A stretch of DNA of 64,000 nucleotides from Candidatus Hydrothermarchaeum profundi (GTDB lineage Archaea > Hydrothermarchaeota > Hydrothermarchaeia > Hydrothermarchaeales > Hydrothermarchaeaceae): contig MTMF02000009.1 of assembly GCA_002011125.2 (NCBI GenBank), forward strand, positions 1,270,989-1,334,988, written 5' to 3'. The position numbers and the translations under genes are program-made. Below are positions 1 to 64,000 of the stretch, one piece after another. Numbering within the stretch: position 1 is the first letter of the stretch; each line of letters begins with the position of its first letter. Below the pieces are notes generated by a model. The model worked only from the letters and a program-made list of their open reading frames with translations. It did not search any database and was not told the origin of the DNA.

Positions 1-1221
1 CTCTTCTAAAGCTTTCTTCATATTTGATATTTCGTTATTAAGTTCTTCTAAACTATTAGATTTTAAACTGATTAATTCTTTTAATTTGTTAATCTTTGTC
101 TTTTTTTCATCTATTTGGGTTTCTAATTCTTTTAGCTCTTCAGTAACTCTTATTTTTGATATCCTCTCTTTTAAGGATGCCTCTCGATTTTCAGCTTCTA
201 AAAATTCTTCTACTGCCTTCCGTAGTAGTACTTCTACATCCTTAAGTTTCTCTCTTTCTTTCCTATCTAGAACAAGAATCCTAGCGGCTGTAGCTTTTTT
301 GCAACCAGCAATAAAATCCTTTAGATACGGAAATCCTTTAGGCTCTGAGAAAAATGCTTTATCAGGATGTCTAATGTACTGGTCTAGGATTTTAATATCA
401 CCAGTAGCTTTTCCACTCTCGATGATCTTTCTATATTTTCTAAAAATTCTACTAAGAGGTCCTAAGATATTTAACACTCTGGTTTTTATCTCGTCTTTTT
501 CATGTTGGATTTCTCTTAATTCTCTTTCAAATTGCTTAAATAACTGATATTCTTCACTTTTTTTAAGTTCTATTTTTTTCTTTTCTTTTTTCTTTATTAT
601 CTCTGCTAACTTTTTAACATCTTCAGTAAAATATTCTATTTCGCTCTTAATTTTTGAAATTTCTTTGTATTTTTTTTCTAATTCTAAGATCTGTATCTCG
701 ATTTTTTCAAAGTGAGTCCTTCTTTCTTTTTCCTCATCTAGTATCTCCTCCAGATTTTTTGATGAATCGATTATTCTATTCAGGCAAGTACCTAGTTTGG
801 GAACCTGGTCAGCATATACCGCAGCTATGTATTTCCCATGACTTAGCTGAATCTTTTGAATCGTCTTCAGAGCCTTCATCAACCTGTTATGGAATTCTAT
901 AAGCCCTTGAAAATCTTTACCTTCTACTTTTATCATAGATAGCCCTTCCATTATCCCGCTGACATATTTTGGTTTGGCTGTTAGGGCAGGTTTAAAGACC
1001 CTATTTTTAATATCTTCAGGGAACTCATGGTCTCTAATATCCTCAATAACTTTGAGAGCCCTATCTCTCTGCGCTATGATATCATATAATAGAGATTCAA
1101 CTTCATCTCCATTCCACTTATCTTTCTTTTCCTTAACCCAGTCCTCTGCCTCTCTAATATGCATTACAACCGGGCTTTCCGATTTTTGCGTATTTCCAAA
1201 AATTCGATCAAAAAAACCCAT
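1..1221 (-). CDS. coiled-coil protein, N-terminal part (cut by window edge)
   Basis: The frame is open from an ATG at 1221 to the window edge, 407 codons with no stop, so the C-terminus lies outside. It begins MGFFDRIFG. After about 130 residues of mixed sequence it becomes very rich in Glu, Lys, Leu and Ile with heptad-like spacing, which predicts long coiled coils. I see no signal peptide, membrane segment or ATP-binding motif in the visible part. It starts 47 bases downstream of the zinc-ribbon/Hsp20-like gene on the same strand, so the two may be co-transcribed. Function is unknown. The several open frames on the opposite strand are shadows of this gene. Confidence 0.8.
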   Translation of the reverse strand, partial: MGFFDRIFGNTQKSESPVVMHIREAEDWVKEKKDKWNGDEVESLLYDIIAQRDRALKVIEDIRDHEFPEDIKNRVFKPALTAKPKYVSGIMEGLSMIKVEGKDFQGLIEFHNRLMKALKTIQKIQLSHGKYIAAVYADQVPKLGTCLNRIIDSSKNLEEILDEEKERRTHFEKIEIQILELEKKYKEISKIKSEIEYFTEDVKKLAEIIKKKEKKKIELKKSEEYQLFKQFERELREIQHEKDEIKTRVLNILGPLSRIFRKYRKIIESGKATGDIKILDQYIRHPDKAFFSEPKGFPYLKDFIAGCKKATAARILVLDRKEREKLKDVEVLLRKAVEEFLEAENREASLKERISKIRVTEELKELETQIDEKKTKINKLKELISLKSNSLEELNNEISNMKKALEE

Positions 1222-1267
1222 GTTTAAATGATCTACCTAATTTTATAAATAAAAAGGTTCTGTAATG

Positions 1268-1867
1268 CTATTGCTGTTTGATATCTATGATCACAGTGTC
1301 ATTGAGTAACCGAGTTCCCAGTACGATGCTCCCCTCTTCTATAGGTATTAAAGAGTAATATATCGTATTACCTACTCTTCCGATGACCTCTAAGTTTTGA
1401 GAATTCTTTTTTATTTCCACATCCTCAATCGATCTTATACCAGGAACACGAATTACTACTTCCTTTTTACCCTTAATAATACGGGTTGAGACTTCTGCTT
1501 CCTTAAATTCAATTCCCTTTTCTTTTTCCATCATTTCTCTAATAAAAGAAGGAATCGGGGCATCTTTTATCAAATTCTCGAAGTCCTTCATTTCACCTGT
1601 TTTTATTATAGGCTTTCCATCTCGCATTTCAATAGAGAAGAAAAGTCCCTTTCCGAGAGTCTCTCCTTTTGCTATCTTTTCCGCTAACTCTTTTAATACT
1701 CCAGCATTATGCTCTAAAAGCTCTTTCATCATAAACTCCATCTGGCTTTTGAAATCTCCAAGATGCTTCTTACCTTTTAATTCAGTTAGGTCGGTTCCAC
1801 AGTTGGCGCAGAAATTTTGATAACTTAGAACTTTGGTTCCGCATGTAGGGCAGTAATTCAATTTCAT
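1268..1867 (-). CDS. zinc-ribbon protein with Hsp20/CS-like C-terminal domain
   Basis: The 199-residue protein opens with a double-CxxC zinc ribbon (CPTC and CANC, residues 6-23), followed by a charged linker. Residues about 110-197 form a beta-rich segment (KEVVIRVPGI, then repeated short strands) that resembles the alpha-crystallin/Hsp20 or CS fold. It is therefore probably a small chaperone or adaptor in the cytoplasm; the partner is unknown. Zinc ribbon and Hsp20-like fold are read from the sequence; chaperone role is inference. The stop is TAG. Reading through it would add only 21 codons before a TGA, and in a frame different from the next gene, so I treat it as a normal stop. Confidence 0.75.
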   Translation of the reverse strand: MKLNYCPTCGTKVLSYQNFCANCGTDLTELKGKKHLGDFKSQMEFMMKELLEHNAGVLKELAEKIAKGETLGKGLFFSIEMRDGKPIIKTGEMKDFENLIKDAPIPSFIREMMEKEKGIEFKEAEVSTRIIKGKKEVVIRVPGIRSIEDVEIKKNSQNLEVIGRVGNTIYYSLIPIEEGSIVLGTRLLNDTVIIDIKQQ

Positions 1868-2019
1868 TGAAAGTAGAGGAAAAAATTAACAATGTTAAAG
1901 CTTTGGAACGTTAGCTATACCTATTGATTTACCCAATATAGAGTTGCTGGATTCTATCGTAGGGCCGTAGAATTAGCGTGTAAAATGATTTAAGGGTAGA
2001 TTAGTTCTAAAATGTCAAG

Positions 2020-2031
2020 AAAATATTTATA
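2020..2031 (+). promoter_or_regulatory. TATA box of the secreted duplicated-domain protein gene
   Basis: An A-rich element leads into AATATTTATA about 26 bases before the ATG at 2057. That spacing would place the transcription start almost at the start codon, so the mRNA is probably leaderless. This is why the start at 2057 is preferred over an in-frame ATG at 2012, which lies upstream of the box. Confidence 0.55.
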
Positions 2032-2056
2032 CCATCCAAGAAGAAGGTATTTCAAA

Positions 2057-2707
2057 ATGAAACTCAACTTACTTATACCAATAGTAATTTTTTTATTAGT
2101 AGGGGGAATTGTTGAAGCCCTTTCTCTTATTAAAGCCGAGATAACTATATCTAATGAGGATGATGACTCCACCTGGGTTGCCGTTTATATAGATGATACT
2201 TACCGTGGAGGGAAATATATACCTCCAAAGTACGAGGCATATATGGGTATTTACTACTTTAATGCAGGAAATCACACCTTTGAGCTACGCTGGAAAGATC
2301 CTGATTTATGCGACATATCTAAGAAGAGCGAGAAAATTGAGATATCGGGTCCTGGATATCACCTATTGCCTTATGTAAAAAAGATACACTTAATAATTGA
2401 TTCGAATTCAAGAAAATGTGTAAAAGATGAAAAAAAAGAAACACACTTAGAAGTTTTCATAAAAAACATAGATGATGATAATTTATGGGTAGACGTAATG
2501 GTAGAAAGGCAAGTTAAAGTAAAATATGTTGAAAAAGGGGAGAGAAAATACTATGGCCATTTTACTGGCCTTACCCCGGGGGAAATACCTGTAACTATAA
2601 AATGGCTTGATCCAGATTTGGAGGGGTTTCAAGAAAAGTCTTATAAGGTGAGAGTTAAAGAAGGTGAAACCCAAACAGTAGAATTCCAAACAGAAAGAAA
2701 TCGATGA
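2057..2707 (+). CDS. secreted protein with two tandem copies of a beta-rich domain
   Basis: The protein has 216 residues from the ATG at 2057 and starts with a clear signal peptide or N-terminal anchor ([17 protein letters not shown], then ALS). The mature part holds two related domains. The first begins near residue 31 ([17 protein letters not shown]) and the second near residue 138 ([16 protein letters not shown]). Each ends with a WxDPDL motif: RWKDPDL and KWLDPDL. This points to an internal duplication of a domain of about 90 residues facing the outside of the cell. No catalytic motif is visible. It lies just upstream of ilvD on the same strand, but nothing ties it to that pathway. Family not recognised. 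Confidence 0.8.
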
Positions 2708-2735
2708 TGGTTATATAATTGAGGTGACTATACCG

Positions 2736-4391
2736 TTGAGAAGTGATTCATTAAAAAAAGGAGTTGAAAGGGCCCCTCATAGGAGCCTTTTAAAAGCCCT
2801 CGGAAATACTGATGAAGAAATAGAAAGACCGTTTGTAGGGGTCGTAAATTCTTGGAATGAATTTGTTCCAGGGCATATTCATCTTGATAAAATAGCCGAA
2901 GCAGTAAAAGCGGGTATTAGATTGGCTGGTGGGACTCCATTTGAGTTTAATACGATAGGTATATGCGATGGACTTGCTATGGGTCATGAGGGAATGAAAT
3001 ATTCACTTCCGAGTAGGGAGGTTATTGCGGATTCTATAGAACTAATGATCCAAGCTCATAGGATGGATGCTATGGTACTCATACCAACTTGCGATAAGAT
3101 CGTGCCAGGTCATCTCATGGCGCTTGCAAGGATAGATATCCCTTCAATTGTAGTAACAGGAGGGCCGATGTGCTATGGTTATGTAGGCGATGAGGGGGCA
3201 GACTTAATCTCAGTATTTGAGGGCATAGGGAAATTTAGGGAAGGGAAACTATCTGAGGAAGAACTTCAGGAACTTGAAAATTTTGCCTGCTGTGGCGCTG
3301 GATCCTGTGCAGGGCTTTTCACAGCTAATACTATGGCATGTATGACGGAGGCTCTTGGAATGTCTTTACCTGGATGTGCAACAACCCACGCTGTCGATGC
3401 TAAAAAAATGAGAATAGCAAAGAGATCAGGGATGAAAATAATGGATATTCTTGGGAGAAATATTTTACCTAGTCAGATCCTCACTCAGGAGGCGTTTGAA
3501 AATGCTATCCGTATAGATATGGCGATAGGAGGTTCGACCAACACCCTCCTACATCTACCCGCGATTGCTAATGAGTTGGGAATTAAATTAGAGTTAGGGA
3601 TCTTTGACAGGTTAAGCAGAGAGACGCCTCATTTAGTAAATCTAAGACCAGGTGGAAAACATTTCATGTTAGACTTTGATAGGGCTGGAGGGGTGCCTGC
3701 TGTTATGAATAGGATCAAAGATCTATTAAATCTGGATGTAATTACTGTAACAGGCAAATCATTGAAAGAGAATCTTGAGGACTTTAAAATCATAAATCCC
3801 AGTAAGAACAGGGAAGTGATAAAGACTATAAATGATCCGTATCACCGGGAGGGAGGGATAGCTGTTTTATTTGGCTCATTAGCTCCAATGGGCGCTGTTG
3901 TAAAACAAAGCGCCGTGAATGAGAAGATGTTAGTTCATAAAGGTCCAGCTAGAGTTTTTAATAGCGAGGAGGAGGCGAAAAACGCTATTTCTAATAAAGA
4001 AATAAAAGAGGGGGATGTTGTAGTTATAAGATATGAGGGCCCAAAAGGGGGCCCTGGAATGAGGGAGATGTTGGAGGTCACATCTACTATTGTTGGGATG
4101 GGACTCAGCGATTCTGTGGCTCTCATAACTGATGGACGATTTTCAGGGGGTACTAGAGGGCCGTGTATAGGCCATGTATCTCCTGAAGCTGCAGAGGGAG
4201 GCCCAATAAGTTTGGTGGAGAATGGGGATATAATAGAGATTGATATACCGAATAGGAGACTCAACTTGCTCGTCGGTGAAGATATTTTAGAAAATAGGCG
4301 AAGAAAGGAATTTAAACCTAAAATTAAAAAAGGATATCTGCGGAGGTATTCTAGGGAGGTAAGTTCGGCGGATAAGGGTGCTGTATTCTAA
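2736..4391 (+). CDS. ilvD: dihydroxy-acid dehydratase
   Basis: This enzyme removes water from 2,3-dihydroxy-isovalerate or -methylvalerate, the third step of valine/isoleucine synthesis in the cytoplasm. The family signatures are plain: [21 protein letters not shown] and CCGAGSCAG, which carry the Fe-S ligand cysteines, and [11 protein letters not shown] near the C-terminus. The length of about 550 residues is normal. I place the start at the TTG at 2736: it follows a GAGGTGA ribosome-binding site at good spacing and gives a start RSDSLKKGV that matches archaeal relatives; a GTG at 2724 is the alternative. No other branched-chain genes are in the window. Confidence 0.96.
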
Positions 4392-4642
4392 TCTTCCCCT
4401 ATCTCGTACATTTCATTCCCATATAAGTCTACCATGTATCGTCTTTCTTCTTCAGAGGCCTTTCTTCTCCCTTCTTCTATTACTAAGATATCTCTATGTT
4501 TTGTGGTAATCTTCTCAGTAATCTTGTATTTATCTGCCGAAAACTTTTTTACCTCTCTCCCGCAGCTACGGCAAACAAGAATAGTCTTCTTACCACTATT
4601 CTTAGGTATCATAATACTTTTACAGGAAGGGCAAAATTCCAA
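4388..4642 (-). CDS. TFS/RPA12-type zinc-ribbon protein, N-terminal domain only
   Basis: The 84-residue protein has one N-terminal zinc ribbon, CPSC at residues 4-7 and CRSC at about 25-28, in the layout of the RNA polymerase RpoM/TFS N-terminal ribbon. The rest is charged. Full archaeal TFS is about 105 residues, with a second ribbon carrying the catalytic Asp-Glu loop; that second ribbon is absent. The protein may therefore bind RNA polymerase without cleavage activity, or be an unrelated single-ribbon factor. The stop (TAG, 4388-4390) overlaps the end of ilvD on the other strand by 4 bases, so the two genes converge. Confidence 0.65.
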
Positions 4643-4716
4643 AACACATCTCCCCTCATTTTTGTGAATTTGTCCAATAACTATAACATCTAAAAATAAA
4701 TTAGTTCTATTTTTTC

Positions 4717-4824
4717 TCAGTTCTTTTTTCTGAAAATCTTTTTATCAACCTCCCCTTCGTATCTTTTTAGAAATTCTTCAAATCTTCGGGGAAGGTTCTT
4801 TAATTGCCATTCTTGAAAGTCCAT
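4717..4824 (-). CDS. possible small ORF, 35 residues
   Basis: The 331-base gap between the TFS-like gene and the pilus operon holds this short minus-strand frame, starting MDFQEWQLKNLPRRFEEF and ending in TGA. Its composition (aromatic and charged residues alternating like a helix) is more protein-like than random AT-rich DNA. The frame stays open upstream to a TTG at 4875, which lies about 10 bases after a TATA-like TTTTATATAT. It could be a small gene in front of the TFS-like gene. Product unknown, and it could be a chance ORF. Confidence 0.35.
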   Translation of the reverse strand: MDFQEWQLKNLPRRFEEFLKRYEGEVDKKIFRKKN

Positions 4825-4973
4825 CTCTTTCAGCTTCGGGGAGTTTTTTCGGGGAGTTGTGTATAGTCTTGGCAAATCTGATATATAAAACAGTATTACC
4901 TTTAGAGGATAATAGTTTTAAAGGGATTAAAAACACTAATAAATAAAAAAATTCTTTTAAAATAAAAAATCTA

Positions 4974-6836
4974 TTACTGTAGAAATAACTGAGATATCCA
5001 TATCGCAGAAGTAAAAAGTATTACAGCGATTATCAAATTTTTTCCAGTTTCCATTTTTTTCAGTATACTATCATTGCCTGCTAATAATTCAGACATGAAA
5101 ATAGAAAATATTATGACCATTTCTATTAAATATAGTCCTATTATAAGTTGCAATATGCCTGTTGGAATGGTAGTAATCCCCAGTTTAGTTAGTCCGAGGT
5201 TTGTGCCAAATGGAATAGAGGACTCTTCTATCTGAGGGAATTTCCCGGCATTGATCTCGGATAATTTTGAGTTCATCATTTTCTGAATTGTAACAATAAC
5301 TCCAGCCATTAAAGGACCAAAAAAAATTACAGTAGAACGTAGTGAAGATATTACATCATCTAATTTACTCTCAATTCTTTTGTCTAGCTCTTTTAGCTTA
5401 AAGAGGTGCTCTCTGTTCCTAGAAATTACTTCAATTAACGCTTGGTTTCCCTTATCAACCGAATCTGCTATCATCTCAAGAGCGTCTCTTATTGCAACAG
5501 AGTAAACGTCAGATAATGAGCCCTCCTCTTCGAAAAGCGACGAATATAGGTTTTTTCTTGATAATAGTATGTTATCACTTGTTTTCTTGAATATGTCTCC
5601 TATTTTACTTCCCTTCATCACTTCTCCTACTTTAAAAAATGCATCTTCAATAGGTCTTCCATCAGAAACTCTACTTTCCAGTTGAGTTAAAGCTTCAATG
5701 AAATCTTCTTCGAGAGATTTAGTTTCTTCTCTAAGTTTGTTTAAGTGATAATTTGTGGCTATTAGATATGTTGATATGCTTAAAACTAGCCCCCATATTA
5801 TGAATATGGTTGGATTGAAACCTGCAGTTGATGCTTCTAGATTGCCAGATATAAATATGAGGTATACACTAACTAATGAAATCAAGGCAGGCGTTAATAG
5901 AATAATTTTCTTTCTTAAAATCTTATTAGTGACTTTATTATTTCCATAATTCAGGCATGGCATTGTAATGTTCAAGGGTAAGGAAGTTATAGGCCTTTTT
6001 GAAAGAATTTTCCGTGCCCACAGATAAACAATCAGCGGTATAAATATATCGTAAGCTAAAAACATAGAGTTTACGCCAATAGATGCTCCAACATATGATA
6101 GAGCTGGAAGGACTGCTATCATTACGAGGGGGAGAATCATTCCAACGAAATATAAGCTGAGTGTAGGAATGCTCAGTTTTCTTGAGAAAGTATCCATTTT
6201 TTCTAGAGTACCCTCTATAATAAGGTCTACTGCTCTATCCACCATCCTCTGCCTTTTATCTTCGCTTCTTTCTAACAGAGAAGACTTCATTAAGTAGATA
6301 GAATTAGTAAAGTCTCTATTCCAGCGTTTCCACTTTTCTCCGGATACTGTTAGGGCTTCATCTAAGTCATTATATACCCTCATGTGAGTATTCCATAACA
6401 TTTTTTTAAATTCAATTCCCATCTGTCCCCTTGTTTTGTGAGCAGCAAATTCAACGGCTTTTTCTAAGTTCGGAACAGTTTTTAAAGAAATTGCCATATA
6501 GCTTATTGATTCCGGCATAGTGATGAGAGCCTTTACCTTGATATTTTCGGAGTAGATTCTTGGATAATTCCCTAAATAATGTAAAACAATGATGGGAATG
6601 AAAATTGATGCAAGCAATATATAACTCCATGCGTAGCCAAGTACAAAGGCTAGAATTGTTAAAAAAGAAAGGAATATGCTTAAGACAATTGCAGAACCAT
6701 AAGTCAAAGCTCTCGCGTCTTGTACGTCTACATCAAGATTAGAAAAATTAAGATACTCGTAAAATTCTTCGCTAAGATCTCCTTTAAACCAAGAAAATAA
6801 TCTCCCCCCCACTTTACAGGCTTTTTCATACCACAT
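4974..6836 (-). CDS. TadC/GspF-type pilus assembly membrane protein
   Basis: The 620-residue protein has two type II secretion F domains in tandem. Each is a cytoplasmic helical bundle followed by hydrophobic helices. Membrane segments appear near residues 45-100, 210-275, 315-365, 495-520 and 560-620. It is the inner-membrane platform of archaeal type IV pilus or secretion machines and works with the VirB11/GspE ATPase encoded just upstream; the genes overlap by 11 bases. It is the last gene of the minus-strand operon that starts with the MinD-like gene. No pilin gene with a class III signal peptide is in the window. Confidence 0.88.
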   Translation of the reverse strand: MWYEKACKVGGRLFSWFKGDLSEEFYEYLNFSNLDVDVQDARALTYGSAIVLSIFLSFLTILAFVLGYAWSYILLASIFIPIIVLHYLGNYPRIYSENIKVKALITMPESISYMAISLKTVPNLEKAVEFAAHKTRGQMGIEFKKMLWNTHMRVYNDLDEALTVSGEKWKRWNRDFTNSIYLMKSSLLERSEDKRQRMVDRAVDLIIEGTLEKMDTFSRKLSIPTLSLYFVGMILPLVMIAVLPALSYVGASIGVNSMFLAYDIFIPLIVYLWARKILSKRPITSLPLNITMPCLNYGNNKVTNKILRKKIILLTPALISLVSVYLIFISGNLEASTAGFNPTIFIIWGLVLSISTYLIATNYHLNKLREETKSLEEDFIEALTQLESRVSDGRPIEDAFFKVGEVMKGSKIGDIFKKTSDNILLSRKNLYSSLFEEEGSLSDVYSVAIRDALEMIADSVDKGNQALIEVISRNREHLFKLKELDKRIESKLDDVISSLRSTVIFFGPLMAGVIVTIQKMMNSKLSEINAGKFPQIEESSIPFGTNLGLTKLGITTIPTGILQLIIGLYLIEMVIIFSIFMSELLAGNDSILKKMETGKNLIIAVILFTSAIWISQLFLQ

Positions 6837-9069
6837 TTCTTATCTCTTCTATATAATCTAAGAACCACTCTGTCCATTTTTGGAATAAAAGGTCATAGTC
6901 TCTTGTTTCAAGAGTGATTTGTTCTTCGTTTAGCATCCTTAGCATATTGTTGGCGTTTACTACATGTTCCACTTCAAGGATATCTTTAAACTGTTTTTCT
7001 GCGCTTATGTCAACCATGAATCTTTTTATTTTGGATCGCAATTCTATATTCTTTAATGCTTCTTCCATCCCTATATTCCATTTCTTAGCTATTGACGTTA
7101 TGACCCGAGAATCATAGAAGTGTTCAGTAAACTCTAATCGGTCGTTTGAAGGATTATATACCATAAGATCGCTGAAGACTTCTTTAGGATCCGGATTAGA
7201 GGAATACCAATCTTTATTTACTTCAGAAATCTGAAGAACCCTCCTATACCTCTTTAGGCCGCCACCTATCCTAATTGGAGCTGCCGTCATCACGATATCA
7301 GTTGACTTAAAGGAACTAGCGGGTATACCCATGTCGTACACTACTCTCTCAAAAACACTTTGACTAGAGGCTCCGTGAATAGTCCCCATAACTGCGTTCC
7401 CTGCGGCTCCTATTCTCATAGACTCGTATAAAATCCTAGTTTCAGGGCCTCTGACCTCACCTATTACGAGTACCGATTCCCCTAATCGTAGAGCGGTAGA
7501 TAATGCCTCTTGGGGAGTTATTTCTGTTTCGGATTTTCCTGTAGTGGATTGAATTTTTAATCTCTGAATTCTAAAACCAGCAGCATTTAAAGTAGATGCT
7601 GGTATCTCCAATGTATCCTCAATAGTTAAGACCCGGGAGTTAGGAGTCAACTCGCTTAAAAGCGAGACCAATAAACTTGTCTTTCCTGATCCTCTTGAGC
7701 CTGTTACAAGTAAAGTTACTTGTCCATCTATCAAAAAACTAAGGAGCCCAGCAGCCTCGCTATTTATAGTTTTATTTGCGATAAATTGCGGGAGAGTCCA
7801 AGGCGTAGTCTTTTGTCTTCTTAATGCAAATGCAAGACCATCCGGACTTAAAGGCCTACCTATAGTTGCTACTCTAGTCCCTAGTTCTGGGAGTTCAATT
7901 TCTAAAATTGGATTTGCCTCTGAAAATGCTCTACCGCTTCTTGCTCTAAATCGTGAAATAAGGCTTTTTGTATCGTTTTCTGTCAAAAATATATTGGTAA
8001 CACAATCTTCGACTTGTGAATGGTTTAAGCATACTGGTGTTTTACTTGCTGGGGCATTCACATATACATCTTGGACGTAGGGGTCAGAAAGTAGAGTTTC
8101 CAGTATGCCCATGCCCGCCGTATACTTTGTTATTATTTCCGATAGTTCCTCGATTTTATTTTGAGTGAAGTTTATATCTTTTTTAGCGATTTTAGCTATC
8201 TCCCTCCTTGCGAGTTTAAAAAAATATTCTCTAGTCTTCGTCGGGTTTGAGAAGTCTATGGACTTCGGAGTATGTTTCAACATTTTCTCTCTTGCACTGT
8301 GTATTATCTCAAGATCTTTTGAAGTAAGGCTGTATTCTGCCGGGGAGACGAAATATATATGCTCTGGCTTATTATTTGGAAGAAAAAGTCTTACTAAAGT
8401 GTCTTTCACTTTGTATGTGGATATTAAGATTGAGTCTTCAGGCGGTTCTAAAAGTATTCTTGATGTAGAAAAATATGGCTTTACTAGAGGATGTAAAAAT
8501 TTTTTATAGATCTTTCTATTTTGGGGATCGTTAAATTTTCTTTGATATCTCTTTACCTTTCTTAAAAAATTATTATTTTCATAGATTTTTAGTATATCTT
8601 CAAGGAATTCAACGTGGTATATTCTACACTCAAGGCATTCTTCAGTATTGCTTAGCTCTGCTTTTCGGCGTTCCTGACGCGTATATTTTAAAAGCTCATA
8701 ATATGAGTATCTGGGATTTTTTGGAAGAGTATTTTCTATTTCTTCTAAAGTGCGCCGTCTTTTTTCTACGCATCTATCACATTCTTGTCCGGCGGGTATC
8801 AGAGGATTTGTATGAGAATCTTTTATCTTCTCATATAATTCAGCAAGTTTTGTTATAGTGATGGCTTGATTTTTAGTGTATTCCCTCTCAATAAGGCCGC
8901 TTAGAATTATTAGATCAATATCTAGTTCTTCATACAATATATTAATAATCCCCTTCATACAAGTCTCGCTATCCTCTATGGACATTCCATGAATGCAGTT
9001 TTTACAAGTAATTTTCAGAATTCTTTTATTTTCTTCTGTTTTAATCGTGTAAGGGCAGCTATTGGTCAT
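6826..9069 (-). CDS. VirB11/GspE-family secretion or pilus ATPase
   Basis: The 747-residue cytoplasmic motor ATPase contains a Walker A motif (GSRGSGKTS), the Asp box and Walker B region (VLVIGEVRGPE) and the His box (GTIHGASSQSVFERV). It has an unusually long N-terminal half. That half carries several Cys pairs (CKNC, CDRC and CLEC), which suggest zinc binding and are a feature of some archaeal type II secretion ATPases. It overlaps the coiled-coil gene upstream and the TadC/GspF-like gene downstream, which indicates translational coupling. What the machine exports or builds cannot be told from this window. Confidence 0.92.
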   Translation of the reverse strand: MTNSCPYTIKTEENKRILKITCKNCIHGMSIEDSETCMKGIINILYEELDIDLIILSGLIEREYTKNQAITITKLAELYEKIKDSHTNPLIPAGQECDRCVEKRRRTLEEIENTLPKNPRYSYYELLKYTRQERRKAELSNTEECLECRIYHVEFLEDILKIYENNNFLRKVKRYQRKFNDPQNRKIYKKFLHPLVKPYFSTSRILLEPPEDSILISTYKVKDTLVRLFLPNNKPEHIYFVSPAEYSLTSKDLEIIHSAREKMLKHTPKSIDFSNPTKTREYFFKLARREIAKIAKKDINFTQNKIEELSEIITKYTAGMGILETLLSDPYVQDVYVNAPASKTPVCLNHSQVEDCVTNIFLTENDTKSLISRFRARSGRAFSEANPILEIELPELGTRVATIGRPLSPDGLAFALRRQKTTPWTLPQFIANKTINSEAAGLLSFLIDGQVTLLVTGSRGSGKTSLLVSLLSELTPNSRVLTIEDTLEIPASTLNAAGFRIQRLKIQSTTGKSETEITPQEALSTALRLGESVLVIGEVRGPETRILYESMRIGAAGNAVMGTIHGASSQSVFERVVYDMGIPASSFKSTDIVMTAAPIRIGGGLKRYRRVLQISEVNKDWYSSNPDPKEVFSDLMVYNPSNDRLEFTEHFYDSRVITSIAKKWNIGMEEALKNIELRSKIKRFMVDISAEKQFKDILEVEHVVNANNMLRMLNEEQITLETRDYDLLFQKWTEWFLDYIEEIRNVV

Positions 9070-9313
9070 CTTTATTTTCAGTTAGTTCTAAATATTTACG
9101 GAACGAACTGAACTCACTTTTTAAAGTAGGAATATCTTTTAAAATAATTTCAAGGATTTTCTCAGTATTCTTAATTATCTTGCTTTCAAGAGACTTTAAT
9201 GCCGCTTCAGTTAGATCCAGGCGTTGTTCTAACATTCTGGCGCTAGATTCGACATTCGTTATCCGTTTATTTAGTTGTATTATGCTTTGTCTTATCTCTT
9301 CGCTTTCCTTCAT
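9059..9313 (-). CDS. small coiled-coil protein of the pilus operon
   Basis: An 84-residue, highly charged protein with an uninterrupted heptad pattern from about residue 5 to 65 (IRQSIIQLNKRITNVES onward). It has no membrane segment or signal. Its TAG stop overlaps the start of the VirB11/GspE ATPase gene by 11 bases, so it is almost certainly translated together with it. It is probably an oligomeric adaptor for the ATPase or the MinD-like protein; that role is inference from position. Confidence 0.7.
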   Translation of the reverse strand: MKESEEIRQSIIQLNKRITNVESSARMLEQRLDLTEAALKSLESKIIKNTEKILEIILKDIPTLKSEFSSFRKYLELTENKDDQ

Positions 9314-9377
9314 ATTTAAAATTCAAAAATAATGCAATATTTAAGGCATTTGAAACTTGAAAAAAATAATTTTTGCG

Positions 9378-10067
9378 TTATTTTTTATTTAATAGCCTAA
9401 TTATGAGATAAATTGCTTTTTCTAAATTTTTTAAAGCGTGGTTCAAGTCTTCAAGTAGAAATTTTTCCCAATCCTTTTTGAACTTTATATTACTAAATTC
9501 TTGGCTTTCTCTTGCTTTTTGGGTACTTCTGTATAGTTCATTGAGATTATCTAAAAATAGTAGATATTCAGGGTCGTCAGATATTATTAGGAAGAAATTT
9601 CCTAAGAGCATCTCAAGTTCTTCAAAACGGATTAAGAGGGCTGTTAGTACGTTGAGTAGATTATCTATATTTTTAGTTAAATTGGCTTTTTTCTTGAGAG
9701 TTATTATATCTTTCTTAGTATTTTCCAGTTCTGTTTTTATGTCTTTATCTTTTTCTAAAACCAACAGTATAATACTGTTGTGTAAGGATCCAAATTTTTC
9801 TTTAGTCTCTATCTCATCTTGTTTTTGGTAGGATTTCCAGTCAAATGAGCTATAAATATTTGCAAATCTAGTACTCTCGCGAAGCCTCTCACAACTTGCA
9901 ATGAACTCATTTAGTGAATATCTCAAAAGCTTTCTAGTAATATTATCGGGTGATTTATACAGCAAGTGCTCAGATAATAGTGTAATTTGATTTGATTCCT
10001 CTAGAAGTTTTTTAGGGTTTTTTGCCTTGAGTGCTATTAGTTTTATTTTCGTTAGGTTGTCACTCAT
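9378..10067 (-). CDS. helical cytoplasmic protein of the pilus operon
   Basis: About 229 residues, almost entirely predicted helix, rich in Leu, Lys and Glu, with coiled-coil stretches and no membrane segment or known motif. I chose the ATG at 10067 because it overlaps the stop of the upstream gene in the arrangement ATGAGTGA; an ATG at 10079 in the same frame is the alternative. It sits between the small coiled-coil gene and the 88-residue gene in the MinD/VirB11/TadC operon. Family not recognised; a structural or regulatory partner of the secretion ATPase is a reasonable guess. Confidence 0.7.
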   Translation of the reverse strand: MSDNLTKIKLIALKAKNPKKLLEESNQITLLSEHLLYKSPDNITRKLLRYSLNEFIASCERLRESTRFANIYSSFDWKSYQKQDEIETKEKFGSLHNSIILLVLEKDKDIKTELENTKKDIITLKKKANLTKNIDNLLNVLTALLIRFEELEMLLGNFFLIISDDPEYLLFLDNLNELYRSTQKARESQEFSNIKFKKDWEKFLLEDLNHALKNLEKAIYLIIRLLNKK

Positions 10068-10326
10068 CGTTCTTATCAACCAGCCGTGAAGCCCTCTGAA
10101 CTAGCATTTTCTGATCGTTTAGTTCTCTTTTTATTTTGTTTATTTCATCTTTGAGAAACCTAATTTCTACATCTAAGGTATGGGTATTTTTTGGGGGTTT
10201 ATCTTCTTCTGAAACTTTGGTATACTCTCCTAGTTGTTTTTTAAGCGTGTCACTTAAGTCTTCTTCATTGAGTATCTCTTTAAGATCTTCTTCGTCTATG
10301 ATACCTATAGTCCTCTTTCTACTCAT
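10060..10326 (-). CDS. small charged coiled-coil protein next to the MinD-like gene
   Basis: An 88-residue acidic protein. The first half has runs such as DEEDLKEILNEEDL, and the second half (residues about 50-85) has a heptad pattern typical of a short coiled coil. Its start overlaps the end of the MinD-like gene by 8 bases, and its end overlaps the next gene. The tight packing suggests it is made in step with the MinD-like ATPase and may act as its partner or activator. I do not recognise the family. Confidence 0.68.
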   Translation of the reverse strand: MSRKRTIGIIDEEDLKEILNEEDLSDTLKKQLGEYTKVSEEDKPPKNTHTLDVEIRFLKDEINKIKRELNDQKMLVQRASRLVDKNDE

Positions 10327-11032
10327 AGTCTCTTCCTGCTACGTCATAGGCTATTCTGTTAATTTCTTTTGAAATAGTATTATTCGGATATTCGATGATT
10401 ATTGGCCTCTTCCTCCTATAACATTCCTCGGCTTTATGATCATCCGGTATAACTCCTAGAATAGGCGTGTCAAAATAGATTTCAATTTGCCTTAAAATAC
10501 CTCGGCCTACGTTAGGTGGCACTTTATTAACTATTACTCCTCTTGTTCTCACGTTAAGGGCATCTGCAATCTTCTTAAGTTTTAACGCACTTGTTACTGC
10601 GGGAGGATTTGGATTCGTCACTATAATTATTTCATCAGCAAGTTTCATGGAAATGAGGGAAGGCTTGCCTATTCCGGCTGGTCCGTCGACTATTATGATA
10701 CTGAAATTATTTGCTAGAGATTTTATCACATCAATAAATTTGAATGCATCCATTTCGAAAAAAGTCTTGATAGGTATCTTGTTAGGTAGGATACTCAGAT
10801 TAGGGTAAAAGTCTTCTATAATTGCATCTTCAATATAAGCTCTTCCTTCGAGGACATCCTTAAAGTTATTTATTTTAGGTTTTATATCGAAGATTAAATA
10901 AAGACTTGCGGCGCCGAAGTCTCCTTCTACTACCAATATCTTCTCTTTAAGTCTGGAGAGAGCCAGAGAAAGATTAGCCGCAATTGTAGTTTTGCCGACT
11001 CCGCCTCTATTAGAAAGTAGGGTATAGATCAT
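10319..11032 (-). CDS. MinD/ParA-family ATPase heading the pilus operon
   Basis: A 237-residue P-loop ATPase with the deviant Walker A motif NRGGVGKTTIAANL (residues 7-20), a switch region around VVEGDFGAASL, and a Walker B-like IIIVDGPAGIG. In many archaea and bacteria such proteins place or number surface structures such as pili and flagella (FlhG, TadZ and MinD types). Being first in an operon with a secretion ATPase and its platform supports that role over chromosome partitioning. The C-terminus lacks an obvious MinD-type amphipathic membrane helix. The stop is TAG and overlaps the next gene. Confidence 0.88.
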   Translation of the reverse strand: MIYTLLSNRGGVGKTTIAANLSLALSRLKEKILVVEGDFGAASLYLIFDIKPKINNFKDVLEGRAYIEDAIIEDFYPNLSILPNKIPIKTFFEMDAFKFIDVIKSLANNFSIIIVDGPAGIGKPSLISMKLADEIIIVTNPNPPAVTSALKLKKIADALNVRTRGVIVNKVPPNVGRGILRQIEIYFDTPILGVIPDDHKAEECYRRKRPIIIEYPNNTISKEINRIAYDVAGRDYE

Positions 11033-11180
11033 TAGCTCCCTATATGCGAGGTATACCTATTAATTTTTTTGAAAGCTGAAAAAAATGCATTTTAAATGGT
11101 CTCTATTGGAAACCGGACTTCCAAGACCAAAACCTTTTTATAGTGCTTTTATATTAGAGGTCTAACGGAGGTAGGTTACT

Positions 11181-11414
11181 ATGACGTACTATATAAATGG
11201 ATTAGAATATCTTGGAAGGAATGTGAAAATAAAAGGAAAGGAAATGAAAGGGGTTGAGGCAAAGCGTTTCGTAACTCTTAAAAAAACTGATAAAATGCCT
11301 TCCCGTGATGAGGTTATTGAGCTTGCTAAGAGTAATCCAAAAGTAAAGAAAGTCTGGGTCATGCAGATGGAAGGCAACAAGTGGAAAAAGGTGATGGATG
11401 TTATAAATCTCTAA
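11181..11414 (+). CDS. small conserved-looking basic protein, unknown
   Basis: A 77-residue, Lys-rich soluble protein preceded by a good ribosome-binding site (GGAGGT, 8 bases before the ATG) and a TATA-like TTTATA element near 11136. The N-terminal part looks like two beta strands, followed by a helix (SRDEVIELAKS) and a strand with KVWVMQME. The end overlaps the convergent CooC-like gene by 4 bases. I do not recognise the family; the clean promoter and ribosome site argue that it is real. Confidence 0.65.
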   Translation: MTYYINGLEYLGRNVKIKGKEMKGVEAKRFVTLKKTDKMPSRDEVIELAKSNPKVKKVWVMQMEGNKWKKVMDVINL

Positions 11415-12160
11415 GCCTTTTCCACTTCTTCTATTTTTTTCGCTAATTCCACTATAGCTTTGTATGAGTTGCTATGATTCATATCGGCTAAGGGAACTCC
11501 TTCCATGTCGGCTTTAATAACTGTTTCGTCAAAGGGCACATAAGCGATAACTTCAAAATTTAAACCTTTTTTAATTAAATTCAGTTGTTTATTGCTCGTT
11601 ATCTTATTTGCTACTCCATACACATTCTTAATCCCGATATCTTTGGCGAGTTCATGGATCCTATTCGCAGTTTCTACTGACTTAAAGCTAGGCTCACATA
11701 TGACAAGCATCAAATCAAATCTCTCTGCCGTTTTTCTGCCTAAATGCTCTATCCCTGCCTCTGTGTCAAGGATGAGTACTTCATCTCTCTTAAGCACTAG
11801 ATGTCTAAGTAATGCTCTGAGAAATGTGTTCTCTGGGCACATACATCCTTCTCCCCCTTCTTCTACGGTCCCCATTACAATTAGCTTTATATTATTCTTA
11901 TTTGACGAGTAATTGTTGACTATATCATCTACTTTGGGGTTTAGATTGTATAATCCCTGTCCTATAACCGTTCTCTCATTTATGAGATCTTTTAGCTCTG
12001 AAATAGGAGCGGGGTTCTCAACTCCTATGGATGTATGGAGGTTCATGGAGGGATCAGAGTCTACCGCTATGACTCTATGTTTCTCTGCCAGTATCCTAGC
12101 TAATGAGCCTGCTATAGTTGTTTTACCAACCCCCCCTTTACCCGCGATTACTATTTTCAC
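11411..12160 (-). CDS. CooC-like nickel-insertion ATPase
   Basis: A 249-residue ParA/MinD-superfamily ATPase with a P-loop GKGGVGKTT at residues 7-15 and a CMCP motif near residue 112. The CxC motif is the metal-binding signature of CooC, which delivers nickel to carbon monoxide dehydrogenase (the C-cluster). No CODH gene is in the window, so the client is not shown; in archaea such proteins usually serve CODH/acetyl-CoA synthase. It overlaps the upstream gene for a secreted Cys-rich protein by 4 bases, so the two form an operon. The stop is TAG. Confidence 0.82.
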   Translation of the reverse strand: MKIVIAGKGGVGKTTIAGSLARILAEKHRVIAVDSDPSMNLHTSIGVENPAPISELKDLINERTVIGQGLYNLNPKVDDIVNNYSSNKNNIKLIVMGTVEEGGEGCMCPENTFLRALLRHLVLKRDEVLILDTEAGIEHLGRKTAERFDLMLVICEPSFKSVETANRIHELAKDIGIKNVYGVANKITSNKQLNLIKKGLNFEVIAYVPFDETVIKADMEGVPLADMNHSNSYKAIVELAKKIEEVEKA

Positions 12161-12771
12161 TGTTTTTCACCTGGGATATTTTCAAGTAAAGCTATGGCTC
12201 GATTGTATTCATTCAGCTTTAAGAAAAATTCTTCTTCCGTTATTCTGCCTTCAATTCTTGCGTTAGCTAATTCTAATTTAAGTTGTTCAATTTTTTCTAC
12301 AGTATCTTTCTCCAGGGGATCTGTGTTTATCCTCAACTCAAGTTCATCAGGAATGCCATCGTTATCGGTATCTATTTTACTGCTTCCTTTTTCTACATCA
12401 CTTCCTGCGTCACTCTCTCTGTCAGAAGTAGGGGAGACTTCGCCCTCTAATCCTTCATTTTCTTCCAGATACGATGCCACTATAGCATTCGCCCTTGCTA
12501 GGCTATAGCTACAAGTTGGGTCTAAATTCCTACATGCTGCAAGGCTTCCATAACCGCACCCACAAGTACATTGTTCTCGCTTAAGTACTCTCAATACTTC
12601 CAGTTTTTGTAGTTCGGTCAAACCAGAGAAGTCTACTCCAGGTATAAAAGTATAAAAATTTACGGGAGTATTCTCAGCCGTTTTTGGTGGTGCTGAAAGG
12701 AGAGAATAACCAAGAGTAGAAGTGATCATAATTATTACTGCCAGGATTGCTAGTACCTGCCGCTTTTCCAT
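12157..12771 (-). CDS. exported Cys-rich protein with calcium-binding repeat
   Basis: A 204-residue protein starting with a hydrophobic signal-anchor helix (residues 5-27). Next comes a Cys cluster near residues 68-90 (CTCGCGY, AACRN, TCSYS), of the kind seen in bacterial and archaeal exported proteins near thioredoxin or thiol-handling genes. Near residue 135 there is a DTDNDGIPDELE segment, a thrombospondin type 3/EF-hand-like calcium site. The C-terminus is a charged helix. It lies upstream of and overlaps the CooC-like gene. The Cys cluster could bind metal or a disulfide partner; its link to CooC is only positional. Confidence 0.65.
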   Translation of the reverse strand: MEKRQVLAILAVIIMITSTLGYSLLSAPPKTAENTPVNFYTFIPGVDFSGLTELQKLEVLRVLKREQCTCGCGYGSLAACRNLDPTCSYSLARANAIVASYLEENEGLEGEVSPTSDRESDAGSDVEKGSSKIDTDNDGIPDELELRINTDPLEKDTVEKIEQLKLELANARIEGRITEEEFFLKLNEYNRAIALLENIPGEKQ

Positions 12772-12860
12772 GCAAGCTTTTAAAACTTTAACGAAAACAA
12801 ATTTCTTCTCCTTATTTTAAGACCAGTAAGATTTATTTTAGTTTAGACTCATCTTCATTT

Positions 12861-14012
12861 ATGGAGAAAAAAAGTAATAGGCTGGATGGAAAAAGGATAG
12901 CACTCTGTATTACAGGTAGTATCGCAGCTATTGAGTCCCCAAAATTAGCAAGAGAACTGAGGAGGCATGGCGCAGAGGTTTGGGCTTTTATGACCTCTGG
13001 GGCATTAGATATCATTGGCCAGAATGCGATGGAATTTGCTTCTAGCAAACAAGTTATAACGAAGATTACTGGCAAGGTTGAACATCTCCAGGAGTTTGAT
13101 GTAGTCCTAGTAGCTCCAGCGACTGCGAATATTATAGGTAAGGTGGCAAATGGTATAGCTGATTCTGCAGTAACTACGCTCATACTTTCAACAAATGCGA
13201 GGGTGATCTTTGCGCCGTCAATGCATCTTACAATGTATAAAAACAAAATGTTTAGAGAAAACCTCGATAAGCTTACTCGAGCAGGATATGGAGTAATCGA
13301 ACCTTTAATAGAAGAAAAAACTGCTAAGATGGCGCCTATAGAGGATATAGTGGAAAGAGTGGTTTATGAATTGTATAAAAAAGACCTGGAAGGTAGGAAA
13401 GTAGTCATTACGGCAGGTCCTACCATTGAATATATCGATCCTATTAGAATAATAACGAATAAGAGTTCTGGGAAGATGGGTGTAGCCCTCGCTAAGGAAG
13501 CTTATTTTAGAGGAGCGGATGTTAAGCTTATCTACGGCAGGGGTACTGAGAAAGTTCCTACTTATCTAGATGTTGAGGAAGTAGAAACAGGAGAGGAAAT
13601 GCTTGAGGCTTCTCTTAGGAGCTTACCATGTGATATATTTATTTCTGCAGCCGCTGTGTCAGACTTTACACTTAAAGCAAGCGATGAAAAACTGGACTCC
13701 ACTAAGGAAATTACTTTGAGGCTTGTTCCTGCTCCGAAGGTGTTGGAAAGAATAAAGAATTATGGAGGGGTTAAGGTTGGTTTTAAGGCTCTTTATAAGG
13801 CGGATAAGGATAAAATCTTAGAGGCAGCGTATGGAATAAAGGAAAAGTATGGTCTAAGCCTTGTAGTAGCTAATGACGTATCTAGAGATATTTTAGGCGC
13901 ATATGAAACTGAGGCATACCTTATTTCTAATTCTGGCGTTGAATATTTTCCAAGAGCTAGTAAGTTTGAGCTTGCAGCAAAAATATTTGATATCTTAAGC
14001 GGGATTTTATGA
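12861..14012 (+). CDS. coaBC: bifunctional phosphopantothenoylcysteine decarboxylase / phosphopantothenate--cysteine ligase
   Basis: The 383-residue enzyme makes two consecutive steps of CoA synthesis: it joins cysteine to 4'-phosphopantothenate, then decarboxylates the product. The N-terminal flavoprotein half carries CITGSIAAIESPKLA and the PSMH active-site region near residue 120. The C-terminal synthetase half carries ITAGPTIEYIDPIR and NKSSGKMG near residue 190-210. Length is normal. Its last bases overlap the pantoate kinase gene in an ATGA, so the archaeal CoA genes are translationally coupled. Divergent from the exported Cys-rich protein gene. Confidence 0.95.
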   Translation: MEKKSNRLDGKRIALCITGSIAAIESPKLARELRRHGAEVWAFMTSGALDIIGQNAMEFASSKQVITKITGKVEHLQEFDVVLVAPATANIIGKVANGIADSAVTTLILSTNARVIFAPSMHLTMYKNKMFRENLDKLTRAGYGVIEPLIEEKTAKMAPIEDIVERVVYELYKKDLEGRKVVITAGPTIEYIDPIRIITNKSSGKMGVALAKEAYFRGADVKLIYGRGTEKVPTYLDVEEVETGEEMLEASLRSLPCDIFISAAAVSDFTLKASDEKLDSTKEITLRLVPAPKVLERIKNYGGVKVGFKALYKADKDKILEAAYGIKEKYGLSLVVANDVSRDILGAYETEAYLISNSGVEYFPRASKFELAAKIFDILSGIL

Positions 14013-14869
14013 AGACTACTTCCTTTGTTCCAGCTCATATTACTGGATTCTTTGAGATTTATTGGGATGAAGATATTTTAAAAACAGGGGCTCGGGGTGC
14101 CGGTGTAGTAATTGATAAAGGAGCCTATACTACGGTGGAAGTGAGAAAGGGGGAGGGTATTACGATTTTTGTTGATGGAAAACCTTGTGAATGTCAAACC
14201 ACAAAAAGTGTAATTAAATCTATTAGAATTTCGGAAGAATGCAATGTTAATGTATCTCACCGTACAGAGGTACCGGTAAAATACGGTTTTGGAGTTTCGG
14301 GGGCAGGGGCTCTTGGGGCGGCTTTAGCTCTTAATCGTGTGCTTAATTTGGGAATGGATATAACCCAATGTGGTGAAATAGCTCATCACGCTGAAGTTAT
14401 AAACAAAACCGGGCTTGGAGATGTGATAGCGGAAATTACCGGGGGATTGGTGATTAGAATGGAGCCAGGAGCGCCGGGCATAGGCAAAACAAAGGTAATA
14501 CCTTGCGAGGATTATATTGTTGCGTTTTTAGTTGGCGAGGAGATGGAAACTAAGGCGATTTTAGGAGATCCAAAAAAAATTAGGGATATCAATAGGATAG
14601 GCAGAGGGTGCGTTAAATTATTACAGAAGAAGCCTACAGTCAATAATTTTTTGAGACTTTCAAAATATTTTGCTTTTAAAACTGGACTAATGAGTAAAAA
14701 GGTTTATTCAGTAATTAAAAACTTAGAAAGAAAAGGAATCCCGTCATCAATGGTTATGCTTGGGAATGCTGTATTTACCATTACTAGTAGACCCGAGAAG
14801 GTCATAGAAAAGGTAGATTATAAGGCTATCCTCTCGGGAATAGACACGAGGGGGGGGAGGATTATATAA
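14009..14869 (+). CDS. pantoate kinase (archaeal CoA pathway)
   Basis: A 286-residue GHMP-family kinase that phosphorylates pantoate, the archaeal replacement for pantothenate kinase. The N-terminus (SFVPAHITGFFEI) and the GHMP phosphate loop (KYGFGVSGAGALGAALAL, residues about 91-108) are characteristic. The neighbours confirm it: coaBC overlaps it upstream, and 4-phosphopantoate--beta-alanine ligase lies two genes downstream. Together they give the archaeal route from pantoate to phosphopantetheine. Confidence 0.92.
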   Translation: MKTTSFVPAHITGFFEIYWDEDILKTGARGAGVVIDKGAYTTVEVRKGEGITIFVDGKPCECQTTKSVIKSIRISEECNVNVSHRTEVPVKYGFGVSGAGALGAALALNRVLNLGMDITQCGEIAHHAEVINKTGLGDVIAEITGGLVIRMEPGAPGIGKTKVIPCEDYIVAFLVGEEMETKAILGDPKKIRDINRIGRGCVKLLQKKPTVNNFLRLSKYFAFKTGLMSKKVYSVIKNLERKGIPSSMVMLGNAVFTITSRPEKVIEKVDYKAILSGIDTRGGRII

Positions 14870-14992
14870 AATGCTCTTCTGTAGTTCTTTTCATCGAAAT
14901 TCATATATTATTTAGTATCATAAAAAGAATATCGGAGGTGATAAGTCCGCTTCTTTACTACCCTATGATAAAGGATTTTACGGACATGTGAA

Positions 14993-15601
14993 ATGAAGAG
15001 TAACCTCTCATCCAGAGTTAGGACATATTTTTTCACAGGGTTGGCTATTTTCATCCCGCTTGTAGCAACGGTATATGTAGTGTGGATTGGTTTCAATTTC
15101 TTTGATGGCCTTATGAAGCCGTTAGTTAAGCCCATAGCGGGAGATGTTCCTGGCGTAAGCTTGATTGTTACAATAATAATGATAATAATTTTGGGAGCCT
15201 TTGGTAGGATCACTATAGGTGCAAAAATTATGAATTTTCTTGAGACAACTCTCTTAAGGATCCCTGTGGTCAGCACTATTTATTATGCTGTCAGGGAGGC
15301 TAGCGCACTTGTGCTGAAACAGGAAGAAAGAGGGTATAAAGCGGTGGTTTTAGTTGAGTATCCTAGAAAAGGCTCATATGTTATTGGTTTTTCTACTTCT
15401 TCTACCATTGAGGAAATTCAGAAAAAAACAGAAAAAGAGGTTATTAATGTATATGTGCCTACAACACCCAACCCAACCTCAGGGTTTCTTTTAATGCTGC
15501 CAAAGGAGGATATTGTACCCCTAGACATGACCATAGAGGAGGCTTTCAAGATAATAATGTCTGGAGGTTTAACTAAACAAAAAGACTATGGTGGAAAATA
15601 A
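14993..15601 (+). CDS. DUF502 membrane protein
   Basis: A 202-residue protein with two membrane helices (residues about 12-35 and 55-78) and a C-terminal soluble domain of about 110 residues containing the conserved-looking P-T-T-P-N-P-T-S-G-F segment. This is the DUF502 family found in many bacteria and archaea; its function is unknown. It lies between two CoA genes: a 123-base gap separates it from pantoate kinase, and the phosphopantothenate synthetase start (TTG) follows its stop directly. Whether the placement has meaning for CoA supply is open. Confidence 0.85.
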   Translation: MKSNLSSRVRTYFFTGLAIFIPLVATVYVVWIGFNFFDGLMKPLVKPIAGDVPGVSLIVTIIMIIILGAFGRITIGAKIMNFLETTLLRIPVVSTIYYAVREASALVLKQEERGYKAVVLVEYPRKGSYVIGFSTSSTIEEIQKKTEKEVINVYVPTTPNPTSGFLLMLPKEDIVPLDMTIEEAFKIIMSGGLTKQKDYGGK

Positions 15602-16360
15602 TTGAAAATTCCTAGAGAGCACCCCAGGTATTTATCTTTGAAAGAGAGGCATAAACTAGTGGAAGGGTATCGTGATGGTGTTACTGCCTTAGCAGGGCTT
15701 ATTGCACATGGTAGAGGAGAGGCGTTTGACTATCTTATAGGTGAGAAAACTATACCTCCAGCCGTAAATGCTATTAAAGCAGGAGTTGCGGCGCTTCTGC
15801 TTGCTGATAGTCCTGTAATATCCGTTAACGGTAATACTGCGGCTCTCTGCCCCACAGAAATAGTTGAACTTTCAAAAATTGTTGGAGCGAAGATCGAGAT
15901 AAACCTGTTTTATCGGTCACAGGATAGAATTAAGAAAATAAGAGAAATTTTAATAAAAAACGGCGCAGATGAGGTTTATGGAGTTACTCCTACAAAGGAG
16001 ATTAGTGGGATATCTAGTGAGCGCAGATGGGCAGACAAAGACGGGATATACAGCAGTGATGTAGTGCTTGTGCCTCTCGAGGATGGCGATAGAACAGAGG
16101 CCTTGGTTAACTCCGGTAAAAAGGTTATAGCTATTGATCTTAACCCGCTTTCAAGAACCTCCCTTACGGCTAGTATAACAATTGTAGATAATGTTACAAG
16201 GGCAGTACCGATAATGATAAAGATTGCTGAAGAAATGAGAGGCTGGGATAATAGTGAGTTAAGGAGAGTTTTAGCGTCTTTTGACAACTACAAAAACCTT
16301 AGGGAGGTCTTGCTTGCTATTAAGACCCGGCTTGAAGAGATGGATTTCCCGCTTCAATAG
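15602..16360 (+). CDS. 4-phosphopantoate--beta-alanine ligase (phosphopantothenate synthetase)
   Basis: A 252-residue archaeal enzyme that condenses 4-phosphopantoate with beta-alanine using ATP to give 4'-phosphopantothenate, the substrate of CoaBC. The start is a TTG directly after the DUF502 stop, giving MKIPREHPRYLSL, the usual beginning of this family. The core VNGNTAALCPTEIV and the C-terminal VIAIDLNPLSRTS are family-typical. Stop is TAG. With coaBC and pantoate kinase it completes the archaea-specific branch of CoA synthesis. Confidence 0.94.
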   Translation: MKIPREHPRYLSLKERHKLVEGYRDGVTALAGLIAHGRGEAFDYLIGEKTIPPAVNAIKAGVAALLLADSPVISVNGNTAALCPTEIVELSKIVGAKIEINLFYRSQDRIKKIREILIKNGADEVYGVTPTKEISGISSERRWADKDGIYSSDVVLVPLEDGDRTEALVNSGKKVIAIDLNPLSRTSLTASITIVDNVTRAVPIMIKIAEEMRGWDNSELRRVLASFDNYKNLREVLLAIKTRLEEMDFPLQ

Positions 16361-16371
16361 CTAATTTATTT

Positions 16372-16998
16372 CTACTCTTCGTCGATAACCATAACCTTTG
16401 TTTTGAAGTCAGTGTATCTTAGATATCCTTTATTTTTGCATTTTAAGTATCCAAGAAGGATATCAAGAGGGTAAAAGAATTTTCCAAGATTACGTATAAA
16501 ACTTGTTTTTAGCTCTATCTTTTTCCCGTTTTCATGGATAACTCGTGTGCCTGCGAAGTATTTTCCAGGGGTTCGCCCCATATAAGCTTCCATAAGAGTC
16601 CAAGCCGTTAATACAGCTATTATCAAGATAATTGCGATTTCTATTCTATCTACCAACATGGACGGCATACTAAAAAAGAAAATAAAATCTAGAAATGTGG
16701 TTGCTAACCTTTTCTTTTTAGACGCTTGGACAACTATGTCCTTACTGATATTGAATCTAGGAAGGTCTTTCATTATCTGGTAGGCGATCCTACCTTTTTC
16801 AGTCAGCCAGTATGTCCCGTTTGATGAAGATTTAACTAAGCCTTCTAACTCACGTAGCCTAGCATCTAATTGCCATGGACCTATTCTTAGGTATCTAAGC
16901 ATTTCGTCGTATGTCATATGTACCCCGTCGTGAAGTATCTCTATTATCCTAGCTCTAATGGGGTTTTCCAGTATTTTGAAGAAATTTTGCTCTTTCAA
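16372..16998 (-). CDS. winged-helix domain fused to RDD membrane domain
   Basis: A 208-residue protein. Residues 1-75 resemble an ArsR-like winged helix (ILENPIRARIIEILHDG, then MTYDEMLRYLRIG and WLTEKG). Residues about 95-205 hold two membrane helices and an RDD-type segment with GRTPGKYFAGTRV. It is probably a membrane-tethered DNA-binding regulator, or a membrane protein whose winged helix senses a partner. The gene converges on phosphopantothenate synthetase; both end in TAG. A winged helix joined to an RDD domain occurs in archaea, but I know of no assigned function. Confidence 0.75.
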   Translation of the reverse strand: MKEQNFFKILENPIRARIIEILHDGVHMTYDEMLRYLRIGPWQLDARLRELEGLVKSSSNGTYWLTEKGRIAYQIMKDLPRFNISKDIVVQASKKKRLATTFLDFIFFFSMPSMLVDRIEIAIILIIAVLTAWTLMEAYMGRTPGKYFAGTRVIHENGKKIELKTSFIRNLGKFFYPLDILLGYLKCKNKGYLRYTDFKTKVMVIDEE

Positions 16999-17184
16999 TG
17001 CACCATCACCAAAATCACCTTCATTTACAACTATAGCGTGAAGTTTCTAGATTACTTTTTTGCATCTTTCTCTCTAAATCTTAATTTTCTCCGTAAAAGG
17101 TAAAAATATCCTCTTGCTAAATTTTAGATTTTTCTACTTCAAGGTGGAGATAAAAGTATACCTTAAATTAACTTCATTTTTTTT

Positions 17185-17223
17185 GTTTACATTTCTGTAT
17201 TTTTCTAGCACATAAATGTAAAC
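17185..17223. promoter_or_regulatory. perfect 10-base inverted repeat upstream of the response-regulator cassette
   Basis: GTTTACATTT at 17185-17194 is repeated as its exact reverse complement AAATGTAAAC at 17214-17223, with a 19-base spacer. A second, shorter inverted repeat (ACCAA / TTGGT, 17222-17237) follows directly. They lie 40-80 bases before the first receiver gene in the 266-base divergent gap, where an operator for a dimeric regulator would be expected. The winged-helix/RDD gene on the other side is one candidate regulator. Confidence 0.5.
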
Positions 17224-17264
17224 CAATAATATTTGGTCACAGAAGTCAATAACATAATGGGAAA

Positions 17265-17621
17265 ATGAAGATAATGATCGTAGAGGATGATAGTGATATA
17301 CTGTTTCTATATAAATTGATTTTTAAAAAGGAAGGCTATGAAGTAATTGATGTATCGAGCGTTGAGGAGTGTTTCGAGAAGCTGGATAAAACATCTCCAG
17401 ATTTGGTTATTATAGATATTATGATGCCGGGTATGGACGGCCTAGAGGCATGTAAGAAGATTAAAGAGAAAAACAAGCAGAATCCTCGGGTTATTTTAAT
17501 CTCGGCTAGATGTGATGAAGAAGCAGTCCGTAAGAGCTTTGAGTACGCTAAAGCGGATGCGTATCTCTCTAAGCCTGTTAGTAGAAAAAAATTGATTGAA
17601 ACTATAAGGAGGTTTATATAA
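17265..17621 (+). CDS. CheY-like response regulator receiver, first copy
   Basis: A 118-residue single receiver domain with no output domain. The acidic pair EDD is at residues 7-9, the phospho-acceptor Asp lies in LVIIDIMMPGMDG near residue 51, and the conserved Lys is in LSKPVS near residue 104. It passes a phosphoryl signal by protein contact, probably from a histidine kinase encoded elsewhere. It is followed 13 bases later by a second receiver and then a KaiC-like ATPase, suggesting one signalling cassette. Confidence 0.93.
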   Translation: MKIMIVEDDSDILFLYKLIFKKEGYEVIDVSSVEECFEKLDKTSPDLVIIDIMMPGMDGLEACKKIKEKNKQNPRVILISARCDEEAVRKSFEYAKADAYLSKPVSRKKLIETIRRFI

Positions 17622-17634
17622 TTCTTATTTAGTT

Positions 17635-18024
17635 GTGGCGGAGGCAGTAAAGTTGACTAAAGTAATGGTAGTAGACGATGAGGAAGATGTAAGAGAGATT
17701 GTGTCACTTATCTTAGAGAAAGAAGGGTTCGAAGTAGCTGTTGCTAGTAGTGGTGAAGACTGCTTACAGAGCCTTAACGAGGAAAACCCTGATCTGGTTC
17801 TTTTAGATGTTATGATGCCAGGCATTGACGGCTGGGAAACATGTAGTGAAATTAAGAAAAAAAGTGAGGTACCTGTGGTTATGTTGACTGTTAAATCAGC
17901 TGATGAAGACGTTATTAAAAGCTTTCAGCATATGTGCGATGCTCATGTAGGGAAGCCTATTATAAAAGAAAAATTAGTTAACACAATAAAATGGGTTCTA
18001 AAATCTAGGAGGAAAATGAGATGA
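17635..18024 (+). CDS. CheY-like response regulator receiver, second copy
   Basis: A 129-residue receiver starting at a GTG. It has VVDDEED near residue 12-18, the phospho-acceptor Asp in LVLLDVMMPGIDG near 60, and a Lys in VGKPI near 109. It differs enough from the first copy that the pair is not a recent duplication. Its stop overlaps the ATG of the KaiC-like gene (ATGAG/ATGA arrangement), so the two products are made together and probably act together. Confidence 0.92.
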   Translation: MAEAVKLTKVMVVDDEEDVREIVSLILEKEGFEVAVASSGEDCLQSLNEENPDLVLLDVMMPGIDGWETCSEIKKKSEVPVVMLTVKSADEDVIKSFQHMCDAHVGKPIIKEKLVNTIKWVLKSRRKMR

Positions 18025-18644
18025 GGCTTATAAGTGACTTTCCCTCTTACTATACAGTACTTCTCTTGGGTCCTCCAGGGGTTGGAAAACGCGAGTATTG
18101 CCTGTATTTACTTAAAACTTGGCTGGAGCGAGGGGAGCGGGTTATATATATAACGAGCGAAAGAAGTCCGGAGGAAATAAGGAATGAGGCAAAAATTGAT
18201 TTAGAGAAAAATCTCCTTTTCATCGATTTATATTCTCAAGAGGGGGGTAATAAACACAGGGGATATCAGTTACTGCTCCATCTTAGGGATATAGAAATCG
18301 AGATCGAAGACGCTGTAGAAAAGCTAGGAGCGCCTGTTAGAATAATTTTCGACTCTTTGTCTATGGTGTTCATTTATACTGCGACATCATTGATGGTAAG
18401 TTTTATACAGAATTTGACTGAGAAGGTTAGGAGGGAGTATGGCTTTATAATGTATACCGTCCAGGAAGGAGTACATGACCCCCGTTTCATAAATACTATA
18501 CTAAGCTTTGTCGACGGTTTCCTCCAGATGAAGTTTGAGGAGGGAGAAACCGTGGAGAAGAAATTTAGAATACATCATTTGAAAGGTCTACAATATGATT
18601 CTTCTTGGATGCCATTTAACTTAAAGATGAAATCGTCTATGTAA
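18021..18644 (+). CDS. KaiC/RadA-like single-domain ATPase
   Basis: A 207-residue RecA-fold ATPase with a Walker A motif LGPPGVGKREY (residues about 14-24) and a Walker B strand VRIIFDSLSM near residue 112. It is short compared with KaiC and lacks its second domain. Archaeal single-domain KaiC-like proteins are often found next to receiver domains and are thought to serve signal transduction. The coupling with two receivers fits that. The substrate and output are unknown. Confidence 0.85.
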   Translation: MRLISDFPSYYTVLLLGPPGVGKREYCLYLLKTWLERGERVIYITSERSPEEIRNEAKIDLEKNLLFIDLYSQEGGNKHRGYQLLLHLRDIEIEIEDAVEKLGAPVRIIFDSLSMVFIYTATSLMVSFIQNLTEKVRREYGFIMYTVQEGVHDPRFINTILSFVDGFLQMKFEEGETVEKKFRIHHLKGLQYDSSWMPFNLKMKSSM

Positions 18645-18751
18645 CTCGTCAATCTCATATTTTCAGGAAAAATCAGTAGCAATTACCAAGACGCTTACAC
18701 TAAATCTCAATTAATAAAAAGAAGCTAGGAAAACTATTGAATTACGATATT

Positions 18752-18762
18752 ATTATATAAAA
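18752..18762 (+). promoter_or_regulatory. TATA box of hisD
   Basis: ATTATATAAAA lies about 29 bases before the hisD ATG at 18786, in the 141-base gap after the KaiC-like gene. The spacing predicts a start of transcription within a few bases of the ATG and separates hisD from the signalling cassette. Confidence 0.55.
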
Positions 18763-18785
18763 GGCTAGAGTAAGTTTGAGGCGTT

Positions 18786-20045
18786 ATGATATTGTCAAGA
18801 CTATCTGAGTTGGGTGGTGATACGCTTTCACGTTTATTAAATAGATCGAAAGCTACTCAACGTAGAATTATAGCGGATGTCGAAAAGATAGTTGAAGATG
18901 TAAAAAATAGGGGAGATGAAGCTTTAAGGTACTATACTCTGAAATATGATGGAGTAGAGTTAGATAACTTCCGTGTAACTGCGAACGAGTTTGAAGATGC
19001 TCTCTCAAGCGTGGGGGAAAATGTTTTAGAAGCCTTGCAGGTATCAGCCCATAATATTAAAGAGTTCCATGAATATCAATTAAGACGTGACTGGTTCTAT
19101 GAGAAAGATGGGATTAAGCTGGGTCAAATAGTCAGGCCAATAGGCAGAGTTGGTTGTTATATTCCAGGGGGTAGGGCAGCATATCCCTCGACGGTTTTGA
19201 TGACAGTGATACCGGCTAAGACGGCAGGCGTAAGGGAAGTAACTTGCATTACTCCACCAGGAAAAGGTGGAAGCGCTAACCCATATGTTCTCGCTGCTTG
19301 CCATGTGGCGGGGGTGGATGAAGTTTATAAAGTTGGTGGTGCGCAGGGCATAGCTGCATTAGCCTATGGAACAGAAAGCATTAGGAAGGTCGATAAGATA
19401 GTGGGTCCGGGCAACATATATGTTCAGGCTGCTAAGAGAATTGTTTCCGAGGATGTGGCAGCTGATTTTCCTGCGGGTCCGAGTGAAGTTCTAATTATAG
19501 CGGATTCAACGGCGAAGCCTTCTTTTGTAGCTTTGGATATGATTGCGCAGGCAGAGCACGATCCTAATGCGAGCAGTGTTCTTGTTACAACGTCTGAGAG
19601 GCTTGCAAAAGAGGTCAAAGACTTAATAGAAAGAGAGGATAAGACTGCTGAAGCATCTGCCTCCCTAAAGGAAAATGGAGCTATTATAATAGTTGATTCT
19701 TTAGAGGAAGCTGTAGAGTTTTCCAATACGTATTCACCTGAGCATCTTGAGATTATAACTCAAGTGGATGTTCTTTCGCAGATAACTAATGCAGGATCTA
19801 TCTTCATAGGCTCCTATACCCCTGTAGCCTGCGGAGACTATGCCTCCGGTACTAACCATGTCTTGCCAACGGCAGGCTATTCCAAGTTCTATTCGGGGTT
19901 GAGTGTTAATGACTTTATAAAAACTATTTCGGTTCAAGAAGTGAATAAGAAAGGCCTTAAAAAGCTGGCGCATACTATTATAACCCTTGCTGAAGCAGAA
20001 GGTTTAAGGTTTCATGCTGAAAGTGTTCGTAGGAGAATAAAATAA
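18786..20045 (+). CDS. hisD: histidinol dehydrogenase
   Basis: A 419-residue enzyme of full length that oxidises histidinol to histidine with two NAD+ in the cytoplasm. Motifs visible are VGCYIPGG, KVGGAQGIAALAYGTE, VGPGNIYVQ, the zinc-binding AQAEHDPNA (Gln and His ligands) and the catalytic Glu-His pair in YSPEHLEI. No other his genes are nearby; aspS follows after 22 bases on the same strand and may be co-transcribed. Confidence 0.97.
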   Translation: MILSRLSELGGDTLSRLLNRSKATQRRIIADVEKIVEDVKNRGDEALRYYTLKYDGVELDNFRVTANEFEDALSSVGENVLEALQVSAHNIKEFHEYQLRRDWFYEKDGIKLGQIVRPIGRVGCYIPGGRAAYPSTVLMTVIPAKTAGVREVTCITPPGKGGSANPYVLAACHVAGVDEVYKVGGAQGIAALAYGTESIRKVDKIVGPGNIYVQAAKRIVSEDVAADFPAGPSEVLIIADSTAKPSFVALDMIAQAEHDPNASSVLVTTSERLAKEVKDLIEREDKTAEASASLKENGAIIIVDSLEEAVEFSNTYSPEHLEIITQVDVLSQITNAGSIFIGSYTPVACGDYASGTNHVLPTAGYSKFYSGLSVNDFIKTISVQEVNKKGLKKLAHTIITLAEAEGLRFHAESVRRRIK

Positions 20046-20067
20046 GCATCTAATTCTTGGTGATAGG

Positions 20068-21375
20068 ATGGAGAGAAAGTATTCGGATGAGATAATCCCT
20101 GATATGGATGGACGGAAGGTCAAGATAGCGGGATGGGTGCATGATAGAAGAAAACTTGGCGGGCTTCTATTTCTCCTAGTGCGAGATAGAGGAGGACTTA
20201 TTCAAGTCACTCTTCCAAAAAAATATGTTTCTGAGGATGTGTTTGAAAAAGCCCGTACAGTTAGCAAAGAAAGTGTGGTGGCAATAGTAGGCGAGGTAAA
20301 GAAAGAAGAGCGGGCACCTCGGGGCTACGAGATCATACCTGAAAAGATAGATATCCTAAGCAAGGCAGCGGCACCTTTACCTCTTGACCCTACCGGAAAA
20401 GTCGGTGTAACCTTAGACACCAGGTTAGATAACAGGGTGCTAGATCTTCGTAGGCCAAATGTGAGTGCCATATTTAAGATAAGAGATGTCATGTTATCAG
20501 CGGCTAGAAATCACCTTAGAAGTAAGGGTTTTATCGAGATCCAAACACCGAGGATTATCTCTACTTCATCTGAAGGGGGTACCGAGCTGTTTCCAATAAG
20601 CTATTTCGAGAAGGAGGCTTTTCTTGCACAATCTCCACAGCTTTATAAGCAGATGATGATGGCTACAGGTTTAGATCGAGTATTTGAGATCGCAACTTAC
20701 TTCCGAGCAGAAGAGCATGACACGATTTGGCATCTAAATGAGATCACAGCTATAGACTGTGAGCTTTCTTTCATAGAGGATGAGAACGATGTTATGGATG
20801 TGGTTGAAGAACTGGTTCTTGCGATAATAAGGGATATAAGAGAGAATTGTAGTGAACACTTAGAAGGCTTTAACATTGAGATTAAAGAGCCTAAGACTCC
20901 ATTTCCAAGGATAACGTATGAAGAGGCCCTAGAAATGCTTGATGAGGCTGGTCTAAAGGTGCCTTTTGGCGAGGACTTGAGCACAGAGAGCGAGAAAAAG
21001 TTAGGTGAATTAATGTTGGAAAAAGGATGGTCGATGTATTTTGTTACAAAGTTCCCTCTTAGGATCAAGCCTTTCTATACAATGCCAGATAGAGATCCTC
21101 GATTCTCGAATTCTTTCGACCTAGAATTCAAGGGTAGAGAGATGGTTTCAGGTTCTCAACGAATCCATGATTATGATCTACTGGTTAAAATGATAAAAGA
21201 AAAGGGACTGAATCCGCAAGGATTTAAGACATATCTTGAAGCATTTAAATATGGCATGCCCCCGCATGGAGGCTTTGGCCTCGGAGTAGAGAGATTTCTA
21301 ATGCTCTTATTAGGCCTTCCTAACATAAGAGAGGCAGTGCTTTTCCCAAGGGACCGAAAAAGGCTAGAGCCCTGA
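20068..21375 (+). CDS. aspS: aspartyl-tRNA synthetase, archaeal type
   Basis: A 435-residue class IIb synthetase of archaeal size, without the bacterial insertion domain. The N-terminal OB fold (VKIAGWVHDRRKLGG) binds the anticodon. The catalytic part has the flipping loop TSSEGGTELF, motif 2 FRAEEHDTIWHLNE and motif 3 GFGLGVERFLML. Archaeal AspRS of this kind often also charges tRNA-Asn, with amidation by GatCAB; which form this is cannot be read safely from sequence alone. Confidence 0.96.
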   Translation: MERKYSDEIIPDMDGRKVKIAGWVHDRRKLGGLLFLLVRDRGGLIQVTLPKKYVSEDVFEKARTVSKESVVAIVGEVKKEERAPRGYEIIPEKIDILSKAAAPLPLDPTGKVGVTLDTRLDNRVLDLRRPNVSAIFKIRDVMLSAARNHLRSKGFIEIQTPRIISTSSEGGTELFPISYFEKEAFLAQSPQLYKQMMMATGLDRVFEIATYFRAEEHDTIWHLNEITAIDCELSFIEDENDVMDVVEELVLAIIRDIRENCSEHLEGFNIEIKEPKTPFPRITYEEALEMLDEAGLKVPFGEDLSTESEKKLGELMLEKGWSMYFVTKFPLRIKPFYTMPDRDPRFSNSFDLEFKGREMVSGSQRIHDYDLLVKMIKEKGLNPQGFKTYLEAFKYGMPPHGGFGLGVERFLMLLLGLPNIREAVLFPRDRKRLEP

Positions 21376-21923
21376 TTTCTCTATCTCAGTAATTCATAAA
21401 GCTCAAGCAATGATATAAATTAACTCTTTTGTTTAAATTTTGGAGGATAATCAACTTTAGGGAGTAAAACTACTTTTAATTAGATACCAATGTCACATTA
21501 ATATCGGCAGTTCTTGGCTCTATTCTAATATGACAGTAATCTTGCAAAACTTCTATAGAACCTATTATTATATCGGGGTCCAGGACATCTAATTAAATTG
21601 GTAGGTTAAAAAATGTTTAGCGTTTCTTTTCCCCGAATTGATCAAAAGTCTGGATTAAAGGCGTTCTGCTGTGATTTTGGTTAGTTTATGATAGCCCCGG
21701 GCGAACATCTCTTAGCCACATCAAAAGCCTATATCCTTCTTCGTTTTTCTAACATATAAATTTATTTTTAATACTTATTATATTTGGAGGTATCATAGTT
21801 AAGGAGAAAAGGTATAAAGTGAGCAGGCGAAGAAACTCATGAAGATTCCGAATAGAATAGCTGGAGACTAAATTTATAAACCGATTTTACAAATTTATTA
21901 CTTGAAAAACCTCCATAAGTATT

Positions 21924-21952
21924 TGTTCATGAACATTTTTTGTTTATGAACA
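21924..21952. promoter_or_regulatory. two tandem 12-base palindromes, operator-like
   Basis: A perfect palindrome TGTTCATGAACA (21924-21935) is followed 17 bases on, start to start, by TGTTTATGAACA (21941-21952), which has one altered position. A TATA-like TTTATAAA lies about 50 bases upstream, and a strong ribosome site (CGGAGGTTG) about 20 bases downstream. This is the layout of an archaeal repressor operator before a gene, but the downstream reading frames are broken, so the regulated gene has probably decayed. Confidence 0.45.
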
Positions 21953-21975
21953 AAACTATAGGGTCGTTTATTCTG

Positions 21976-22218
21976 CCGGAGGTTGACGCCTTATGAGAGG
22001 TTAGTTAAAGTTGAGTTCTCGCCTTTTAGCGGGTTTATCATCATGGCGGCGCTACTAAGAACATAGGGAAGGCTGCAAGACTCTAATATCTTTATCGCTT
22101 TAATACAAATGATATTCTTGGCAACCAGAAGGGTATCCCGTTCCTTATCGCTGAATTCCTGAGGGCAGGAAGAGCGAGCATGAGGGGTAGAAGGGGTTTA
22201 TATACCGTTTAGTACGAG
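21976..22218 (+). pseudogene. possible degenerate gene remnant
   Basis: After a ribosome site at about 21970, a frame starting at TTG reads TPYERLVKVEFSPFSGF and stops at TAG near 22059. In another frame further on, NTNDILGNQKGIPFLIAEFLRAG looks protein-like up to a TAG near 22212. No single frame joins them without shifts. This is best explained as a short gene broken by frameshifts, but I do not recognise the family and the segments could be coincidence. Confidence 0.3.
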
Positions 22219-22237
22219 TAATTTTTTATTCTAACCT

Positions 22238-22591
22238 TCACTCCCTCAATAAGTGAAGTGTCACCGGTCTATTGGAGTACGAAATGTAGGGGAGCTTGTT
22301 TAGAAGTGCCATAATTATAGCCTTCCTTCCGTGAAGCCTCGGTGCCAAGTCCTCCATATATAACTTTCCCTGAGATTCTAAGACTTCCCACGCGTATTCA
22401 AAATCTTCCTTGGAGATCTCCCTTTCAACTAATGTATCAATGTTTTGCACGGTGATGGATGTTTCAGTGACTTTTACTATTCTGTTGATGTTTCCCCTTG
22501 AAAGAGTCCTCACCTCATCCAGACCCTGAATTATGTCTCTCAGTTCCTCCCACATGTTTTCGAAGTTCTTGATTCCCTCTTTTCTAGACAT
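22238..22591 (-). CDS. small hypothetical protein of the accessory island
   Basis: A 117-residue soluble protein. It has an N-terminal helix (NMWEELRDIIQGLDE), a short beta segment (NRIVKVTETSITVQ) and a C-terminal helical part with GRKAIIMALLNKLPYI. The layout suggests a small DNA- or partner-binding domain; the C-terminal part reads like a winged-helix region that accompanies nucleases, but I cannot name the family. It is on the same strand as, and downstream of, the GIY-YIG-like/DUF6884 pair, across a 116-base gap. Confidence 0.6.
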   Translation of the reverse strand: MSRKEGIKNFENMWEELRDIIQGLDEVRTLSRGNINRIVKVTETSITVQNIDTLVEREISKEDFEYAWEVLESQGKLYMEDLAPRLHGRKAIIMALLNKLPYISYSNRPVTLHLLRE

Positions 22592-22707
22592 CTTCCCTTA
22601 ACATTGTTTCTATCCTAATTTTGTAATTATAACTATTCTAAGTTCCGGTGAATATCACTTTTTTCCACCACAAATACAACCTCATTTAATCCCGTATTCT
22701 CCATAAT

Positions 22708-23421
22708 TCACTGATGCGATTTATATTTTTTCGTTTTATCAATTATTCTAACTATTTTATGCTTATCCTCCTCTTGTATCTTGGAGCTATCAAGGTGCTG
22801 GTAGAGCCACAGTCCACTCGTCCTAATCCGCTTTACGGGGGAGTAATTTCCTAACCATTTTTCAGAGGGCTTGCATAAAGGACACTGGGCCAGTGTAGCG
22901 ATGAGTTTGCTCTCAAGTCCTTTCTCCCCAATCCTCGCTTCCATGTCCTCTAGGACTATATACTTGAAGAAGAAGTTCTCTCTGAGAATCCTGCTTATCT
23001 CCTCTTCAATCTCAACTTCCAGCCTCATGTTCCTCAAATGATGGTTCTCTTCCCTGTTTTTCCTACTGGTGAAGTCTATATCCCAGACATCCAAATAAGG
23101 TAAACCCCGTTTTTTCAAAATAGCTCTTCCCAAATTTTTTCTGAAAATGCTCCGATCCTTAGGAGCTGGTTTCATCGGGTCTAAAACAAGGTTTCTACCT
23201 AGTAGATAGTGGTCTGCTATCCTGCTCCTGAAATTCCCTTGCCTGTGGGTCCCAACACGCACAATCCTCGGTTTTTCACCCCCATGACCCCAGACCTCCC
23301 CATTCTCGTAGAAAAAGTATATGCCGTTTTTCGGCAGCTCTTCTAATCTAAAGGGATATCTCACGCTAGGCAAAGCCTCTAGTTGCTCGTGCAACCACCG
23401 GCATAGATCAGACTCTAACAT
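22708..23421 (-). CDS. GIY-YIG-like nuclease-fold protein
   Basis: A 237-residue protein with an N-terminal GIY-YIG-like core: NGIYFFYENGE (residues about 32-42), then RIVRVGTHRQG and FRSRIADHY, where the Arg of the core helix and a nearby His/Tyr match the nuclease layout. The usual YIG element is replaced by VRVGTH. The C-terminal half has a CPLC motif and a segment with many charged residues. It starts 4 bases after the DUF6884-fusion gene ends, so both are one operon. A nuclease or DNA-binding role is inferred; activity is not certain. Confidence 0.65.
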   Translation of the reverse strand: MLESDLCRWLHEQLEALPSVRYPFRLEELPKNGIYFFYENGEVWGHGGEKPRIVRVGTHRQGNFRSRIADHYLLGRNLVLDPMKPAPKDRSIFRKNLGRAILKKRGLPYLDVWDIDFTSRKNREENHHLRNMRLEVEIEEEISRILRENFFFKYIVLEDMEARIGEKGLESKLIATLAQCPLCKPSEKWLGNYSPVKRIRTSGLWLYQHLDSSKIQEEDKHKIVRIIDKTKKYKSHQ

Positions 23422-23425
23422 CCAT

Positions 23426-24256
23426 CTACCTCGGCAATCTGTATCTGATTCTTAGGGTAGCGCCTTTCCCACTTGAAGGGCTGTATAATATCTCATCACC
23501 AAGCCTCATCTCGCTGTACATCGTCTTACAGCACAAAGACATCCTATGATTTGGCCCCGGGTAACCCCCAACTATTCTATGAAGATCTCCGGAAATCACA
23601 TCCACCCATTTTTCCCCTCTTTTCTCTGCATCTTTAAGTACAGCTCGCAACGCAAACTCAAAATCTCTACTTGTAGGAAATCCCCGCTCAGTAGCTGGAC
23701 GCTTCAACCTACAGGGGGGCTCTCGTTGTTTTTCTCTCAGGCGACCATAAACATCGCCGAGCCTTGTATTAATCCCCGGAGACTCTAGATAGGTAGTTAT
23801 GCTAAAGGGACTATTGTTGTCTATAGCGCGTCTAACAGCCCTCATCATATAACCGATACCTCCTAATCCTTCAAAGGGTTTTATTACTAATGTCTGACTA
23901 TCTGAAAATGCCTGAGTTACAAGGTCAGCGTATTCCTTTCCCGCAAGGACGATTACAATGTCAAAGTTGTGAAGTTTCTTTTCCAATACTTGATTTTTAA
24001 GCTTCTCTATGCCTATAGGATTGGTTTTAGGGTCGCTGAAGGTCGCATTGTAATTCTCATGTATAACAAACTCTGGTTCTATAAACCCATACTTGGCGGA
24101 GAGTATCATCCACTTATCTCCGAACCTAATAGCGTACTCTTTATTCAGCCTAAAAAATATCCCCTGATAAGCATCTCCTGCCTTAGTTGGACCAGAATCT
24201 GGAGCTAGATCCCATATCTTTTTTGCCCCACAAGAGATAATAACTAGGGTCCTCAT
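23426..24256 (-). CDS. DUF6884-domain protein with extra C-terminal domain
   Basis: A 276-residue protein. Residues 1-130 match the DUF6884 pattern: VIISCGAKK, then the GPTKAGDAYQG segment, then WMILSAKYGFIEPE and HENYNATF. Residues about 190-276 form a second domain with WVDVISGDLHRIVGGYPG, a Cys-Cys pair (LCCKTM), and SPSSGKGATLRIRY. DUF6884 has no settled function; its SC..K and SAKYG motifs look like a small nucleotide- or base-binding fold. Preceded by a good ribosome site. It pairs with the GIY-YIG-like gene; a second DUF6884-type protein lies at 31860-32573. Stop is TAG. Confidence 0.7.
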   Translation of the reverse strand: MRTLVIISCGAKKIWDLAPDSGPTKAGDAYQGIFFRLNKEYAIRFGDKWMILSAKYGFIEPEFVIHENYNATFSDPKTNPIGIEKLKNQVLEKKLHNFDIVIVLAGKEYADLVTQAFSDSQTLVIKPFEGLGGIGYMMRAVRRAIDNNSPFSITTYLESPGINTRLGDVYGRLREKQREPPCRLKRPATERGFPTSRDFEFALRAVLKDAEKRGEKWVDVISGDLHRIVGGYPGPNHRMSLCCKTMYSEMRLGDEILYSPSSGKGATLRIRYRLPR

Positions 24257-24378
24257 CCTCTTAATCTCCTTTTTGAAAAGCAGAGGTATTAAGGTTTTGT
24301 CAAGGCGATAGAGGGTCGCTGTACTGTCCGATACCAGCCTAGACGAACTAATTGTCCTCTCGATTATACATACAACGG

Positions 24379-25980
24379 TTAACCGGTCTCCATGTGAACA
24401 TGTTTTAGCTCTATCCTATCGATTGCCTTTTCTATAATATCCTTAAGATATAACCAATCGTCCTTCACACCAATAACTCTATCGTCCTTCTCTTTCTCTA
24501 ATAATTTTTTCAGAGGATCCAAAGCGCTTAGATGGCCAATTTTCCCCAACGCCTCGGCGGTTAAACCCCTGACAAGTTCGTCTGGATCGTTTATTTTCTG
24601 AATGAGAGTTGGAAGCCCGTTTTCAATTAATGATGGAGCATCTTGACAGATATTACCAAGAGCGTAAGCAGACCATGCTACCACGCCTCTATCGGTGCTC
24701 TTTAGAAGGCTAATAAGGGAAGGAACTGCATCTATTACTAATTTGGGGTCTTTCATTCCTATGCTTCCTATGGCATCGGCTGCCCAAGCTTTATTCTCTT
24801 CACTAGGGTCATCAAGCATTTCCATAATCTGCGGGATTGCTTCAGTAACAATATCTGGATAAACACTGCCTATCTCTCCCAATGCTCCTGCTATCCAGCC
24901 CCGGTTTTTCTCATCGGCTTCAGACAGCAATTTCATCAGTAATGGAGCTATTTCTCTCGCTAGGTCAGGATGGTTAGCTGCCATATCAGCAGAAATGTAT
25001 GTTGAATCCTCTGGAAAATCATGTAACGTCTTCCTCAAAAAAGGAATTGTTTCTTTTATAAGCTCAGGATCTTTACCCCCTATAGAGCTTAGAACTATGA
25101 TGGCCCCAGACCTAACATGAGCATCTTGGCTATTTAGCATCTCTTGCAGTTTGGGTATTGCGTCTTTCACCAAGCCGGGGTTCTTAGAGGCAACCTTAGC
25201 CAAAGCTTCAAGAATCAAAACGCGGTCAGCTTCTCTAGACTTTTCCAATAGTTCTATTATTTTAGGAACAGCATCTGCTATCCTTTCAGGATATTTCGCA
25301 CCTATATACCCCAAAGCACTAACAATAAAAGGGGTGACCCCTTTTTCCTCCCTCAGAAGCTGTTTTAGCGTTGGAGCAGCATCCTTAATCAGGTCTGGGT
25401 TACCCATACCAATGTCACTAAGAGCTTTTGGAAGAAGCCAAAAAAAGCTCGCTGATTCATCCTCTTCTAGATTTTTTATAAGCATTGGCACTAGATGGCT
25501 AACCATACAAGGGTTTCTTGAACCTATAACCCCGATGATCTCTATAATGTGGTTGACTATAAACCAATTCTCTTCACCTCTAGACTTGAGTAACTCAAAA
25601 TTATTCCACATCTCGTTGACCAGATCTCTCACAAATTCCTCTGAATTCCCTCTAGCTTCACCCAAAATTTCTCCAACATAGCTCCTTGTTTCGGCGTCTT
25701 GCTCAGGCAAGAAAGATACTAATGCTTCCACAATTACATCGCTTAATTCAGGATCTTTTTCTTTAATAACACCTAAGAGCTCAACTGAAACACCTTTCTT
25801 ATCTAAATGCGGAGTTGACATTAACGTAATCAGAGGTATTAAGGCGTTAAAGTCTCCTTTCATAATGTCTCTTTTATTTTTTTGTATATATCTGAAACCG
25901 TACTCAATTCCACCCTTTTTTAACCTCCATGCCTCTTTTCTAGCAGGCTTATTTTTTATTTCATATTTTTTCTTTGGCAA
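24379..25980 (-). CDS. HEAT-repeat protein
   Basis: A 533-residue protein made almost wholly of HEAT-type helical repeats of 35-39 residues. The recurring unit is roughly PxLVxxAVPxLxxLLxSxxxxxRxxAAxALGxIG, seen at least ten times between residues 90 and 520. It has no catalytic motif, signal or membrane segment. Such solenoids act as protein- or nucleic acid-binding scaffolds; some are DNA glycosylases (AlkD type), but the AlkD catalytic residues are not evident here. It sits alone between the DUF6884 pair and a broken nuclease gene in the island. Confidence 0.85.
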   Translation of the reverse strand: MPKKKYEIKNKPARKEAWRLKKGGIEYGFRYIQKNKRDIMKGDFNALIPLITLMSTPHLDKKGVSVELLGVIKEKDPELSDVIVEALVSFLPEQDAETRSYVGEILGEARGNSEEFVRDLVNEMWNNFELLKSRGEENWFIVNHIIEIIGVIGSRNPCMVSHLVPMLIKNLEEDESASFFWLLPKALSDIGMGNPDLIKDAAPTLKQLLREEKGVTPFIVSALGYIGAKYPERIADAVPKIIELLEKSREADRVLILEALAKVASKNPGLVKDAIPKLQEMLNSQDAHVRSGAIIVLSSIGGKDPELIKETIPFLRKTLHDFPEDSTYISADMAANHPDLAREIAPLLMKLLSEADEKNRGWIAGALGEIGSVYPDIVTEAIPQIMEMLDDPSEENKAWAADAIGSIGMKDPKLVIDAVPSLISLLKSTDRGVVAWSAYALGNICQDAPSLIENGLPTLIQKINDPDELVRGLTAEALGKIGHLSALDPLKKLLEKEKDDRVIGVKDDWLYLKDIIEKAIDRIELKHVHMETG

Positions 25981-26045
25981 TTTCTTCCCTCCCTTTCTTC
26001 ATGCTACACTGTTATAATAATATACATAACTCTCTTTTTTAAATA

Positions 26046-26335
26046 TGCATTGAAAAAGATCTTGAGAGATTTATTGAAAAACCTCTCAGAAAAGGTTCTC
26101 TCAAGTTGAAAAAAAGACAGGCGCAGACAATTGATGGCGGTACGATTGACTTGCTTTTCGAAGATAAAGAAGGTAATCCCGTAGTTGTTGAGTTAAAACT
26201 TAGTAGAATTGGTAGAGGCGCAGTAAATCAATTGAAGCGGTACATGAAATGGGTGAGGGGTGAAACCAAAAAAAGAGGTTACCGGAGTTATTGTATGTAA
26301 AGGAGTAATGCCGGCGTTTGAGGAAAAGGTTCTAC
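26046..26335 (+). pseudogene. NucS-like endonuclease remnant (N-terminus lost, frameshifted)
   Basis: The frame beginning IEKDLERFIEKPL resembles the C-terminal nuclease half of NucS/EndoMS, including DLLFEDKEGNPVVVELKLSR with the PD-(D/E)XK signature (D...E-L-K) and AVNQLKRYMKWV. After WVRG the frame breaks in an A-rich run at about 26264-26272. The match continues in another frame as EVTGVIVCKGVMPAFEE. No start codon or N-terminal domain precedes it. It is therefore a decayed fragment, although a sequencing slip in the A run would explain the shift alone. Confidence 0.7.
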
Positions 26336-27159
26336 CTAGTTTTCTTTACGAAGAATTCATCTATTCTTCTTTTGAGTTTTTCTTTATCTTTATATGGAAG
26401 ATATTCATTAGTCCATTTAGACTGTAAGTTTGCGTCAGTATTTTCATTCTTCCACTTGCCTAAGAAATTGTATCCATCCTCATTCGGGGAGTACACTACA
26501 CATAGAAAATTTATCGAGCTATATTTCTTATTACTTAAACAAACGTTGAACGCTTTTCTTAAAGACGCTATAGAATTCTTTGCTTTGAGGCGGCTTTTAT
26601 AGCTTGAACTCTCTGCCTTAGCCTTAACTGGCTTATCAGTATAATAAATCAGCATCCATTTTTCCCTACCCCCCCTTTCTAGAAGTTTTTCGCAGTCATC
26701 CTCCAGGCATTTTTCAAGACTTTTCGTTGTGTTTCCAAAACCTTTTCGGGTCTTAAATTCCAAGGCTATTAAAGGATCTAAGAATTTCTTCTTCTCTTCA
26801 CTTTCATGGGATTTCTTGATATCAAATTTATCAACTTCCTTGAACCGACTTGGGTCGAGAATCACCACGTCGATTCTAATATTTTCGCCTACTCCATACT
26901 CTTGGTGCAAGACGATGTTTCTAAAAATTCTATTTCCACTGTTATCGGTATATCCTGTTTCGTATGCTTCAAAGAAATTTTTATCCACTTCAATTAAGTA
27001 ATGGCAAAATATCCAATGGAAATCTTTTTCTGAGAAAAATATCATTGGGTCATCTACAAATTTTAGGGTCAATTTTTTTTTACAGCCAAGCTGCATTTTT
27101 TGATCATTTCTTCTGATATAAAGCCTCTCATTCATATCACAAAGAAAACTTCTTTTCAA
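26332..27159 (-). CDS. PD-(D/E)XK-like nuclease-fold protein, unknown family
   Basis: A 275-residue protein. The middle has IRIDVVILDPSRF followed by PLIALEFKTRKGFGN, which fits the D...(D/E)xK active-site arrangement of restriction-type nucleases (residues about 92-145). The N-terminus has an FSEKDFHWIFCHYL helix, common at the start of such proteins. The first ATG lies inside the upstream beta-CASP gene (23-base overlap); an ATG at 27135, just after that gene's stop, is an equally likely start. Coupling to the beta-CASP protein suggests they work together, perhaps on DNA or RNA ends. The stop is TAG. Confidence 0.6.
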   Translation of the reverse strand: MKRSFLCDMNERLYIRRNDQKMQLGCKKKLTLKFVDDPMIFFSEKDFHWIFCHYLIEVDKNFFEAYETGYTDNSGNRIFRNIVLHQEYGVGENIRIDVVILDPSRFKEVDKFDIKKSHESEEKKKFLDPLIALEFKTRKGFGNTTKSLEKCLEDDCEKLLERGGREKWMLIYYTDKPVKAKAESSSYKSRLKAKNSIASLRKAFNVCLSNKKYSSINFLCVVYSPNEDGYNFLGKWKNENTDANLQSKWTNEYLPYKDKEKLKRRIDEFFVKKTR

Positions 27160-28492
27160 ATTCTGGTAAGATGACTTTTGAACCTACTCCTTTAAATAAC
27201 TCCGGCTCTTCTGTGTGAACCGGGAACACTTTTTTAGGATTAATCTCGTTTACAACGTCAAAGATCTCCTCCTTGGAGCAGTGCCCGCTCGCATGGGCCT
27301 GATGCCTCTTCATAGCGAAGCGCCTGCACCAGTTAGACTTCACCCTGTCCTCGGGGTCCTCGTCCTCGAAGGGCTCGCTCATAGAGTGTATGAAATGCGC
27401 CCCAGGCTCTGGCTGTATGTCGATGAGCTCGGTAAAATGCGTGAAGTCCAGGTGGAGTATCAGCTCCGGCTGATGCCTGTGGACATACTCGGCGTCCACC
27501 GCCTCTTCAAGGAACTTCTCCTCCCACCTGCTGTACCTGTTCATCATCCTCTTGTAGACGAGCATGTGCTCATCTCTCAAGGGGTCCGGCACCTCTATCC
27601 CCGGGTCGTCCAGCAGGCTGCAGAGGAGGTGGGCCACCTTAGTCGAAACAACAAGCCTCCGGCCAGTCTTCTCTGCGAGCCCGTGATACGTCTTAATCCT
27701 GTCGATGTCCTTCGGGTAGAAGCAGGTGACCACCAGCCTGTCTGTACCTGATATCACGTCGTAGCAGTACTCCCATACCTCTTGCTCTGTGAAGTTCTTC
27801 CTCTTCTCAACCCTGGCTACCCGGGTTCCCTCGCATATCATGGCGATGGGCCGCTCCTCCTTCGCCTTGTCTATGAAGTCCCGGGTCATCCTCGCCATGG
27901 GGCCATGCATCCTGAAGTCGCCAGTGTAGACGACGGGGCCCTCGGAGGCGTATATGACGAAGCCATAGGCCGAGGGCGTAGAGTGGTCGACGTGTATAGG
28001 GTATACCTCTATGTCGTCGATCTTGATGCAGTCCCCCGTCTTAAAGGTCTTGTAGTCATGTGGCCCGAAGTTGACTGACGTGCTCGTGGTCTCCCAGGAC
28101 TCGATTATCCTCTTCGCCGTCGCCCCAAGGTAGACGGGTATGTCCTCGTCAACGTATGAGATATGAGAGACGTGGTCTCCATGGGGGTGAGACAGGAATA
28201 CTCCCTGGAACTCTGGCTCGGAATAATTAAGATTTGTGGGCTCCAGCATCCTCCTAGAGTAGAGCCCCCTTATCTCTGGCATTAGGCCGAGGGCGAACAG
28301 GTCTCTTAACCCGAACCTAGAAGTCCTCGGGGTCAGCCAGCCCGTGAAGTACTCGCCTCCGAAGCCGAAGGCTTCGCCGTGGTCGAGGAATATCTTGGTG
28401 TCACCGTCCTCTAGGAGGAACTTGTTACCCCCTATCTCGCCCACCCCGCCATAGAAGGTGAGTGACACCATACAAGAACAGGTAGAGTTCAT
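27137..28492 (-). CDS. beta-CASP metallo-beta-lactamase hydrolase, RNase J-like
   Basis: The 451-residue protein starts with VSLTFYGGVGEIGGNKFLLE and carries the metal motif HPHGDH, a downstream HVDHST, a VVYTGDFRMHG Asp ligand, and in the C-terminal part HASGH and PVHTEEPE, the beta-CASP motifs B and C. This matches the RNase J/CPSF family of RNA or DNA processing nucleases. It is shorter than bacterial RNase J (about 555) and lacks the C-terminal domain. The gene is clearly richer in GC and in C/G-ending codons than its AT-rich surroundings, a sign of transfer. Overlaps the PD-(D/E)XK-like gene. Confidence 0.88.
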   Translation of the reverse strand: MNSTCSCMVSLTFYGGVGEIGGNKFLLEDGDTKIFLDHGEAFGFGGEYFTGWLTPRTSRFGLRDLFALGLMPEIRGLYSRRMLEPTNLNYSEPEFQGVFLSHPHGDHVSHISYVDEDIPVYLGATAKRIIESWETTSTSVNFGPHDYKTFKTGDCIKIDDIEVYPIHVDHSTPSAYGFVIYASEGPVVYTGDFRMHGPMARMTRDFIDKAKEERPIAMICEGTRVARVEKRKNFTEQEVWEYCYDVISGTDRLVVTCFYPKDIDRIKTYHGLAEKTGRRLVVSTKVAHLLCSLLDDPGIEVPDPLRDEHMLVYKRMMNRYSRWEEKFLEEAVDAEYVHRHQPELILHLDFTHFTELIDIQPEPGAHFIHSMSEPFEDEDPEDRVKSNWCRRFAMKRHQAHASGHCSKEEIFDVVNEINPKKVFPVHTEEPELFKGVGSKVILPEFEKKFSL

Positions 28493-28701
28493 AGTATTTT
28501 ATTTTTATGAGGATATGGCGCAGACTAAGAAATAAAGCTTGACTTTTACTTTGCTCTTGGCAAAAAGATAAATACCCGTAGGCTCTAGGATCCTTTATAG
28601 GAGTACCTTAGCTAACCTTCCCGTAGAACATGGGTGTCAGGTCCCTCGCTGTTAAGGGGGAATTGTAAGAGGAAGGCATATCGGAGGAGGCGTCTAAAAA
28701 A

Positions 28702-29166
28702 ATGATGAGGTACTGGCAGGTTTCCGCTGGAGACGGGGGAAGAGACTATACAGACGTATTCTTAAAATACGGGGTAATGCTTCTTGCTCCAGGCGACTCG
28801 GGGGAATACTTCCAGAATCGAGAGCATTATTATAGTGATGTAAGGGCGCTTGCGGAGGAGGTTAAAGAGGGCGATATCGTTGTATTAAAGAGGCGTCATG
28901 GGAGGCTGTGGAAAGCGGTGGCTATAGGCACTGTTATAGGGGAATACGACTACCTACCTGTCTTCGAGGATGTTGACGGATGGGATATGCAGCACTGTAG
29001 ACATGTTGAATGGAGAAGGCCCAGACACCCGGTTACGGTTAGTGGCTTAGCAAGAGGCGCGTTTAAAGAGATTAAAAGACCGGACGTGATAGAGAAGGTT
29101 GACAGGCTGATGAGATCAGAGGCCCTAGAGACTCTTATGCGAGAGCCTATACCTGAGAGACTTTAG
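28702..29166 (+). CDS. EVE/PUA-like single-domain protein
   Basis: A 154-residue protein with the pattern of an EVE-like PUA-superfamily domain: MRYWQVSAGDGGRDY, LKYGVMLLAPG, VKEGDIVVLKR, WKAVAIGTVIGEY, and then a WDMQHCRHVEW segment. In other genomes this domain is fused to restriction endonucleases or ATPases and is thought to bind modified bases. Here it stands alone, after a good ribosome site (GGAGGAGG), divergent from the beta-CASP gene. A modified-base reader role is inference from the fold. The stop is TAG. Confidence 0.65.
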   Translation: MMRYWQVSAGDGGRDYTDVFLKYGVMLLAPGDSGEYFQNREHYYSDVRALAEEVKEGDIVVLKRRHGRLWKAVAIGTVIGEYDYLPVFEDVDGWDMQHCRHVEWRRPRHPVTVSGLARGAFKEIKRPDVIEKVDRLMRSEALETLMREPIPERL

Positions 29167-29372
29167 TAGCATGAGTTTGAAGGATCTTTTTTAGAGAATA
29201 CTATTTCCTCCAACTCCTTCTTAACACTCTTAATTCTTACATAAAATCGAATATTTTAAACTGCTAAGAGTTTTTTCCTAATGATTAAACAATGTCATAG
29301 CAAAATTTTTTATTTTTGAGAAAGTTTATTAAAAAATACTTAAATTACTATTATTAGTACTCTGACCGAAAA

Positions 29373-29385
29373 GTTTATATATATC
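29373..29385 (+). promoter_or_regulatory. TATA box of the AbrB-ATPase-GG operon
   Basis: GTTTATATATATC lies 54-66 bases before the ATG at 29439, preceded by an A-rich BRE-like stretch. Transcription would start near 29405-29410 and give a short leader holding the AGAGGTGAT ribosome site. It is the only strong promoter seen before the three-gene operon. Confidence 0.55.
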
Positions 29386-29438
29386 AATTGCTCATACAAT
29401 TTTATAAAGATGCTTTATCAAAAAGAGGTGATAAAAAA

Positions 29439-29915
29439 ATGAAACTGAATCCTATTACTTCTAGAGTTAGGAGATGGGGGAACATGTTAGTGCTACCTAT
29501 CCCAGAGCCTGTGGCAGAGCTTTTAGGAATTGAGGAGGGGGATCAAGTCAAGTTTTTCCCCGAAAAAGTAGAGCCACAGAAAAGTCTGCCGCCTTTAGAG
29601 GTCAGAGATAAAACAGGAGAAGAAATAAAGATAGAATTAACGGAGGCTGCTATCAAATGGCCTCATCTCCCTCTGAAAAAGGACATTAGGAGCTTATTCC
29701 CTGATGACAGCGTGGACTTTTTTTTGGAGTTTGAGGGCGTGGTAGAGAGAGTGCACGTTGCCGCTAATAAGATAGCGATAGGTAAATTCAAAAACCTGCT
29801 TAAGAGCCACAATTTTCGGCCTAAGAGTAAAGTGATTATAAGAGTGGTTAAACCATGGGAGGAATACAAGCTGGTCTTCCCAGAAAAAATAGTATCGCAA
29901 GGGGAGAATGAATGA
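29439..29915 (+). CDS. AbrB/MazE-like DNA-binding domain protein
   Basis: A 158-residue protein. I use the ATG at 29439 because it follows AGAGGTGAT at the right distance; an upstream ATG at 29388 falls close to the TATA box. The N-terminus (SRVRRWGNMLVLPIPEPVAELLGIEEGDQVKFF) is a swapped-hairpin AbrB/MazE domain, which usually binds operator DNA as a dimer. The C-terminal 90 residues are beta-rich and unassigned. It overlaps the ATPase gene by 4 bases (ATGA) and is first in the operon, so it could be an autoregulator or the antitoxin-like part of a system. Confidence 0.75.
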   Translation: MKLNPITSRVRRWGNMLVLPIPEPVAELLGIEEGDQVKFFPEKVEPQKSLPPLEVRDKTGEEIKIELTEAAIKWPHLPLKKDIRSLFPDDSVDFFLEFEGVVERVHVAANKIAIGKFKNLLKSHNFRPKSKVIIRVVKPWEEYKLVFPEKIVSQGENE

Positions 29916-31453
29916 TCGATATAATCCCTAGGCTTAAGACCTTGTGGCTTAACCGTGTTGGCTGCATTGAGGAAGCCTCTATAAGGTTCAATAGCCGTGT
30001 GAATGTTATATGTGGCCCAGACGCTTCCGGGAAGACAACATTTGTTAGGTCGATCCTATCTGTTCTCGGCGAGGATAGAGGCTCGCTGAGCGCATCACGT
30101 GGGAGAGGTAGGAAGGGGTGTATAAGGCTGGAGGCAGATTCGTTTTCAGTGGAAGGAGTCTTCACTGAGGCGGGTTTACTTGTAGGCTGGGAGAAAGGGA
30201 GAAGGGATGCCGTGGGTGGAGCATTGTTGATAGATGACGCTGATCTCATGTTCAAGGATCCACGGGCGGTATGGGAGCTGGGTGAGGCGCTTGGCATGCA
30301 GGTCATCATGACGGCTGGCGATCAGAGGTTCGCAGGGATACCCGGGGCGAGGGTGTTCAGATTAGAGAGGAGCCCTGAGACGGGGCTTAGCAGGGTGAAC
30401 CATCCATCGAATAATGCGGTAGGGAGAATGTGCTACCGCTATGTTCCCCTTACGGTGGATAGGCGCGTCAATGAGGCCCGTATACATAGGTTTGCTGAAA
30501 AATGGGCTGCCGGGGATACGGTGTTCTCTAGGCGTTTCATAATCTTTAAGCGCCATGGCCTGGAGTATCGCTTCGGGGTGGAGGAGGCATGTCTGGCTGA
30601 TTACTTGGACATGGGGCGCCGCCATAGGGGTGACTTGGGGCTGCATTTCTTCAGGTGCCTCTGCATCCATCTCCCAGCAGGCGTCTATAGGCTTTGGCTT
30701 GGGCTGTTTAAATGCAACCTAGAGATCAAGGACGAGGACCACGGGAGGACATGGATACTAGGTGGAGTGGACTTAAGGGGCCTTGAGGTATGGTATGTCC
30801 TTAGAGAGAGTTATAGATTCGAGGATGGTGAGCGCTTCATCGAGTTCGTTAAGGAGGTCAGGAAGAAGCCTGAGGTGGCTCGAAGGGCCCGGGAGATACT
30901 TAAGGCAATGGATAGAGGGATAGGCCTGCCCTTGGGTAGGCGTGTGCGGCTTCAAGTCAGAGCAATGCTTGAGGGGGGCATCTGGCGTCTTGTGCCCTAT
31001 AATTTCGAGGGCGATGCGGTAACGCTGGAGGGCGGCCTAGGGGATCTTCTCATGTTGATTGACACGGCGCAAAGAGGCAGGGAAGCTTTTTCAATGCTTA
31101 GAAGACTTGTTCCCGGTGTGGTTCTGGAGGAGTGGACGCATAGGTGTCTGGAGGTTGAGGAGGAGGCTTGGAAGCTGGTGGAGGAGCTTCAGCTGGCCTA
31201 CAGCAGTAGGATAAGTCGGTATGCAGACATGGGCAGGCGTGGCTTCTTGGTCGAAGGCGAGAGTGGGAGGACGTATTTCGTGGACGAGGACTCCCTCGGG
31301 GTCTATGTCTACCCCGGGTTCCGTGAGGTCTGCGTCCAAGACGTGGAGGAGCAGGTGATGCCCTGGGGAGATAGGATCGCCTCTAGGATCCTTCTCTTGA
31401 TGAATGACTTGAAGCTGGGATCGAGTGTGCATACGCTCTTTGAAAGGAGGTGA
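29912..31453 (+). CDS. P-loop ATPase of the accessory island, RecF/Rad50-like N-terminus
   Basis: A 513-residue protein. Residues 1-145 are an ABC/SMC-type ATPase core: LKTLWLNRVGCIEEA leading strand, Walker A GPDASGKTT (about 34-42), and a Walker B GALLIDDADL near 103-112, then a VIMTAGDQRF strand. No clear ABC signature or coiled coil is seen, so it is a compact form. Residues 160-513 are a large unassigned region with paired aromatic and charged segments, ending with YFVDEDSLGVYVYPG. GC-rich codons differ from the host. Coupled to the AbrB-like gene upstream and the GG-ending gene downstream. Confidence 0.7.
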   Translation: MIDIIPRLKTLWLNRVGCIEEASIRFNSRVNVICGPDASGKTTFVRSILSVLGEDRGSLSASRGRGRKGCIRLEADSFSVEGVFTEAGLLVGWEKGRRDAVGGALLIDDADLMFKDPRAVWELGEALGMQVIMTAGDQRFAGIPGARVFRLERSPETGLSRVNHPSNNAVGRMCYRYVPLTVDRRVNEARIHRFAEKWAAGDTVFSRRFIIFKRHGLEYRFGVEEACLADYLDMGRRHRGDLGLHFFRCLCIHLPAGVYRLWLGLFKCNLEIKDEDHGRTWILGGVDLRGLEVWYVLRESYRFEDGERFIEFVKEVRKKPEVARRAREILKAMDRGIGLPLGRRVRLQVRAMLEGGIWRLVPYNFEGDAVTLEGGLGDLLMLIDTAQRGREAFSMLRRLVPGVVLEEWTHRCLEVEEEAWKLVEELQLAYSSRISRYADMGRRGFLVEGESGRTYFVDEDSLGVYVYPGFREVCVQDVEEQVMPWGDRIASRILLLMNDLKLGSSVHTLFERR

Positions 31454-31459
31454 ATGAGG

Positions 31460-31660
31460 ATGGTGAAGGTTAAGATATTGGATGGCAGGGGGCATGCCCT
31501 GCTTGAGCTGGGCCCTGAGGAGGCCCTGCATGAGCTTAAGGCCCGGGAGGGCAGATGGGTCTTTGTGGACGGTGAATACACGCCATGCAGGGAGCTCTCT
31601 GTAGAGCGCCTTAGAGGCGCCCTTGAGGTGGTGGTCACCTATCCGCTTCAGGGAGGATAA
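31460..31660 (+). CDS. small ThiS/MoaD/ubiquitin-like protein ending in Gly-Gly
   Basis: A 66-residue protein (68 if the ATG at 31454 is used; the AGGAGGTGA site is better spaced for 31460). The order of elements fits a beta-grasp fold: strand VKVKILDG, strand HALLELG, helix PEEALHELKAREG, strand RWVFVDGEYTP and a final strand EVVVTYPLQGG. It ends exactly in Gly-Gly, the activated tail of ThiS, MoaD, Urm1 and archaeal SAMPs. It follows the ATPase stop immediately. No E1, E2 or JAB gene is beside it, so it would depend on host enzymes. Fold and modifier role are inference. Confidence 0.6.
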   Translation: MVKVKILDGRGHALLELGPEEALHELKAREGRWVFVDGEYTPCRELSVERLRGALEVVVTYPLQGG

Positions 31661-31714
31661 AAAATATCAACTGGAGGAGAACGAGCCGCTGGACTCCCTT
31701 GATGAAAATTAGCG

Positions 31715-31741
31715 AGCGGGGGATGCTCCACTGCCCCCGCT
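31715..31741. terminator. strong GC hairpin after the ATPase operon
   Basis: AGCGGGGG (31715-31722) and CCCCCGCT (31734-31741) form a perfect 8-base stem with an 11-base loop. It lies 54 bases after the stop of the GG-ending gene. A clear U tract does not follow directly, so it may act as an RNA-stabilising or processing structure rather than a classic terminator. Confidence 0.45.
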
Positions 31742-31859
31742 TCTCCTTAGGTCCATACAACTACTTATTTGGACTTTTAAGTGTTCTACATCCCTTTCAG
31801 CTAAAAAATAAGAAACGTTATGTGAGGTTCTTGAATTCTTGGTATAGGAGGTGAAGGAT

Positions 31860-32573
31860 ATGGAAATAGAACATAGTTTGGACGACAATACCCAAATAAA
31901 ATATGGGTTACTTACATGGAAAAAACAGGAAGACGACAAATATAGACAAGTCCTACCTGACGGCGAATTTACAATAGACTTTCTCGGCAAGAAGATCCCA
32001 AGCCGCAGGGTAGATTGGGAGAGGCACAGATTGTCAATCGGTCCAAAGAATATGGAAGGGTTAAAGCCGGAGGATAAACTTCTTATTTCCAGAACGCCTG
32101 ATGGCACTGTGATTATAAAGAAAAAAAAGGAAAAATCATTACCTAAAAAAGTTCTTTTTGTTACCTATTGTAGCAGAAAAAAGAGGACTTATCCTGAGAG
32201 ATATGCTCCCGCGATAAATAGATACGACTCCCTGAGGATTGAAAGAGTCTATGAGGAAAGCCTTAAGAGAGGGAAGGATTTCGCAATTTTATCTGGCAAG
32301 TACGGTTTGATTAGAGCGCACACTATGATTCGTTGGTATGATAAGAAACTAGAAGATAAGGATATAAATCGGGTTTCAGAATTGGTTAAGGATTTCTTAA
32401 GGAGAGAAAGAATAGAAAAGGTTGTTTATTACACCGAGCCACTAAACGAGGATGAAAACCTAAGGCATTATTATAAGTGCATTAGGAAGGCGTGTAAAGA
32501 ACTTGACATATCATTCCAAGAAGTAGAGATACCTAGATTACCTGTAGAACCGGAGAATCAAGGAACTTTGTAA
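31860..32573 (+). CDS. second DUF6884-type protein, with N-terminal extension
   Basis: A 237-residue protein from the ATG at 31860, which follows a GGAGGTG ribosome site at proper spacing (a GTG at 31851 lies inside it). Residues 95-230 carry the DUF6884-like pattern: VLFVTYCSRKKR, then DFAILSGKYGLIRAH. The N-terminal 85 residues hold a small beta-rich domain (SIGPKNMEGLKPEDKLLISRTPDG). Compared with the 23426-24256 protein it shares the SGKYG/SAKYG core, but the extra domain is at the other end. Possibly the two act in the same pathway. Function unknown. Confidence 0.65.
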   Translation: MEIEHSLDDNTQIKYGLLTWKKQEDDKYRQVLPDGEFTIDFLGKKIPSRRVDWERHRLSIGPKNMEGLKPEDKLLISRTPDGTVIIKKKKEKSLPKKVLFVTYCSRKKRTYPERYAPAINRYDSLRIERVYEESLKRGKDFAILSGKYGLIRAHTMIRWYDKKLEDKDINRVSELVKDFLRRERIEKVVYYTEPLNEDENLRHYYKCIRKACKELDISFQEVEIPRLPVEPENQGTL

Positions 32574-32673
32574 CATGATCCAAATCCGTGGATAAATGAT
32601 TAAAAAACCTAACGCTTATTGATATCTTGCGACGAAATTACCTGAAAGATAAACGCAGACCTTCTCCTATATA

Positions 32674-33441
32674 TTATTTTCCCGCCTTCTTTGCTAGCTC
32701 ACGGAGAAGCCTGCAGGTGAATCCATAGGACAAGTGATTGTTCTTCCACTTCGGGTTATTCGGCGATGGGATCTTACACCAGACAAAGCTATCAGGGTCC
32801 TCCTTACGTGGATGCTCCTCAATCCAACGCTGCAAAGCCAGGCTAGAGGCTACCAGCCTTACACGCCTGTCACCCGTCTTACCGCTGACCCTCAGCACGG
32901 CCCCATACCTGTCAAAGACTACATGCCTAAGCCTAAGTGGAAGAAACTCCCCGATCCGACAACCAGACTCATAGAGAGCCAGCACCAGGGCCCTATCACG
33001 AGTAGTATAGGCAGCCTTTGATAGCTTTTTTACCTCCTCCTCAGTAAGGATCTCTTGCGGAAATCGGCCGTTCTTAACGCTCTTTACCTTAAGCCAGCTG
33101 ATGGCCTCTCTCTTCCCTATGAAACGCATGTACTTCCTCAGGACAACCTTGTAGTCATGCTTGGTCCAGTTGCTATAGTTGGACTTCTCTATCTCAGCCA
33201 CTAGAGCCTTAATGTCTTTTTCTTCCGCGTTCAGGAAAGGCTTGCCAATCATTCTGTTAAGCACCTGCAAGGTTGCTAGGTATTTAACCACCCTTCCAGC
33301 GCTAATTCCATTAGCTACAGCGTCCTGATAGAACCTTCTTAGATCCTCTAGGTCTTCATCGAAGAACCTCCCCCCTTCGGATAGGTATTTCTCTGCGCTC
33401 CTCTCTAAAGTCTTTTTCAAGTTATGTATGTCCTCGGCCAT
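32674..33441 (-). CDS. tyrosine recombinase/integrase, C-terminally truncated
   Basis: A 255-residue phage-type integrase. Residues 10-110 are the SAM-like core-binding domain. The catalytic domain starts near 130 with LTEEEVKKLSKAA, keeps the first catalytic Arg in YESGCRIGE and the Lys in SGKTGDRRV, and then stops at TAA just after RELAKKAGK. The H-x-x-R box, the second His/Trp and the nucleophilic Tyr, which should follow in about 60-70 residues, are absent, and no continuation exists in other frames. It is thus inactive alone. It lies 60 bases from tRNA-Thr, the likely attachment site. Confidence 0.85.
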   Translation of the reverse strand: MAEDIHNLKKTLERSAEKYLSEGGRFFDEDLEDLRRFYQDAVANGISAGRVVKYLATLQVLNRMIGKPFLNAEEKDIKALVAEIEKSNYSNWTKHDYKVVLRKYMRFIGKREAISWLKVKSVKNGRFPQEILTEEEVKKLSKAAYTTRDRALVLALYESGCRIGEFLPLRLRHVVFDRYGAVLRVSGKTGDRRVRLVASSLALQRWIEEHPRKEDPDSFVWCKIPSPNNPKWKNNHLSYGFTCRLLRELAKKAGK

Positions 33442-33500
33442 ATCTCAAACCTCCAAATTCAATGCTAATAAATGCTAAGGCTCAAGACGTGGCCAAGGAT

Positions 33501-33574
33501 AGCCCCCGGCGGGATTTGAACCCGCGACCTGCGGTTTACGAGACCGCCGCTCTGGCCAGCTGAGCTACGGAGGC
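33501..33574 (-). tRNA. tRNA-Thr (anticodon CGU)
   Basis: A full cloverleaf on the minus strand: acceptor GCCTCCG pairing with CGGGGGC (one G-U), a D arm, anticodon stem GCGGT/ACCGC with loop CTCGTAA (anticodon CGT), and a T arm GCGGG-TTCAAAT-CCCGC. The discriminator base is U (T at the minus-strand end, 33501), usual for archaeal tRNA-Thr. CCA is not encoded. The 3' end marks the edge of the accessory island. Confidence 0.95.
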
Positions 33575-33618
33575 ATTTCTTTTATTTATAGGAAGTGATT
33601 TCAATAAAAAAATTAGGG

Positions 33619-34032
33619 TTATATGATTTCTATCCTCATCTCGAGCTTCTGATTATCCTTCTTTAAAAGCTCTACTAATCTCCTATCTAACTCCGCTGAG
33701 CTCTTGTTTGCTTTTATCATGAGGGTCCTAGGGCAGATAAATTTACTTTTCCTAACTACGATATCAGTCTCATGGGAAAATGTAAGTTCTGGATGCCCTC
33801 TTCCATAAATGGTCTCTTGAAGACCACCTACATTCAATATAACTTTAATAACGCTGTTTTTATCCCTTGCCCTCTTCTTGAATTCCTCGCTGAGGTCTTT
33901 TAAGCCTTTATTTGCTTTTACTCCTATTATACAGTCAGCTCTCTTAGAGATCTCGCTGTCTTTTGTTATCTCAAAGGTTGTCTTATGTTTAGAGGTGATA
34001 TTTGGGTGTCCTCTTGCTATGATTGTTTCCAT
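33619..34032 (-). CDS. DUF371 archaeal protein
   Basis: A 137-residue protein of the archaea-specific DUF371 family. It shows an internal repeat: IIARGHPNITSKHKTTFEITKD and YGRGHPELTFSHETDIVV. It also has the ADCIIGVKANKG and CPRTLMIKANK segments typical of the family, which point to two similar half-domains. Function unknown; it is cytoplasmic, small and widely conserved in archaea. Its upstream region is shared with the divergent pcm gene. As a host core gene it marks the right side of the island together with tRNA-Thr. Confidence 0.88.
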   Translation of the reverse strand: METIIARGHPNITSKHKTTFEITKDSEISKRADCIIGVKANKGLKDLSEEFKKRARDKNSVIKVILNVGGLQETIYGRGHPELTFSHETDIVVRKSKFICPRTLMIKANKSSAELDRRLVELLKKDNQKLEMRIEII

Positions 34033-34073
34033 AAATTAAAGGTTTAAATCTAACGATATTGAAATATATACGC

Positions 34074-34715
34074 ATGTATGAGAAAGAAAGGGGGGAGATG
34101 GTTGATCGACTTATAGCCTTCGGATACCTCAAGGACCCCCGGGTTGCTGAGGCAATGAAAAAAGTTCCCAGACATTTATTTGTCCCCGAGGATGTTAGGC
34201 GGTACTCCTATGATGATGCGCCATTACCAATAGGCGAGGGACAGACTATCTCTGCGCCCCACATGGTAGCGATGATGTGCGATCATCTCGAGCTTGAAGA
34301 AAACCATAAGGTTCTGGAGGTAGGAGGAGGATCTGGTTATCATGCATGTGTTATAGCACATATTGTCAAGAAGGGGATAGTTATTTCGATTGAGAGAATG
34401 GAAAAGCTCGCAGAAAAAGCCCGGGAAAATCTTTTGAAGGCAGGATGTAGCCGGGTTAAGATTATAGTTGGAGATGGAACTGAAGGCTATCCGCCAGAAG
34501 CGCCCTACGATAGAATATTTGTAACAGCAGGAGCTCCGAGGGTACCAGAGCCGTTGATTGAACAGCTTAAAGAAGGTGGCAGGCTTTTAATACCTGTTGG
34601 TTCGAGATATACTCAGGAGTTGTTAAAGATCGATAAGTTGCCGAGTGGGCGTTTGGTTAAAAAGAGGGTTGGGGGATGTGCCTTTGTTCCTCTTATCGGG
34701 AGATATGGATGGTAA
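34074..34715 (+). CDS. pcm: protein-L-isoaspartate O-methyltransferase
   Basis: The enzyme repairs aged proteins by methylating isoaspartate with S-adenosylmethionine. A start at 34074 (MYEKERGEMVDRLIAFGY) matches the usual archaeal beginning; an ATG at 34059 is also in frame, but it sits on a TATA-like AAATATATA. Motifs are YSYDDAPLPIGEGQTISAPHMVA, the SAM-binding VLEVGGGSGYHACVIAH, and the C-terminal LLIPVGSRYTQEL. Length about 213 residues, normal. The SIMPL lipoprotein gene follows 32 bases downstream. Confidence 0.94.
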   Translation: MYEKERGEMVDRLIAFGYLKDPRVAEAMKKVPRHLFVPEDVRRYSYDDAPLPIGEGQTISAPHMVAMMCDHLELEENHKVLEVGGGSGYHACVIAHIVKKGIVISIERMEKLAEKARENLLKAGCSRVKIIVGDGTEGYPPEAPYDRIFVTAGAPRVPEPLIEQLKEGGRLLIPVGSRYTQELLKIDKLPSGRLVKKRVGGCAFVPLIGRYGW

Positions 34716-34747
34716 AGTATAAGTATCTAGCGACCATCCCTTCTCAT

Positions 34748-35470
34748 ATGAAAAAAATTCTAGCGGTACTTTTTTTAATGGCGCTACTCACAGGCTGTCT
34801 TCAGCCATCAGAAGAAGAAAAGTCTACGCTACAAGTGAATGCCATAGGAACCTTAAAGGCGACCCCAGATATTGCGGTTATCTCTTTTGGTGTTATAACT
34901 CAAGATGAAGACCCAAACAAAGCGCTAAAAGCTAATTCTGAGAAAATGAATGAGGTTATTAGTGCATTGGAGAGGCTTGGAATAACCGATGAAAACATAA
35001 CGACCTCCCAAGTGGCGCTCTATCCAGAATATGAGGAGGATAAAATACGAGAAGGCGAGATGAGGAGGATAGTTGGGTATAAGGCAGTAAATACGGTAAA
35101 AGTAACTGTTTCAAGCGGAGATGATATTGGAAGGATAATCGATGAAGCTGTGCGCTCAGGCGCAAATGAGGTTAGAGGTCTTTATTTTAAGCTTAGCGAG
35201 ATAAAGAGTGCGATAGTTTATCGCGAGGCTCTTAAAATCGCTGTTAGTGAAGCTAAAGAAAAAGCAGAAATTATCGCGGATTCTATGGGAATTAAATTAG
35301 CTGGCCCATTAAAAGTTTCAGAGAGTGGACCAATAATGCCTGCCAGAAGCAAAGCTTTGGCAGTTGAAGAACTTGTAGGCACATCTACGCCAGTTAGCCC
35401 CGGTGAGCTAGAGGTATCTGCCTCGGTGTATGTTGAGTTCGAAATAAAAAGGGGGGTAAAAGACGGGTAA
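34748..35470 (+). CDS. SIMPL-domain (DUF541) lipoprotein
   Basis: A 240-residue exported protein. The ATG at 34748 begins a lipoprotein signal peptide (KKILAVLFLMALLTGC, lipobox LLTGC with Cys at residue 17). The rest is a SIMPL/DUF541 domain: VNAIGTLKATPDIAVISFGV at its start, the AYxxxNTVKVTV-like KAVNTVKVTV strand, and the ASVYVEFEI C-terminal strand. Such proteins sit on the outer face of the membrane; their biological role is poorly known. A longer upstream frame overlapping pcm is rejected because the signal peptide would be buried. Confidence 0.88.
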   Translation: MKKILAVLFLMALLTGCLQPSEEEKSTLQVNAIGTLKATPDIAVISFGVITQDEDPNKALKANSEKMNEVISALERLGITDENITTSQVALYPEYEEDKIREGEMRRIVGYKAVNTVKVTVSSGDDIGRIIDEAVRSGANEVRGLYFKLSEIKSAIVYREALKIAVSEAKEKAEIIADSMGIKLAGPLKVSESGPIMPARSKALAVEELVGTSTPVSPGELEVSASVYVEFEIKRGVKDG

Positions 35471-35656
35471 TTTGAAAAATAGGAGAGTTAAACACCCGTC
35501 ATTAATTTTCTTATGTTTAGAGGTTATATAATGGTTTCTAGAGGATTTATTATCTCATATCTAAAAATAAGTTAGAAATTCTATCTAAAAAATAAAAATT
35601 TAGGATTTTTTAGGAATTAAGTTAGATTTATTAACTATATCTAATACCGTAGTGAC

Positions 35657-36757
35657 ATGCGAGCTAACATTATCCAATTCCTATCAAATACATCTATAAT
35701 GGCATCTGCGTTATTCATACCTAACTATGCGCAGGAATTGGGTGCATCTAATGCTGACATAGGCTTAATAGGAGCAGCGTATGGTTCAGCGATTTTCCTT
35801 TCCTCCTACATCTTTGGAAGAGCATCCGATATGAGAGACAGAAGAAGTTTTCTAAAATGGGGGCTTTTCGTATCGACTATAACATTTCTTCTGCAAGTGT
35901 TGGCGTATGATGCTCTCTCGCTTATGTTCCTCAGGGCGTTGGTCGGCTTTTCCATGGGAATATTTATGGCACCACTAGTAGCATATACTTTCGAGTCTGG
36001 GGGGAGGTTAGGGGCTTTTAGCGCATATGGATCACTTGGCTGGGCGGCAGGGAGCATACTCGCAGGCGGAATAGCTCAAGTGGGAGAAAACTTTAGCCAC
36101 ATTCATAAACTTTTACCTTATTGGGTAGTATTCATATTCTGTTCTATATTCTTTTTAATATCCCTAATAATATCTCTAAACCTCCCAGAGGTCACTATAA
36201 AAAGAACCCAGGTCCCCCTTTTTCCGTTTCATTTGATACGTAAAAATGCGTTCGTCTATTTCCCAGTTCTACTACGACATCTTGGTGCATTCTCGATATG
36301 GATAGTCTTTCCTCTATATCTTACAGAGCTAGGAGCGAATAAAATGTGGATAGGTGTCCTTTACTTTATTAACATGGGAACCCAGTTCATGGTAATGCGC
36401 AAGCTTGACCTAAAAGATGATGTAATGCTTATTAAATCTGGATTAGCATTATCTGCGTTCACTTTCTTCTCTTATTCATTGGCTGGAAGTTTTTATCAGG
36501 TGATCCCTATCCAAGTTTTATTGGCATTCTCATATTCGTGCTTGTATGTGGGCTCACTTCTGTTTTTAACTCGGAATAATGAAGAGAAAGCCACTACAGT
36601 AGGGATACTTAACTCTTTCATGAGTATCTCTGCATCTGTTGGCCCATTGTTTGGGGGATTTATCTCGGAGTTATGGGGGTATACCTCTGTACTTTACTTT
36701 GCTACGACTTTGGCCGTCTTTGGTCTATTTACAAATCTAATTCAAAGACATTCTTAA
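35657..36757 (+). CDS. major facilitator superfamily transporter
   Basis: A 366-residue membrane protein with about 11-12 hydrophobic helices and the MFS motif A-like loop GRASDMRDRRSFLKWG between helices 2 and 3. Substrate cannot be predicted; it resembles drug or small-metabolite exporters. The end overlaps the convergent nnr gene by 29 bases. AT-rich host-like composition; no partner genes nearby. Confidence 0.85.
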   Translation: MRANIIQFLSNTSIMASALFIPNYAQELGASNADIGLIGAAYGSAIFLSSYIFGRASDMRDRRSFLKWGLFVSTITFLLQVLAYDALSLMFLRALVGFSMGIFMAPLVAYTFESGGRLGAFSAYGSLGWAAGSILAGGIAQVGENFSHIHKLLPYWVVFIFCSIFFLISLIISLNLPEVTIKRTQVPLFPFHLIRKNAFVYFPVLLRHLGAFSIWIVFPLYLTELGANKMWIGVLYFINMGTQFMVMRKLDLKDDVMLIKSGLALSAFTFFSYSLAGSFYQVIPIQVLLAFSYSCLYVGSLLFLTRNNEEKATTVGILNSFMSISASVGPLFGGFISELWGYTSVLYFATTLAVFGLFTNLIQRHS

Positions 36758-38180
36758 GGGAATAGGGGATTTCAGTTGCCAAATCGCTTGCATTAAATGC
36801 GTATCCTTTAGTTTTATATAATTCATCGCCAGCAAAACCATTAATGAAAGCAGCACAGCATGCAGCATCAAAAATATTAAGCCCTTGAGCAATAAAACTC
36901 CCTAAAACCCCTGCTAATACGTCACCTGTCCCGCCCACAGTCATTCCTGGATTTCCAGTTGAATTATACCTTACTGTCTTCCCGTCAGAGATTATATCTA
37001 TAGGTGATTTAAGCAGTATGGTACACGAAAGCTTTTTGGCCCACTGGCCCACTACTCTCCCTTTCTTCTCAAGACTTCCCTGAAGATTTTCCCCAGTAAG
37101 AATTCTAAACTCGCCTGAGTGAGGGGTAATTACAGTGTTCCCTTTTTTTAATACATCAGTATTGCTTTTTAGTGCTTTTATCCCATCTGCGTCTATTATT
37201 ACTGGGATCTTTAATCGTTTAAGCACTTCTAAAAAAGCGACCGCCGTTTCTTCTCTCATACCTAAGCCCGGTCCGATAACAATTGAGTCACATTCTTCAG
37301 CTAATTCTATGATCATGTCGACAGCACCGGAATTCAAAAATTCTCCAGAATACTTTCTAACTATTAAATCTGGTAAAAATGTTCTAGTTACGTGGAAATT
37401 GCATTCAGGGACAGCCAAAAAAACCAAATCTGCACCTGAATTTAAAGCACCTAACGCACTAAGAATAGGCGCTCCATAATATAATTCGCTTCCTCCGATG
37501 ACTAAGACTCTACCATAGTCTCCTTTATGGGACTCCTTTTCTCTTTTACCAAGATTTACAATAATATCCCCCGGACCTACATAACTCTCTGCTTCCGTTG
37601 GGATTCCTATATCCTTCACTACCGTTTTAAATTTCTCTAGACCTTTCTTCTTTTTATGTAAAGCAACAACTAAATCGGCATTAACACAAAAACCCTCTCC
37701 AGTATCTGTATTAAGTCCGCTGGGAACATCGATACTTACCTTAAATGCGTTCGAGGAGTTGATCTTCTCTACTAAAGATTTTACGGGCTCACGGAGCTGT
37801 CCTTTAACTCCAGTACCTAGGAGGGCGTCAACTATAATATCGGCCTCTGTGTCTACATCTTCTAAAATAAAGATCCCTTCATGCTTCTTGGCTAATTCGT
37901 AGTATTTTCTAGCTTCTCGGCTTTTAGGCGTTTTTCCAGCGAGGTAAATGTATACTCTAGCCCCTGCATCCGCAAGGTATCTCGCAGCTGCAAACCCGTC
38001 CCCTCCATTATTCCCTGTACCACAGAAAAGCAAGACTTTTTTATTTCTTAAGTCGATTCTATCCTTTATGACATCTGCTATTGCCCTACCCGCATTATCC
38101 ATGAGTCTTTCAGTAGGAACTCCAAGATAAGCTGAGTTTAGGTCAATTATCTTTGTTTGCTTGTGTGTGATGTACTCCAT
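36729..38180 (-). CDS. nnr: bifunctional NAD(P)H-hydrate epimerase/dehydratase
   Basis: A 483-residue fusion enzyme that repairs damaged NADHX/NADPHX. The N-terminal epimerase domain (residues 1-210) has FCGTGNNGGDGFAAARYL and VDALLGTGVKG. The C-terminal ADP-dependent dehydratase (220-480) has VIGPGLGM, ITPHSGEF and the catalytic GNPGMTVGGTGDVLAG. Full length, both active regions intact. It converges with the MFS gene; upstream is the Mrp antiporter operon on the other strand. Confidence 0.95.
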   Translation of the reverse strand: MEYITHKQTKIIDLNSAYLGVPTERLMDNAGRAIADVIKDRIDLRNKKVLLFCGTGNNGGDGFAAARYLADAGARVYIYLAGKTPKSREARKYYELAKKHEGIFILEDVDTEADIIVDALLGTGVKGQLREPVKSLVEKINSSNAFKVSIDVPSGLNTDTGEGFCVNADLVVALHKKKKGLEKFKTVVKDIGIPTEAESYVGPGDIIVNLGKREKESHKGDYGRVLVIGGSELYYGAPILSALGALNSGADLVFLAVPECNFHVTRTFLPDLIVRKYSGEFLNSGAVDMIIELAEECDSIVIGPGLGMREETAVAFLEVLKRLKIPVIIDADGIKALKSNTDVLKKGNTVITPHSGEFRILTGENLQGSLEKKGRVVGQWAKKLSCTILLKSPIDIISDGKTVRYNSTGNPGMTVGGTGDVLAGVLGSFIAQGLNIFDAACCAAFINGFAGDELYKTKGYAFNASDLATEIPYSLKNVFELDL

Positions 38181-38315
38181 GCTAAATAGGTTACTCTACC
38201 TAAAAAATAAAGACTTCGCTAAAAACTATAAGTAAAATTTAAGTAGCCAAAAGATTCAATACTTGAAGTTCGAGGTATATCCAAAGAGGAGTCTGCTATC
38301 TGCCGAGGTAATATA

Positions 38316-38807
38316 ATGAATAAGGTAAGCTTTACTATGAGCTTTGTTATTCTTTACACTTTCTGGATACTTCTCTCTGGGTATTTTGATTTCGTGCATT
38401 TATCCCTTGGGGTAGTAAGTGCTCTATTAGTATCCTACACGTCTCATCATCTTTTAACTGGGGATGTACGGGCTGAAGATGTAAGTATCGAGATGAAAAG
38501 GATTATACGCTTTTTTTTATATTTACCTTGGTTATTCTATCAGATTACCCTTGCAAATATAGATGTTGCATACCGAGTCCTCCATCCCAAGATGCCTATT
38601 GATCCGAGGATATTGAGATTTAAGACGGACCTGAAAACGGATATTGGGCTTACCACTCTAGCAAATTCTATAACGCTTACTCCTGGGACAGTAACGATTG
38701 ATATAAAGGATGGAGAGTTTTTTGTACACGCGATCTCTGAAGAGTCGGCCGAGAGTTTACTCTCAGGTGAAATGCAAATGAGAGTGAAAAATATAGAGGG
38801 TGACTGA
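38316..38807 (+). CDS. mnhE: Mrp/Mbh antiporter subunit E
   Basis: A 163-residue membrane protein of the MnhE/MrpE family, with two N-terminal helices, a middle helix (YLPWLFYQITLANIDVAY) and the family segment TTLANSITLTPGTVTIDI near residue 115. It is the first gene of an operon for a multi-subunit Na+/H+ antiporter complex. Next gene begins 1 base after its stop. Confidence 0.92.
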   Translation: MNKVSFTMSFVILYTFWILLSGYFDFVHLSLGVVSALLVSYTSHHLLTGDVRAEDVSIEMKRIIRFFLYLPWLFYQITLANIDVAYRVLHPKMPIDPRILRFKTDLKTDIGLTTLANSITLTPGTVTIDIKDGEFFVHAISEESAESLLSGEMQMRVKNIEGD

Positions 38808-38808
38808 A

Positions 38809-39063
38809 ATGTTCTTACAGGTTGCGCTTGTAATTGTTTTTTCATCAATTATAGCACTTTATAGGGCTATCTCAGGGCCTACGATATATGATCGAGTTCT
38901 GGCTGTGAATGTTATAGGCACAAAAACAGTTCTAGTACTTGTATTGGTTGAATTCATTTATGAGAGACCGGAGTTTTTAGACATAGCCCTAGTATATGCG
39001 ATCATAAACTTCATTGGGACCATTGCATTTCTCAAATACATTGAAAAAGGAGGACTTACATAA
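38809..39063 (+). CDS. mnhF: Mrp/Mbh antiporter subunit F
   Basis: An 84-residue protein with three membrane helices and the MnhF signature RAISGPTIYDRVLAVNVIGTK. The ATG at 38809 follows the mnhE stop by one base; an earlier ATG at 38800 lies inside mnhE. Its stop overlaps the mnhG start. Part of the small-subunit module of the antiporter. Confidence 0.92.
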   Translation: MFLQVALVIVFSSIIALYRAISGPTIYDRVLAVNVIGTKTVLVLVLVEFIYERPEFLDIALVYAIINFIGTIAFLKYIEKGGLT

Positions 39064-39380
39064 TGGACCTAGTAAACGTTATCTCATATTCCCTCTTCGC
39101 TATCGGAAGTTTTTTCCTTGTCGTAGCAGCAATCGGTATTGTTAGACTGCCTGATTTCTATACTAGGATGCATGCAGCTGGAAAATCTGATACGCTAGGA
39201 CAATCCTTAATTCTTTTAGGCTTGATAATTCATGAGGGAGCGTCTTTTATAAGTATTAAGATATTCTTCATTATTCTATTCATTTTTATTGCTAATCCCA
39301 CGGCCACTCATGCAGTAGCAAAAGCAGCATTCCTCTCAGAGTTAGCGCCTTGGAAAAAAGATGGAGGAAAAGAGCGATGA
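39063..39380 (+). CDS. mnhG: Mrp/Mbh antiporter subunit G
   Basis: A 105-residue, three-helix protein of the MnhG/PhaG family with GIVRLPDFYTRMHAAGKSDTLG and the C-terminal NPTATHAVAKAAF segment, both strongly conserved in the family. Overlaps its neighbours at both ends, as in other Mrp and Mbh operons. Confidence 0.93.
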   Translation: MDLVNVISYSLFAIGSFFLVVAAIGIVRLPDFYTRMHAAGKSDTLGQSLILLGLIIHEGASFISIKIFFIILFIFIANPTATHAVAKAAFLSELAPWKKDGGKER

Positions 39381-39619
39381 TTTGGGGAATAGATTTGCCG
39401 TTGCTTTTTTTCCTTGTAGTTTGCGCAGCGGTCGCTGTGCATGTTAAGGATCTTTTAGGTTCTACTCTTATTTTGTCAGTTTACAGCCTTATTATGGCAA
39501 TTATATGGACGGAGTTGAACTCGGTAGATGTAGCGTTTACAGAAGCAAGCGTAGGCGCTGGGATAACCACCATACTATTTATTGCTGCAATTAGCAGGAC
39601 TAGGAGGATGGAAGAATAA
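39377..39619 (+). CDS. DUF4040 antiporter subunit (MbhD-like)
   Basis: An 80-residue membrane protein with three helices and the segment SLIMAIIWTELNSVDVAFTE followed by AGITTILFIAA, the DUF4040/MbhD pattern that in bacterial MrpA is fused near its C-terminus. The ATG at 39377 overlaps the mnhG stop; an ATG at 39350 lies inside mnhG. Split off from MrpA as in the archaeal Mbh and group 4 hydrogenase operons. Confidence 0.88.
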   Translation: MIWGIDLPLLFFLVVCAAVAVHVKDLLGSTLILSVYSLIMAIIWTELNSVDVAFTEASVGAGITTILFIAAISRTRRMEE

Positions 39620-39897
39620 TGAAATTACTCCCAATTTTTGTTGTTATTATAATGGGCGCGGCTCTAATATATGGCACGATTGATATGCCTAATTTCGGGG
39701 ATCCTAATGCGCCTGCAAATCTGCATGTAGCACCGAGATATATCGAAAAGTCTCTTGAAGAAACAGGAGTCCCTAATATGGTTACAGCAGTACTCGCTAG
39801 TTACAGAGGTTATGATACCCTTGGGGAAACTACTGTTATATTTACGGCAGGAGCTTCTGTAGGGCTTTTGTTGAGGAGGAAGAAATGGACGAGGTAG
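39619..39897 (+). CDS. MbhE-like antiporter subunit (MrpA C-terminal region)
   Basis: A 92-residue protein with an N-terminal helix, a soluble loop with PRYIEKSLEETGVPNMVTAV, then YRGYDTLGETTVIFTAG and a second helix. This matches the MrpA C-terminal/MbhE family. In bacterial Mrp this is part of the big A subunit; here it is a separate gene, as in Thermococcus Mbh. The stop is TAG and lies 12 bases inside the next gene, mnhB. Confidence 0.88.
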   Translation: MKLLPIFVVIIMGAALIYGTIDMPNFGDPNAPANLHVAPRYIEKSLEETGVPNMVTAVLASYRGYDTLGETTVIFTAGASVGLLLRRKKWTR

Positions 39898-40367
39898 ATG
39901 AACATGTTACTGTAACCGGGGAAAGTGTTATCGTAAGACCCGTAGAGGAACTTTACATAATTAGGAGAATAATTGCGAGGATAATGGTGCCTCTCACTCA
40001 ATTATACGGCCTTTATGTGATAATGCATGGTGAGGGGGGTCCCGGCGGAGGATTTCAAGGGGGGGTAATCCTTGGTTCCGCTACGATTTTATATGTTTTA
40101 GTCTTCGGAGTGGACGAAGCTAAAAAAAGGATCTCTGAAAGTCTAAATAATCTTATGAAAAGTACGGGAGTATTAATATACGCAGGTATAGGATTACTTT
40201 GCATAATTTTTGGTGGATACTACTTAGAATATTACGCCCTTCCTTTAGGTCACCCAGAAAAAGCGAGCGAGCTAGGTATCCTTGGGGTTGAGATAGGGAT
40301 AGGAATAACAGTTTCTGCTGTGATGATATCGATATTTTTCGACTTAGCTGAGAGGTTTGAGAAATGA
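39885..40367 (+). CDS. mnhB: Mrp/Mbh antiporter subunit B
   Basis: A 160-residue membrane protein of the MnhB family, with four helices and the signature YGLYVIMHGEGGPGGGFQGGVILG. An extra hydrophilic N-terminus of about 25 residues precedes the first helix. It overlaps both neighbours. Confidence 0.92.
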   Translation: MDEVDEHVTVTGESVIVRPVEELYIIRRIIARIMVPLTQLYGLYVIMHGEGGPGGGFQGGVILGSATILYVLVFGVDEAKKRISESLNNLMKSTGVLIYAGIGLLCIIFGGYYLEYYALPLGHPEKASELGILGVEIGIGITVSAVMISIFFDLAERFEK

Positions 40368-40726
40368 TTGAGTTTATCCTTGGCAAGTATAATTACTGGA
40401 TCTACATCATACTTATGATGATCGGATTTTACGCTATGATTGCCAAGAATAACCTAGTAAAAAAGATTATTGGCATGAATATATTTCAAACGGCCGTGTT
40501 TCTTTTCTATATATCTATTGGCGATGTCAAAGGGGGAACTGCTCCGATAGTATGGGAGGGCATGGAGAAGGTTATATATGTAAATCCTGTACCGCATGTG
40601 TTAATTCTAACGGCGATAGTTGTAGCTGTTAGCACGACTGCGGTCACACTTGCTGTTGTAATCAGAATATATGAAGAATTCGGCACTATCGAAGAAGATC
40701 GAATATTGGAGGCTTTGGAAGATTGA
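40364..40726 (+). CDS. mnhC: Mrp/Mbh antiporter subunit C (NuoK-like)
   Basis: A 120-residue, three-helix protein homologous to NuoK. It has IGFYAMIAKNNLVKKIIGMNI and HVLILTAIVVAVSTTAV, the latter matching the conserved VLTAIVI segment of the family. Overlaps mnhB and the next large antiporter gene by 4 bases each. Confidence 0.93.
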   Translation: MIEFILGKYNYWIYIILMMIGFYAMIAKNNLVKKIIGMNIFQTAVFLFYISIGDVKGGTAPIVWEGMEKVIYVNPVPHVLILTAIVVAVSTTAVTLAVVIRIYEEFGTIEEDRILEALED

Positions 40727-42213
40727 TTACTGAACACTTCCCCATATTACTAATAGTTGTCCCGCTCACCTCGGCCTTGTCTACTCCCCTAATAGGTACT
40801 TTAAACAAAAAATATTGTTGGTATACCGCCATTTTCAGCATTTCTTTATCCCTTTTTATGTCACTTTATATTTTGAACGCAGTTATGCACACAGGTAGAA
40901 TAAGTTACTGGCTTGGTAATTGGGAGCCCCCATATGGAATCGAATATGCTATAGATTACTTGAATTCATATGTACTCGTTATAGTTACTTTTATCGCTTT
41001 AGCTGTAACAATTTATTCTAAATGGAGTGTAGAAAAGGAGCTGCCTGAGAAAACAGTTCTATTTTATACTGTATATCTTCTTTTAATAACAGGATTATTA
41101 GGGATAACTATAACAGGAGACATATTTAACCTATATGTATTCCTAGAGATAACATCTTTATCCGCTTATACACTAGTTGCTATCGGGAAAAAGAGGAACG
41201 CGTTAGTTGCAAGTTATAATTACGCTATTTTAGGCACCATATCCGCCACTTTCATACTCATTGCTATAGGGTACCTCTACATGGTTACTGGTACACTGAA
41301 TATGGCGGATTTGTCAACAAAACTCCCTCCTCTATACGATTCAAAAGTTGTCCTTACAGCGCTGGCATTTTTCATGGCAGGCTTCAGCATAAAAGTAGCT
41401 TTGTTCCCACTCCATGTTTGGTTGCCAGATGCATATACTCATGCACCCTCCGTGGTCAGTGCTATACTTGCAGCTACCTCTACCAAAGTAGCGGCCTATG
41501 CGATGATACGGGTAATGTTCACAGTCTTTAGCCCAGAGTTTATTATAGTGAGAGTTAATATAACTCACATACTCTCTTGGATAGCGGCCTTCGCGATAAT
41601 AGTTGGTTCTGTATTGGCGATTGCCCAAGTGGATATCAAAAAAATGCTTGCATATTCTAGCGTAGCACAGATAGGCTACATCATGCTTGGAATAGGTCTC
41701 TCTACAAAACTTAGCGTCACTGGGGGCATACTCCACATTTTGAATCACGCATTAATGAAAGCAACGCTTTTTTTAGTTGCTGGAGCTGTCATATATAAAA
41801 CCGGAATAAGAAACATAGAGGAATACAGAGGTTTACGTAGAGAAATGCCGCTGACAATGCTTGCATTTACTATCGCAGCTCTCTCTATGATCGGAGTACC
41901 CGGAACGGTGGGTTTTGTCAGTAAATGGTATCTCCTTTTAGGAGCATTACACGAAGGTAAGTGGGTATTTGCGTTAGTTCTGATTTTGAGTAGCTTATTA
42001 ATGCTTGTTTACTTTTGGAGAGTTATAGAAAATATATATTTCCCGAAAATGCATGTTGCAGTTGCGATGGATGGAGGAGATAAAAAGAAAGAATTACCAT
42101 ACACTATGTTAGTACCAATATTGATCTTAGCGCTACTTTGCATAGCCCTCGGGATACTTGCGTTTATTCCTCTAAAAATTGTAGGTATGATCTCTCAGAT
42201 GTTGGTGGGGTAA
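40723..42213 (+). CDS. mnhD: antiporter large subunit 1 (MnhD/MbhH/NuoN-like)
   Basis: A 496-residue protein with about 14 membrane helices. Start is a TTG overlapping the mnhC stop. It carries the proton-antiporter motifs: an EITSLSAYTLVAIG Glu in helix 5, a PLHVWLPDAYTHAPSVVSAILA segment with the conserved Lys/His loops, and KKMLAYSSVAQIGYI. It pumps Na+ or H+ across the membrane as one of the three large subunits of this operon. The chemistry that drives it is not encoded here. Confidence 0.93.
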   Translation: MITEHFPILLIVVPLTSALSTPLIGTLNKKYCWYTAIFSISLSLFMSLYILNAVMHTGRISYWLGNWEPPYGIEYAIDYLNSYVLVIVTFIALAVTIYSKWSVEKELPEKTVLFYTVYLLLITGLLGITITGDIFNLYVFLEITSLSAYTLVAIGKKRNALVASYNYAILGTISATFILIAIGYLYMVTGTLNMADLSTKLPPLYDSKVVLTALAFFMAGFSIKVALFPLHVWLPDAYTHAPSVVSAILAATSTKVAAYAMIRVMFTVFSPEFIIVRVNITHILSWIAAFAIIVGSVLAIAQVDIKKMLAYSSVAQIGYIMLGIGLSTKLSVTGGILHILNHALMKATLFLVAGAVIYKTGIRNIEEYRGLRREMPLTMLAFTIAALSMIGVPGTVGFVSKWYLLLGALHEGKWVFALVLILSSLLMLVYFWRVIENIYFPKMHVAVAMDGGDKKKELPYTMLVPILILALLCIALGILAFIPLKIVGMISQMLVG

Positions 42214-42214
42214 A

Positions 42215-43693
42215 ATGGAGATAGTTTCAATTAAACCACTATTGGCAATTCTGGTATCATTGGTCGGCTCTGGGCTTATAATAGCTTCTAGTAGAAATCC
42301 AAATCTAAGAGAAGGATGGACTATTCTTATATCCCTGGCTAAGTTCGCGATAGTTGCATCGATGGTTCCGACGGTTTTATCTGGAAATAAAATGGTTTAT
42401 ACTCTTATTGAATTATTTCCCGGTATTGAAATAAAATTCAGAGCCGATGCGTTTGGTGTATTCTTTGCTGTAACGGCTTCCTTTTTGTGGATTATTACTT
42501 CTTTGTATTCCATTGGGTATATGCGTTCACTAAATGAACATTCTCAGACACGTTATTTTGCAGCTTTTGCTATAGCTTTATCAGCAACCATAGGAATCGC
42601 CTTCGCAGCTAATCTTGTAACTTTGTTTATGTTTTATGAGCTTCTCACTCTAGTTACCTTTCCATTAGTCACTCACAAGGATACACCTGAAGCTCGGCAA
42701 GCTGGAAGAAAATATTTGGCATATCTCCTTGGAACTTCTATTGCGTTCCAATTGTTTGCAATTGTTTTGACATATACATTTGCTGGTACACTCGAATTTT
42801 CTGAAGGAGGGATTTTAAGGGGTGCTGCACCTCCTTTAGTGTTAACACTCATATATTTCCTATTTATCGCAGGCTTTGCAAAGGCCGCTATAATGCCTCT
42901 CCATTCTTGGTTACCAACGGCCATGATAGCGCCAACCCCTGTAAGCGCATTGCTCCATGCAGTAGCCGTTGTCAAAGCAGGCGTATTTTCTATACTTAGA
43001 ATAATATTCTACATATATGGGGTAGACCTAATGAGCAGTCTAAATCTAGGTATACTCACTGCTTACTTTGTTTCTTTCACTATAATAGTAGCTTCTTTAT
43101 TTGCATTAACTCAGGATAACTTAAAGCTCAGGCTTGCTTACTCGACTATTAGCCAGCTTTCTTATGTTATTCTGGGAGCAGCTTTGTTAACAACTAGTGG
43201 TATGATTGGGGGGATTATGCATATAGCGGTTCATGCTTTTTCAAAGATAACCCTCTTCTTCTGTGCAGGCTCTATATACGTAGCATCCCATAAAACTAAC
43301 ATAAGCGAGTTGAGTGGTATTGGTAAAAAAATGCCATTAACTATGCTCGCTTTTACCGTAGGTTCTCTTAGCATGGTAGGTGTACCACCAGTAGCAGGGT
43401 TCATCAGCAAGTGGTATCTTCTGTTAGGGTCTGCCGAAGCACATAATATGTTGCTAATTATCGTATTATTATCTAGTTCGCTGTTAAATGCGGCTTACTT
43501 CTTTCCCATTGTCTGCAAAGCATTCTTCGAAGAACCAGCTGAAACTTTTGATGGAGAAGAAATTAAAGAAGCTCCCCTGTTTGTAGTAATCCCATTAATA
43601 TTAACGGCGATAGGCTCAATAATCCTATTCTTCTATCCTCAACCTTTCCTCAGAATAGCTTACGTAGTCGTTCAAAATGTTATAGGGGGCTAA
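42215..43693 (+). CDS. antiporter large subunit 2 (NuoL/M/N family)
   Basis: A 492-residue, about 14-helix protein of the same family as the previous gene, not a recent copy. Motifs include MFYELLTLVTFPLV with the helix 5 Glu, MPLHSWLPTAMIAPTPVSALLHAVAVVKAG and KLRLAYSTISQLSYVI. It follows the previous stop by one base. The H-A-V-A-V-V-K-A-G segment holds the conserved Lys of the antiporter channel. Confidence 0.92.
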   Translation: MEIVSIKPLLAILVSLVGSGLIIASSRNPNLREGWTILISLAKFAIVASMVPTVLSGNKMVYTLIELFPGIEIKFRADAFGVFFAVTASFLWIITSLYSIGYMRSLNEHSQTRYFAAFAIALSATIGIAFAANLVTLFMFYELLTLVTFPLVTHKDTPEARQAGRKYLAYLLGTSIAFQLFAIVLTYTFAGTLEFSEGGILRGAAPPLVLTLIYFLFIAGFAKAAIMPLHSWLPTAMIAPTPVSALLHAVAVVKAGVFSILRIIFYIYGVDLMSSLNLGILTAYFVSFTIIVASLFALTQDNLKLRLAYSTISQLSYVILGAALLTTSGMIGGIMHIAVHAFSKITLFFCAGSIYVASHKTNISELSGIGKKMPLTMLAFTVGSLSMVGVPPVAGFISKWYLLLGSAEAHNMLLIIVLLSSSLLNAAYFFPIVCKAFFEEPAETFDGEEIKEAPLFVVIPLILTAIGSIILFFYPQPFLRIAYVVVQNVIGG

Positions 43694-43694
43694 T

Positions 43695-43934
43695 ATGAGG
43701 GAAATAAATTATTTCGATAAACCAAAAAACATCCGAAAACTGAAGATATTGTTCTATTCTAGTCTTGCATTAGTAGTGCTAATGGACCTTTTCTTCCAAA
43801 GGCATGTTAGATTCTCATGGGACAGGATACCCGGAATATATGCGTTATATGGATTTGTTTCATGTGTTTTGATAATATTCTTCTCAAAAGCATTAGGTAT
43901 ATTGATTAAGAGGAGTGAGGATTACTATGATTAA
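43695..43934 (+). CDS. small membrane protein of the antiporter operon
   Basis: A 79-residue protein with two predicted membrane helices (residues about 15-33 and 48-68) and basic ends. It lies between two large antiporter genes, one base after the first and overlapping the next by 8 bases. Similar short genes occur beside MnhD-like genes in bacteria and archaea, where they may be a small accessory subunit. No motif recognised. Confidence 0.75.
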   Translation: MREINYFDKPKNIRKLKILFYSSLALVVLMDLFFQRHVRFSWDRIPGIYALYGFVSCVLIIFFSKALGILIKRSEDYYD

Positions 43935-45741
43935 CTGGGTCCCCCCTGCTGTAATATTCATAGTCGGAGGGCTTTTTACTCCTCTCTTTAAAGGTAGGGT
44001 GAGGAAAGCTTACTTGATGATAGTGCCCTTTGTGGCATTTATAAACCTTCTATTAATGTCCGAAGGAACAAATTGGGTTGTCAATTTTTTAGGCTATGAA
44101 CTAATTTTTGGAAAGGTTGATAAGCTGAGCATGGTCTTTGGGTATATTTTTGTAATTATGGGCTTCTCTGGGATACTTTATGCTCTAAATGTTGAAAATA
44201 TTGGAGAACATATGGCCGCTTTCTTTTATATTGGGAGCGCTCTGGGAGTTGTATTTTCAGGGGACTACTTTTCTCTATTCGTATTCTGGGAAATAATGGC
44301 TTTTGCTTCCGTTCTTCTCATATGGTATAGAAAGAGAAAGGCTTCTTTAAGCGCAGGATTCAGGTATATCCTGGTTCACATAGTTGGAGGACTTTGCTTA
44401 CTTGGAGGGATTATATTACATTTTGTCAGTACCGGCTCTATTGAATTTGGAAGCATCGCTGAAAAAACCTTGGCAAGTTATCTTATTTTAATAGGATTTC
44501 TATTGAACGCGGCGGTACCTCCCCTATCTGCATGGTTACCGGATGCGTATCCAGAGTCAACTTATAGTGGAGGAGTGTTTCTTAGCGCTTTTACGACAAA
44601 AACCGCTGTTTATGTTCTCCTGAGAGCATTCGTAGGTTGGGAGTTACTCATATACCTTGGTACAATCATGACCCTCTACGGTATTGTATACGCTATACTT
44701 GAGAATGATATGAGGAGGATACTTGCTTACAGCATAATTAACCAGGTAGGATTCATGGTTGTGGGAGCTGGAATTGGAACACAAATGGCGATAAATGGAG
44801 CAGCTGCCCATGCCTTTACGCATATACTCTATAAGGGGCTTCTCTGGATGTCAGCGGGCTCCGTACTCTATATGACTGGGAAGAGCAAATGTACTGATCT
44901 TGGAGGGTTGTATAGGACCATGCCTCTAACCCTTATTTTTTGTATGGTTGGTGCTTTATCTATTTCTGCGTTCCCTCTTTTTAGCGGTTTTGTTAGTAAA
45001 TCCATGACTATAGAGGCTGCGGTCGAAGAGCATTTAACATTTATTTGGATTTTACTTATGGTTGCCTCGGCAGGTGTCTTCTTACATGCTGGTATAAAGT
45101 TTCCATACTTCGTATTTTTTGCAAAAGATTCTGGAATAAGAGTGAGGGATCCTCCAGTAAACATGTTATTGGCTATGGGTTTTGTATCGTTTCTTTGTAT
45201 ATTCTTGGGGGTTTATCCAAAGCCTCTTTACAATATTCTCCCATATCCTGTAGATTATGCGCCTTATACTGCTGATCATATTATTGAAACATTGCAACTT
45301 TTGTTATTCTCAGCATTAGCGTTTTTCATATTTTTAGGTTATCTTAAAAGGACAGAAACGATTACTCTCGACACCGATTGGTTCTATAGAACAGGTGCTA
45401 AGGCTTTTCTCTGGTTCGTTAACTATCCGTTATCTACTTTTTCAGCGAGAATTGGAGAGATTTTCTTTAAAACCTTACCTTCTGCTCTCGGAAAAATCGG
45501 TAGAAATCCTGTAGCAGTAGTGCAAATATTAATTGATGAAATCTATTTAACATTCTTAAAAGCAGTACACCATTTTTCAAGGACATTTTTAAGGAGAGAA
45601 TGGATTGAAGTAAAGAGAAGACTTGCAAAAGAAAGAAAAGTCTATCCAAGAGAGGTTGTTAGAAGAAGCCCCATTGGAACTGCGGTTTTACTAATTACTC
45701 TTTTCCTCTTTATATACCTCTTGGACTTGGTTGTAATTTAA
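43927..45741 (+). CDS. antiporter large subunit 3 (NuoL/M/N family, extended C-terminus)
   Basis: A 604-residue protein from the ATG at 43927 (an in-frame GTG at 43915 lies further inside the previous gene). It has about 14 core helices with VFWEIMAFASVLLIWY (helix 5 Glu), PPLSAWLPDAYPESTYSGGVFLSAFTTKTAVY and MRRILAYSIINQVGFM. The C-terminal 130 residues extend past the core with an amphipathic basic stretch (REWIEVKRRLAKERK) and one last membrane helix. The tail resembles the lateral-helix type extension of NuoL. Third and last large subunit of the operon. Confidence 0.92.
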   Translation: MINWVPPAVIFIVGGLFTPLFKGRVRKAYLMIVPFVAFINLLLMSEGTNWVVNFLGYELIFGKVDKLSMVFGYIFVIMGFSGILYALNVENIGEHMAAFFYIGSALGVVFSGDYFSLFVFWEIMAFASVLLIWYRKRKASLSAGFRYILVHIVGGLCLLGGIILHFVSTGSIEFGSIAEKTLASYLILIGFLLNAAVPPLSAWLPDAYPESTYSGGVFLSAFTTKTAVYVLLRAFVGWELLIYLGTIMTLYGIVYAILENDMRRILAYSIINQVGFMVVGAGIGTQMAINGAAAHAFTHILYKGLLWMSAGSVLYMTGKSKCTDLGGLYRTMPLTLIFCMVGALSISAFPLFSGFVSKSMTIEAAVEEHLTFIWILLMVASAGVFLHAGIKFPYFVFFAKDSGIRVRDPPVNMLLAMGFVSFLCIFLGVYPKPLYNILPYPVDYAPYTADHIIETLQLLLFSALAFFIFLGYLKRTETITLDTDWFYRTGAKAFLWFVNYPLSTFSARIGEIFFKTLPSALGKIGRNPVAVVQILIDEIYLTFLKAVHHFSRTFLRREWIEVKRRLAKERKVYPREVVRRSPIGTAVLLITLFLFIYLLDLVVI

Positions 45742-45758
45742 TTAAGTTGATATCCTGT

Positions 45759-45944
45759 CTACTTAGTTTCTGATCTCAGAACTTCATATCCCGGCCAACA
45801 GCAATTGCATTTTCTTTTTAAGAAAACTGGAAGGAACTTGTGATAAAGTTCTGTTTGGACTCCTTTTTCTTGTAATATCTCTATTTCTTTCTCCTCTGCA
45901 ACACGTCTTCTTATTTCGTCAACATAGACCCTATTAACACCCAT
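45759..45944 (-). CDS. small Cys-rich protein downstream of the pyl genes
   Basis: A 61-residue protein with a charged helical first half and a C-terminal CNCCWPGYEV motif that could bind a metal or cofactor. It lies 11 bases after the 85-residue gene on the same strand. The stop is TAG; reading through would add only 7 residues. Family not recognised, and the short length leaves doubt that it is a gene. Confidence 0.45.
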   Translation of the reverse strand: MGVNRVYVDEIRRRVAEEKEIEILQEKGVQTELYHKFLPVFLKRKCNCCWPGYEVLRSETK

Positions 45945-45955
45945 TCTTTATCACT

Positions 45956-46213
45956 CTAAATTGGACAATATTTCTGTATAATCTCTTTTTTAAGCCTATA
46001 TGCGATATACCTGTCATACCGTCCTTCCATTACATTATAAATATATTCGCTTATATCATTCCATTCGCATTTACCATCGAAGGTTTTCTCAAACTCTTCT
46101 AGCAACCTACTGAGTAGGGATGTGTCAGATTCTTCACCGCATCTAAGTTGACGCTTTCTCATTTTTCTAACTGCACAATCATCTTTCAATGGTTCTTTCA
46201 AATATAAGTCCAT
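45956..46213 (-). CDS. small hypothetical protein downstream of pylD
   Basis: An 85-residue charged protein with four scattered cysteines and two predicted helices (SLLSRLLEEFEKTF and AYRLKKEIIQKY). It starts 76 bases after pylD on the same strand, so it could be the tail of the pyl transcript or have its own start (AT-rich TATA-like sequence lies before it). The stop is TAG. Its frame and that of the following small gene differ, so UAG read-through does not join them. Function unknown. Confidence 0.5.
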   Translation of the reverse strand: MDLYLKEPLKDDCAVRKMRKRQLRCGEESDTSLLSRLLEEFEKTFDGKCEWNDISEYIYNVMEGRYDRYIAYRLKKEIIQKYCPI

Positions 46214-46289
46214 ACCAGAAAGAAAGTATATAACAAACTAAAATTTTTTAAAAAATGCAATACAATTGGTAGATAAATAAATTTTGAGT

Positions 46290-47093
46290 TTAAAGGCTTG
46301 CGGATTTTACAGCCATAACAGCTACTCCGATCTGGAGGGGATCATGGATTAATCGGGTATCTAACTTTTCAATCCCTCTCTTGCTTACACCTAGAGGAAC
46401 TCCAGGAGCTGAAAGAACTGTTTCAGAGTTTATCCAGTCATCTTTTATAGTAGCTGGTGAGGCATTAATAATCAGATTAGTTTCTTTGATTGCTTCTTCT
46501 ATAGACCTATACGCTAATATTGATGGGCCCTCTAGCATTGATGCCTTAGAGAAATCCTTATCAACTAACAGGATTTTAGCCTTCTTTATCTTTAGATATC
46601 CTACTAGGCGTTTTCCTACCTTTCCTGCTCCTATAACCAAGACTTTTTTGCCTTGAAGTCCCCCTGCAGCTATTTCTAACGCAGTGGAATACCCTAGGGC
46701 CGTTGCATCGGCATTATCCACATATTTTCCGGATAGAATGTTTAGTGCAATAAAACGTAAATCATCAGCAATAAATAAAATGTTTGCGCCTCTGTCAATA
46801 GCTTCCTCTATTCCCGTGATATCTCTATTTTCAGTCACAAAGGATTCCATTCCTATATGAGATATGATTGAAGAAACAGCATAGCTAAATCCTGGGATCA
46901 CACCCTCTCCAAAAGTCATAGGTACAACACCAGCTATAGCGTTGTTTATATCAGGTTTTCTTTTTATATCCCCTTCTACTGCAGTAAAAGCCAATTCTCG
47001 TAAAGTACACTTTATTTTGTTCTTCAATTCTTTATCGTAATCGTTCAATCTTTGTGGGATACTCTTTACTATCTCTGAAGTCAATCTTGTCAT
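46290..47093 (-). CDS. pylD: pyrrolysine biosynthesis protein PylD
   Basis: A 267-residue dehydrogenase. It oxidises the dipeptide-like intermediate (3R)-3-methyl-D-ornithyl-N6-lysine, after which ring closure gives pyrrolysine. The Rossmann motif KVLVIGAGKVGKRLVGYL lies near residues 143-160. The N-terminal half has the PylD-typical GVVPMTFGEGVIPGFSYAV. Start overlaps the pylC stop by 4 bases (ATGA). It ends in TAA. It is the last pyl gene of the operon. Confidence 0.95.
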   Translation of the reverse strand: MTRLTSEIVKSIPQRLNDYDKELKNKIKCTLRELAFTAVEGDIKRKPDINNAIAGVVPMTFGEGVIPGFSYAVSSIISHIGMESFVTENRDITGIEEAIDRGANILFIADDLRFIALNILSGKYVDNADATALGYSTALEIAAGGLQGKKVLVIGAGKVGKRLVGYLKIKKAKILLVDKDFSKASMLEGPSILAYRSIEEAIKETNLIINASPATIKDDWINSETVLSAPGVPLGVSKRGIEKLDTRLIHDPLQIGVAVMAVKSASL

Positions 47094-48250
47094 TTTAAAT
47101 ACACCTCGGGATACGGATCTGAAAACTCTTTGATATCCAATTCGTTTATAATATTATCTAACACCTGATTTCTTTTTTCCCAAGTTTCTTCTAGGGACTT
47201 TTCTTTTACTATAAGGGTCGCGACCCATTTACCCCTACTACTCCTATAATTAGTAATCATTTCAAAAGAGCCAAAAAGACCCTTATGGATGCTTAAATTA
47301 TCAGCTGAAGCCATCAGATGCTCTCCTCCGACTTGGATGCATGATTTTGAAACAGTTATATGTTCATATAAGATTGCACTTTTTGGCGATGTCACCACCT
47401 TCGGGAGTGTATTGTTAGTAAACAAATTAACAAGAAGCTCTAACATATTTACACCACTTGAATGGTAAACGGCTGTCGGAGTTTGACTTGGAAGTCTAGC
47501 ATCGATTTCTATTACTTTTGGTTTTCCCTCCAATACTATAGCCTCAACATCTGTTATTCCTGTTAGATGTAATCCGTCAGCTATTTTTGTCCCTATTTTT
47601 TTGATCTTTTCTTCAATTGAAGAAGATAGAGTTAATGGAGCTAAAACTCTTTTACAGTCAAAATTTGAATCAAATTCTAGCATAGTACATAAAAGAGGGA
47701 CTCCCTCTCCCTCTTTTGCAATAATCTCTATAGATACTGAAGGCCCTTTAATGAATTCTTGAATAACCTTGTTCGATGAAGGGGATATTCTCCCTACCGT
47801 ATTCTGAAGTTGAGCTTTATTCCACACTATTGAGACATCCTGGCTTCCGCTAGAGTTTGATGGTTTAATTATTAATGGAAAATCTGCATTAGGATACAAT
47901 CGGGGTATTGGAATACCTATTTTCTCGAAAAACTTGTTAGAACGGATTTTAGAACTCGAGATGTAATATGAGTTTGTGTCATGTATAAGGGGAGTCCCCT
48001 TTGCGTCTTTAGTAATCTTTCTTAAAGTTGCCTTGTTTTCAGTTGCCGGCAGGATAACATCTGCGGTTCTATAAATCTTTTTTGCTTCTTTAGCATTCTT
48101 GGTTATATCTATTATATGGGTTTCATCTGCAAGACTTGCTGCAGGTACATCGGGATTTTTATCGATTAAAATACTTTCATAACCGGCTTTTTTTGATAAA
48201 TATACAGCTTCTAGTCCTTGGAGCTTCCCCCCTACTATGCATATCCTCAT
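47090..48250 (-). CDS. pylC: pyrrolysine biosynthesis protein PylC
   Basis: A 386-residue ATP-grasp ligase that joins 3-methyl-D-ornithine to the epsilon-amino group of lysine. N-terminal Rossmann-like segment CIVGGKLQGLEAVYLSKKAG, ATP-grasp core LIIKPSNSSGSQDVSIV near residue 125, and catalytic VIEIDARLPSQTPTAVY near 270. Length is slightly above the usual 360 or so. It overlaps pylB by 4 bases and pylD by 4 bases, so B, C and D are translationally coupled. Confidence 0.96.
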   Translation of the reverse strand: MRICIVGGKLQGLEAVYLSKKAGYESILIDKNPDVPAASLADETHIIDITKNAKEAKKIYRTADVILPATENKATLRKITKDAKGTPLIHDTNSYYISSSKIRSNKFFEKIGIPIPRLYPNADFPLIIKPSNSSGSQDVSIVWNKAQLQNTVGRISPSSNKVIQEFIKGPSVSIEIIAKEGEGVPLLCTMLEFDSNFDCKRVLAPLTLSSSIEEKIKKIGTKIADGLHLTGITDVEAIVLEGKPKVIEIDARLPSQTPTAVYHSSGVNMLELLVNLFTNNTLPKVVTSPKSAILYEHITVSKSCIQVGGEHLMASADNLSIHKGLFGSFEMITNYRSSRGKWVATLIVKEKSLEETWEKRNQVLDNIINELDIKEFSDPYPEVYLK

Positions 48251-49347
48251 GAAGACACCTTATGGGGCGAGAATTTCTTATATTTCTCTATCCATCTGAT
48301 ATAGTCTTTCACAGTTGCGCTCTTTAATTTGAGTTCTTTTAGATAGGGCTTTATCCCGTCAACCGTTCTTTTACCTATTCGGATATCTAAATCATGCTGA
48401 GCAACTCCTGCGAGGTCTCCTTGGGGGGGGATAATAGATGTAACTACATTAGCTCCAGCCATTAATCTGGCTTGAAGTCCGGCTACGCCTTCTATATCCA
48501 AGGAGGCGGGTATCAACTTGTCTTGATGTACGAGTCTCATTACAGCAATGGTAAGAAGCTCTTCTTCTCTGGGCGGAGTTCTCCAATTTTCCATAGGCGT
48601 TCCGATCTGAGGTATAAAACTCATAGCTCTTATCTGGTGGGCATTAATTTTTTTCATCTCACTAATTGAATATGCCCTATCTTTTAGCGATTCTCCGACT
48701 CCTAGAAGAATGCCCTCCTCTATCAGCATACCTTCCTTTACAGCTATTTCTTTAACTCTCATTCTAGTATCGTAGTCTTGATCGATTCTTAGCTTAGAGA
48801 ATAAATCTCTATTATGAGTTTCTTGGTAGCATGCGTACCAATCTGCTCCAGCCCTAGATAAGTCCCCAAGGATTTTATGAGGAACAACGCCTGGGGATAC
48901 CATTATAGGGATGTCAACTTCATTTCTAACTCTTTTGAGTAAATCCAGCAATTTTGAAAAATCTTGTCTACCGTGGATTAATGGATCTTCACTCATAGTA
49001 AGATCTATTAAATGGACTCCAGAATCTTCTAGGTCTTTTGCAATTTTTATTACTTCTTCCGGAGTTTTCCGGTATCTAGGGCTCTTTAAATTTGGTTTCC
49101 TATAAAAACAGAAAGTACATCTGTTACGGCAGTATGTTGTAAAGTATATGAAACCATAGAAAAAAATCTTGTTACCAAAGAATTTCTCTCTTATTCTTTT
49201 TGCTGCGGAAAAAACGCCTTCTATATCAACTGGATCCCTTAGCCCTAATAAATACTCAGTCTCTACTCTGGATAGAGTGTTTAGGTTTAAAGCTTTTTCT
49301 ACAATGCTCTCAGCCTTTTTATCATTAAATTCTAACTCATTGTTCAC
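48247..49347 (-). CDS. pylB: methylornithine synthase PylB (radical SAM)
   Basis: This radical SAM mutase turns lysine into (3R)-3-methyl-D-ornithine, the first step of pyrrolysine synthesis. The CxxxCxxC cluster site is CRNRCTFC, preceded by FIYFTTY as in known PylB. I favour the GTG at 49347, which follows GGAGA at good spacing and gives about 366 residues; a GTG at 49401 extends the frame by 18 residues but has its ribosome site too close. The pylSc gene ends 98 bases upstream of this start. Confidence 0.96.
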   Translation of the reverse strand: MNNELEFNDKKAESIVEKALNLNTLSRVETEYLLGLRDPVDIEGVFSAAKRIREKFFGNKIFFYGFIYFTTYCRNRCTFCFYRKPNLKSPRYRKTPEEVIKIAKDLEDSGVHLIDLTMSEDPLIHGRQDFSKLLDLLKRVRNEVDIPIMVSPGVVPHKILGDLSRAGADWYACYQETHNRDLFSKLRIDQDYDTRMRVKEIAVKEGMLIEEGILLGVGESLKDRAYSISEMKKINAHQIRAMSFIPQIGTPMENWRTPPREEELLTIAVMRLVHQDKLIPASLDIEGVAGLQARLMAGANVVTSIIPPQGDLAGVAQHDLDIRIGKRTVDGIKPYLKELKLKSATVKDYIRWIEKYKKFSPHKVSS

Positions 49348-49445
49348 GCGTATCTCTCCTATGTAAAACGCAATTCCGCATTTCTTTAAGTACTTTGTCA
49401 CTCCTGCAAAACAACCTCAAAGTATCCCTAAGAATCTTGTATTAT

Positions 49446-50279
49446 TTAAATTATATCGAGCCTCACGCAATCAAGGTAAATTAGACTTCTACCAATTTTC
49501 TTTATATTAGCGAAACCTTCCTTTGCCAAGATAATTCTCTCGATCCCAAAACCTATCCCTGCCCAGGGATCGTATATCCCCCAGTTTTTATCGAGCTCAT
49601 GAGGGCCTGCTACACCAGAGCCTATTTCTATACCTCTCGAATGCACATCAAGAGTTTTCCCATAACATTCAGCATCTTCATAAGAAAGCTCATATTCCAT
49701 CTCAAGGGCGTCCATAATCTTTGTTATCAACTCTTTTAAACGTTCTTCCGGATCTTTCTCGGGTGATAGTTCAACTAGGTTTAGCATGGTAAATTCCGGC
49801 AAATGGCGAGCTCCTTTGGACTCCTTACGGAAACATGGCCCAATCTCGAAAATCCTGATCGGTCTTGGCCATAATCTACCGAGATGCCCAAGTAGAAAAT
49901 AGAGGTTTGGAGCTAGCATAGGTCTCAGGCAGTGATCTCGATCAATCCAAAAGATTTGGTTCCAGAGATGGTCTCCCTCATGGATATTCATACGTTCTAG
50001 GAGTCCTCTACTTAAAATAATTGGAGTAACGACTTCCGTAAAACCTATCGATGTAAGTAAGGATACCAGTTTTGATTCAATTTTTCGTAGATCGGGTCTC
50101 TTTTTATAACTCCGAAGAAGTTCAAGTCTTTCCTTGTTTTTGGTTGTAAGCCTATAACTGATTTTCTTGAAAACCTCTTCCCTTTCCTCGCTTGATTTAA
50201 ATTTGAGTATAAGCTCTTCCTCTTCCAGCATTAGTTCTTTAAGCCGTTGTTTTTGAGCATCTGTAAAAGTTAAATCCAT
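49446..50279 (-). CDS. pylSc: pyrrolysyl-tRNA synthetase catalytic subunit (PylSc)
   Basis: A 277-residue class II synthetase that charges tRNA-Pyl with pyrrolysine. It equals the C-terminal catalytic half of Methanosarcina PylRS. It keeps MLAPNLY of the substrate pocket, motif 2 IFEIGPCFRKES and FTMLN with the gating Asn, the Tyr in ECYGKTLD, and motif 3 GFGIERI. The residue matching Cys348 of M. mazei is Val here (MLNLV). No tRNA-binding N-terminal domain is fused; that is the separate gene upstream. A GGAAGGGA ribosome site lies before the ATG. Confidence 0.97.
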   Translation of the reverse strand: MDLTFTDAQKQRLKELMLEEEELILKFKSSEEREEVFKKISYRLTTKNKERLELLRSYKKRPDLRKIESKLVSLLTSIGFTEVVTPIILSRGLLERMNIHEGDHLWNQIFWIDRDHCLRPMLAPNLYFLLGHLGRLWPRPIRIFEIGPCFRKESKGARHLPEFTMLNLVELSPEKDPEERLKELITKIMDALEMEYELSYEDAECYGKTLDVHSRGIEIGSGVAGPHELDKNWGIYDPWAGIGFGIERIILAKEGFANIKKIGRSLIYLDCVRLDII

Positions 50280-50294
50280 TTCTATGTCCCTTCC

Positions 50295-50579
50295 TTAGGA
50301 TTTCTTACCAGCAAATCTCTTCAACTTCCAATCAGGTATTTTGCATTTCTTGCAAGGAGTTATGTATCTTCTTTGCCGTAGCCATCTAGCCCTCCTACTA
50401 TTCTTCGAGTTCCTTCCTCTAGAGACAGCATTGCAGTGCGTTCTTACAATAATAAAAGATCCTCTTTCTTCGATTTCTTTAACTCCATGTAAAGTACCTT
50501 TTTTAGATACCCACAGATTTATTTTTTTTACAAGATCTAACAACGGAACACGTTTATCGAAAATATCTTTCTTGCTCAT
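50295..50579 (-). CDS. pylSn: PylSn, tRNA-Pyl-binding subunit of the split synthetase
   Basis: A 94-residue protein homologous to the N-terminal domain of Methanosarcina PylRS. It has LWVSKKGTLH, VRTHCNAVSRGRNSKNSRRAR and CKKCKIPDWKL. The His, Cys and CxxC residues match the zinc site that shapes the tRNA variable-loop reader. It is encoded apart from PylSc, with its own TAA stop and 15 bases between the genes. An upstream GTG at 50588 is the alternative start. The gene begins 16 bases after the tRNA-Pyl 3' end, so tRNA and mRNA are probably made as one transcript. Confidence 0.95.
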   Translation of the reverse strand: MSKKDIFDKRVPLLDLVKKINLWVSKKGTLHGVKEIEERGSFIIVRTHCNAVSRGRNSKNSRRARWLRQRRYITPCKKCKIPDWKLKRFAGKKS

Positions 50580-50595
50580 TTGAATCACATATTAG

Positions 50596-50664
50596 CGGAG
50601 GGCCCGAGAGTCGAACCCGGCTGCATGGAGTTAGAGTCCATGCGGTCTCCCCGACCTGCCCTCC
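50596..50664 (-). tRNA. pylT: tRNA-Pyl (anticodon CUA, amber decoding)
   Basis: A 69-base cloverleaf with all marks of tRNA-Pyl. The acceptor GGAGGGC pairs with GCCCTCC. One base joins acceptor and D stem; the D stem is GGTC/GACC with a 5-base loop. The anticodon stem is long (6 bases CATGGA/TCCATG, extendable to 7) around CTCTAAC with anticodon CTA at 50632-50634. The variable loop is 3 bases, the T stem is CCGGG/CTCGG and the discriminator is G. CCA is not encoded. It heads the pylSn-Sc-B-C-D operon. Confidence 0.97.
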
Positions 50665-50701
50665 TATGGCGTACTCTACTAAAGTAAAATGGCTTTTTCT
50701 A

Positions 50702-50715
50702 GGATATTTAAATTT
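50702..50715 (-). promoter_or_regulatory. likely TATA box for the pylT-pylSn operon
   Basis: On the minus strand the sequence reads AAATTTAAATATCC about 40 bases before the tRNA-Pyl 5' end, within the 158-base gap shared with the divergent methyltransferase gene. A short 5' leader would be trimmed by RNase P. The opposite-strand TATA-like GGTTTTATAGTT at 50779-50790 would serve the methyltransferase gene. Confidence 0.4.
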
Positions 50716-50822
50716 TTGGCTAAATGGTATTGATGCTATGGTTATACTTTCTATGAAGATTAGAAATTCTACCGTAAAGGTTTTATAGTTCTTGCGTGTT
50801 TCTTTTGTCTTGGTGATTTTGT

Positions 50823-51830
50823 ATGGATGTAGTGGATCGTTTTTTTAATGCACTTAAGGGTAAGGAGGTGGATAGGCCTCCGGTAACATGTGCTAATCAG
50901 ACGGCTACAGTTGAGCAGATGGAGAAAGTTGGAGTATTTTGGCCTGAAGCACATAAAGATGCAGAGAAAATGGCTGTTTTAGCAGCTCAGGCATGGGAGC
51001 AACTAGGGCTGGAGGTTGTTGGTGTTCCTTTTTGCCAGACAGTTGAGGCTGAGGTTTTGGGATGTGAAATTAAGTGGAGTGATAAGAAGGACGCTATTCC
51101 CAGCGTACCTTTCGAGGGTTATGCCAGTCCAGATGATGTCACGGTTCCTGAGAACCTTCTGGAACAAGGAAGGATTCCTGTAGTCTTTAAGGCTTTGGAG
51201 ATTTTGAGGGAGAAATATGGTGAGCAAGTGCCAATCATGGGCCACGTTAATGGGCCTTTTAGCCTTGCGTCACATCTTACAGATCCTAGCAAGATGATGA
51301 AACTTATTCTCACGAAGCCGGATGTTGTTCCAGAGTTCTGTCGTATTTCAGTAGATGTTATTTCAGAGTATGCTAATGCAATGTATGATCATGGAGCCGA
51401 TGTGGTAGTTATAGAGGATATGATCGCAAGCGTTGACCTATTAGGTCCAAAGTTTTATGAAGACTTTAGTTTTCCTTTTGAGAAAGAGCTTGCAAGCCGT
51501 CTCAAGGGACCATCGATTTTGCACATTTGTGGAAATGCTACTTCAGTATTAGACAACATGATCGCTACAGGTTCTGATGGTATTAGTATTGATAGTAAAG
51601 TTGATGCCAGTTTAGCGGTTGAAAAGAGTAGGGGAAAATGTGCGGTGCTAGGGAATGTAGATGCATTAGTATTACTAAATGGCACTGTAGATGAGATTCA
51701 AAAAGAGACGATGAAGTCGATTGAAGCCAATGTTGACCTCGTTGCGCCGGCTTGTGCGATTTCTCCTCTTAATAGTAATAAAAATATCAAAGCTATGGTG
51801 GACACCGTAGTTGAATATGGGGGTAAGTGA
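50823..51830 (+). CDS. mtbA: methylcobamide:coenzyme M methyltransferase (MtbA/MtaA family)
   Basis: A 335-residue UroD-fold enzyme that moves the methyl group from a methyl-corrinoid protein to coenzyme M. The zinc site HxC...C is present: HICGNA (His about 233, Cys about 235) and PACAI (Cys about 310). The N-terminus VDRFFNALKGKEVDRPPV is family-typical. MtbA (methylamine-specific) is preferred over MtaA because it is divergent from the pyl operon, but the sequence alone does not separate them. TATA-like element at 50779; ribosome site GGTGA close to the ATG. Cobalt uptake genes follow. Confidence 0.88.
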   Translation: MDVVDRFFNALKGKEVDRPPVTCANQTATVEQMEKVGVFWPEAHKDAEKMAVLAAQAWEQLGLEVVGVPFCQTVEAEVLGCEIKWSDKKDAIPSVPFEGYASPDDVTVPENLLEQGRIPVVFKALEILREKYGEQVPIMGHVNGPFSLASHLTDPSKMMKLILTKPDVVPEFCRISVDVISEYANAMYDHGADVVVIEDMIASVDLLGPKFYEDFSFPFEKELASRLKGPSILHICGNATSVLDNMIATGSDGISIDSKVDASLAVEKSRGKCAVLGNVDALVLLNGTVDEIQKETMKSIEANVDLVAPACAISPLNSNKNIKAMVDTVVEYGGK

Positions 51831-51872
51831 TTTAGTGTAATGATGACTACAGTTATGTGTCCCCCCCTTCCT

Positions 51873-51887
51873 CTTTTTTTATTCTTT
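51873..51887 (+). terminator. U-rich terminator after the CoM methyltransferase gene
   Basis: A run of T (CTTTTTTTATTCTTT) follows a pyrimidine-rich stretch about 40 bases after the mtbA stop. Archaeal polymerases stop at such T tracts without a hairpin. It separates mtbA from cbiM, which has its own promoter. Confidence 0.45.
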
Positions 51888-51925
51888 AAAAAATGATATG
51901 AAAGCCTTCTTTTGTTAACTATTTA

Positions 51926-51941
51926 GGTAATATTCGTTACC
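51926..51941. promoter_or_regulatory. inverted repeat before the cbiM promoter, operator candidate
   Basis: GGTAATATTCGTTACC has 5-base inverted arms (GGTAA / TTACC) around 6 bases. It lies just upstream of the cbiM TATA box, where a bound regulator could block or aid TBP. A metal sensor would make sense for a cobalt uptake operon, but the regulator is not identifiable here. Confidence 0.4.
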
Positions 51942-51952
51942 CAAAAAAATAG

Positions 51953-51964
51953 TGATATATATAC
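51953..51964 (+). promoter_or_regulatory. TATA box of the cobalt transport operon
   Basis: TGATATATATAC lies about 28 bases before the ATG of cbiM at 51987, behind an A-rich BRE-like stretch. The spacing predicts a nearly leaderless mRNA. I see no cobalamin riboswitch in this gap, as expected for archaea. Confidence 0.6.
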
Positions 51965-51986
51965 CTTTTACAACCTATAAGATTTC

Positions 51987-52670
51987 ATGCACATAATGGA
52001 AGGATTTTTACCGGGACCTTGGTGGTACTTGTGGTTCGTCTTCTCTGTACCAGTTGTCGGTTATGGGCTATGGAGAATGAAAAAGGTTGTTGAGGAGAAT
52101 CCTAATGTCAAAATATTACTTGCTTTAGCTGGCGCTTTTGTATTCGTGCTATCTTCGCTAAAACTTCCATCTGTTACAGGCTCTTGTTCACATCCCACGG
52201 GTACCGGGCTTAGTGTTATTCTATTCGGTCCGAGCGTAACAGCATTACTGTCAAGTATAGTACTTCTATATCAGGCTCTACTCCTTGCTCATGGAGGATT
52301 AACAACATGGGGCGCTAATGTTGCAAGTATGGGCATATTGGGGCCTCTCGTTGGCTGGTTAGTTTTTATTGCCTCTAGAAAAGTAAATCTAAATATGAAT
52401 CTAGCAGTATTCTTAACAGCTGCGGTCGCTGACCTAGCTACTTATGTAGTAACATCGATTCAACTAGCAGTCGCTTTTCCTGCAGCTACTGGAGGTGTAT
52501 TAACAAGTTTCAAGGCTTTTTTTGTAATCTTTGCTGTAACTCAAGTTCCTCTTGCGATAGTAGAGGGGCTTGTAACGGTAGTAATATTCAAATATCTTGT
52601 AGAATTACGAAGCGACCTTTTGGTGCATATGAATGTAATAAAACCAGCTGAGGAGGTGAGTACTGAGTGA
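51987..52670 (+). CDS. cbiM: cobalt ECF transporter substrate-binding component CbiM
   Basis: A 227-residue membrane protein with about 7 helices. It begins MHIMEGFLPGPWW; the N-terminal Met-His-Ile-Met motif supplies cobalt ligands (His2) after insertion into the membrane, so this start is fixed. KLPSVTGSCSHPTGTGLSVI is the second family motif. It binds Co2+ and hands it to the energising module CbiQ-CbiO. Its stop overlaps cbiN by 4 bases. Confidence 0.96.
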   Translation: MHIMEGFLPGPWWYLWFVFSVPVVGYGLWRMKKVVEENPNVKILLALAGAFVFVLSSLKLPSVTGSCSHPTGTGLSVILFGPSVTALLSSIVLLYQALLLAHGGLTTWGANVASMGILGPLVGWLVFIASRKVNLNMNLAVFLTAAVADLATYVVTSIQLAVAFPAATGGVLTSFKAFFVIFAVTQVPLAIVEGLVTVVIFKYLVELRSDLLVHMNVIKPAEEVSTE

Positions 52671-52954
52671 AGACTCCTATTATCTTTCTTCTTATACTCG
52701 TTGTTTTATTGGTACCTTTTATAATTAATGAGAATGCAGAATGGGGGGGCGCGGATGCTCAAGCAGAAGTAGCGATATCGGAGTTTACTGGGGGAACATA
52801 TGAGCCTTGGTTCAGTCCTATATGGGAGCCTCCTAGCGGGGAAATTGAAAGCCTTCTCTTTTCTCTACAAGCTGCACTGGGTGCAATTATAGTTGGATAC
52901 TTTATTGGGTACCATAAAGGTAAAAACTCAGTTGAAGAGGTTCAGGCGAGGTGA
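52667..52954 (+). CDS. cbiN: cobalt transporter small subunit CbiN
   Basis: A 95-residue protein with two membrane helices joined by an extracellular loop containing WGGADAQAEVAISEFTGG and a PWFSPIWEPPSGEIESLLFSLQA segment, typical for CbiN. It is needed by CbiM for cobalt loading. Start is a GTG overlapping the cbiM stop (GTGA). Confidence 0.94.
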   Translation: MKTPIIFLLILVVLLVPFIINENAEWGGADAQAEVAISEFTGGTYEPWFSPIWEPPSGEIESLLFSLQAALGAIIVGYFIGYHKGKNSVEEVQAR

Positions 52955-52961
52955 AAAATAG

Positions 52962-53753
52962 ATGCATGTACATCATCCCTTTGACATTTATACATACAAT
53001 AATGCCTTAAAAAGAGTACCTCCCCACTTTAAAGTATTAGTCTCTTTGGTTGCATTGCTTATAGTAGTAGCTTCTCCCTCCTTTGTGGCGCCTATCGCAA
53101 TTTTTGGTCTAATGTACTTTTTGACTGTGGTGAAGGCTAAGATCCCTAATAAAGTTTATCTAAAAGCGTTAACTGCTCCTTTGTTATTTACTATTCCCAC
53201 CCTCCCGCTTATGGCTTTCTTCTTTGGTGGGGGTGATGTATTATTCACAGTAAATATCTTGGGCTTTAGTCTTGCGGCTACTAGAGACGGGTTTAACTTA
53301 GCCCTCTTAGTTGCTTCACGGGTTATAGCGGGTAGTGCAAGCCTATTCTTCTTGGCTTTTACTACTCCTATGACTGAGATTTTTGGTGTAATGAGAGCCC
53401 TTAAATTCCCATCCCTTTTTGTCGAAATCGCTATGATGATATATCGATACATCTTCGTACTTATAGAAGAAGCAGAACAAATGATTTTTGCGCAAAATGT
53501 GAGACTCGGGTATAACACTTATAAGAGGAGTTATGAGTCTTTTGGACTATTAGTTAGCAATCTCTTTATAAGGTCTTGGCAGAAAGGTGAGCGAATTTTT
53601 AGAGCATTAGAAGCCCGGGGATATGAGGGGCAATTTGTTTTCTCTGATCAATCGCAACAAAAAATTACTTTTTTGCCTTTGTCTATATTGGGGGCTATAG
53701 GCATAGGTCTTGTTTTATTGGCGTACTACACTAGGGGGCTCACAATTTTTTAA
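52962..53753 (+). CDS. cbiQ: cobalt ECF transporter T component CbiQ
   Basis: A 263-residue transmembrane coupling protein of the ECF class. It has five or six helices and two coupling-helix Ala-Arg motifs, seen as ARG in LEARGYEG and the related AQNVRLGY. It joins CbiM to the ATPase CbiO. Spaced 7 bases from cbiN. Confidence 0.95.
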   Translation: MHVHHPFDIYTYNNALKRVPPHFKVLVSLVALLIVVASPSFVAPIAIFGLMYFLTVVKAKIPNKVYLKALTAPLLFTIPTLPLMAFFFGGGDVLFTVNILGFSLAATRDGFNLALLVASRVIAGSASLFFLAFTTPMTEIFGVMRALKFPSLFVEIAMMIYRYIFVLIEEAEQMIFAQNVRLGYNTYKRSYESFGLLVSNLFIRSWQKGERIFRALEARGYEGQFVFSDQSQQKITFLPLSILGAIGIGLVLLAYYTRGLTIF

Positions 53754-53763
53754 GGGATTGAAA

Positions 53764-55113
53764 ATGGAAGCTATTATAGCTACGAGATCACTGGACTACG
53801 TTTACCCAGATGGTACAAAGGCGTTGAAGGATATCAACGTTTCTATAGAGAGAGGGCTTAAAGTAGCTTTTATTGGTCCAAATGGAGCTGGGAAATCGAC
53901 TTTTCTGTTGCATCTCAATGGTATTTTAAGGCCTACTAGAGGGGAAGTTTTTATTGAGGGGAAGCCTCTAAAGTACGATAAGCAATCTTTAAAAAAGGTT
54001 AGGCAGAAGGTGGGTATGGTATTTCAAAACCCTGACGACCAACTATTCGCTCCTCAAGTATGGCAAGATGTGGCTTTTGGTCCGAGGAACATAGGGCTAC
54101 CTGAAAGTGAGGTAAGGGAAAGAGTTGACAAAGCATTGAAAATGGTTGGAATAGAACATCTCGCAGAGAAACCTCCTCATTTCTTGAGTGTAGGGCAAAA
54201 AAAGCGGGCAGCTATTGCTGGAATATTAGCTATGGATCCAGAGATCCTCGTATTAGACGAGCCTCTTAGCCATCTAGACCCTCAGGGTAGAAATGAACTT
54301 ATAGAAATCCTAGATGATCTAAGCTTCCTAGGTAAAACTATTCTCGTTGCAACTCATAGTGTAGAGTTCGCCTATTTTTGGGCGGATTACATATATGTAT
54401 TAATTTCTGGGACTATAAAATCTAGTGGAACTCCAGATGAAATTTTCAACGATTCAGAATTATTAAGTTCTGCCATGTTAGAGTCTCCAACACTTGTGGA
54501 GATTTATAATGAGCTTAAGGATAGAAAGTCGATATTAGGGAAAAAGACCCCAAAAAGCCGTCTTGACCTTATAAGCATGTTAGATGTGCCATTCTTAAAG
54601 TATATCGAGGCGCCTGAGGGAATAAGAGAAGGAGACACTGTGGAGCTAGCAATTGAAAATGGAAATCTTAAAATTCTTGGTGTGGCAGACTCTTCGTCAG
54701 ATAATAATTTAGGTGAAATAGTTGAGATAGTTAACGGAGAGTTAGCCGCTGTGAAAATACTGAGTCCAGGAGGTATAAAAAGAAGAGGAAAGATATTTAT
54801 CTGTAGTGTTGATTCCTTAGAAAAATCTAAGTTATTTGAGTTCCTAGATAATAATGATATTAAACATATAGGAGCAAAGGGTACCAGAGCGAAGCTATAT
54901 GCGCGTAGGGAAAATATACCTATGGATATTAAGAGAGATGTCATTAATGAAACAATGTTAAAAGCGCTTTCCGGTAAAAAGGTGCTACTGATTGTGAGTG
55001 ATGGAATGGTTGAAGCTACAAGAAAACTGTTAGAAGATTGTATAAAAGAGAATGGTTATGATCTCTCGATAGACATTCTTGCACGGGAATTAAAAGGGGA
55101 CCAGGTAGGCTAA
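53764..55113 (+). CDS. cbiO: cobalt ECF transporter ATPase CbiO with extra C-terminal domain
   Basis: A 449-residue protein from the ATG at 53764. Residues 1-240 are the ABC ATPase: Walker A GPNGAGKST, Q-loop VFQNPDDQLF, signature LSVGQKKRAAIAG and Walker B ILVLDEPLSHLD. Residues about 265-449 form an additional region not present in the usual 270-280 residue CbiO, with a beta-rich part (EGDTVELAIENGNLKILGV) and then an alpha/beta part (GKKVLLIVSDGMVEATRKLL). The extra domain may sense metal or corrinoid and control uptake; that is inference. Confidence 0.93.
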   Translation: MEAIIATRSLDYVYPDGTKALKDINVSIERGLKVAFIGPNGAGKSTFLLHLNGILRPTRGEVFIEGKPLKYDKQSLKKVRQKVGMVFQNPDDQLFAPQVWQDVAFGPRNIGLPESEVRERVDKALKMVGIEHLAEKPPHFLSVGQKKRAAIAGILAMDPEILVLDEPLSHLDPQGRNELIEILDDLSFLGKTILVATHSVEFAYFWADYIYVLISGTIKSSGTPDEIFNDSELLSSAMLESPTLVEIYNELKDRKSILGKKTPKSRLDLISMLDVPFLKYIEAPEGIREGDTVELAIENGNLKILGVADSSSDNNLGEIVEIVNGELAAVKILSPGGIKRRGKIFICSVDSLEKSKLFEFLDNNDIKHIGAKGTRAKLYARRENIPMDIKRDVINETMLKALSGKKVLLIVSDGMVEATRKLLEDCIKENGYDLSIDILARELKGDQVG

Positions 55114-55164
55114 AAGCCTATGAATCTGGGAGGAGAGGTAATCTATAGAAAGCGAGGTGAAAAA

Positions 55165-55569
55165 ATGATAGGCGTTGTTGTAGTTGGGCATGGAAGTAGA
55201 CTACCGCAGAGTAAGGGTATCTACGAGGAGATTGGTAGGAAGGTCGCAGAGAAGTCGGGTTTCGAGGTTAAAGTCGGTTATATGAAACACTGGCGTCCTA
55301 CTCTTGTTGAAGCCATAAACTCGTTTATAAAAGAGGGTAAGAAAAAAATAGTTATCGTGCCTGTTTTCCTTCTCCCCGGATTACATGTTTCTGAAGATAT
55401 TCCAGTCTTACTTGGACTAAAAGAAGGAGAATCGCCCGAGTTTGGCTATGAAAGAATAAATGTCCCAGATGATGTTGAAATCTTCTATGCTAATAGTTTG
55501 GGAGCGGATGAGAGACTGGCCGATATCGTGGTTGATAGGATACATGAGTCCTTGAATGGATCTAAATAA
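55165..55569 (+). CDS. cbiX: sirohydrochlorin cobaltochelatase, short archaeal form (CbiX-S)
   Basis: A 134-residue chelatase that inserts Co2+ into sirohydrochlorin, the entry step of the anaerobic cobalamin pathway. It has VVVGHGSRLPQ with the metal His at the start and PVFLLPGLHVSEDIP near residue 77 with the second His. The ATG at 55165 follows GAGGTG; an upstream ATG at 55120 gives an atypical N-terminal extension. The short form acts as a homodimer, half the size of bacterial CbiX. Confidence 0.95.
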   Translation: MIGVVVVGHGSRLPQSKGIYEEIGRKVAEKSGFEVKVGYMKHWRPTLVEAINSFIKEGKKKIVIVPVFLLPGLHVSEDIPVLLGLKEGESPEFGYERINVPDDVEIFYANSLGADERLADIVVDRIHESLNGSK

Positions 55570-55624
55570 GTTAAATAATAGAGGTAGCAAGCATTATAAA
55601 TAGTTTGCAGAGAGGTGATATAAA

Positions 55625-56332
55625 GTGGATCTTTTTATCTTTATCTTCGCATCAATTTCAATTGCGGTACTTCATACGCTTGTTCCAGACCACTATTTAC
55701 CAATAGCTTTGTTGGCACAGGCGCAAAATTGGAGTCTGAGGAAGACAGCTTTGATAACCGGACTTGCAGGGATGGGACATGTAGCGACTTCTATAGTTAT
55801 AGGTATTTTAGCTATGGGGATTAGTATGCAATTTTCTGAAAACTTGGCTTCAAAGGCTGAGTTATTAACTAAGGGGATGCTAATATCTTTTGGTCTTTTA
55901 TATACCCTTTATGCAGTTAAGTCAGGTGGACATCTGCACTACCATCATTCTCACGGCGCTTCTGATGTCCATGAGCATAAGAAAAAAAACGGAATTGGAG
56001 TCACAGGTTATACTATGGCTCTTATCGTAGGGCTAATGCCCTGTGTGCCAGCGATACCAATATTTATTTCAGCAAGTTTAAAGAGCACATATTACGCTGC
56101 CTTATCTATGGTAGCGTTTGCGATTTTCACTTTATTAACAATGTATATTATGGTGCTTGTAAGTATCGCTCCAAAGAAATACGGCTTAATGCCACCTATA
56201 ATAAGGAGGAATATGGATATAATCTCTGGAATTATAATTTTTCTTACAGGCATCATCATCACGATATTTGACCTAAGAAATAAGAAGAGTCCCAAAAGAT
56301 TCTTAGTTGATAAAACGGAGGCTTATGTTTGA
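55625..56332 (+). CDS. NicO/RcnA-like nickel or cobalt exporter
   Basis: A 235-residue membrane protein starting at GTG after an AGAGGTGAT ribosome site, with about six helices. N-terminal helix 1 holds AVLHTLVPDHYLPIALL with a His/Asp pair, and the middle loop is His-rich (HLHYHHSHGASDVHEH), followed by LMPCVPA. These fit the NicO/HoxN/RcnA group, which exports or imports Ni2+/Co2+. Its stop overlaps cbiC by 4 bases, tying it to cobalt handling. Confidence 0.82.
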   Translation: MDLFIFIFASISIAVLHTLVPDHYLPIALLAQAQNWSLRKTALITGLAGMGHVATSIVIGILAMGISMQFSENLASKAELLTKGMLISFGLLYTLYAVKSGGHLHYHHSHGASDVHEHKKKNGIGVTGYTMALIVGLMPCVPAIPIFISASLKSTYYAALSMVAFAIFTLLTMYIMVLVSIAPKKYGLMPPIIRRNMDIISGIIIFLTGIIITIFDLRNKKSPKRFLVDKTEAYV

Positions 56333-56919
56333 AGGGAAAGGAAATAGAAGAAAAAAGCTTTGAGATTATAGAAGAGAGGCTTAAGAATTTTCCTTCGCCA
56401 GAGAGAGAGGTTATAAAAAGGATAGTTCATACCACCGCAGATTTTAGCTTAGCGGACTTAGTAGTGTTTCATAATGACCCAGTTCATAAAGGTATAGAGG
56501 CGATAAAGTCTAATAAGAGAATATTTACTGATGTGAGAATGGTCCAGGCAGGAATTACTCGGTACAAGGGTGAAGTAAAATGTCTCATCGATACTGAGGA
56601 GGTTAAATCATTTTCAGAGTCTTCTGGGAAAACTAGGGCAGCGTCAGCATTTCAGTTGGCTCGCGGAGAATTAGATGGAGCGATTATTGCAATAGGGAAT
56701 GCTCCAACAGCATTATTGGAAGTCTGCTCCCTTATTGAGGACGGTATTTCTCCTTCCCTTGTAGTTGGAACGCCGGTGGGGTTCGTAAGCGCCGAGGAAT
56801 CTAAAGAGAGAATATTACAATATGATGTTCCATCGATAGTGGTTAGAGGGAAGAGGGGGGGTAGCAATATCGCAGCAGCTATAATAAATGCGCTTATTAT
56901 TCTATCAGAGAAAGAATGA
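56329..56919 (+). CDS. cbiC: cobalt-precorrin-8 methylmutase CbiC
   Basis: A 196-residue enzyme that moves a methyl group from C-11 to C-12 to give cobyrinate. It carries the catalytic His in KRIVHTTADF (about residue 35), MVQAGI and GNAPTALLEV, and VGTPVGFVSAEESK near the C-terminus. Start is a TTG overlapping the NicO stop; its own stop overlaps cbiD. Confidence 0.95.
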   Translation: MKGKEIEEKSFEIIEERLKNFPSPEREVIKRIVHTTADFSLADLVVFHNDPVHKGIEAIKSNKRIFTDVRMVQAGITRYKGEVKCLIDTEEVKSFSESSGKTRAASAFQLARGELDGAIIAIGNAPTALLEVCSLIEDGISPSLVVGTPVGFVSAEESKERILQYDVPSIVVRGKRGGSNIAAAIINALIILSEKE

Positions 56920-58022
56920 AGCCGTATGTAATTAGAAAAGGTAAAGTCTTAAGAAGGGGTTTTACGACAGGAACGTATTCTGCCGCGGCAGCAAAGGCCG
57001 CAGTTAGCATGTTGTTTGGCGTCCCTATAGATACAGTAAAAGTAGAGTTACCTATTGGTGCAGAAGTTAAAATAAAGATTTCTAAAGCTTTTAAAGAAAA
57101 AGGCAAGGCTGTGTGTTGCGTCGTAAAAGATGCGGGAGATGACCCGGATGTTACTCATAAAGCAGAAATCTGTGTAAAAGCAAAAAAGATCAGTAAGGGC
57201 ATTGAATTAAAGGGAGGCGAGGGAGTAGGTATTGTCACTAAACCAGGATTACAAGTAAGGGTAGGAGAGCCTGCAATAAATCCAGTTCCAAGAAAAATGA
57301 TTTTTAATGAAATAAAGAAAGTATTGCCTAAAGGCGCTGGAGTTGAGGTTACAGTCTTTGTTCCTAAGGGCGAGGAGTTAGCTAAAAAAACAATGAACGA
57401 AAGGCTTGGGATAGTAGGGGGGATATCTATCCTTGGTACTACAGGTGTTGTGGAGCCTATGTCAGAAGAAGCATTTAAAGAATCATTAGTTCCTCAAATA
57501 GGCGTAGCGTTGGCTCAAGGATATAAAGAAGTAGTACTTACCCCTGGCCGAATAGGAGAAAAGAATGCTTTGAAGCTAGGTATACCGGAGGATGCTATAG
57601 TTCAAATGGGAAATTTCGTAGGCTTTATGCTTCGTGAATGTGCGAAGAGAGGAGTGGAGAAAGCCGTTCTTTTTGGGCATGTTGGAAAATTAACAAAAGT
57701 GGCAGCAGGATTTTTTAATACACATAGTAAGATCTCAGATTCGAGAATAGAGACTATAACGAGACATGCAATCAAGCTAGGTATAGAAGAAGATATTATA
57801 TGTATGGTAATGGATGCTAATACTGCTGAACATGCTCTTCAAATACTAAAGGATAAAAGTAAATTACATATTTTTGATTCTATAGCGGAAGAAGTGGTGA
57901 GAAAAGCAGTAGAATTCGCAGGAGGAAAAATGGAGATTGGTGCGGCGTTGCTTTCCTTGGATGGAGAGATTGTAGGGAAATATAACTTGGAGGCCTGTAG
58001 ATGGGGAAAATATATGTTATAG
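56916..58022 (+). CDS. cbiD: cobalt-precorrin-5B C1-methyltransferase CbiD
   Basis: A 368-residue enzyme that methylates C-1 of the contracted corrin ring. N-terminal RRGFTTGTYSAAAAKAA and middle VGGISILGTTGVVEPMS are family signatures. It is the only gene of the pyl/cobalamin locus here that ends in TAG. That stop is 22 bases inside cbiET, so read-through would only add a few residues. Confidence 0.96.
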   Translation: MKPYVIRKGKVLRRGFTTGTYSAAAAKAAVSMLFGVPIDTVKVELPIGAEVKIKISKAFKEKGKAVCCVVKDAGDDPDVTHKAEICVKAKKISKGIELKGGEGVGIVTKPGLQVRVGEPAINPVPRKMIFNEIKKVLPKGAGVEVTVFVPKGEELAKKTMNERLGIVGGISILGTTGVVEPMSEEAFKESLVPQIGVALAQGYKEVVLTPGRIGEKNALKLGIPEDAIVQMGNFVGFMLRECAKRGVEKAVLFGHVGKLTKVAAGFFNTHSKISDSRIETITRHAIKLGIEEDIICMVMDANTAEHALQILKDKSKLHIFDSIAEEVVRKAVEFAGGKMEIGAALLSLDGEIVGKYNLEACRWGKYML

Positions 58023-59185
58023 GTACTGGTCCCGGATCGATAGATTATTTAACTCCTGCAGCAAGGAAGGCGGTAGAAAAAGCAGATGTTATCGTTGGAG
58101 GAAAGAATGCCCTGTCTCTATTCTCCTTTAATAAGCCTAATAAATTCATAGATAAAGAACTGCGGAGTGTTCTTGAATATATTTCAGATAATAGGGAAAA
58201 AAATATAGCAGTCTTAACCTCTGGAGACCCAGGATTTTATAGTATACTCGGGCTTTTGACTAAGAATTTTCCTAGGGAAGATATAGAAGTCATACCTGGA
58301 ATTAGCTCGGTTCAACTGTGCTTCGCTAAGTTAAAGGATAGCTGGCATGATGCGAGATTCATTAGTCTCCATGGACGTAATATTGAAAATTTATTGACTA
58401 TCCATGGCGAAAAAATCGTGATTTTAACAGATGAAGCTTCAAAGCCAGAGAAAATCGCTCAATATCTATTGGATAGAGGGATTAAAGGTAGAGCGTGGGT
58501 ATGTGATAGTCTCTGTCAGTCATCTGAGCGCATTATAGAATCAGATTTAAGGGGGATATCAAGCAAGAAGTTTTCTGGAAATGCTATAATGGTAGTTAAA
58601 CCCTCTATAGAGCGAAAATGGAGGCATCGTACTCCGGGTATACCGGACAAGCTCTTTGAAAAAGGCGGGTCTCCGATGACTAAGGAAGAAGTAAGGGTGA
58701 TAACAATATCTAAAGCGAGAATTAATAGGGATAGCGTAGTATATGACATAGGATCGGGTACTGGTTCTATAGCGATTGAGGCCGCGATACAAGCTGATAT
58801 GGGAAAAGTATATTCTATCGAAAAAAACCCTGAAAGGTGTAAGATAATTATGAAGAATATTCTGGCGTTTGGGCTTCCAAATATCGAGGTTGTGCAGGGA
58901 GAAGCTCCAGAGGTTATAGAGAGCCTTTCACCGGCGGATAGGATTATAGTGGGGGGTAGTGGTGGAAAAATAAGAGAAATCATAGAGGCTAGTATTACTA
59001 AACTCAAGAGAGATGGCGTGATAGTAATAAATGCATTTAAAGAAGAAACGATTAAAGAATCAACGAAAACTCTGAAAGACTTAAATTTAAATTACAATAT
59101 TACTACTGTTTCGATAGAAAGAATTCGCGGTGGAAGCGTTGCTAAATTAAATCCAATTTCTATAATAGATGCAAGGAGGCAATGA
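58001..59185 (+). CDS. cbiET: CbiE-CbiT fusion: cobalt-precorrin C5/C15-methyltransferase (decarboxylating)
   Basis: A 394-residue fusion. Residues 1-200 are CbiE, a tetrapyrrole methylase with [19 protein letters not shown] and [11 protein letters not shown]. Residues 205-394 are CbiT, a Rossmann methyltransferase/decarboxylase with [16 protein letters not shown] and [13 protein letters not shown]. In many archaea CbiE and CbiT are separate; the fused form resembles bacterial CobL/CbiET. Overlaps cbiD by 22 bases. Confidence 0.94.
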
Positions 59186-59186
59186 A

Positions 59187-60245
59187 ATGAAGATAGAAGA
59201 TGTAGTTTCTAAGATTGGTCCCTTAAATGAAGAAGCTATGAAAAAAGCGAGGGATAGACAGGATAATCTCACAAAGCCTCAGGGAAGCCTAGGTAGACTT
59301 GAAGAGATATCCATTAGAATAGCAGGCGTCAAGGGTGAAGAAAGACCTAAAATTAAGAGAAAAGTGATCTTCACTGCGGCAGGAGACCATGGGGTAGTCG
59401 AAGAGGGAGTAAGTGCTTACCCCCAGGAAGTAACTCCGCAGATGGTTTTTAATTTCCTCTCAGGAGGAGCTGCGATAAATGTTTTGGCTAGACATGTTGG
59501 AGCGGATATTGTAGTAGTCGATATGGGTGTGGCATATGATTTTGAAGCTAATCCAAAACTGATAATTAAAAAAGTAGCTAAGGGCACTAAAAACATGGCT
59601 AAAGAGCCTGCGATGAGCAGAGAAGAAGCTATTAAAGCTATCGAAGGAGGGATAGAGGCTTTCGAAGAAGAATATACTAAAAATCCAATGGACATTATAG
59701 GTATAGGAGACATGGGCATAGGCAATACTACACCAAGTAGTGCTATTGCTGCCGTGATAACTGGAAAAAAGGTAAGCGAGGTAACAGGCAGAGGAACTGG
59801 AATCGATGACGAAGCACTTCAAAACAAAATAAGGGTAATTGAGAAGGCCATAGAAGTTAATAATCCTGACCCAAAAGATCCGCTAGACGTTCTCTCAAAG
59901 GTGGGCGGCTTTGAGATAGGAGGTTTGGCGGGTATCTGCCTAGCCGCTGCATCAAAGAGGGTGCCCGTCGTCATTGATGGTTTTATTGCGACTGCTGGAG
60001 CTTTAATTGCAGGAGAGATTGCACGTAAGGCACGTGATTACATGATAGCTGCGCATAAATCAGTAGAAATTGGGCATATTGCCATGCTGAATCACTTGGG
60101 GTTAACTCCGCTCATGGATCTCGATATGCGACTTGGAGAAGGTACAGGTGCGGCCCTCGGTATGTTTATAGTTGAAGCAAGTGTTAAAATACTGGACGAA
60201 ATGGCAACTTTCGCAGAGGCTGGAGTAAGCGAGAAGGAAAAGTGA
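59187..60245 (+). CDS. cobT: nicotinate-nucleotide--dimethylbenzimidazole phosphoribosyltransferase, bacterial type
   Basis: A 352-residue enzyme that activates the lower-ligand base by making its alpha-riboside phosphate. It has [12 protein letters not shown], the [15 protein letters not shown] segment, [16 protein letters not shown] and the catalytic Glu in [12 protein letters not shown]. These and the length match bacterial CobT rather than the shorter archaeal form. The start at 59187 follows AGGAGG; an earlier ATG at 59169 lies before the ribosome site. Sitting inside a cbi operon, it may have come from a bacterium. Confidence 0.94.
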
Positions 60246-60253
60246 TAGTTTAA

Positions 60254-60958
60254 ATGCCGGTAGGAAAACTTTATGGGGTAGGCCTTGGACCAGGAGACCC
60301 CAAGCTAATTACTATTAAAGCGAAGGAAATTTTAGAGGAGGTAGATGTAGTTTGTGCGCCTATATCGAAGGTAGGCAGGAGAAGCATTGCGCTAGAGATG
60401 GTTAAACCATACGTTAAGGGTAAAGAGATTTTAACTCTCCTGTTTCCAATGCACACCGACCCTGATATATTACGGCCTTATTGGGAGAAGGCAGGGGCTG
60501 AAATATGTAACAGGCTAAAAGAGGGGAAGGATGTAGCTTTTATTACTATAGGAGACCCCTCGTTTTATTCTACTTTTATTAATGTGATGGAAATAATAAG
60601 GGAAAGACAACGTGATGCAGAAATAATAACCATACCAGGGGTAGCTTCAATACTCGCGTGTTTCGCTGGTTTAAATGAGCCGCTCGTAGATAAGGATGAA
60701 AAACTCGCCGTCTTCCCTGCGGAATACGGCCTTGAGGAATTAGAAGAAATCTCAAAATTTTTTGATACAATAGTCCTAATGAAGGTTTCCAGGAGTTTTG
60801 ATAAGATTTATAAAAAACTTGATAAACTTGGACTCCTAGATAAAGCTGTATTAGTATCTAAGTGTGGTACACGAGATTTCTTTTCATCACCATTAAGAGA
60901 GGTAAAGGGAAAGGTGGATTTCCTATCCATGATCATTTTGAAGGGGTTAAGAGGATGA
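60254..60958 (+). CDS. cbiL: cobalt-precorrin-2 C20-methyltransferase CbiL
   Basis: A 234-residue tetrapyrrole methylase that uses S-adenosylmethionine to methylate C-20. It has the N-terminal GVGLGPGDPKLITIKAKEIL, FITIGDPSFYSTF near residue 96 and TIPGVASILACFAGL near 127. It overlaps cbiF by 4 bases. Confidence 0.95.
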   Translation: MPVGKLYGVGLGPGDPKLITIKAKEILEEVDVVCAPISKVGRRSIALEMVKPYVKGKEILTLLFPMHTDPDILRPYWEKAGAEICNRLKEGKDVAFITIGDPSFYSTFINVMEIIRERQRDAEIITIPGVASILACFAGLNEPLVDKDEKLAVFPAEYGLEELEEISKFFDTIVLMKVSRSFDKIYKKLDKLGLLDKAVLVSKCGTRDFFSSPLREVKGKVDFLSMIILKGLRG

Positions 60959-61707
60959 CAGTTTACATTGTCGGTGCAGGCCCGGGAGATCCGGAGCTTA
61001 TAACCCTCAAGGGTAAGAAGGTCATTGAAAAAGCAGACATTATAATCTATGCAGGATCGTTAGTAAATCAGAGGATTCTGGATTATGCAAGAACAGACGC
61101 AGAACGCTATAACAGTGCAGGTATGACTCTTGAAGAAATCCTCAAGGTAATATCGGAGGGTGTGAAAGAAGGAAAGTCGGTTGTACGTATCCATAGCGGC
61201 GACCCCAGTATATATGGAGCTATAGGAGAACAAATCCGAAGACTGGATGAGCTGGGCATCCAGTACGAGATAATTCCAGGGGTAAGCTCATTTTTAGCTG
61301 CAGCCGCCTCGCTTAAAAAAGAATATACCCTGCCGGGAGTTTCGCAGACCGTGATTATCACTAGGATGGGGGGGAGAACCAAGGTACCTAAAAAAGAAAG
61401 TTTGGGGGATTTAGCGAAACACCGGGCTAGTATGTGTATTTTCTTAAGTGCACAACTCGTTGAGAAGGTTACGGAGGAGTTAAAGAAAGGATATCCTGGA
61501 GATACTCCCGTTGCCGTAGTATATAAAGCCTCATGGGATGATGAGAAAATTATAATGACTAATCTCCAAGAGCTACCTAAAGCCGTTAAAGAATCGGGTA
61601 TAACTCGGACCGCTTTGATATTAATCGGAGAATTCCTACATACAATTGGGGAGGACTCAAAGCTTTATCATAAGGACTTTGAGCATGGTTATAGGAGGAA
61701 GAAATGA
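60955..61707 (+). CDS. cbiF: cobalt-precorrin-4 C11-methyltransferase CbiF
   Basis: A 250-residue tetrapyrrole methylase from the ATG at 60955 that overlaps the cbiL stop. VYIVGAGPGDPELITLKGKK at the start, ADIIIYAGSLVNQ near 36, VRIHSGDPSIYGA near 78 and the ITRMGGRTKVP motif near 137 are all specific for CbiF/CobM. Its stop overlaps cbiG. Confidence 0.96.
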   Translation: MTVYIVGAGPGDPELITLKGKKVIEKADIIIYAGSLVNQRILDYARTDAERYNSAGMTLEEILKVISEGVKEGKSVVRIHSGDPSIYGAIGEQIRRLDELGIQYEIIPGVSSFLAAAASLKKEYTLPGVSQTVIITRMGGRTKVPKKESLGDLAKHRASMCIFLSAQLVEKVTEELKKGYPGDTPVAVVYKASWDDEKIIMTNLQELPKAVKESGITRTALILIGEFLHTIGEDSKLYHKDFEHGYRRKK

Positions 61708-62702
61708 AGATTGCGGTCTTATCTATAACGAAGGGAGGTAAAAAAACAGCGGAAAGGGTTTCTTCTGCTTTACAGGAGCACAATGTCGAATTATTGGAGC
61801 CCTCCTCTATTAGCAGGGAGGTGGCACGAATATTCGGCAAGTATGATGCCCTCGTGTTTGTTATGGCTACGGGAATCGTAGTTAGAGCTATATCTAGACA
61901 TATTAAAGATAAGAGAACGGATCCTGCTGTGGTTGTGTTAGATGAGAAAGGAAAATTTGTAATCAGTCTCCTTTCAGGACATCTAGGAGGAGCAAATGAA
62001 TTAGCGAGACATATAGCAGAAAAATTGAATGCTGTACCTGTGATTACTACCGCTACCGACGTACTTGGACTCCCTTCGGTAGAGGAGATAGCTAAAGGTA
62101 ATGATCTTGAGATTGAAGACTATGTAGATGTGAAAAAAGTAAATGCTGCAATTGTTAATGGAAAAAAAGTTGGTATTGCGACCGATCTATCTTCACTTTC
62201 TAATCTCTCAGATAGATTCCCATTAATAAGACTACAAGATGTTGGCAATACGGATTTGGATGTATTGATTGTAATCACAAACAAAAAAATAGACATAGAG
62301 AAACCATGTGTTTTTTTGAGACCAAAGAATCTAATCGTTGGTATAGGCGCAAGAAGGGGTATAAGTAAAGAGAAGGTATTAGCGGCAATACACAGGGCAT
62401 TTGATCAAGGTAAGTTGAGTATCCATAGTCTGAAGGCTGTATGTACTCCAGAGTTTAAAGCTAAAGAGAAGGGAATCATAGAAGCATCTTTAGAGCTGGG
62501 AGTGCCCTTGATAAAAGTTTCGATTGATGAGATAAAAAGTGTGGAGGATCTTTTTGAGGCATCAGAATTTGTTGCGAGTAAAGTAGGATTAAGGGCGGTA
62601 AGTGAACCTTGTGCTATGTTAGGAGGGAAGTCGGCTAAGTTGATAAGGAAAAAAATGAAATCTAATGGTGTTACTGTAGCGGTAGCGGAGGAAGAACTGT
62701 GA
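61704..62702 (+). CDS. cbiG: cobalt-precorrin-5A hydrolase CbiG
   Basis: A 332-residue enzyme that opens the delta-lactone of cobalt-precorrin-5A and releases acetaldehyde. It has the CbiG core FVMATGIVVRAISRHIKDK, VISLLSGHLGGANELARHIA, and the C-terminal domain VGIGARRGISKEKVLAAI. Full length. Overlaps cbiF and cbiH by 4 bases each. Confidence 0.96.
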   Translation: MKIAVLSITKGGKKTAERVSSALQEHNVELLEPSSISREVARIFGKYDALVFVMATGIVVRAISRHIKDKRTDPAVVVLDEKGKFVISLLSGHLGGANELARHIAEKLNAVPVITTATDVLGLPSVEEIAKGNDLEIEDYVDVKKVNAAIVNGKKVGIATDLSSLSNLSDRFPLIRLQDVGNTDLDVLIVITNKKIDIEKPCVFLRPKNLIVGIGARRGISKEKVLAAIHRAFDQGKLSIHSLKAVCTPEFKAKEKGIIEASLELGVPLIKVSIDEIKSVEDLFEASEFVASKVGLRAVSEPCAMLGGKSAKLIRKKMKSNGVTVAVAEEEL

Positions 62703-63430
62703 TAGGAAAAGTTATACTAGTTGGGATCGGCCCTGGAGCTAAAGAGCATATGAGCCTCAGAGCACTTAAGGCTTTAGAAGAGGCAGAGGTGATTATAGGG
62801 TATAAAACTTACTTGGACCTTGTGAAAGAGCTTATTGAGGGAAAGGAGATCATTTCTAAGAGCATGAAACAGGAGATGGAGAGAGCAAAGCTTGCAGTAG
62901 AGGAGGCAAAAAAAGGCAAAAAAGTAGCGGTAGTTAGCAGTGGAGATCCTGGAATATATGCGATGGGGAGCGCTGTCTTCGAGTATCTTATGGAAACAGG
63001 TAGTGAAGTTGACGTTGAGGTAGTTCCAGGTATTACTGCAGCAACAGCTGCCGCAGCTCGTTTAGGAGCGCCGTTGGGTAATGATTTTGCGGTTATTAGC
63101 CTTAGCGACTTATTAACGCCTTGGGAAGTCATTGTAAAGAGAGTAGAAGAAGCGGTTAAAGGGGACTTTGTACTAGTATTATACAACCCCAAAAGTAAGG
63201 GTAGAGTAAAGCAGATAGAAAAAGCAGCGGAGATTATAATGAAGTATAGAGGGGAAGAAACGCCCGTTGGGATAGTGAAGAATGCTATGAGGCCAGGTGA
63301 GGAGTTAGTCATAACTACTTTAGGGGAGATGTTAAATTATCCTATTGACATGCTCACTACCGTTATTGTAGGTAATAAAGAAACTTTCATTTATAAAGGT
63401 AAGATGATAACTCCGAGAGGTTATAAATGA
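62699..63430 (+). CDS. cbiH: cobalt-precorrin-3B C17-methyltransferase CbiH
   Basis: A 243-residue tetrapyrrole methylase, starting at GTG in the cbiG stop overlap. It methylates C-17 with ring contraction. VGIGPGAKEHMSLRALKAL at the start, VVSSGDPGIYAMGSAVFEYL near 77, VVPGITAATAAAARLGAPLG near 107 and the LYNPKSKGR motif near 160 identify it. Stop overlaps cbiJ. Confidence 0.96.
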   Translation: MIGKVILVGIGPGAKEHMSLRALKALEEAEVIIGYKTYLDLVKELIEGKEIISKSMKQEMERAKLAVEEAKKGKKVAVVSSGDPGIYAMGSAVFEYLMETGSEVDVEVVPGITAATAAAARLGAPLGNDFAVISLSDLLTPWEVIVKRVEEAVKGDFVLVLYNPKSKGRVKQIEKAAEIIMKYRGEETPVGIVKNAMRPGEELVITTLGEMLNYPIDMLTTVIVGNKETFIYKGKMITPRGYK

Positions 63431-64000
63431 TAATGGTCATATCCGGAACCAAGGATAGTAGAGAAATTATTAGACTTATCAAGGAAAATGGATATAAAGT
63501 TCTGGCAACCTCAGTTACAGATTACGGCTCGGAACTTACTAGAGAGTCAGGAGCAGACATTGTTTTAACTGGCGTCTTGGATAGATCAGGGATAGTAAAT
63601 ACGATAGTAAAGAACAATATAGAAGCGGTCATAGATGCTACTCACCCCTTCGCGGTTGAAGCTAGTAGAAATGCTATTCAGGCATGCAAAGAAACGGGAA
63701 TAAGTTATTTGAGATTTGAAAGAAAACCTTCACCTCTTCCGGATGATCCTTTGATCCATTATTCGACAGGATTTGAGGAAGCTGGGCGTATAGCTTCTGG
63801 ACTTGGAGATAATATCTTCTATACAGCAGGTGTAAAAGGTCTTGCTCGTTTTTTAAAAGGCGTAGGGGATATAAACAAGAAAAATATTATCGTGCGGGTT
63901 ATACCTGAGTGTGAATCTATTAGAAAGTGTTTGGAGTGCGGGATACCTATGGCAAACATAATTGCAGTTCAGGGTCCTTTTAGCATGGAATTAAATAAAG
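63427..64000 (+). CDS. cbiJ: cobalt-precorrin-6A reductase CbiJ, partial at the window end
   Basis: The open frame starts at the ATG at 63427, overlapping the cbiH stop, and runs past the window end; 191 codons are visible. MVISGTKDSREIIRLI at the start, VIDATHPFAVEASRNAI near residue 67 and LRFERKPSP near 98 match the CbiJ/CobK family, which reduces cobalt-precorrin-6A with a nicotinamide cofactor. The usual length is about 250, so roughly 60 residues are missing. Confidence 0.92.
   Translation, partial: MIMVISGTKDSREIIRLIKENGYKVLATSVTDYGSELTRESGADIVLTGVLDRSGIVNTIVKNNIEAVIDATHPFAVEASRNAIQACKETGISYLRFERKPSPLPDDPLIHYSTGFEEAGRIASGLGDNIFYTAGVKGLARFLKGVGDINKKNIIVRVIPECESIRKCLECGIPMANIIAVQGPFSMELNK

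Follow-up and report, generated by a model that had tools for sequence, protein, structure and literature searches.

Pyrrolysine is the 22nd amino acid. A run of genes for it in Candidatus Hydrothermarchaeum profundi, a deep-sea archaeon, raises the question of whether they form a working system, whether the synthetase is truly encoded as two proteins, and where such an arrangement in an archaeon came from. The window (the whole stretch of DNA that was analysed, 64,000 nucleotides) belongs to a genome of 2.19 Mb that is 97.65% complete. The MAG JdFR-18 of this organism has been described as 2.06 Mb, 96.8% complete and of 39.1% GC, with others at about 50% GC (PMC6775978). On the minus strand, positions 46290-50664 hold tRNA-Pyl(CUA), pylSn, pylSc, pylB, pylC and pylD in the order T-Sn-Sc-B-C-D.

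50595-50664, minus strand: pylT, tRNA-Pyl with anticodon CUA, called by ARAGORN (mature part to G73, 50596-50664)
50295-50588, minus strand: pylSn, the separate N-terminal tRNA-binding domain (TIGR03912, PylS_Nterm, 97.4 bits against a cut-off of 51)
50280-50297, minus strand: stop TAA and the 15-base spacer GGAAGGGACATAGAA, which contains a possible ribosome-binding sequence; the frame is that of pylSn and pylSc
49446-50279, minus strand: pylSc, the pyrrolysyl-tRNA synthetase catalytic domain, 277 aa (TIGR02367, PylS_Cterm, 294.6 bits against 178)
48247-49401, minus strand: pylB, methylornithine synthase, a radical SAM enzyme (TIGR03910, 452 bits against 348)
47090-48250, minus strand: pylC, 3-methylornithine-lysine ligase, an ATP-grasp enzyme (TIGR03909, 380 bits against 248)
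46290-47093, minus strand: pylD, 3-methylornithyl-lysine dehydrogenase (TIGR03911, 222 bits against 150; also PylD_N of Pfam)

In a profile search of the window, all five Pyl proteins exceeded the curated NCBIfam equivalog cut-offs. The components of a pylTSBCD operon (a CUA tRNA-Pyl, PylS, PylB, PylC and PylD) are thus all present and adjacent, with 4-base overlaps between pylB and pylC and between pylC and pylD, and the complete archaeal operon described in the first-pass annotation is confirmed. Scans for sigma-70 promoters and terminators gave no more matches than chance. Directly 3' of pylD lies a possible 85-aa ORF (45956-46213, minus strand) that matches no family. As read from its sequence, the operon is highly likely to be a working pyrrolysine-coding system of the archaeal PylSn+PylSc class in a non-methanogen, in which UAG would be read in methylamine methyltransferase genes.

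The tRNA has G73, a 3-base variable loop (CAG), a 5-base D-loop, one base between the acceptor and D stems and an unbroken anticodon stem. These include the features expected with N-domain enzymes, among them G73 and an anticodon stem of 6 bases or longer. The cloverleaf is also its minimum-free-energy fold (z -3.4). CCA is not encoded, as is also the case for the tRNA-Pyl genes of JdFR-19/B74 and Hecatella; it is encoded in the bacterial and Methanosarcina-type genes compared wherever the sequence is complete, those of L060 and L053 lying at a contig end.

The division of the synthetase lies in a short junction, TAA GGA AGG GAC ATA GAA ATG, and the reading frame is common to both genes. For PylSn, the start codon may be GTG 50588 (97 aa) or ATG 50579 (94 aa); the protein matches the M. 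mazei N-terminal domain structure 5ud5 (1.8e-12), keeps the His, Cys and CxxC pattern, and ends with its TAA at the usual C-terminus, the ATG of pylSc following 15 bases further. The N and C domains are thus encoded separately, as in the PylSn+PylSc class, and the TAA between them interrupts what in the fused class is one open frame of about 410-550 aa. The split that had been proposed for this synthetase therefore stands, with separate genes, a stop in between and each protein over its cut-off. In related genomes with split pairs in the same order, the locus comparison found 27-73 bases between the two genes, and a stop in each case. In the fused Methanosarcina-type proteins compared, 147-378 bases (49-126 codons) separate the aligned domains and no stop intervenes.

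Among solved structures, those of D. hafniense PylSc are nearest to PylSc itself (3dsq and 2zni, E about 1e-79). Thermincola has the most identical sequence, at about 55-56%, and none of those compared is closer; the identity to M. mazei is 38% by alignment to a possibly inexact M. mazei sequence. Viral contigs searched with PylSc yielded no relatives. In the pocket, alignment confirmed the residues given by the first-pass annotation, namely Val at the Cys348 position with the Asn gate (Asn346) and the pocket Tyr (Tyr384) kept. The candidate reading of a distinctive substrate pocket was rejected, as Val348 is the majority state. Of 65 non-redundant bacterial PylSc sequences, 56 have it, as does every archaeal PylSc compared except those of the Methanosarcina type and of JdFR-19/B74.

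The locus can be placed against four known kinds of system. It resembles that of the Methanomicrobia archaeon JdFR-19 in its separate PylSn and PylSc, adjacent tRNA-Sn-Sc and CCA-less tRNA; here, however, pylBCD come straight after, while the pylB of JdFR-19 lies on the same contig at a distance of about 46 kb, and Val takes the place of the Ala found there at the Cys348 site. With the bacterial type (Desulfitobacterium hafniense; Thermincola, Natroniella, Actinomycetota) it shares the split enzyme, and several bacteria even have T-Sn-Sc-B-C-D, but the bacterial tRNA genes compared encode CCA and many bacteria carry pylSn after pylD. The fused Methanosarcina-type enzyme has the same two domains and, except for Cys348, the same pocket residues, but as one protein with the long linker. 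The N-less PylS of Methanomassiliicoccales and of Hecatella orcuttiae JdFR-11 likewise has a separate catalytic domain and Val at the Cys348 site, while no PylSn was found at the locus there.

A split synthetase in an archaeon had been called a rare arrangement, yet the class is already published: seven genomes, with Ca. Hydrothermarchaeum profundi and JdFR-19 among the named examples (Guo et al. 2022, as relayed in PMC9499178). The earlier report very probably came from the same organism. Two archaeal enzymes of this kind have also been found elsewhere (PMC7615293). Across the 23 genomes of the phylum that were examined (one class), PylSc and PylSn exceeded their cut-offs in this one only. 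PylSc was present in 103 genomes of JdFR-19's class; of these, only JdFR-19 and B74_G9 have it unfused and at full length, a few others being fragments or interrupted. In the class of a Bathyarchaeon that also carries the pair, 3 of 257 genomes have PylSc. Few archaea have the split form, but it had been described before. Similarly, the tRNA does lie directly ahead of pylSn, as described, but the rarity claimed for this order does not hold, since JdFR-19, B74_G9, the Bathyarchaeon and several bacteria share tRNA, pylSn and pylSc in succession. The Bathyarchaeon and bacteria such as Thermincola and Actinomycetota also continue with pylB. In Bathyarchaeota bin796 (genome G023, locus L107), T-Sn-Sc-B is present, tblastn gave no PylC or PylD in the vicinity, and MtmB-family matches lie in many broken pieces across the genome.

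Could the split be an error, with the organism making a fused PylSn-PylSc? The first-pass annotation had named a sequencing error between 50279 and 50295 as something that would refute the split. As the genes share a frame, such an error would have to be an altered base in the TAA and not a frameshift; an assembly frameshift was rejected on this ground and on the normal end of PylSn. A single base change would indeed join the genes, but the joined protein would have only about six codons between its domains, against 49-126 in the fused proteins. Furthermore, the C-terminus of PylSn agrees with that of other stand-alone PylSn proteins, and after the TAA come a purine-rich stretch that may serve in ribosome binding and then an ATG. 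The same-frame arrangement with an intervening TAA recurs at three Bacillota loci (L028, L029, L031), and reviews state that H. profundi has a separate PylSn (PMC9499178). An artefact is thus extremely improbable, and the split is taken as genuine; it is typical of split genomes. Another explanation is that PylSn is dispensable and that PylSc acts alone, like the N-less archaeal enzymes. D. hafniense PylSc is, according to reviews, active in vivo without PylSn (PMC11764691). Here, however, PylSn is intact, with its His/Cys/CxxC pattern kept, and has been retained between pylT and pylSc, so that its dispensability appears unlikely.

The origin of the operon was approached through trees. The first-pass annotation had asked for phylogenies, and the PylSc tree and a comparison of ten tRNAs were run. 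The former left the sequence as a lone deep branch without placing it; the latter found the nearest tRNA-Pyl in JdFR-19 (85.5%). In a tree of PylSc, PylB and PylC the operon falls near bacteria with the same gene order and outside any bacterial clade; it joins Methanomassiliicoccus, JdFR-19/B74 and Hecatella, with support (94/97) that narrowly misses the starred level. The AU test, in which, as in this tree, the row L034_B is a mislabelled duplicate of the archaeal Hecatella, did not reject a single archaeal clade (p 0.205). Recent acquisition from a bacterium would explain the split and the bacterial-type gene order; the greatest identity of PylSc being to Thermincola (56%), the lack of PylSc and PylSn in the other phylum genomes examined and the weak depletion of UAG all speak for it. 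It is nevertheless disfavoured as quite unlikely by the CCA-less tRNA, shared with JdFR-19 and Hecatella and unlike the bacterial genes compared, and by the three-gene tree, which places the operon with non-Methanosarcina archaea. The nearness of the tRNA to that of JdFR-19, the lone deep branch of PylSc and the cluster GC of 38.5%, matching 39.8% for the window, also stand against it. The three-gene tree fits, but does not prove, the published proposal that the split form came early and was fused later in Methanosarcinaceae. A bolder proposal, namely that PylSn, PylSc and the tRNA represent a deep independent archaeal lineage keeping the ancestral two-gene PylRS, the source of the Methanosarcina fusion and the N-less enzymes, and that the pair forms a further orthogonality class, is tentative and on balance somewhat doubtful.

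Turning back to the working pyrrolysine system, its probable targets are found in the same genome. The genes for MtmB, MttB and two MtbB proteins are there, and a single in-frame TAG is the sole interruption in each. The contexts in the three families (MAV-O-GPETP, VDGI-O-MGVGD and VAGT-O-ADSKIPD) are known pyrrolysine contexts, so that TAG stands at the conserved methylamine methyltransferase site. Near these genes lie MtbC-type corrinoid proteins, RamA (791 bits) and an Amt-family transporter. A second MtmB-family protein, without a stop, has Val at the pyrrolysine site (C9:1059694-1061034, minus strand; loci L026 and L175). Such non-Pyl MtmB homologues are many in Hecatella and present in JdFR-19, and one, MtqB, demethylates tetramethylammonium and choline (PMC13044021). 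Beside the operon, the opposite strand adds the following genes, the other flank holding Mrp-type antiporter genes.

50823-51830, plus strand: methylcobamide:CoM methyltransferase of MtaA/MtbA type, divergent from pylT (MtaA/CmuA subfamily, 324 bits against a cut-off of 235)
51987-55113, plus strand: cobalt ECF transporter, CbiM, (CbiN-like), CbiQ and CbiO (NCBIfam)
56916-62702, plus strand: cobamide biosynthesis, CbiD, CbiE/CbiT, CobT and CbiG, close to the pyl operon

The methyltransferase reaches neither the MtaA nor the MtbA equivalog cut-off, and the 95-aa ORF at 52667-52954 is labelled CbiN-like solely from its position. The nearness of the cobamide genes would suit corrinoid-dependent methyl transfer.

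These genes suggest the following route. PylB, PylC and PylD would convert lysine to pyrrolysine, and PylSc would charge tRNA-Pyl with it, probably helped by PylSn, a protein of its own that would bind the tRNA. If expressed, the charged tRNA would read UAG in the mono-, di- and trimethylamine methyltransferase genes. Methyl groups would then pass to the corrinoid proteins and on to the methylcobamide:CoM methyltransferase. No match to McrA (PF02249) was found in the genome, and methanogenesis was rejected on this ground; JdFR-18 has likewise been described with methylamine-type methyltransferases and no mcr (PMC6775978). Because methyl-CoM reductase is missing, the methyl groups would probably enter an H4MPT-linked oxidative pathway, and the system likely serves methylamine demethylation into a non-methanogenic C1 pathway.

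UAG as a stop is not strongly depleted in the genome. TAG terminates about 17% of ORFs of at least 120 aa in a 204-kb sample that includes the window, against 32% in a Pyl-less, GC-richer relative (GC 40% here, 51% there). Elsewhere, UAG makes up 21% of stops in Sifarchaeia and less than 6% in other Pyl archaea (PMC9723677). With UAG ending such a share of ORFs, the cell must be able to tolerate pyrrolysine decoding at many of its ordinary stops. At least four genes would have UAG read as pyrrolysine, yet ordinary UAG stops are somehow spared.

None of the implications of this locus is new in kind, as the system is already in the literature. Mutually orthogonal PylRS pairs have been sought below an identity threshold (PMC7615293), and PylSc, with about 55% identity at most, is close to that threshold and therefore a reasonable candidate for genetic code expansion; its source may be a warm subsurface archaeon. 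The relevance to PylRS evolution that had been suggested is borne out. A split enzyme in a non-methanogenic archaeon outside the Methanosarcina line helps to examine whether PylRS began as two genes that were fused later.
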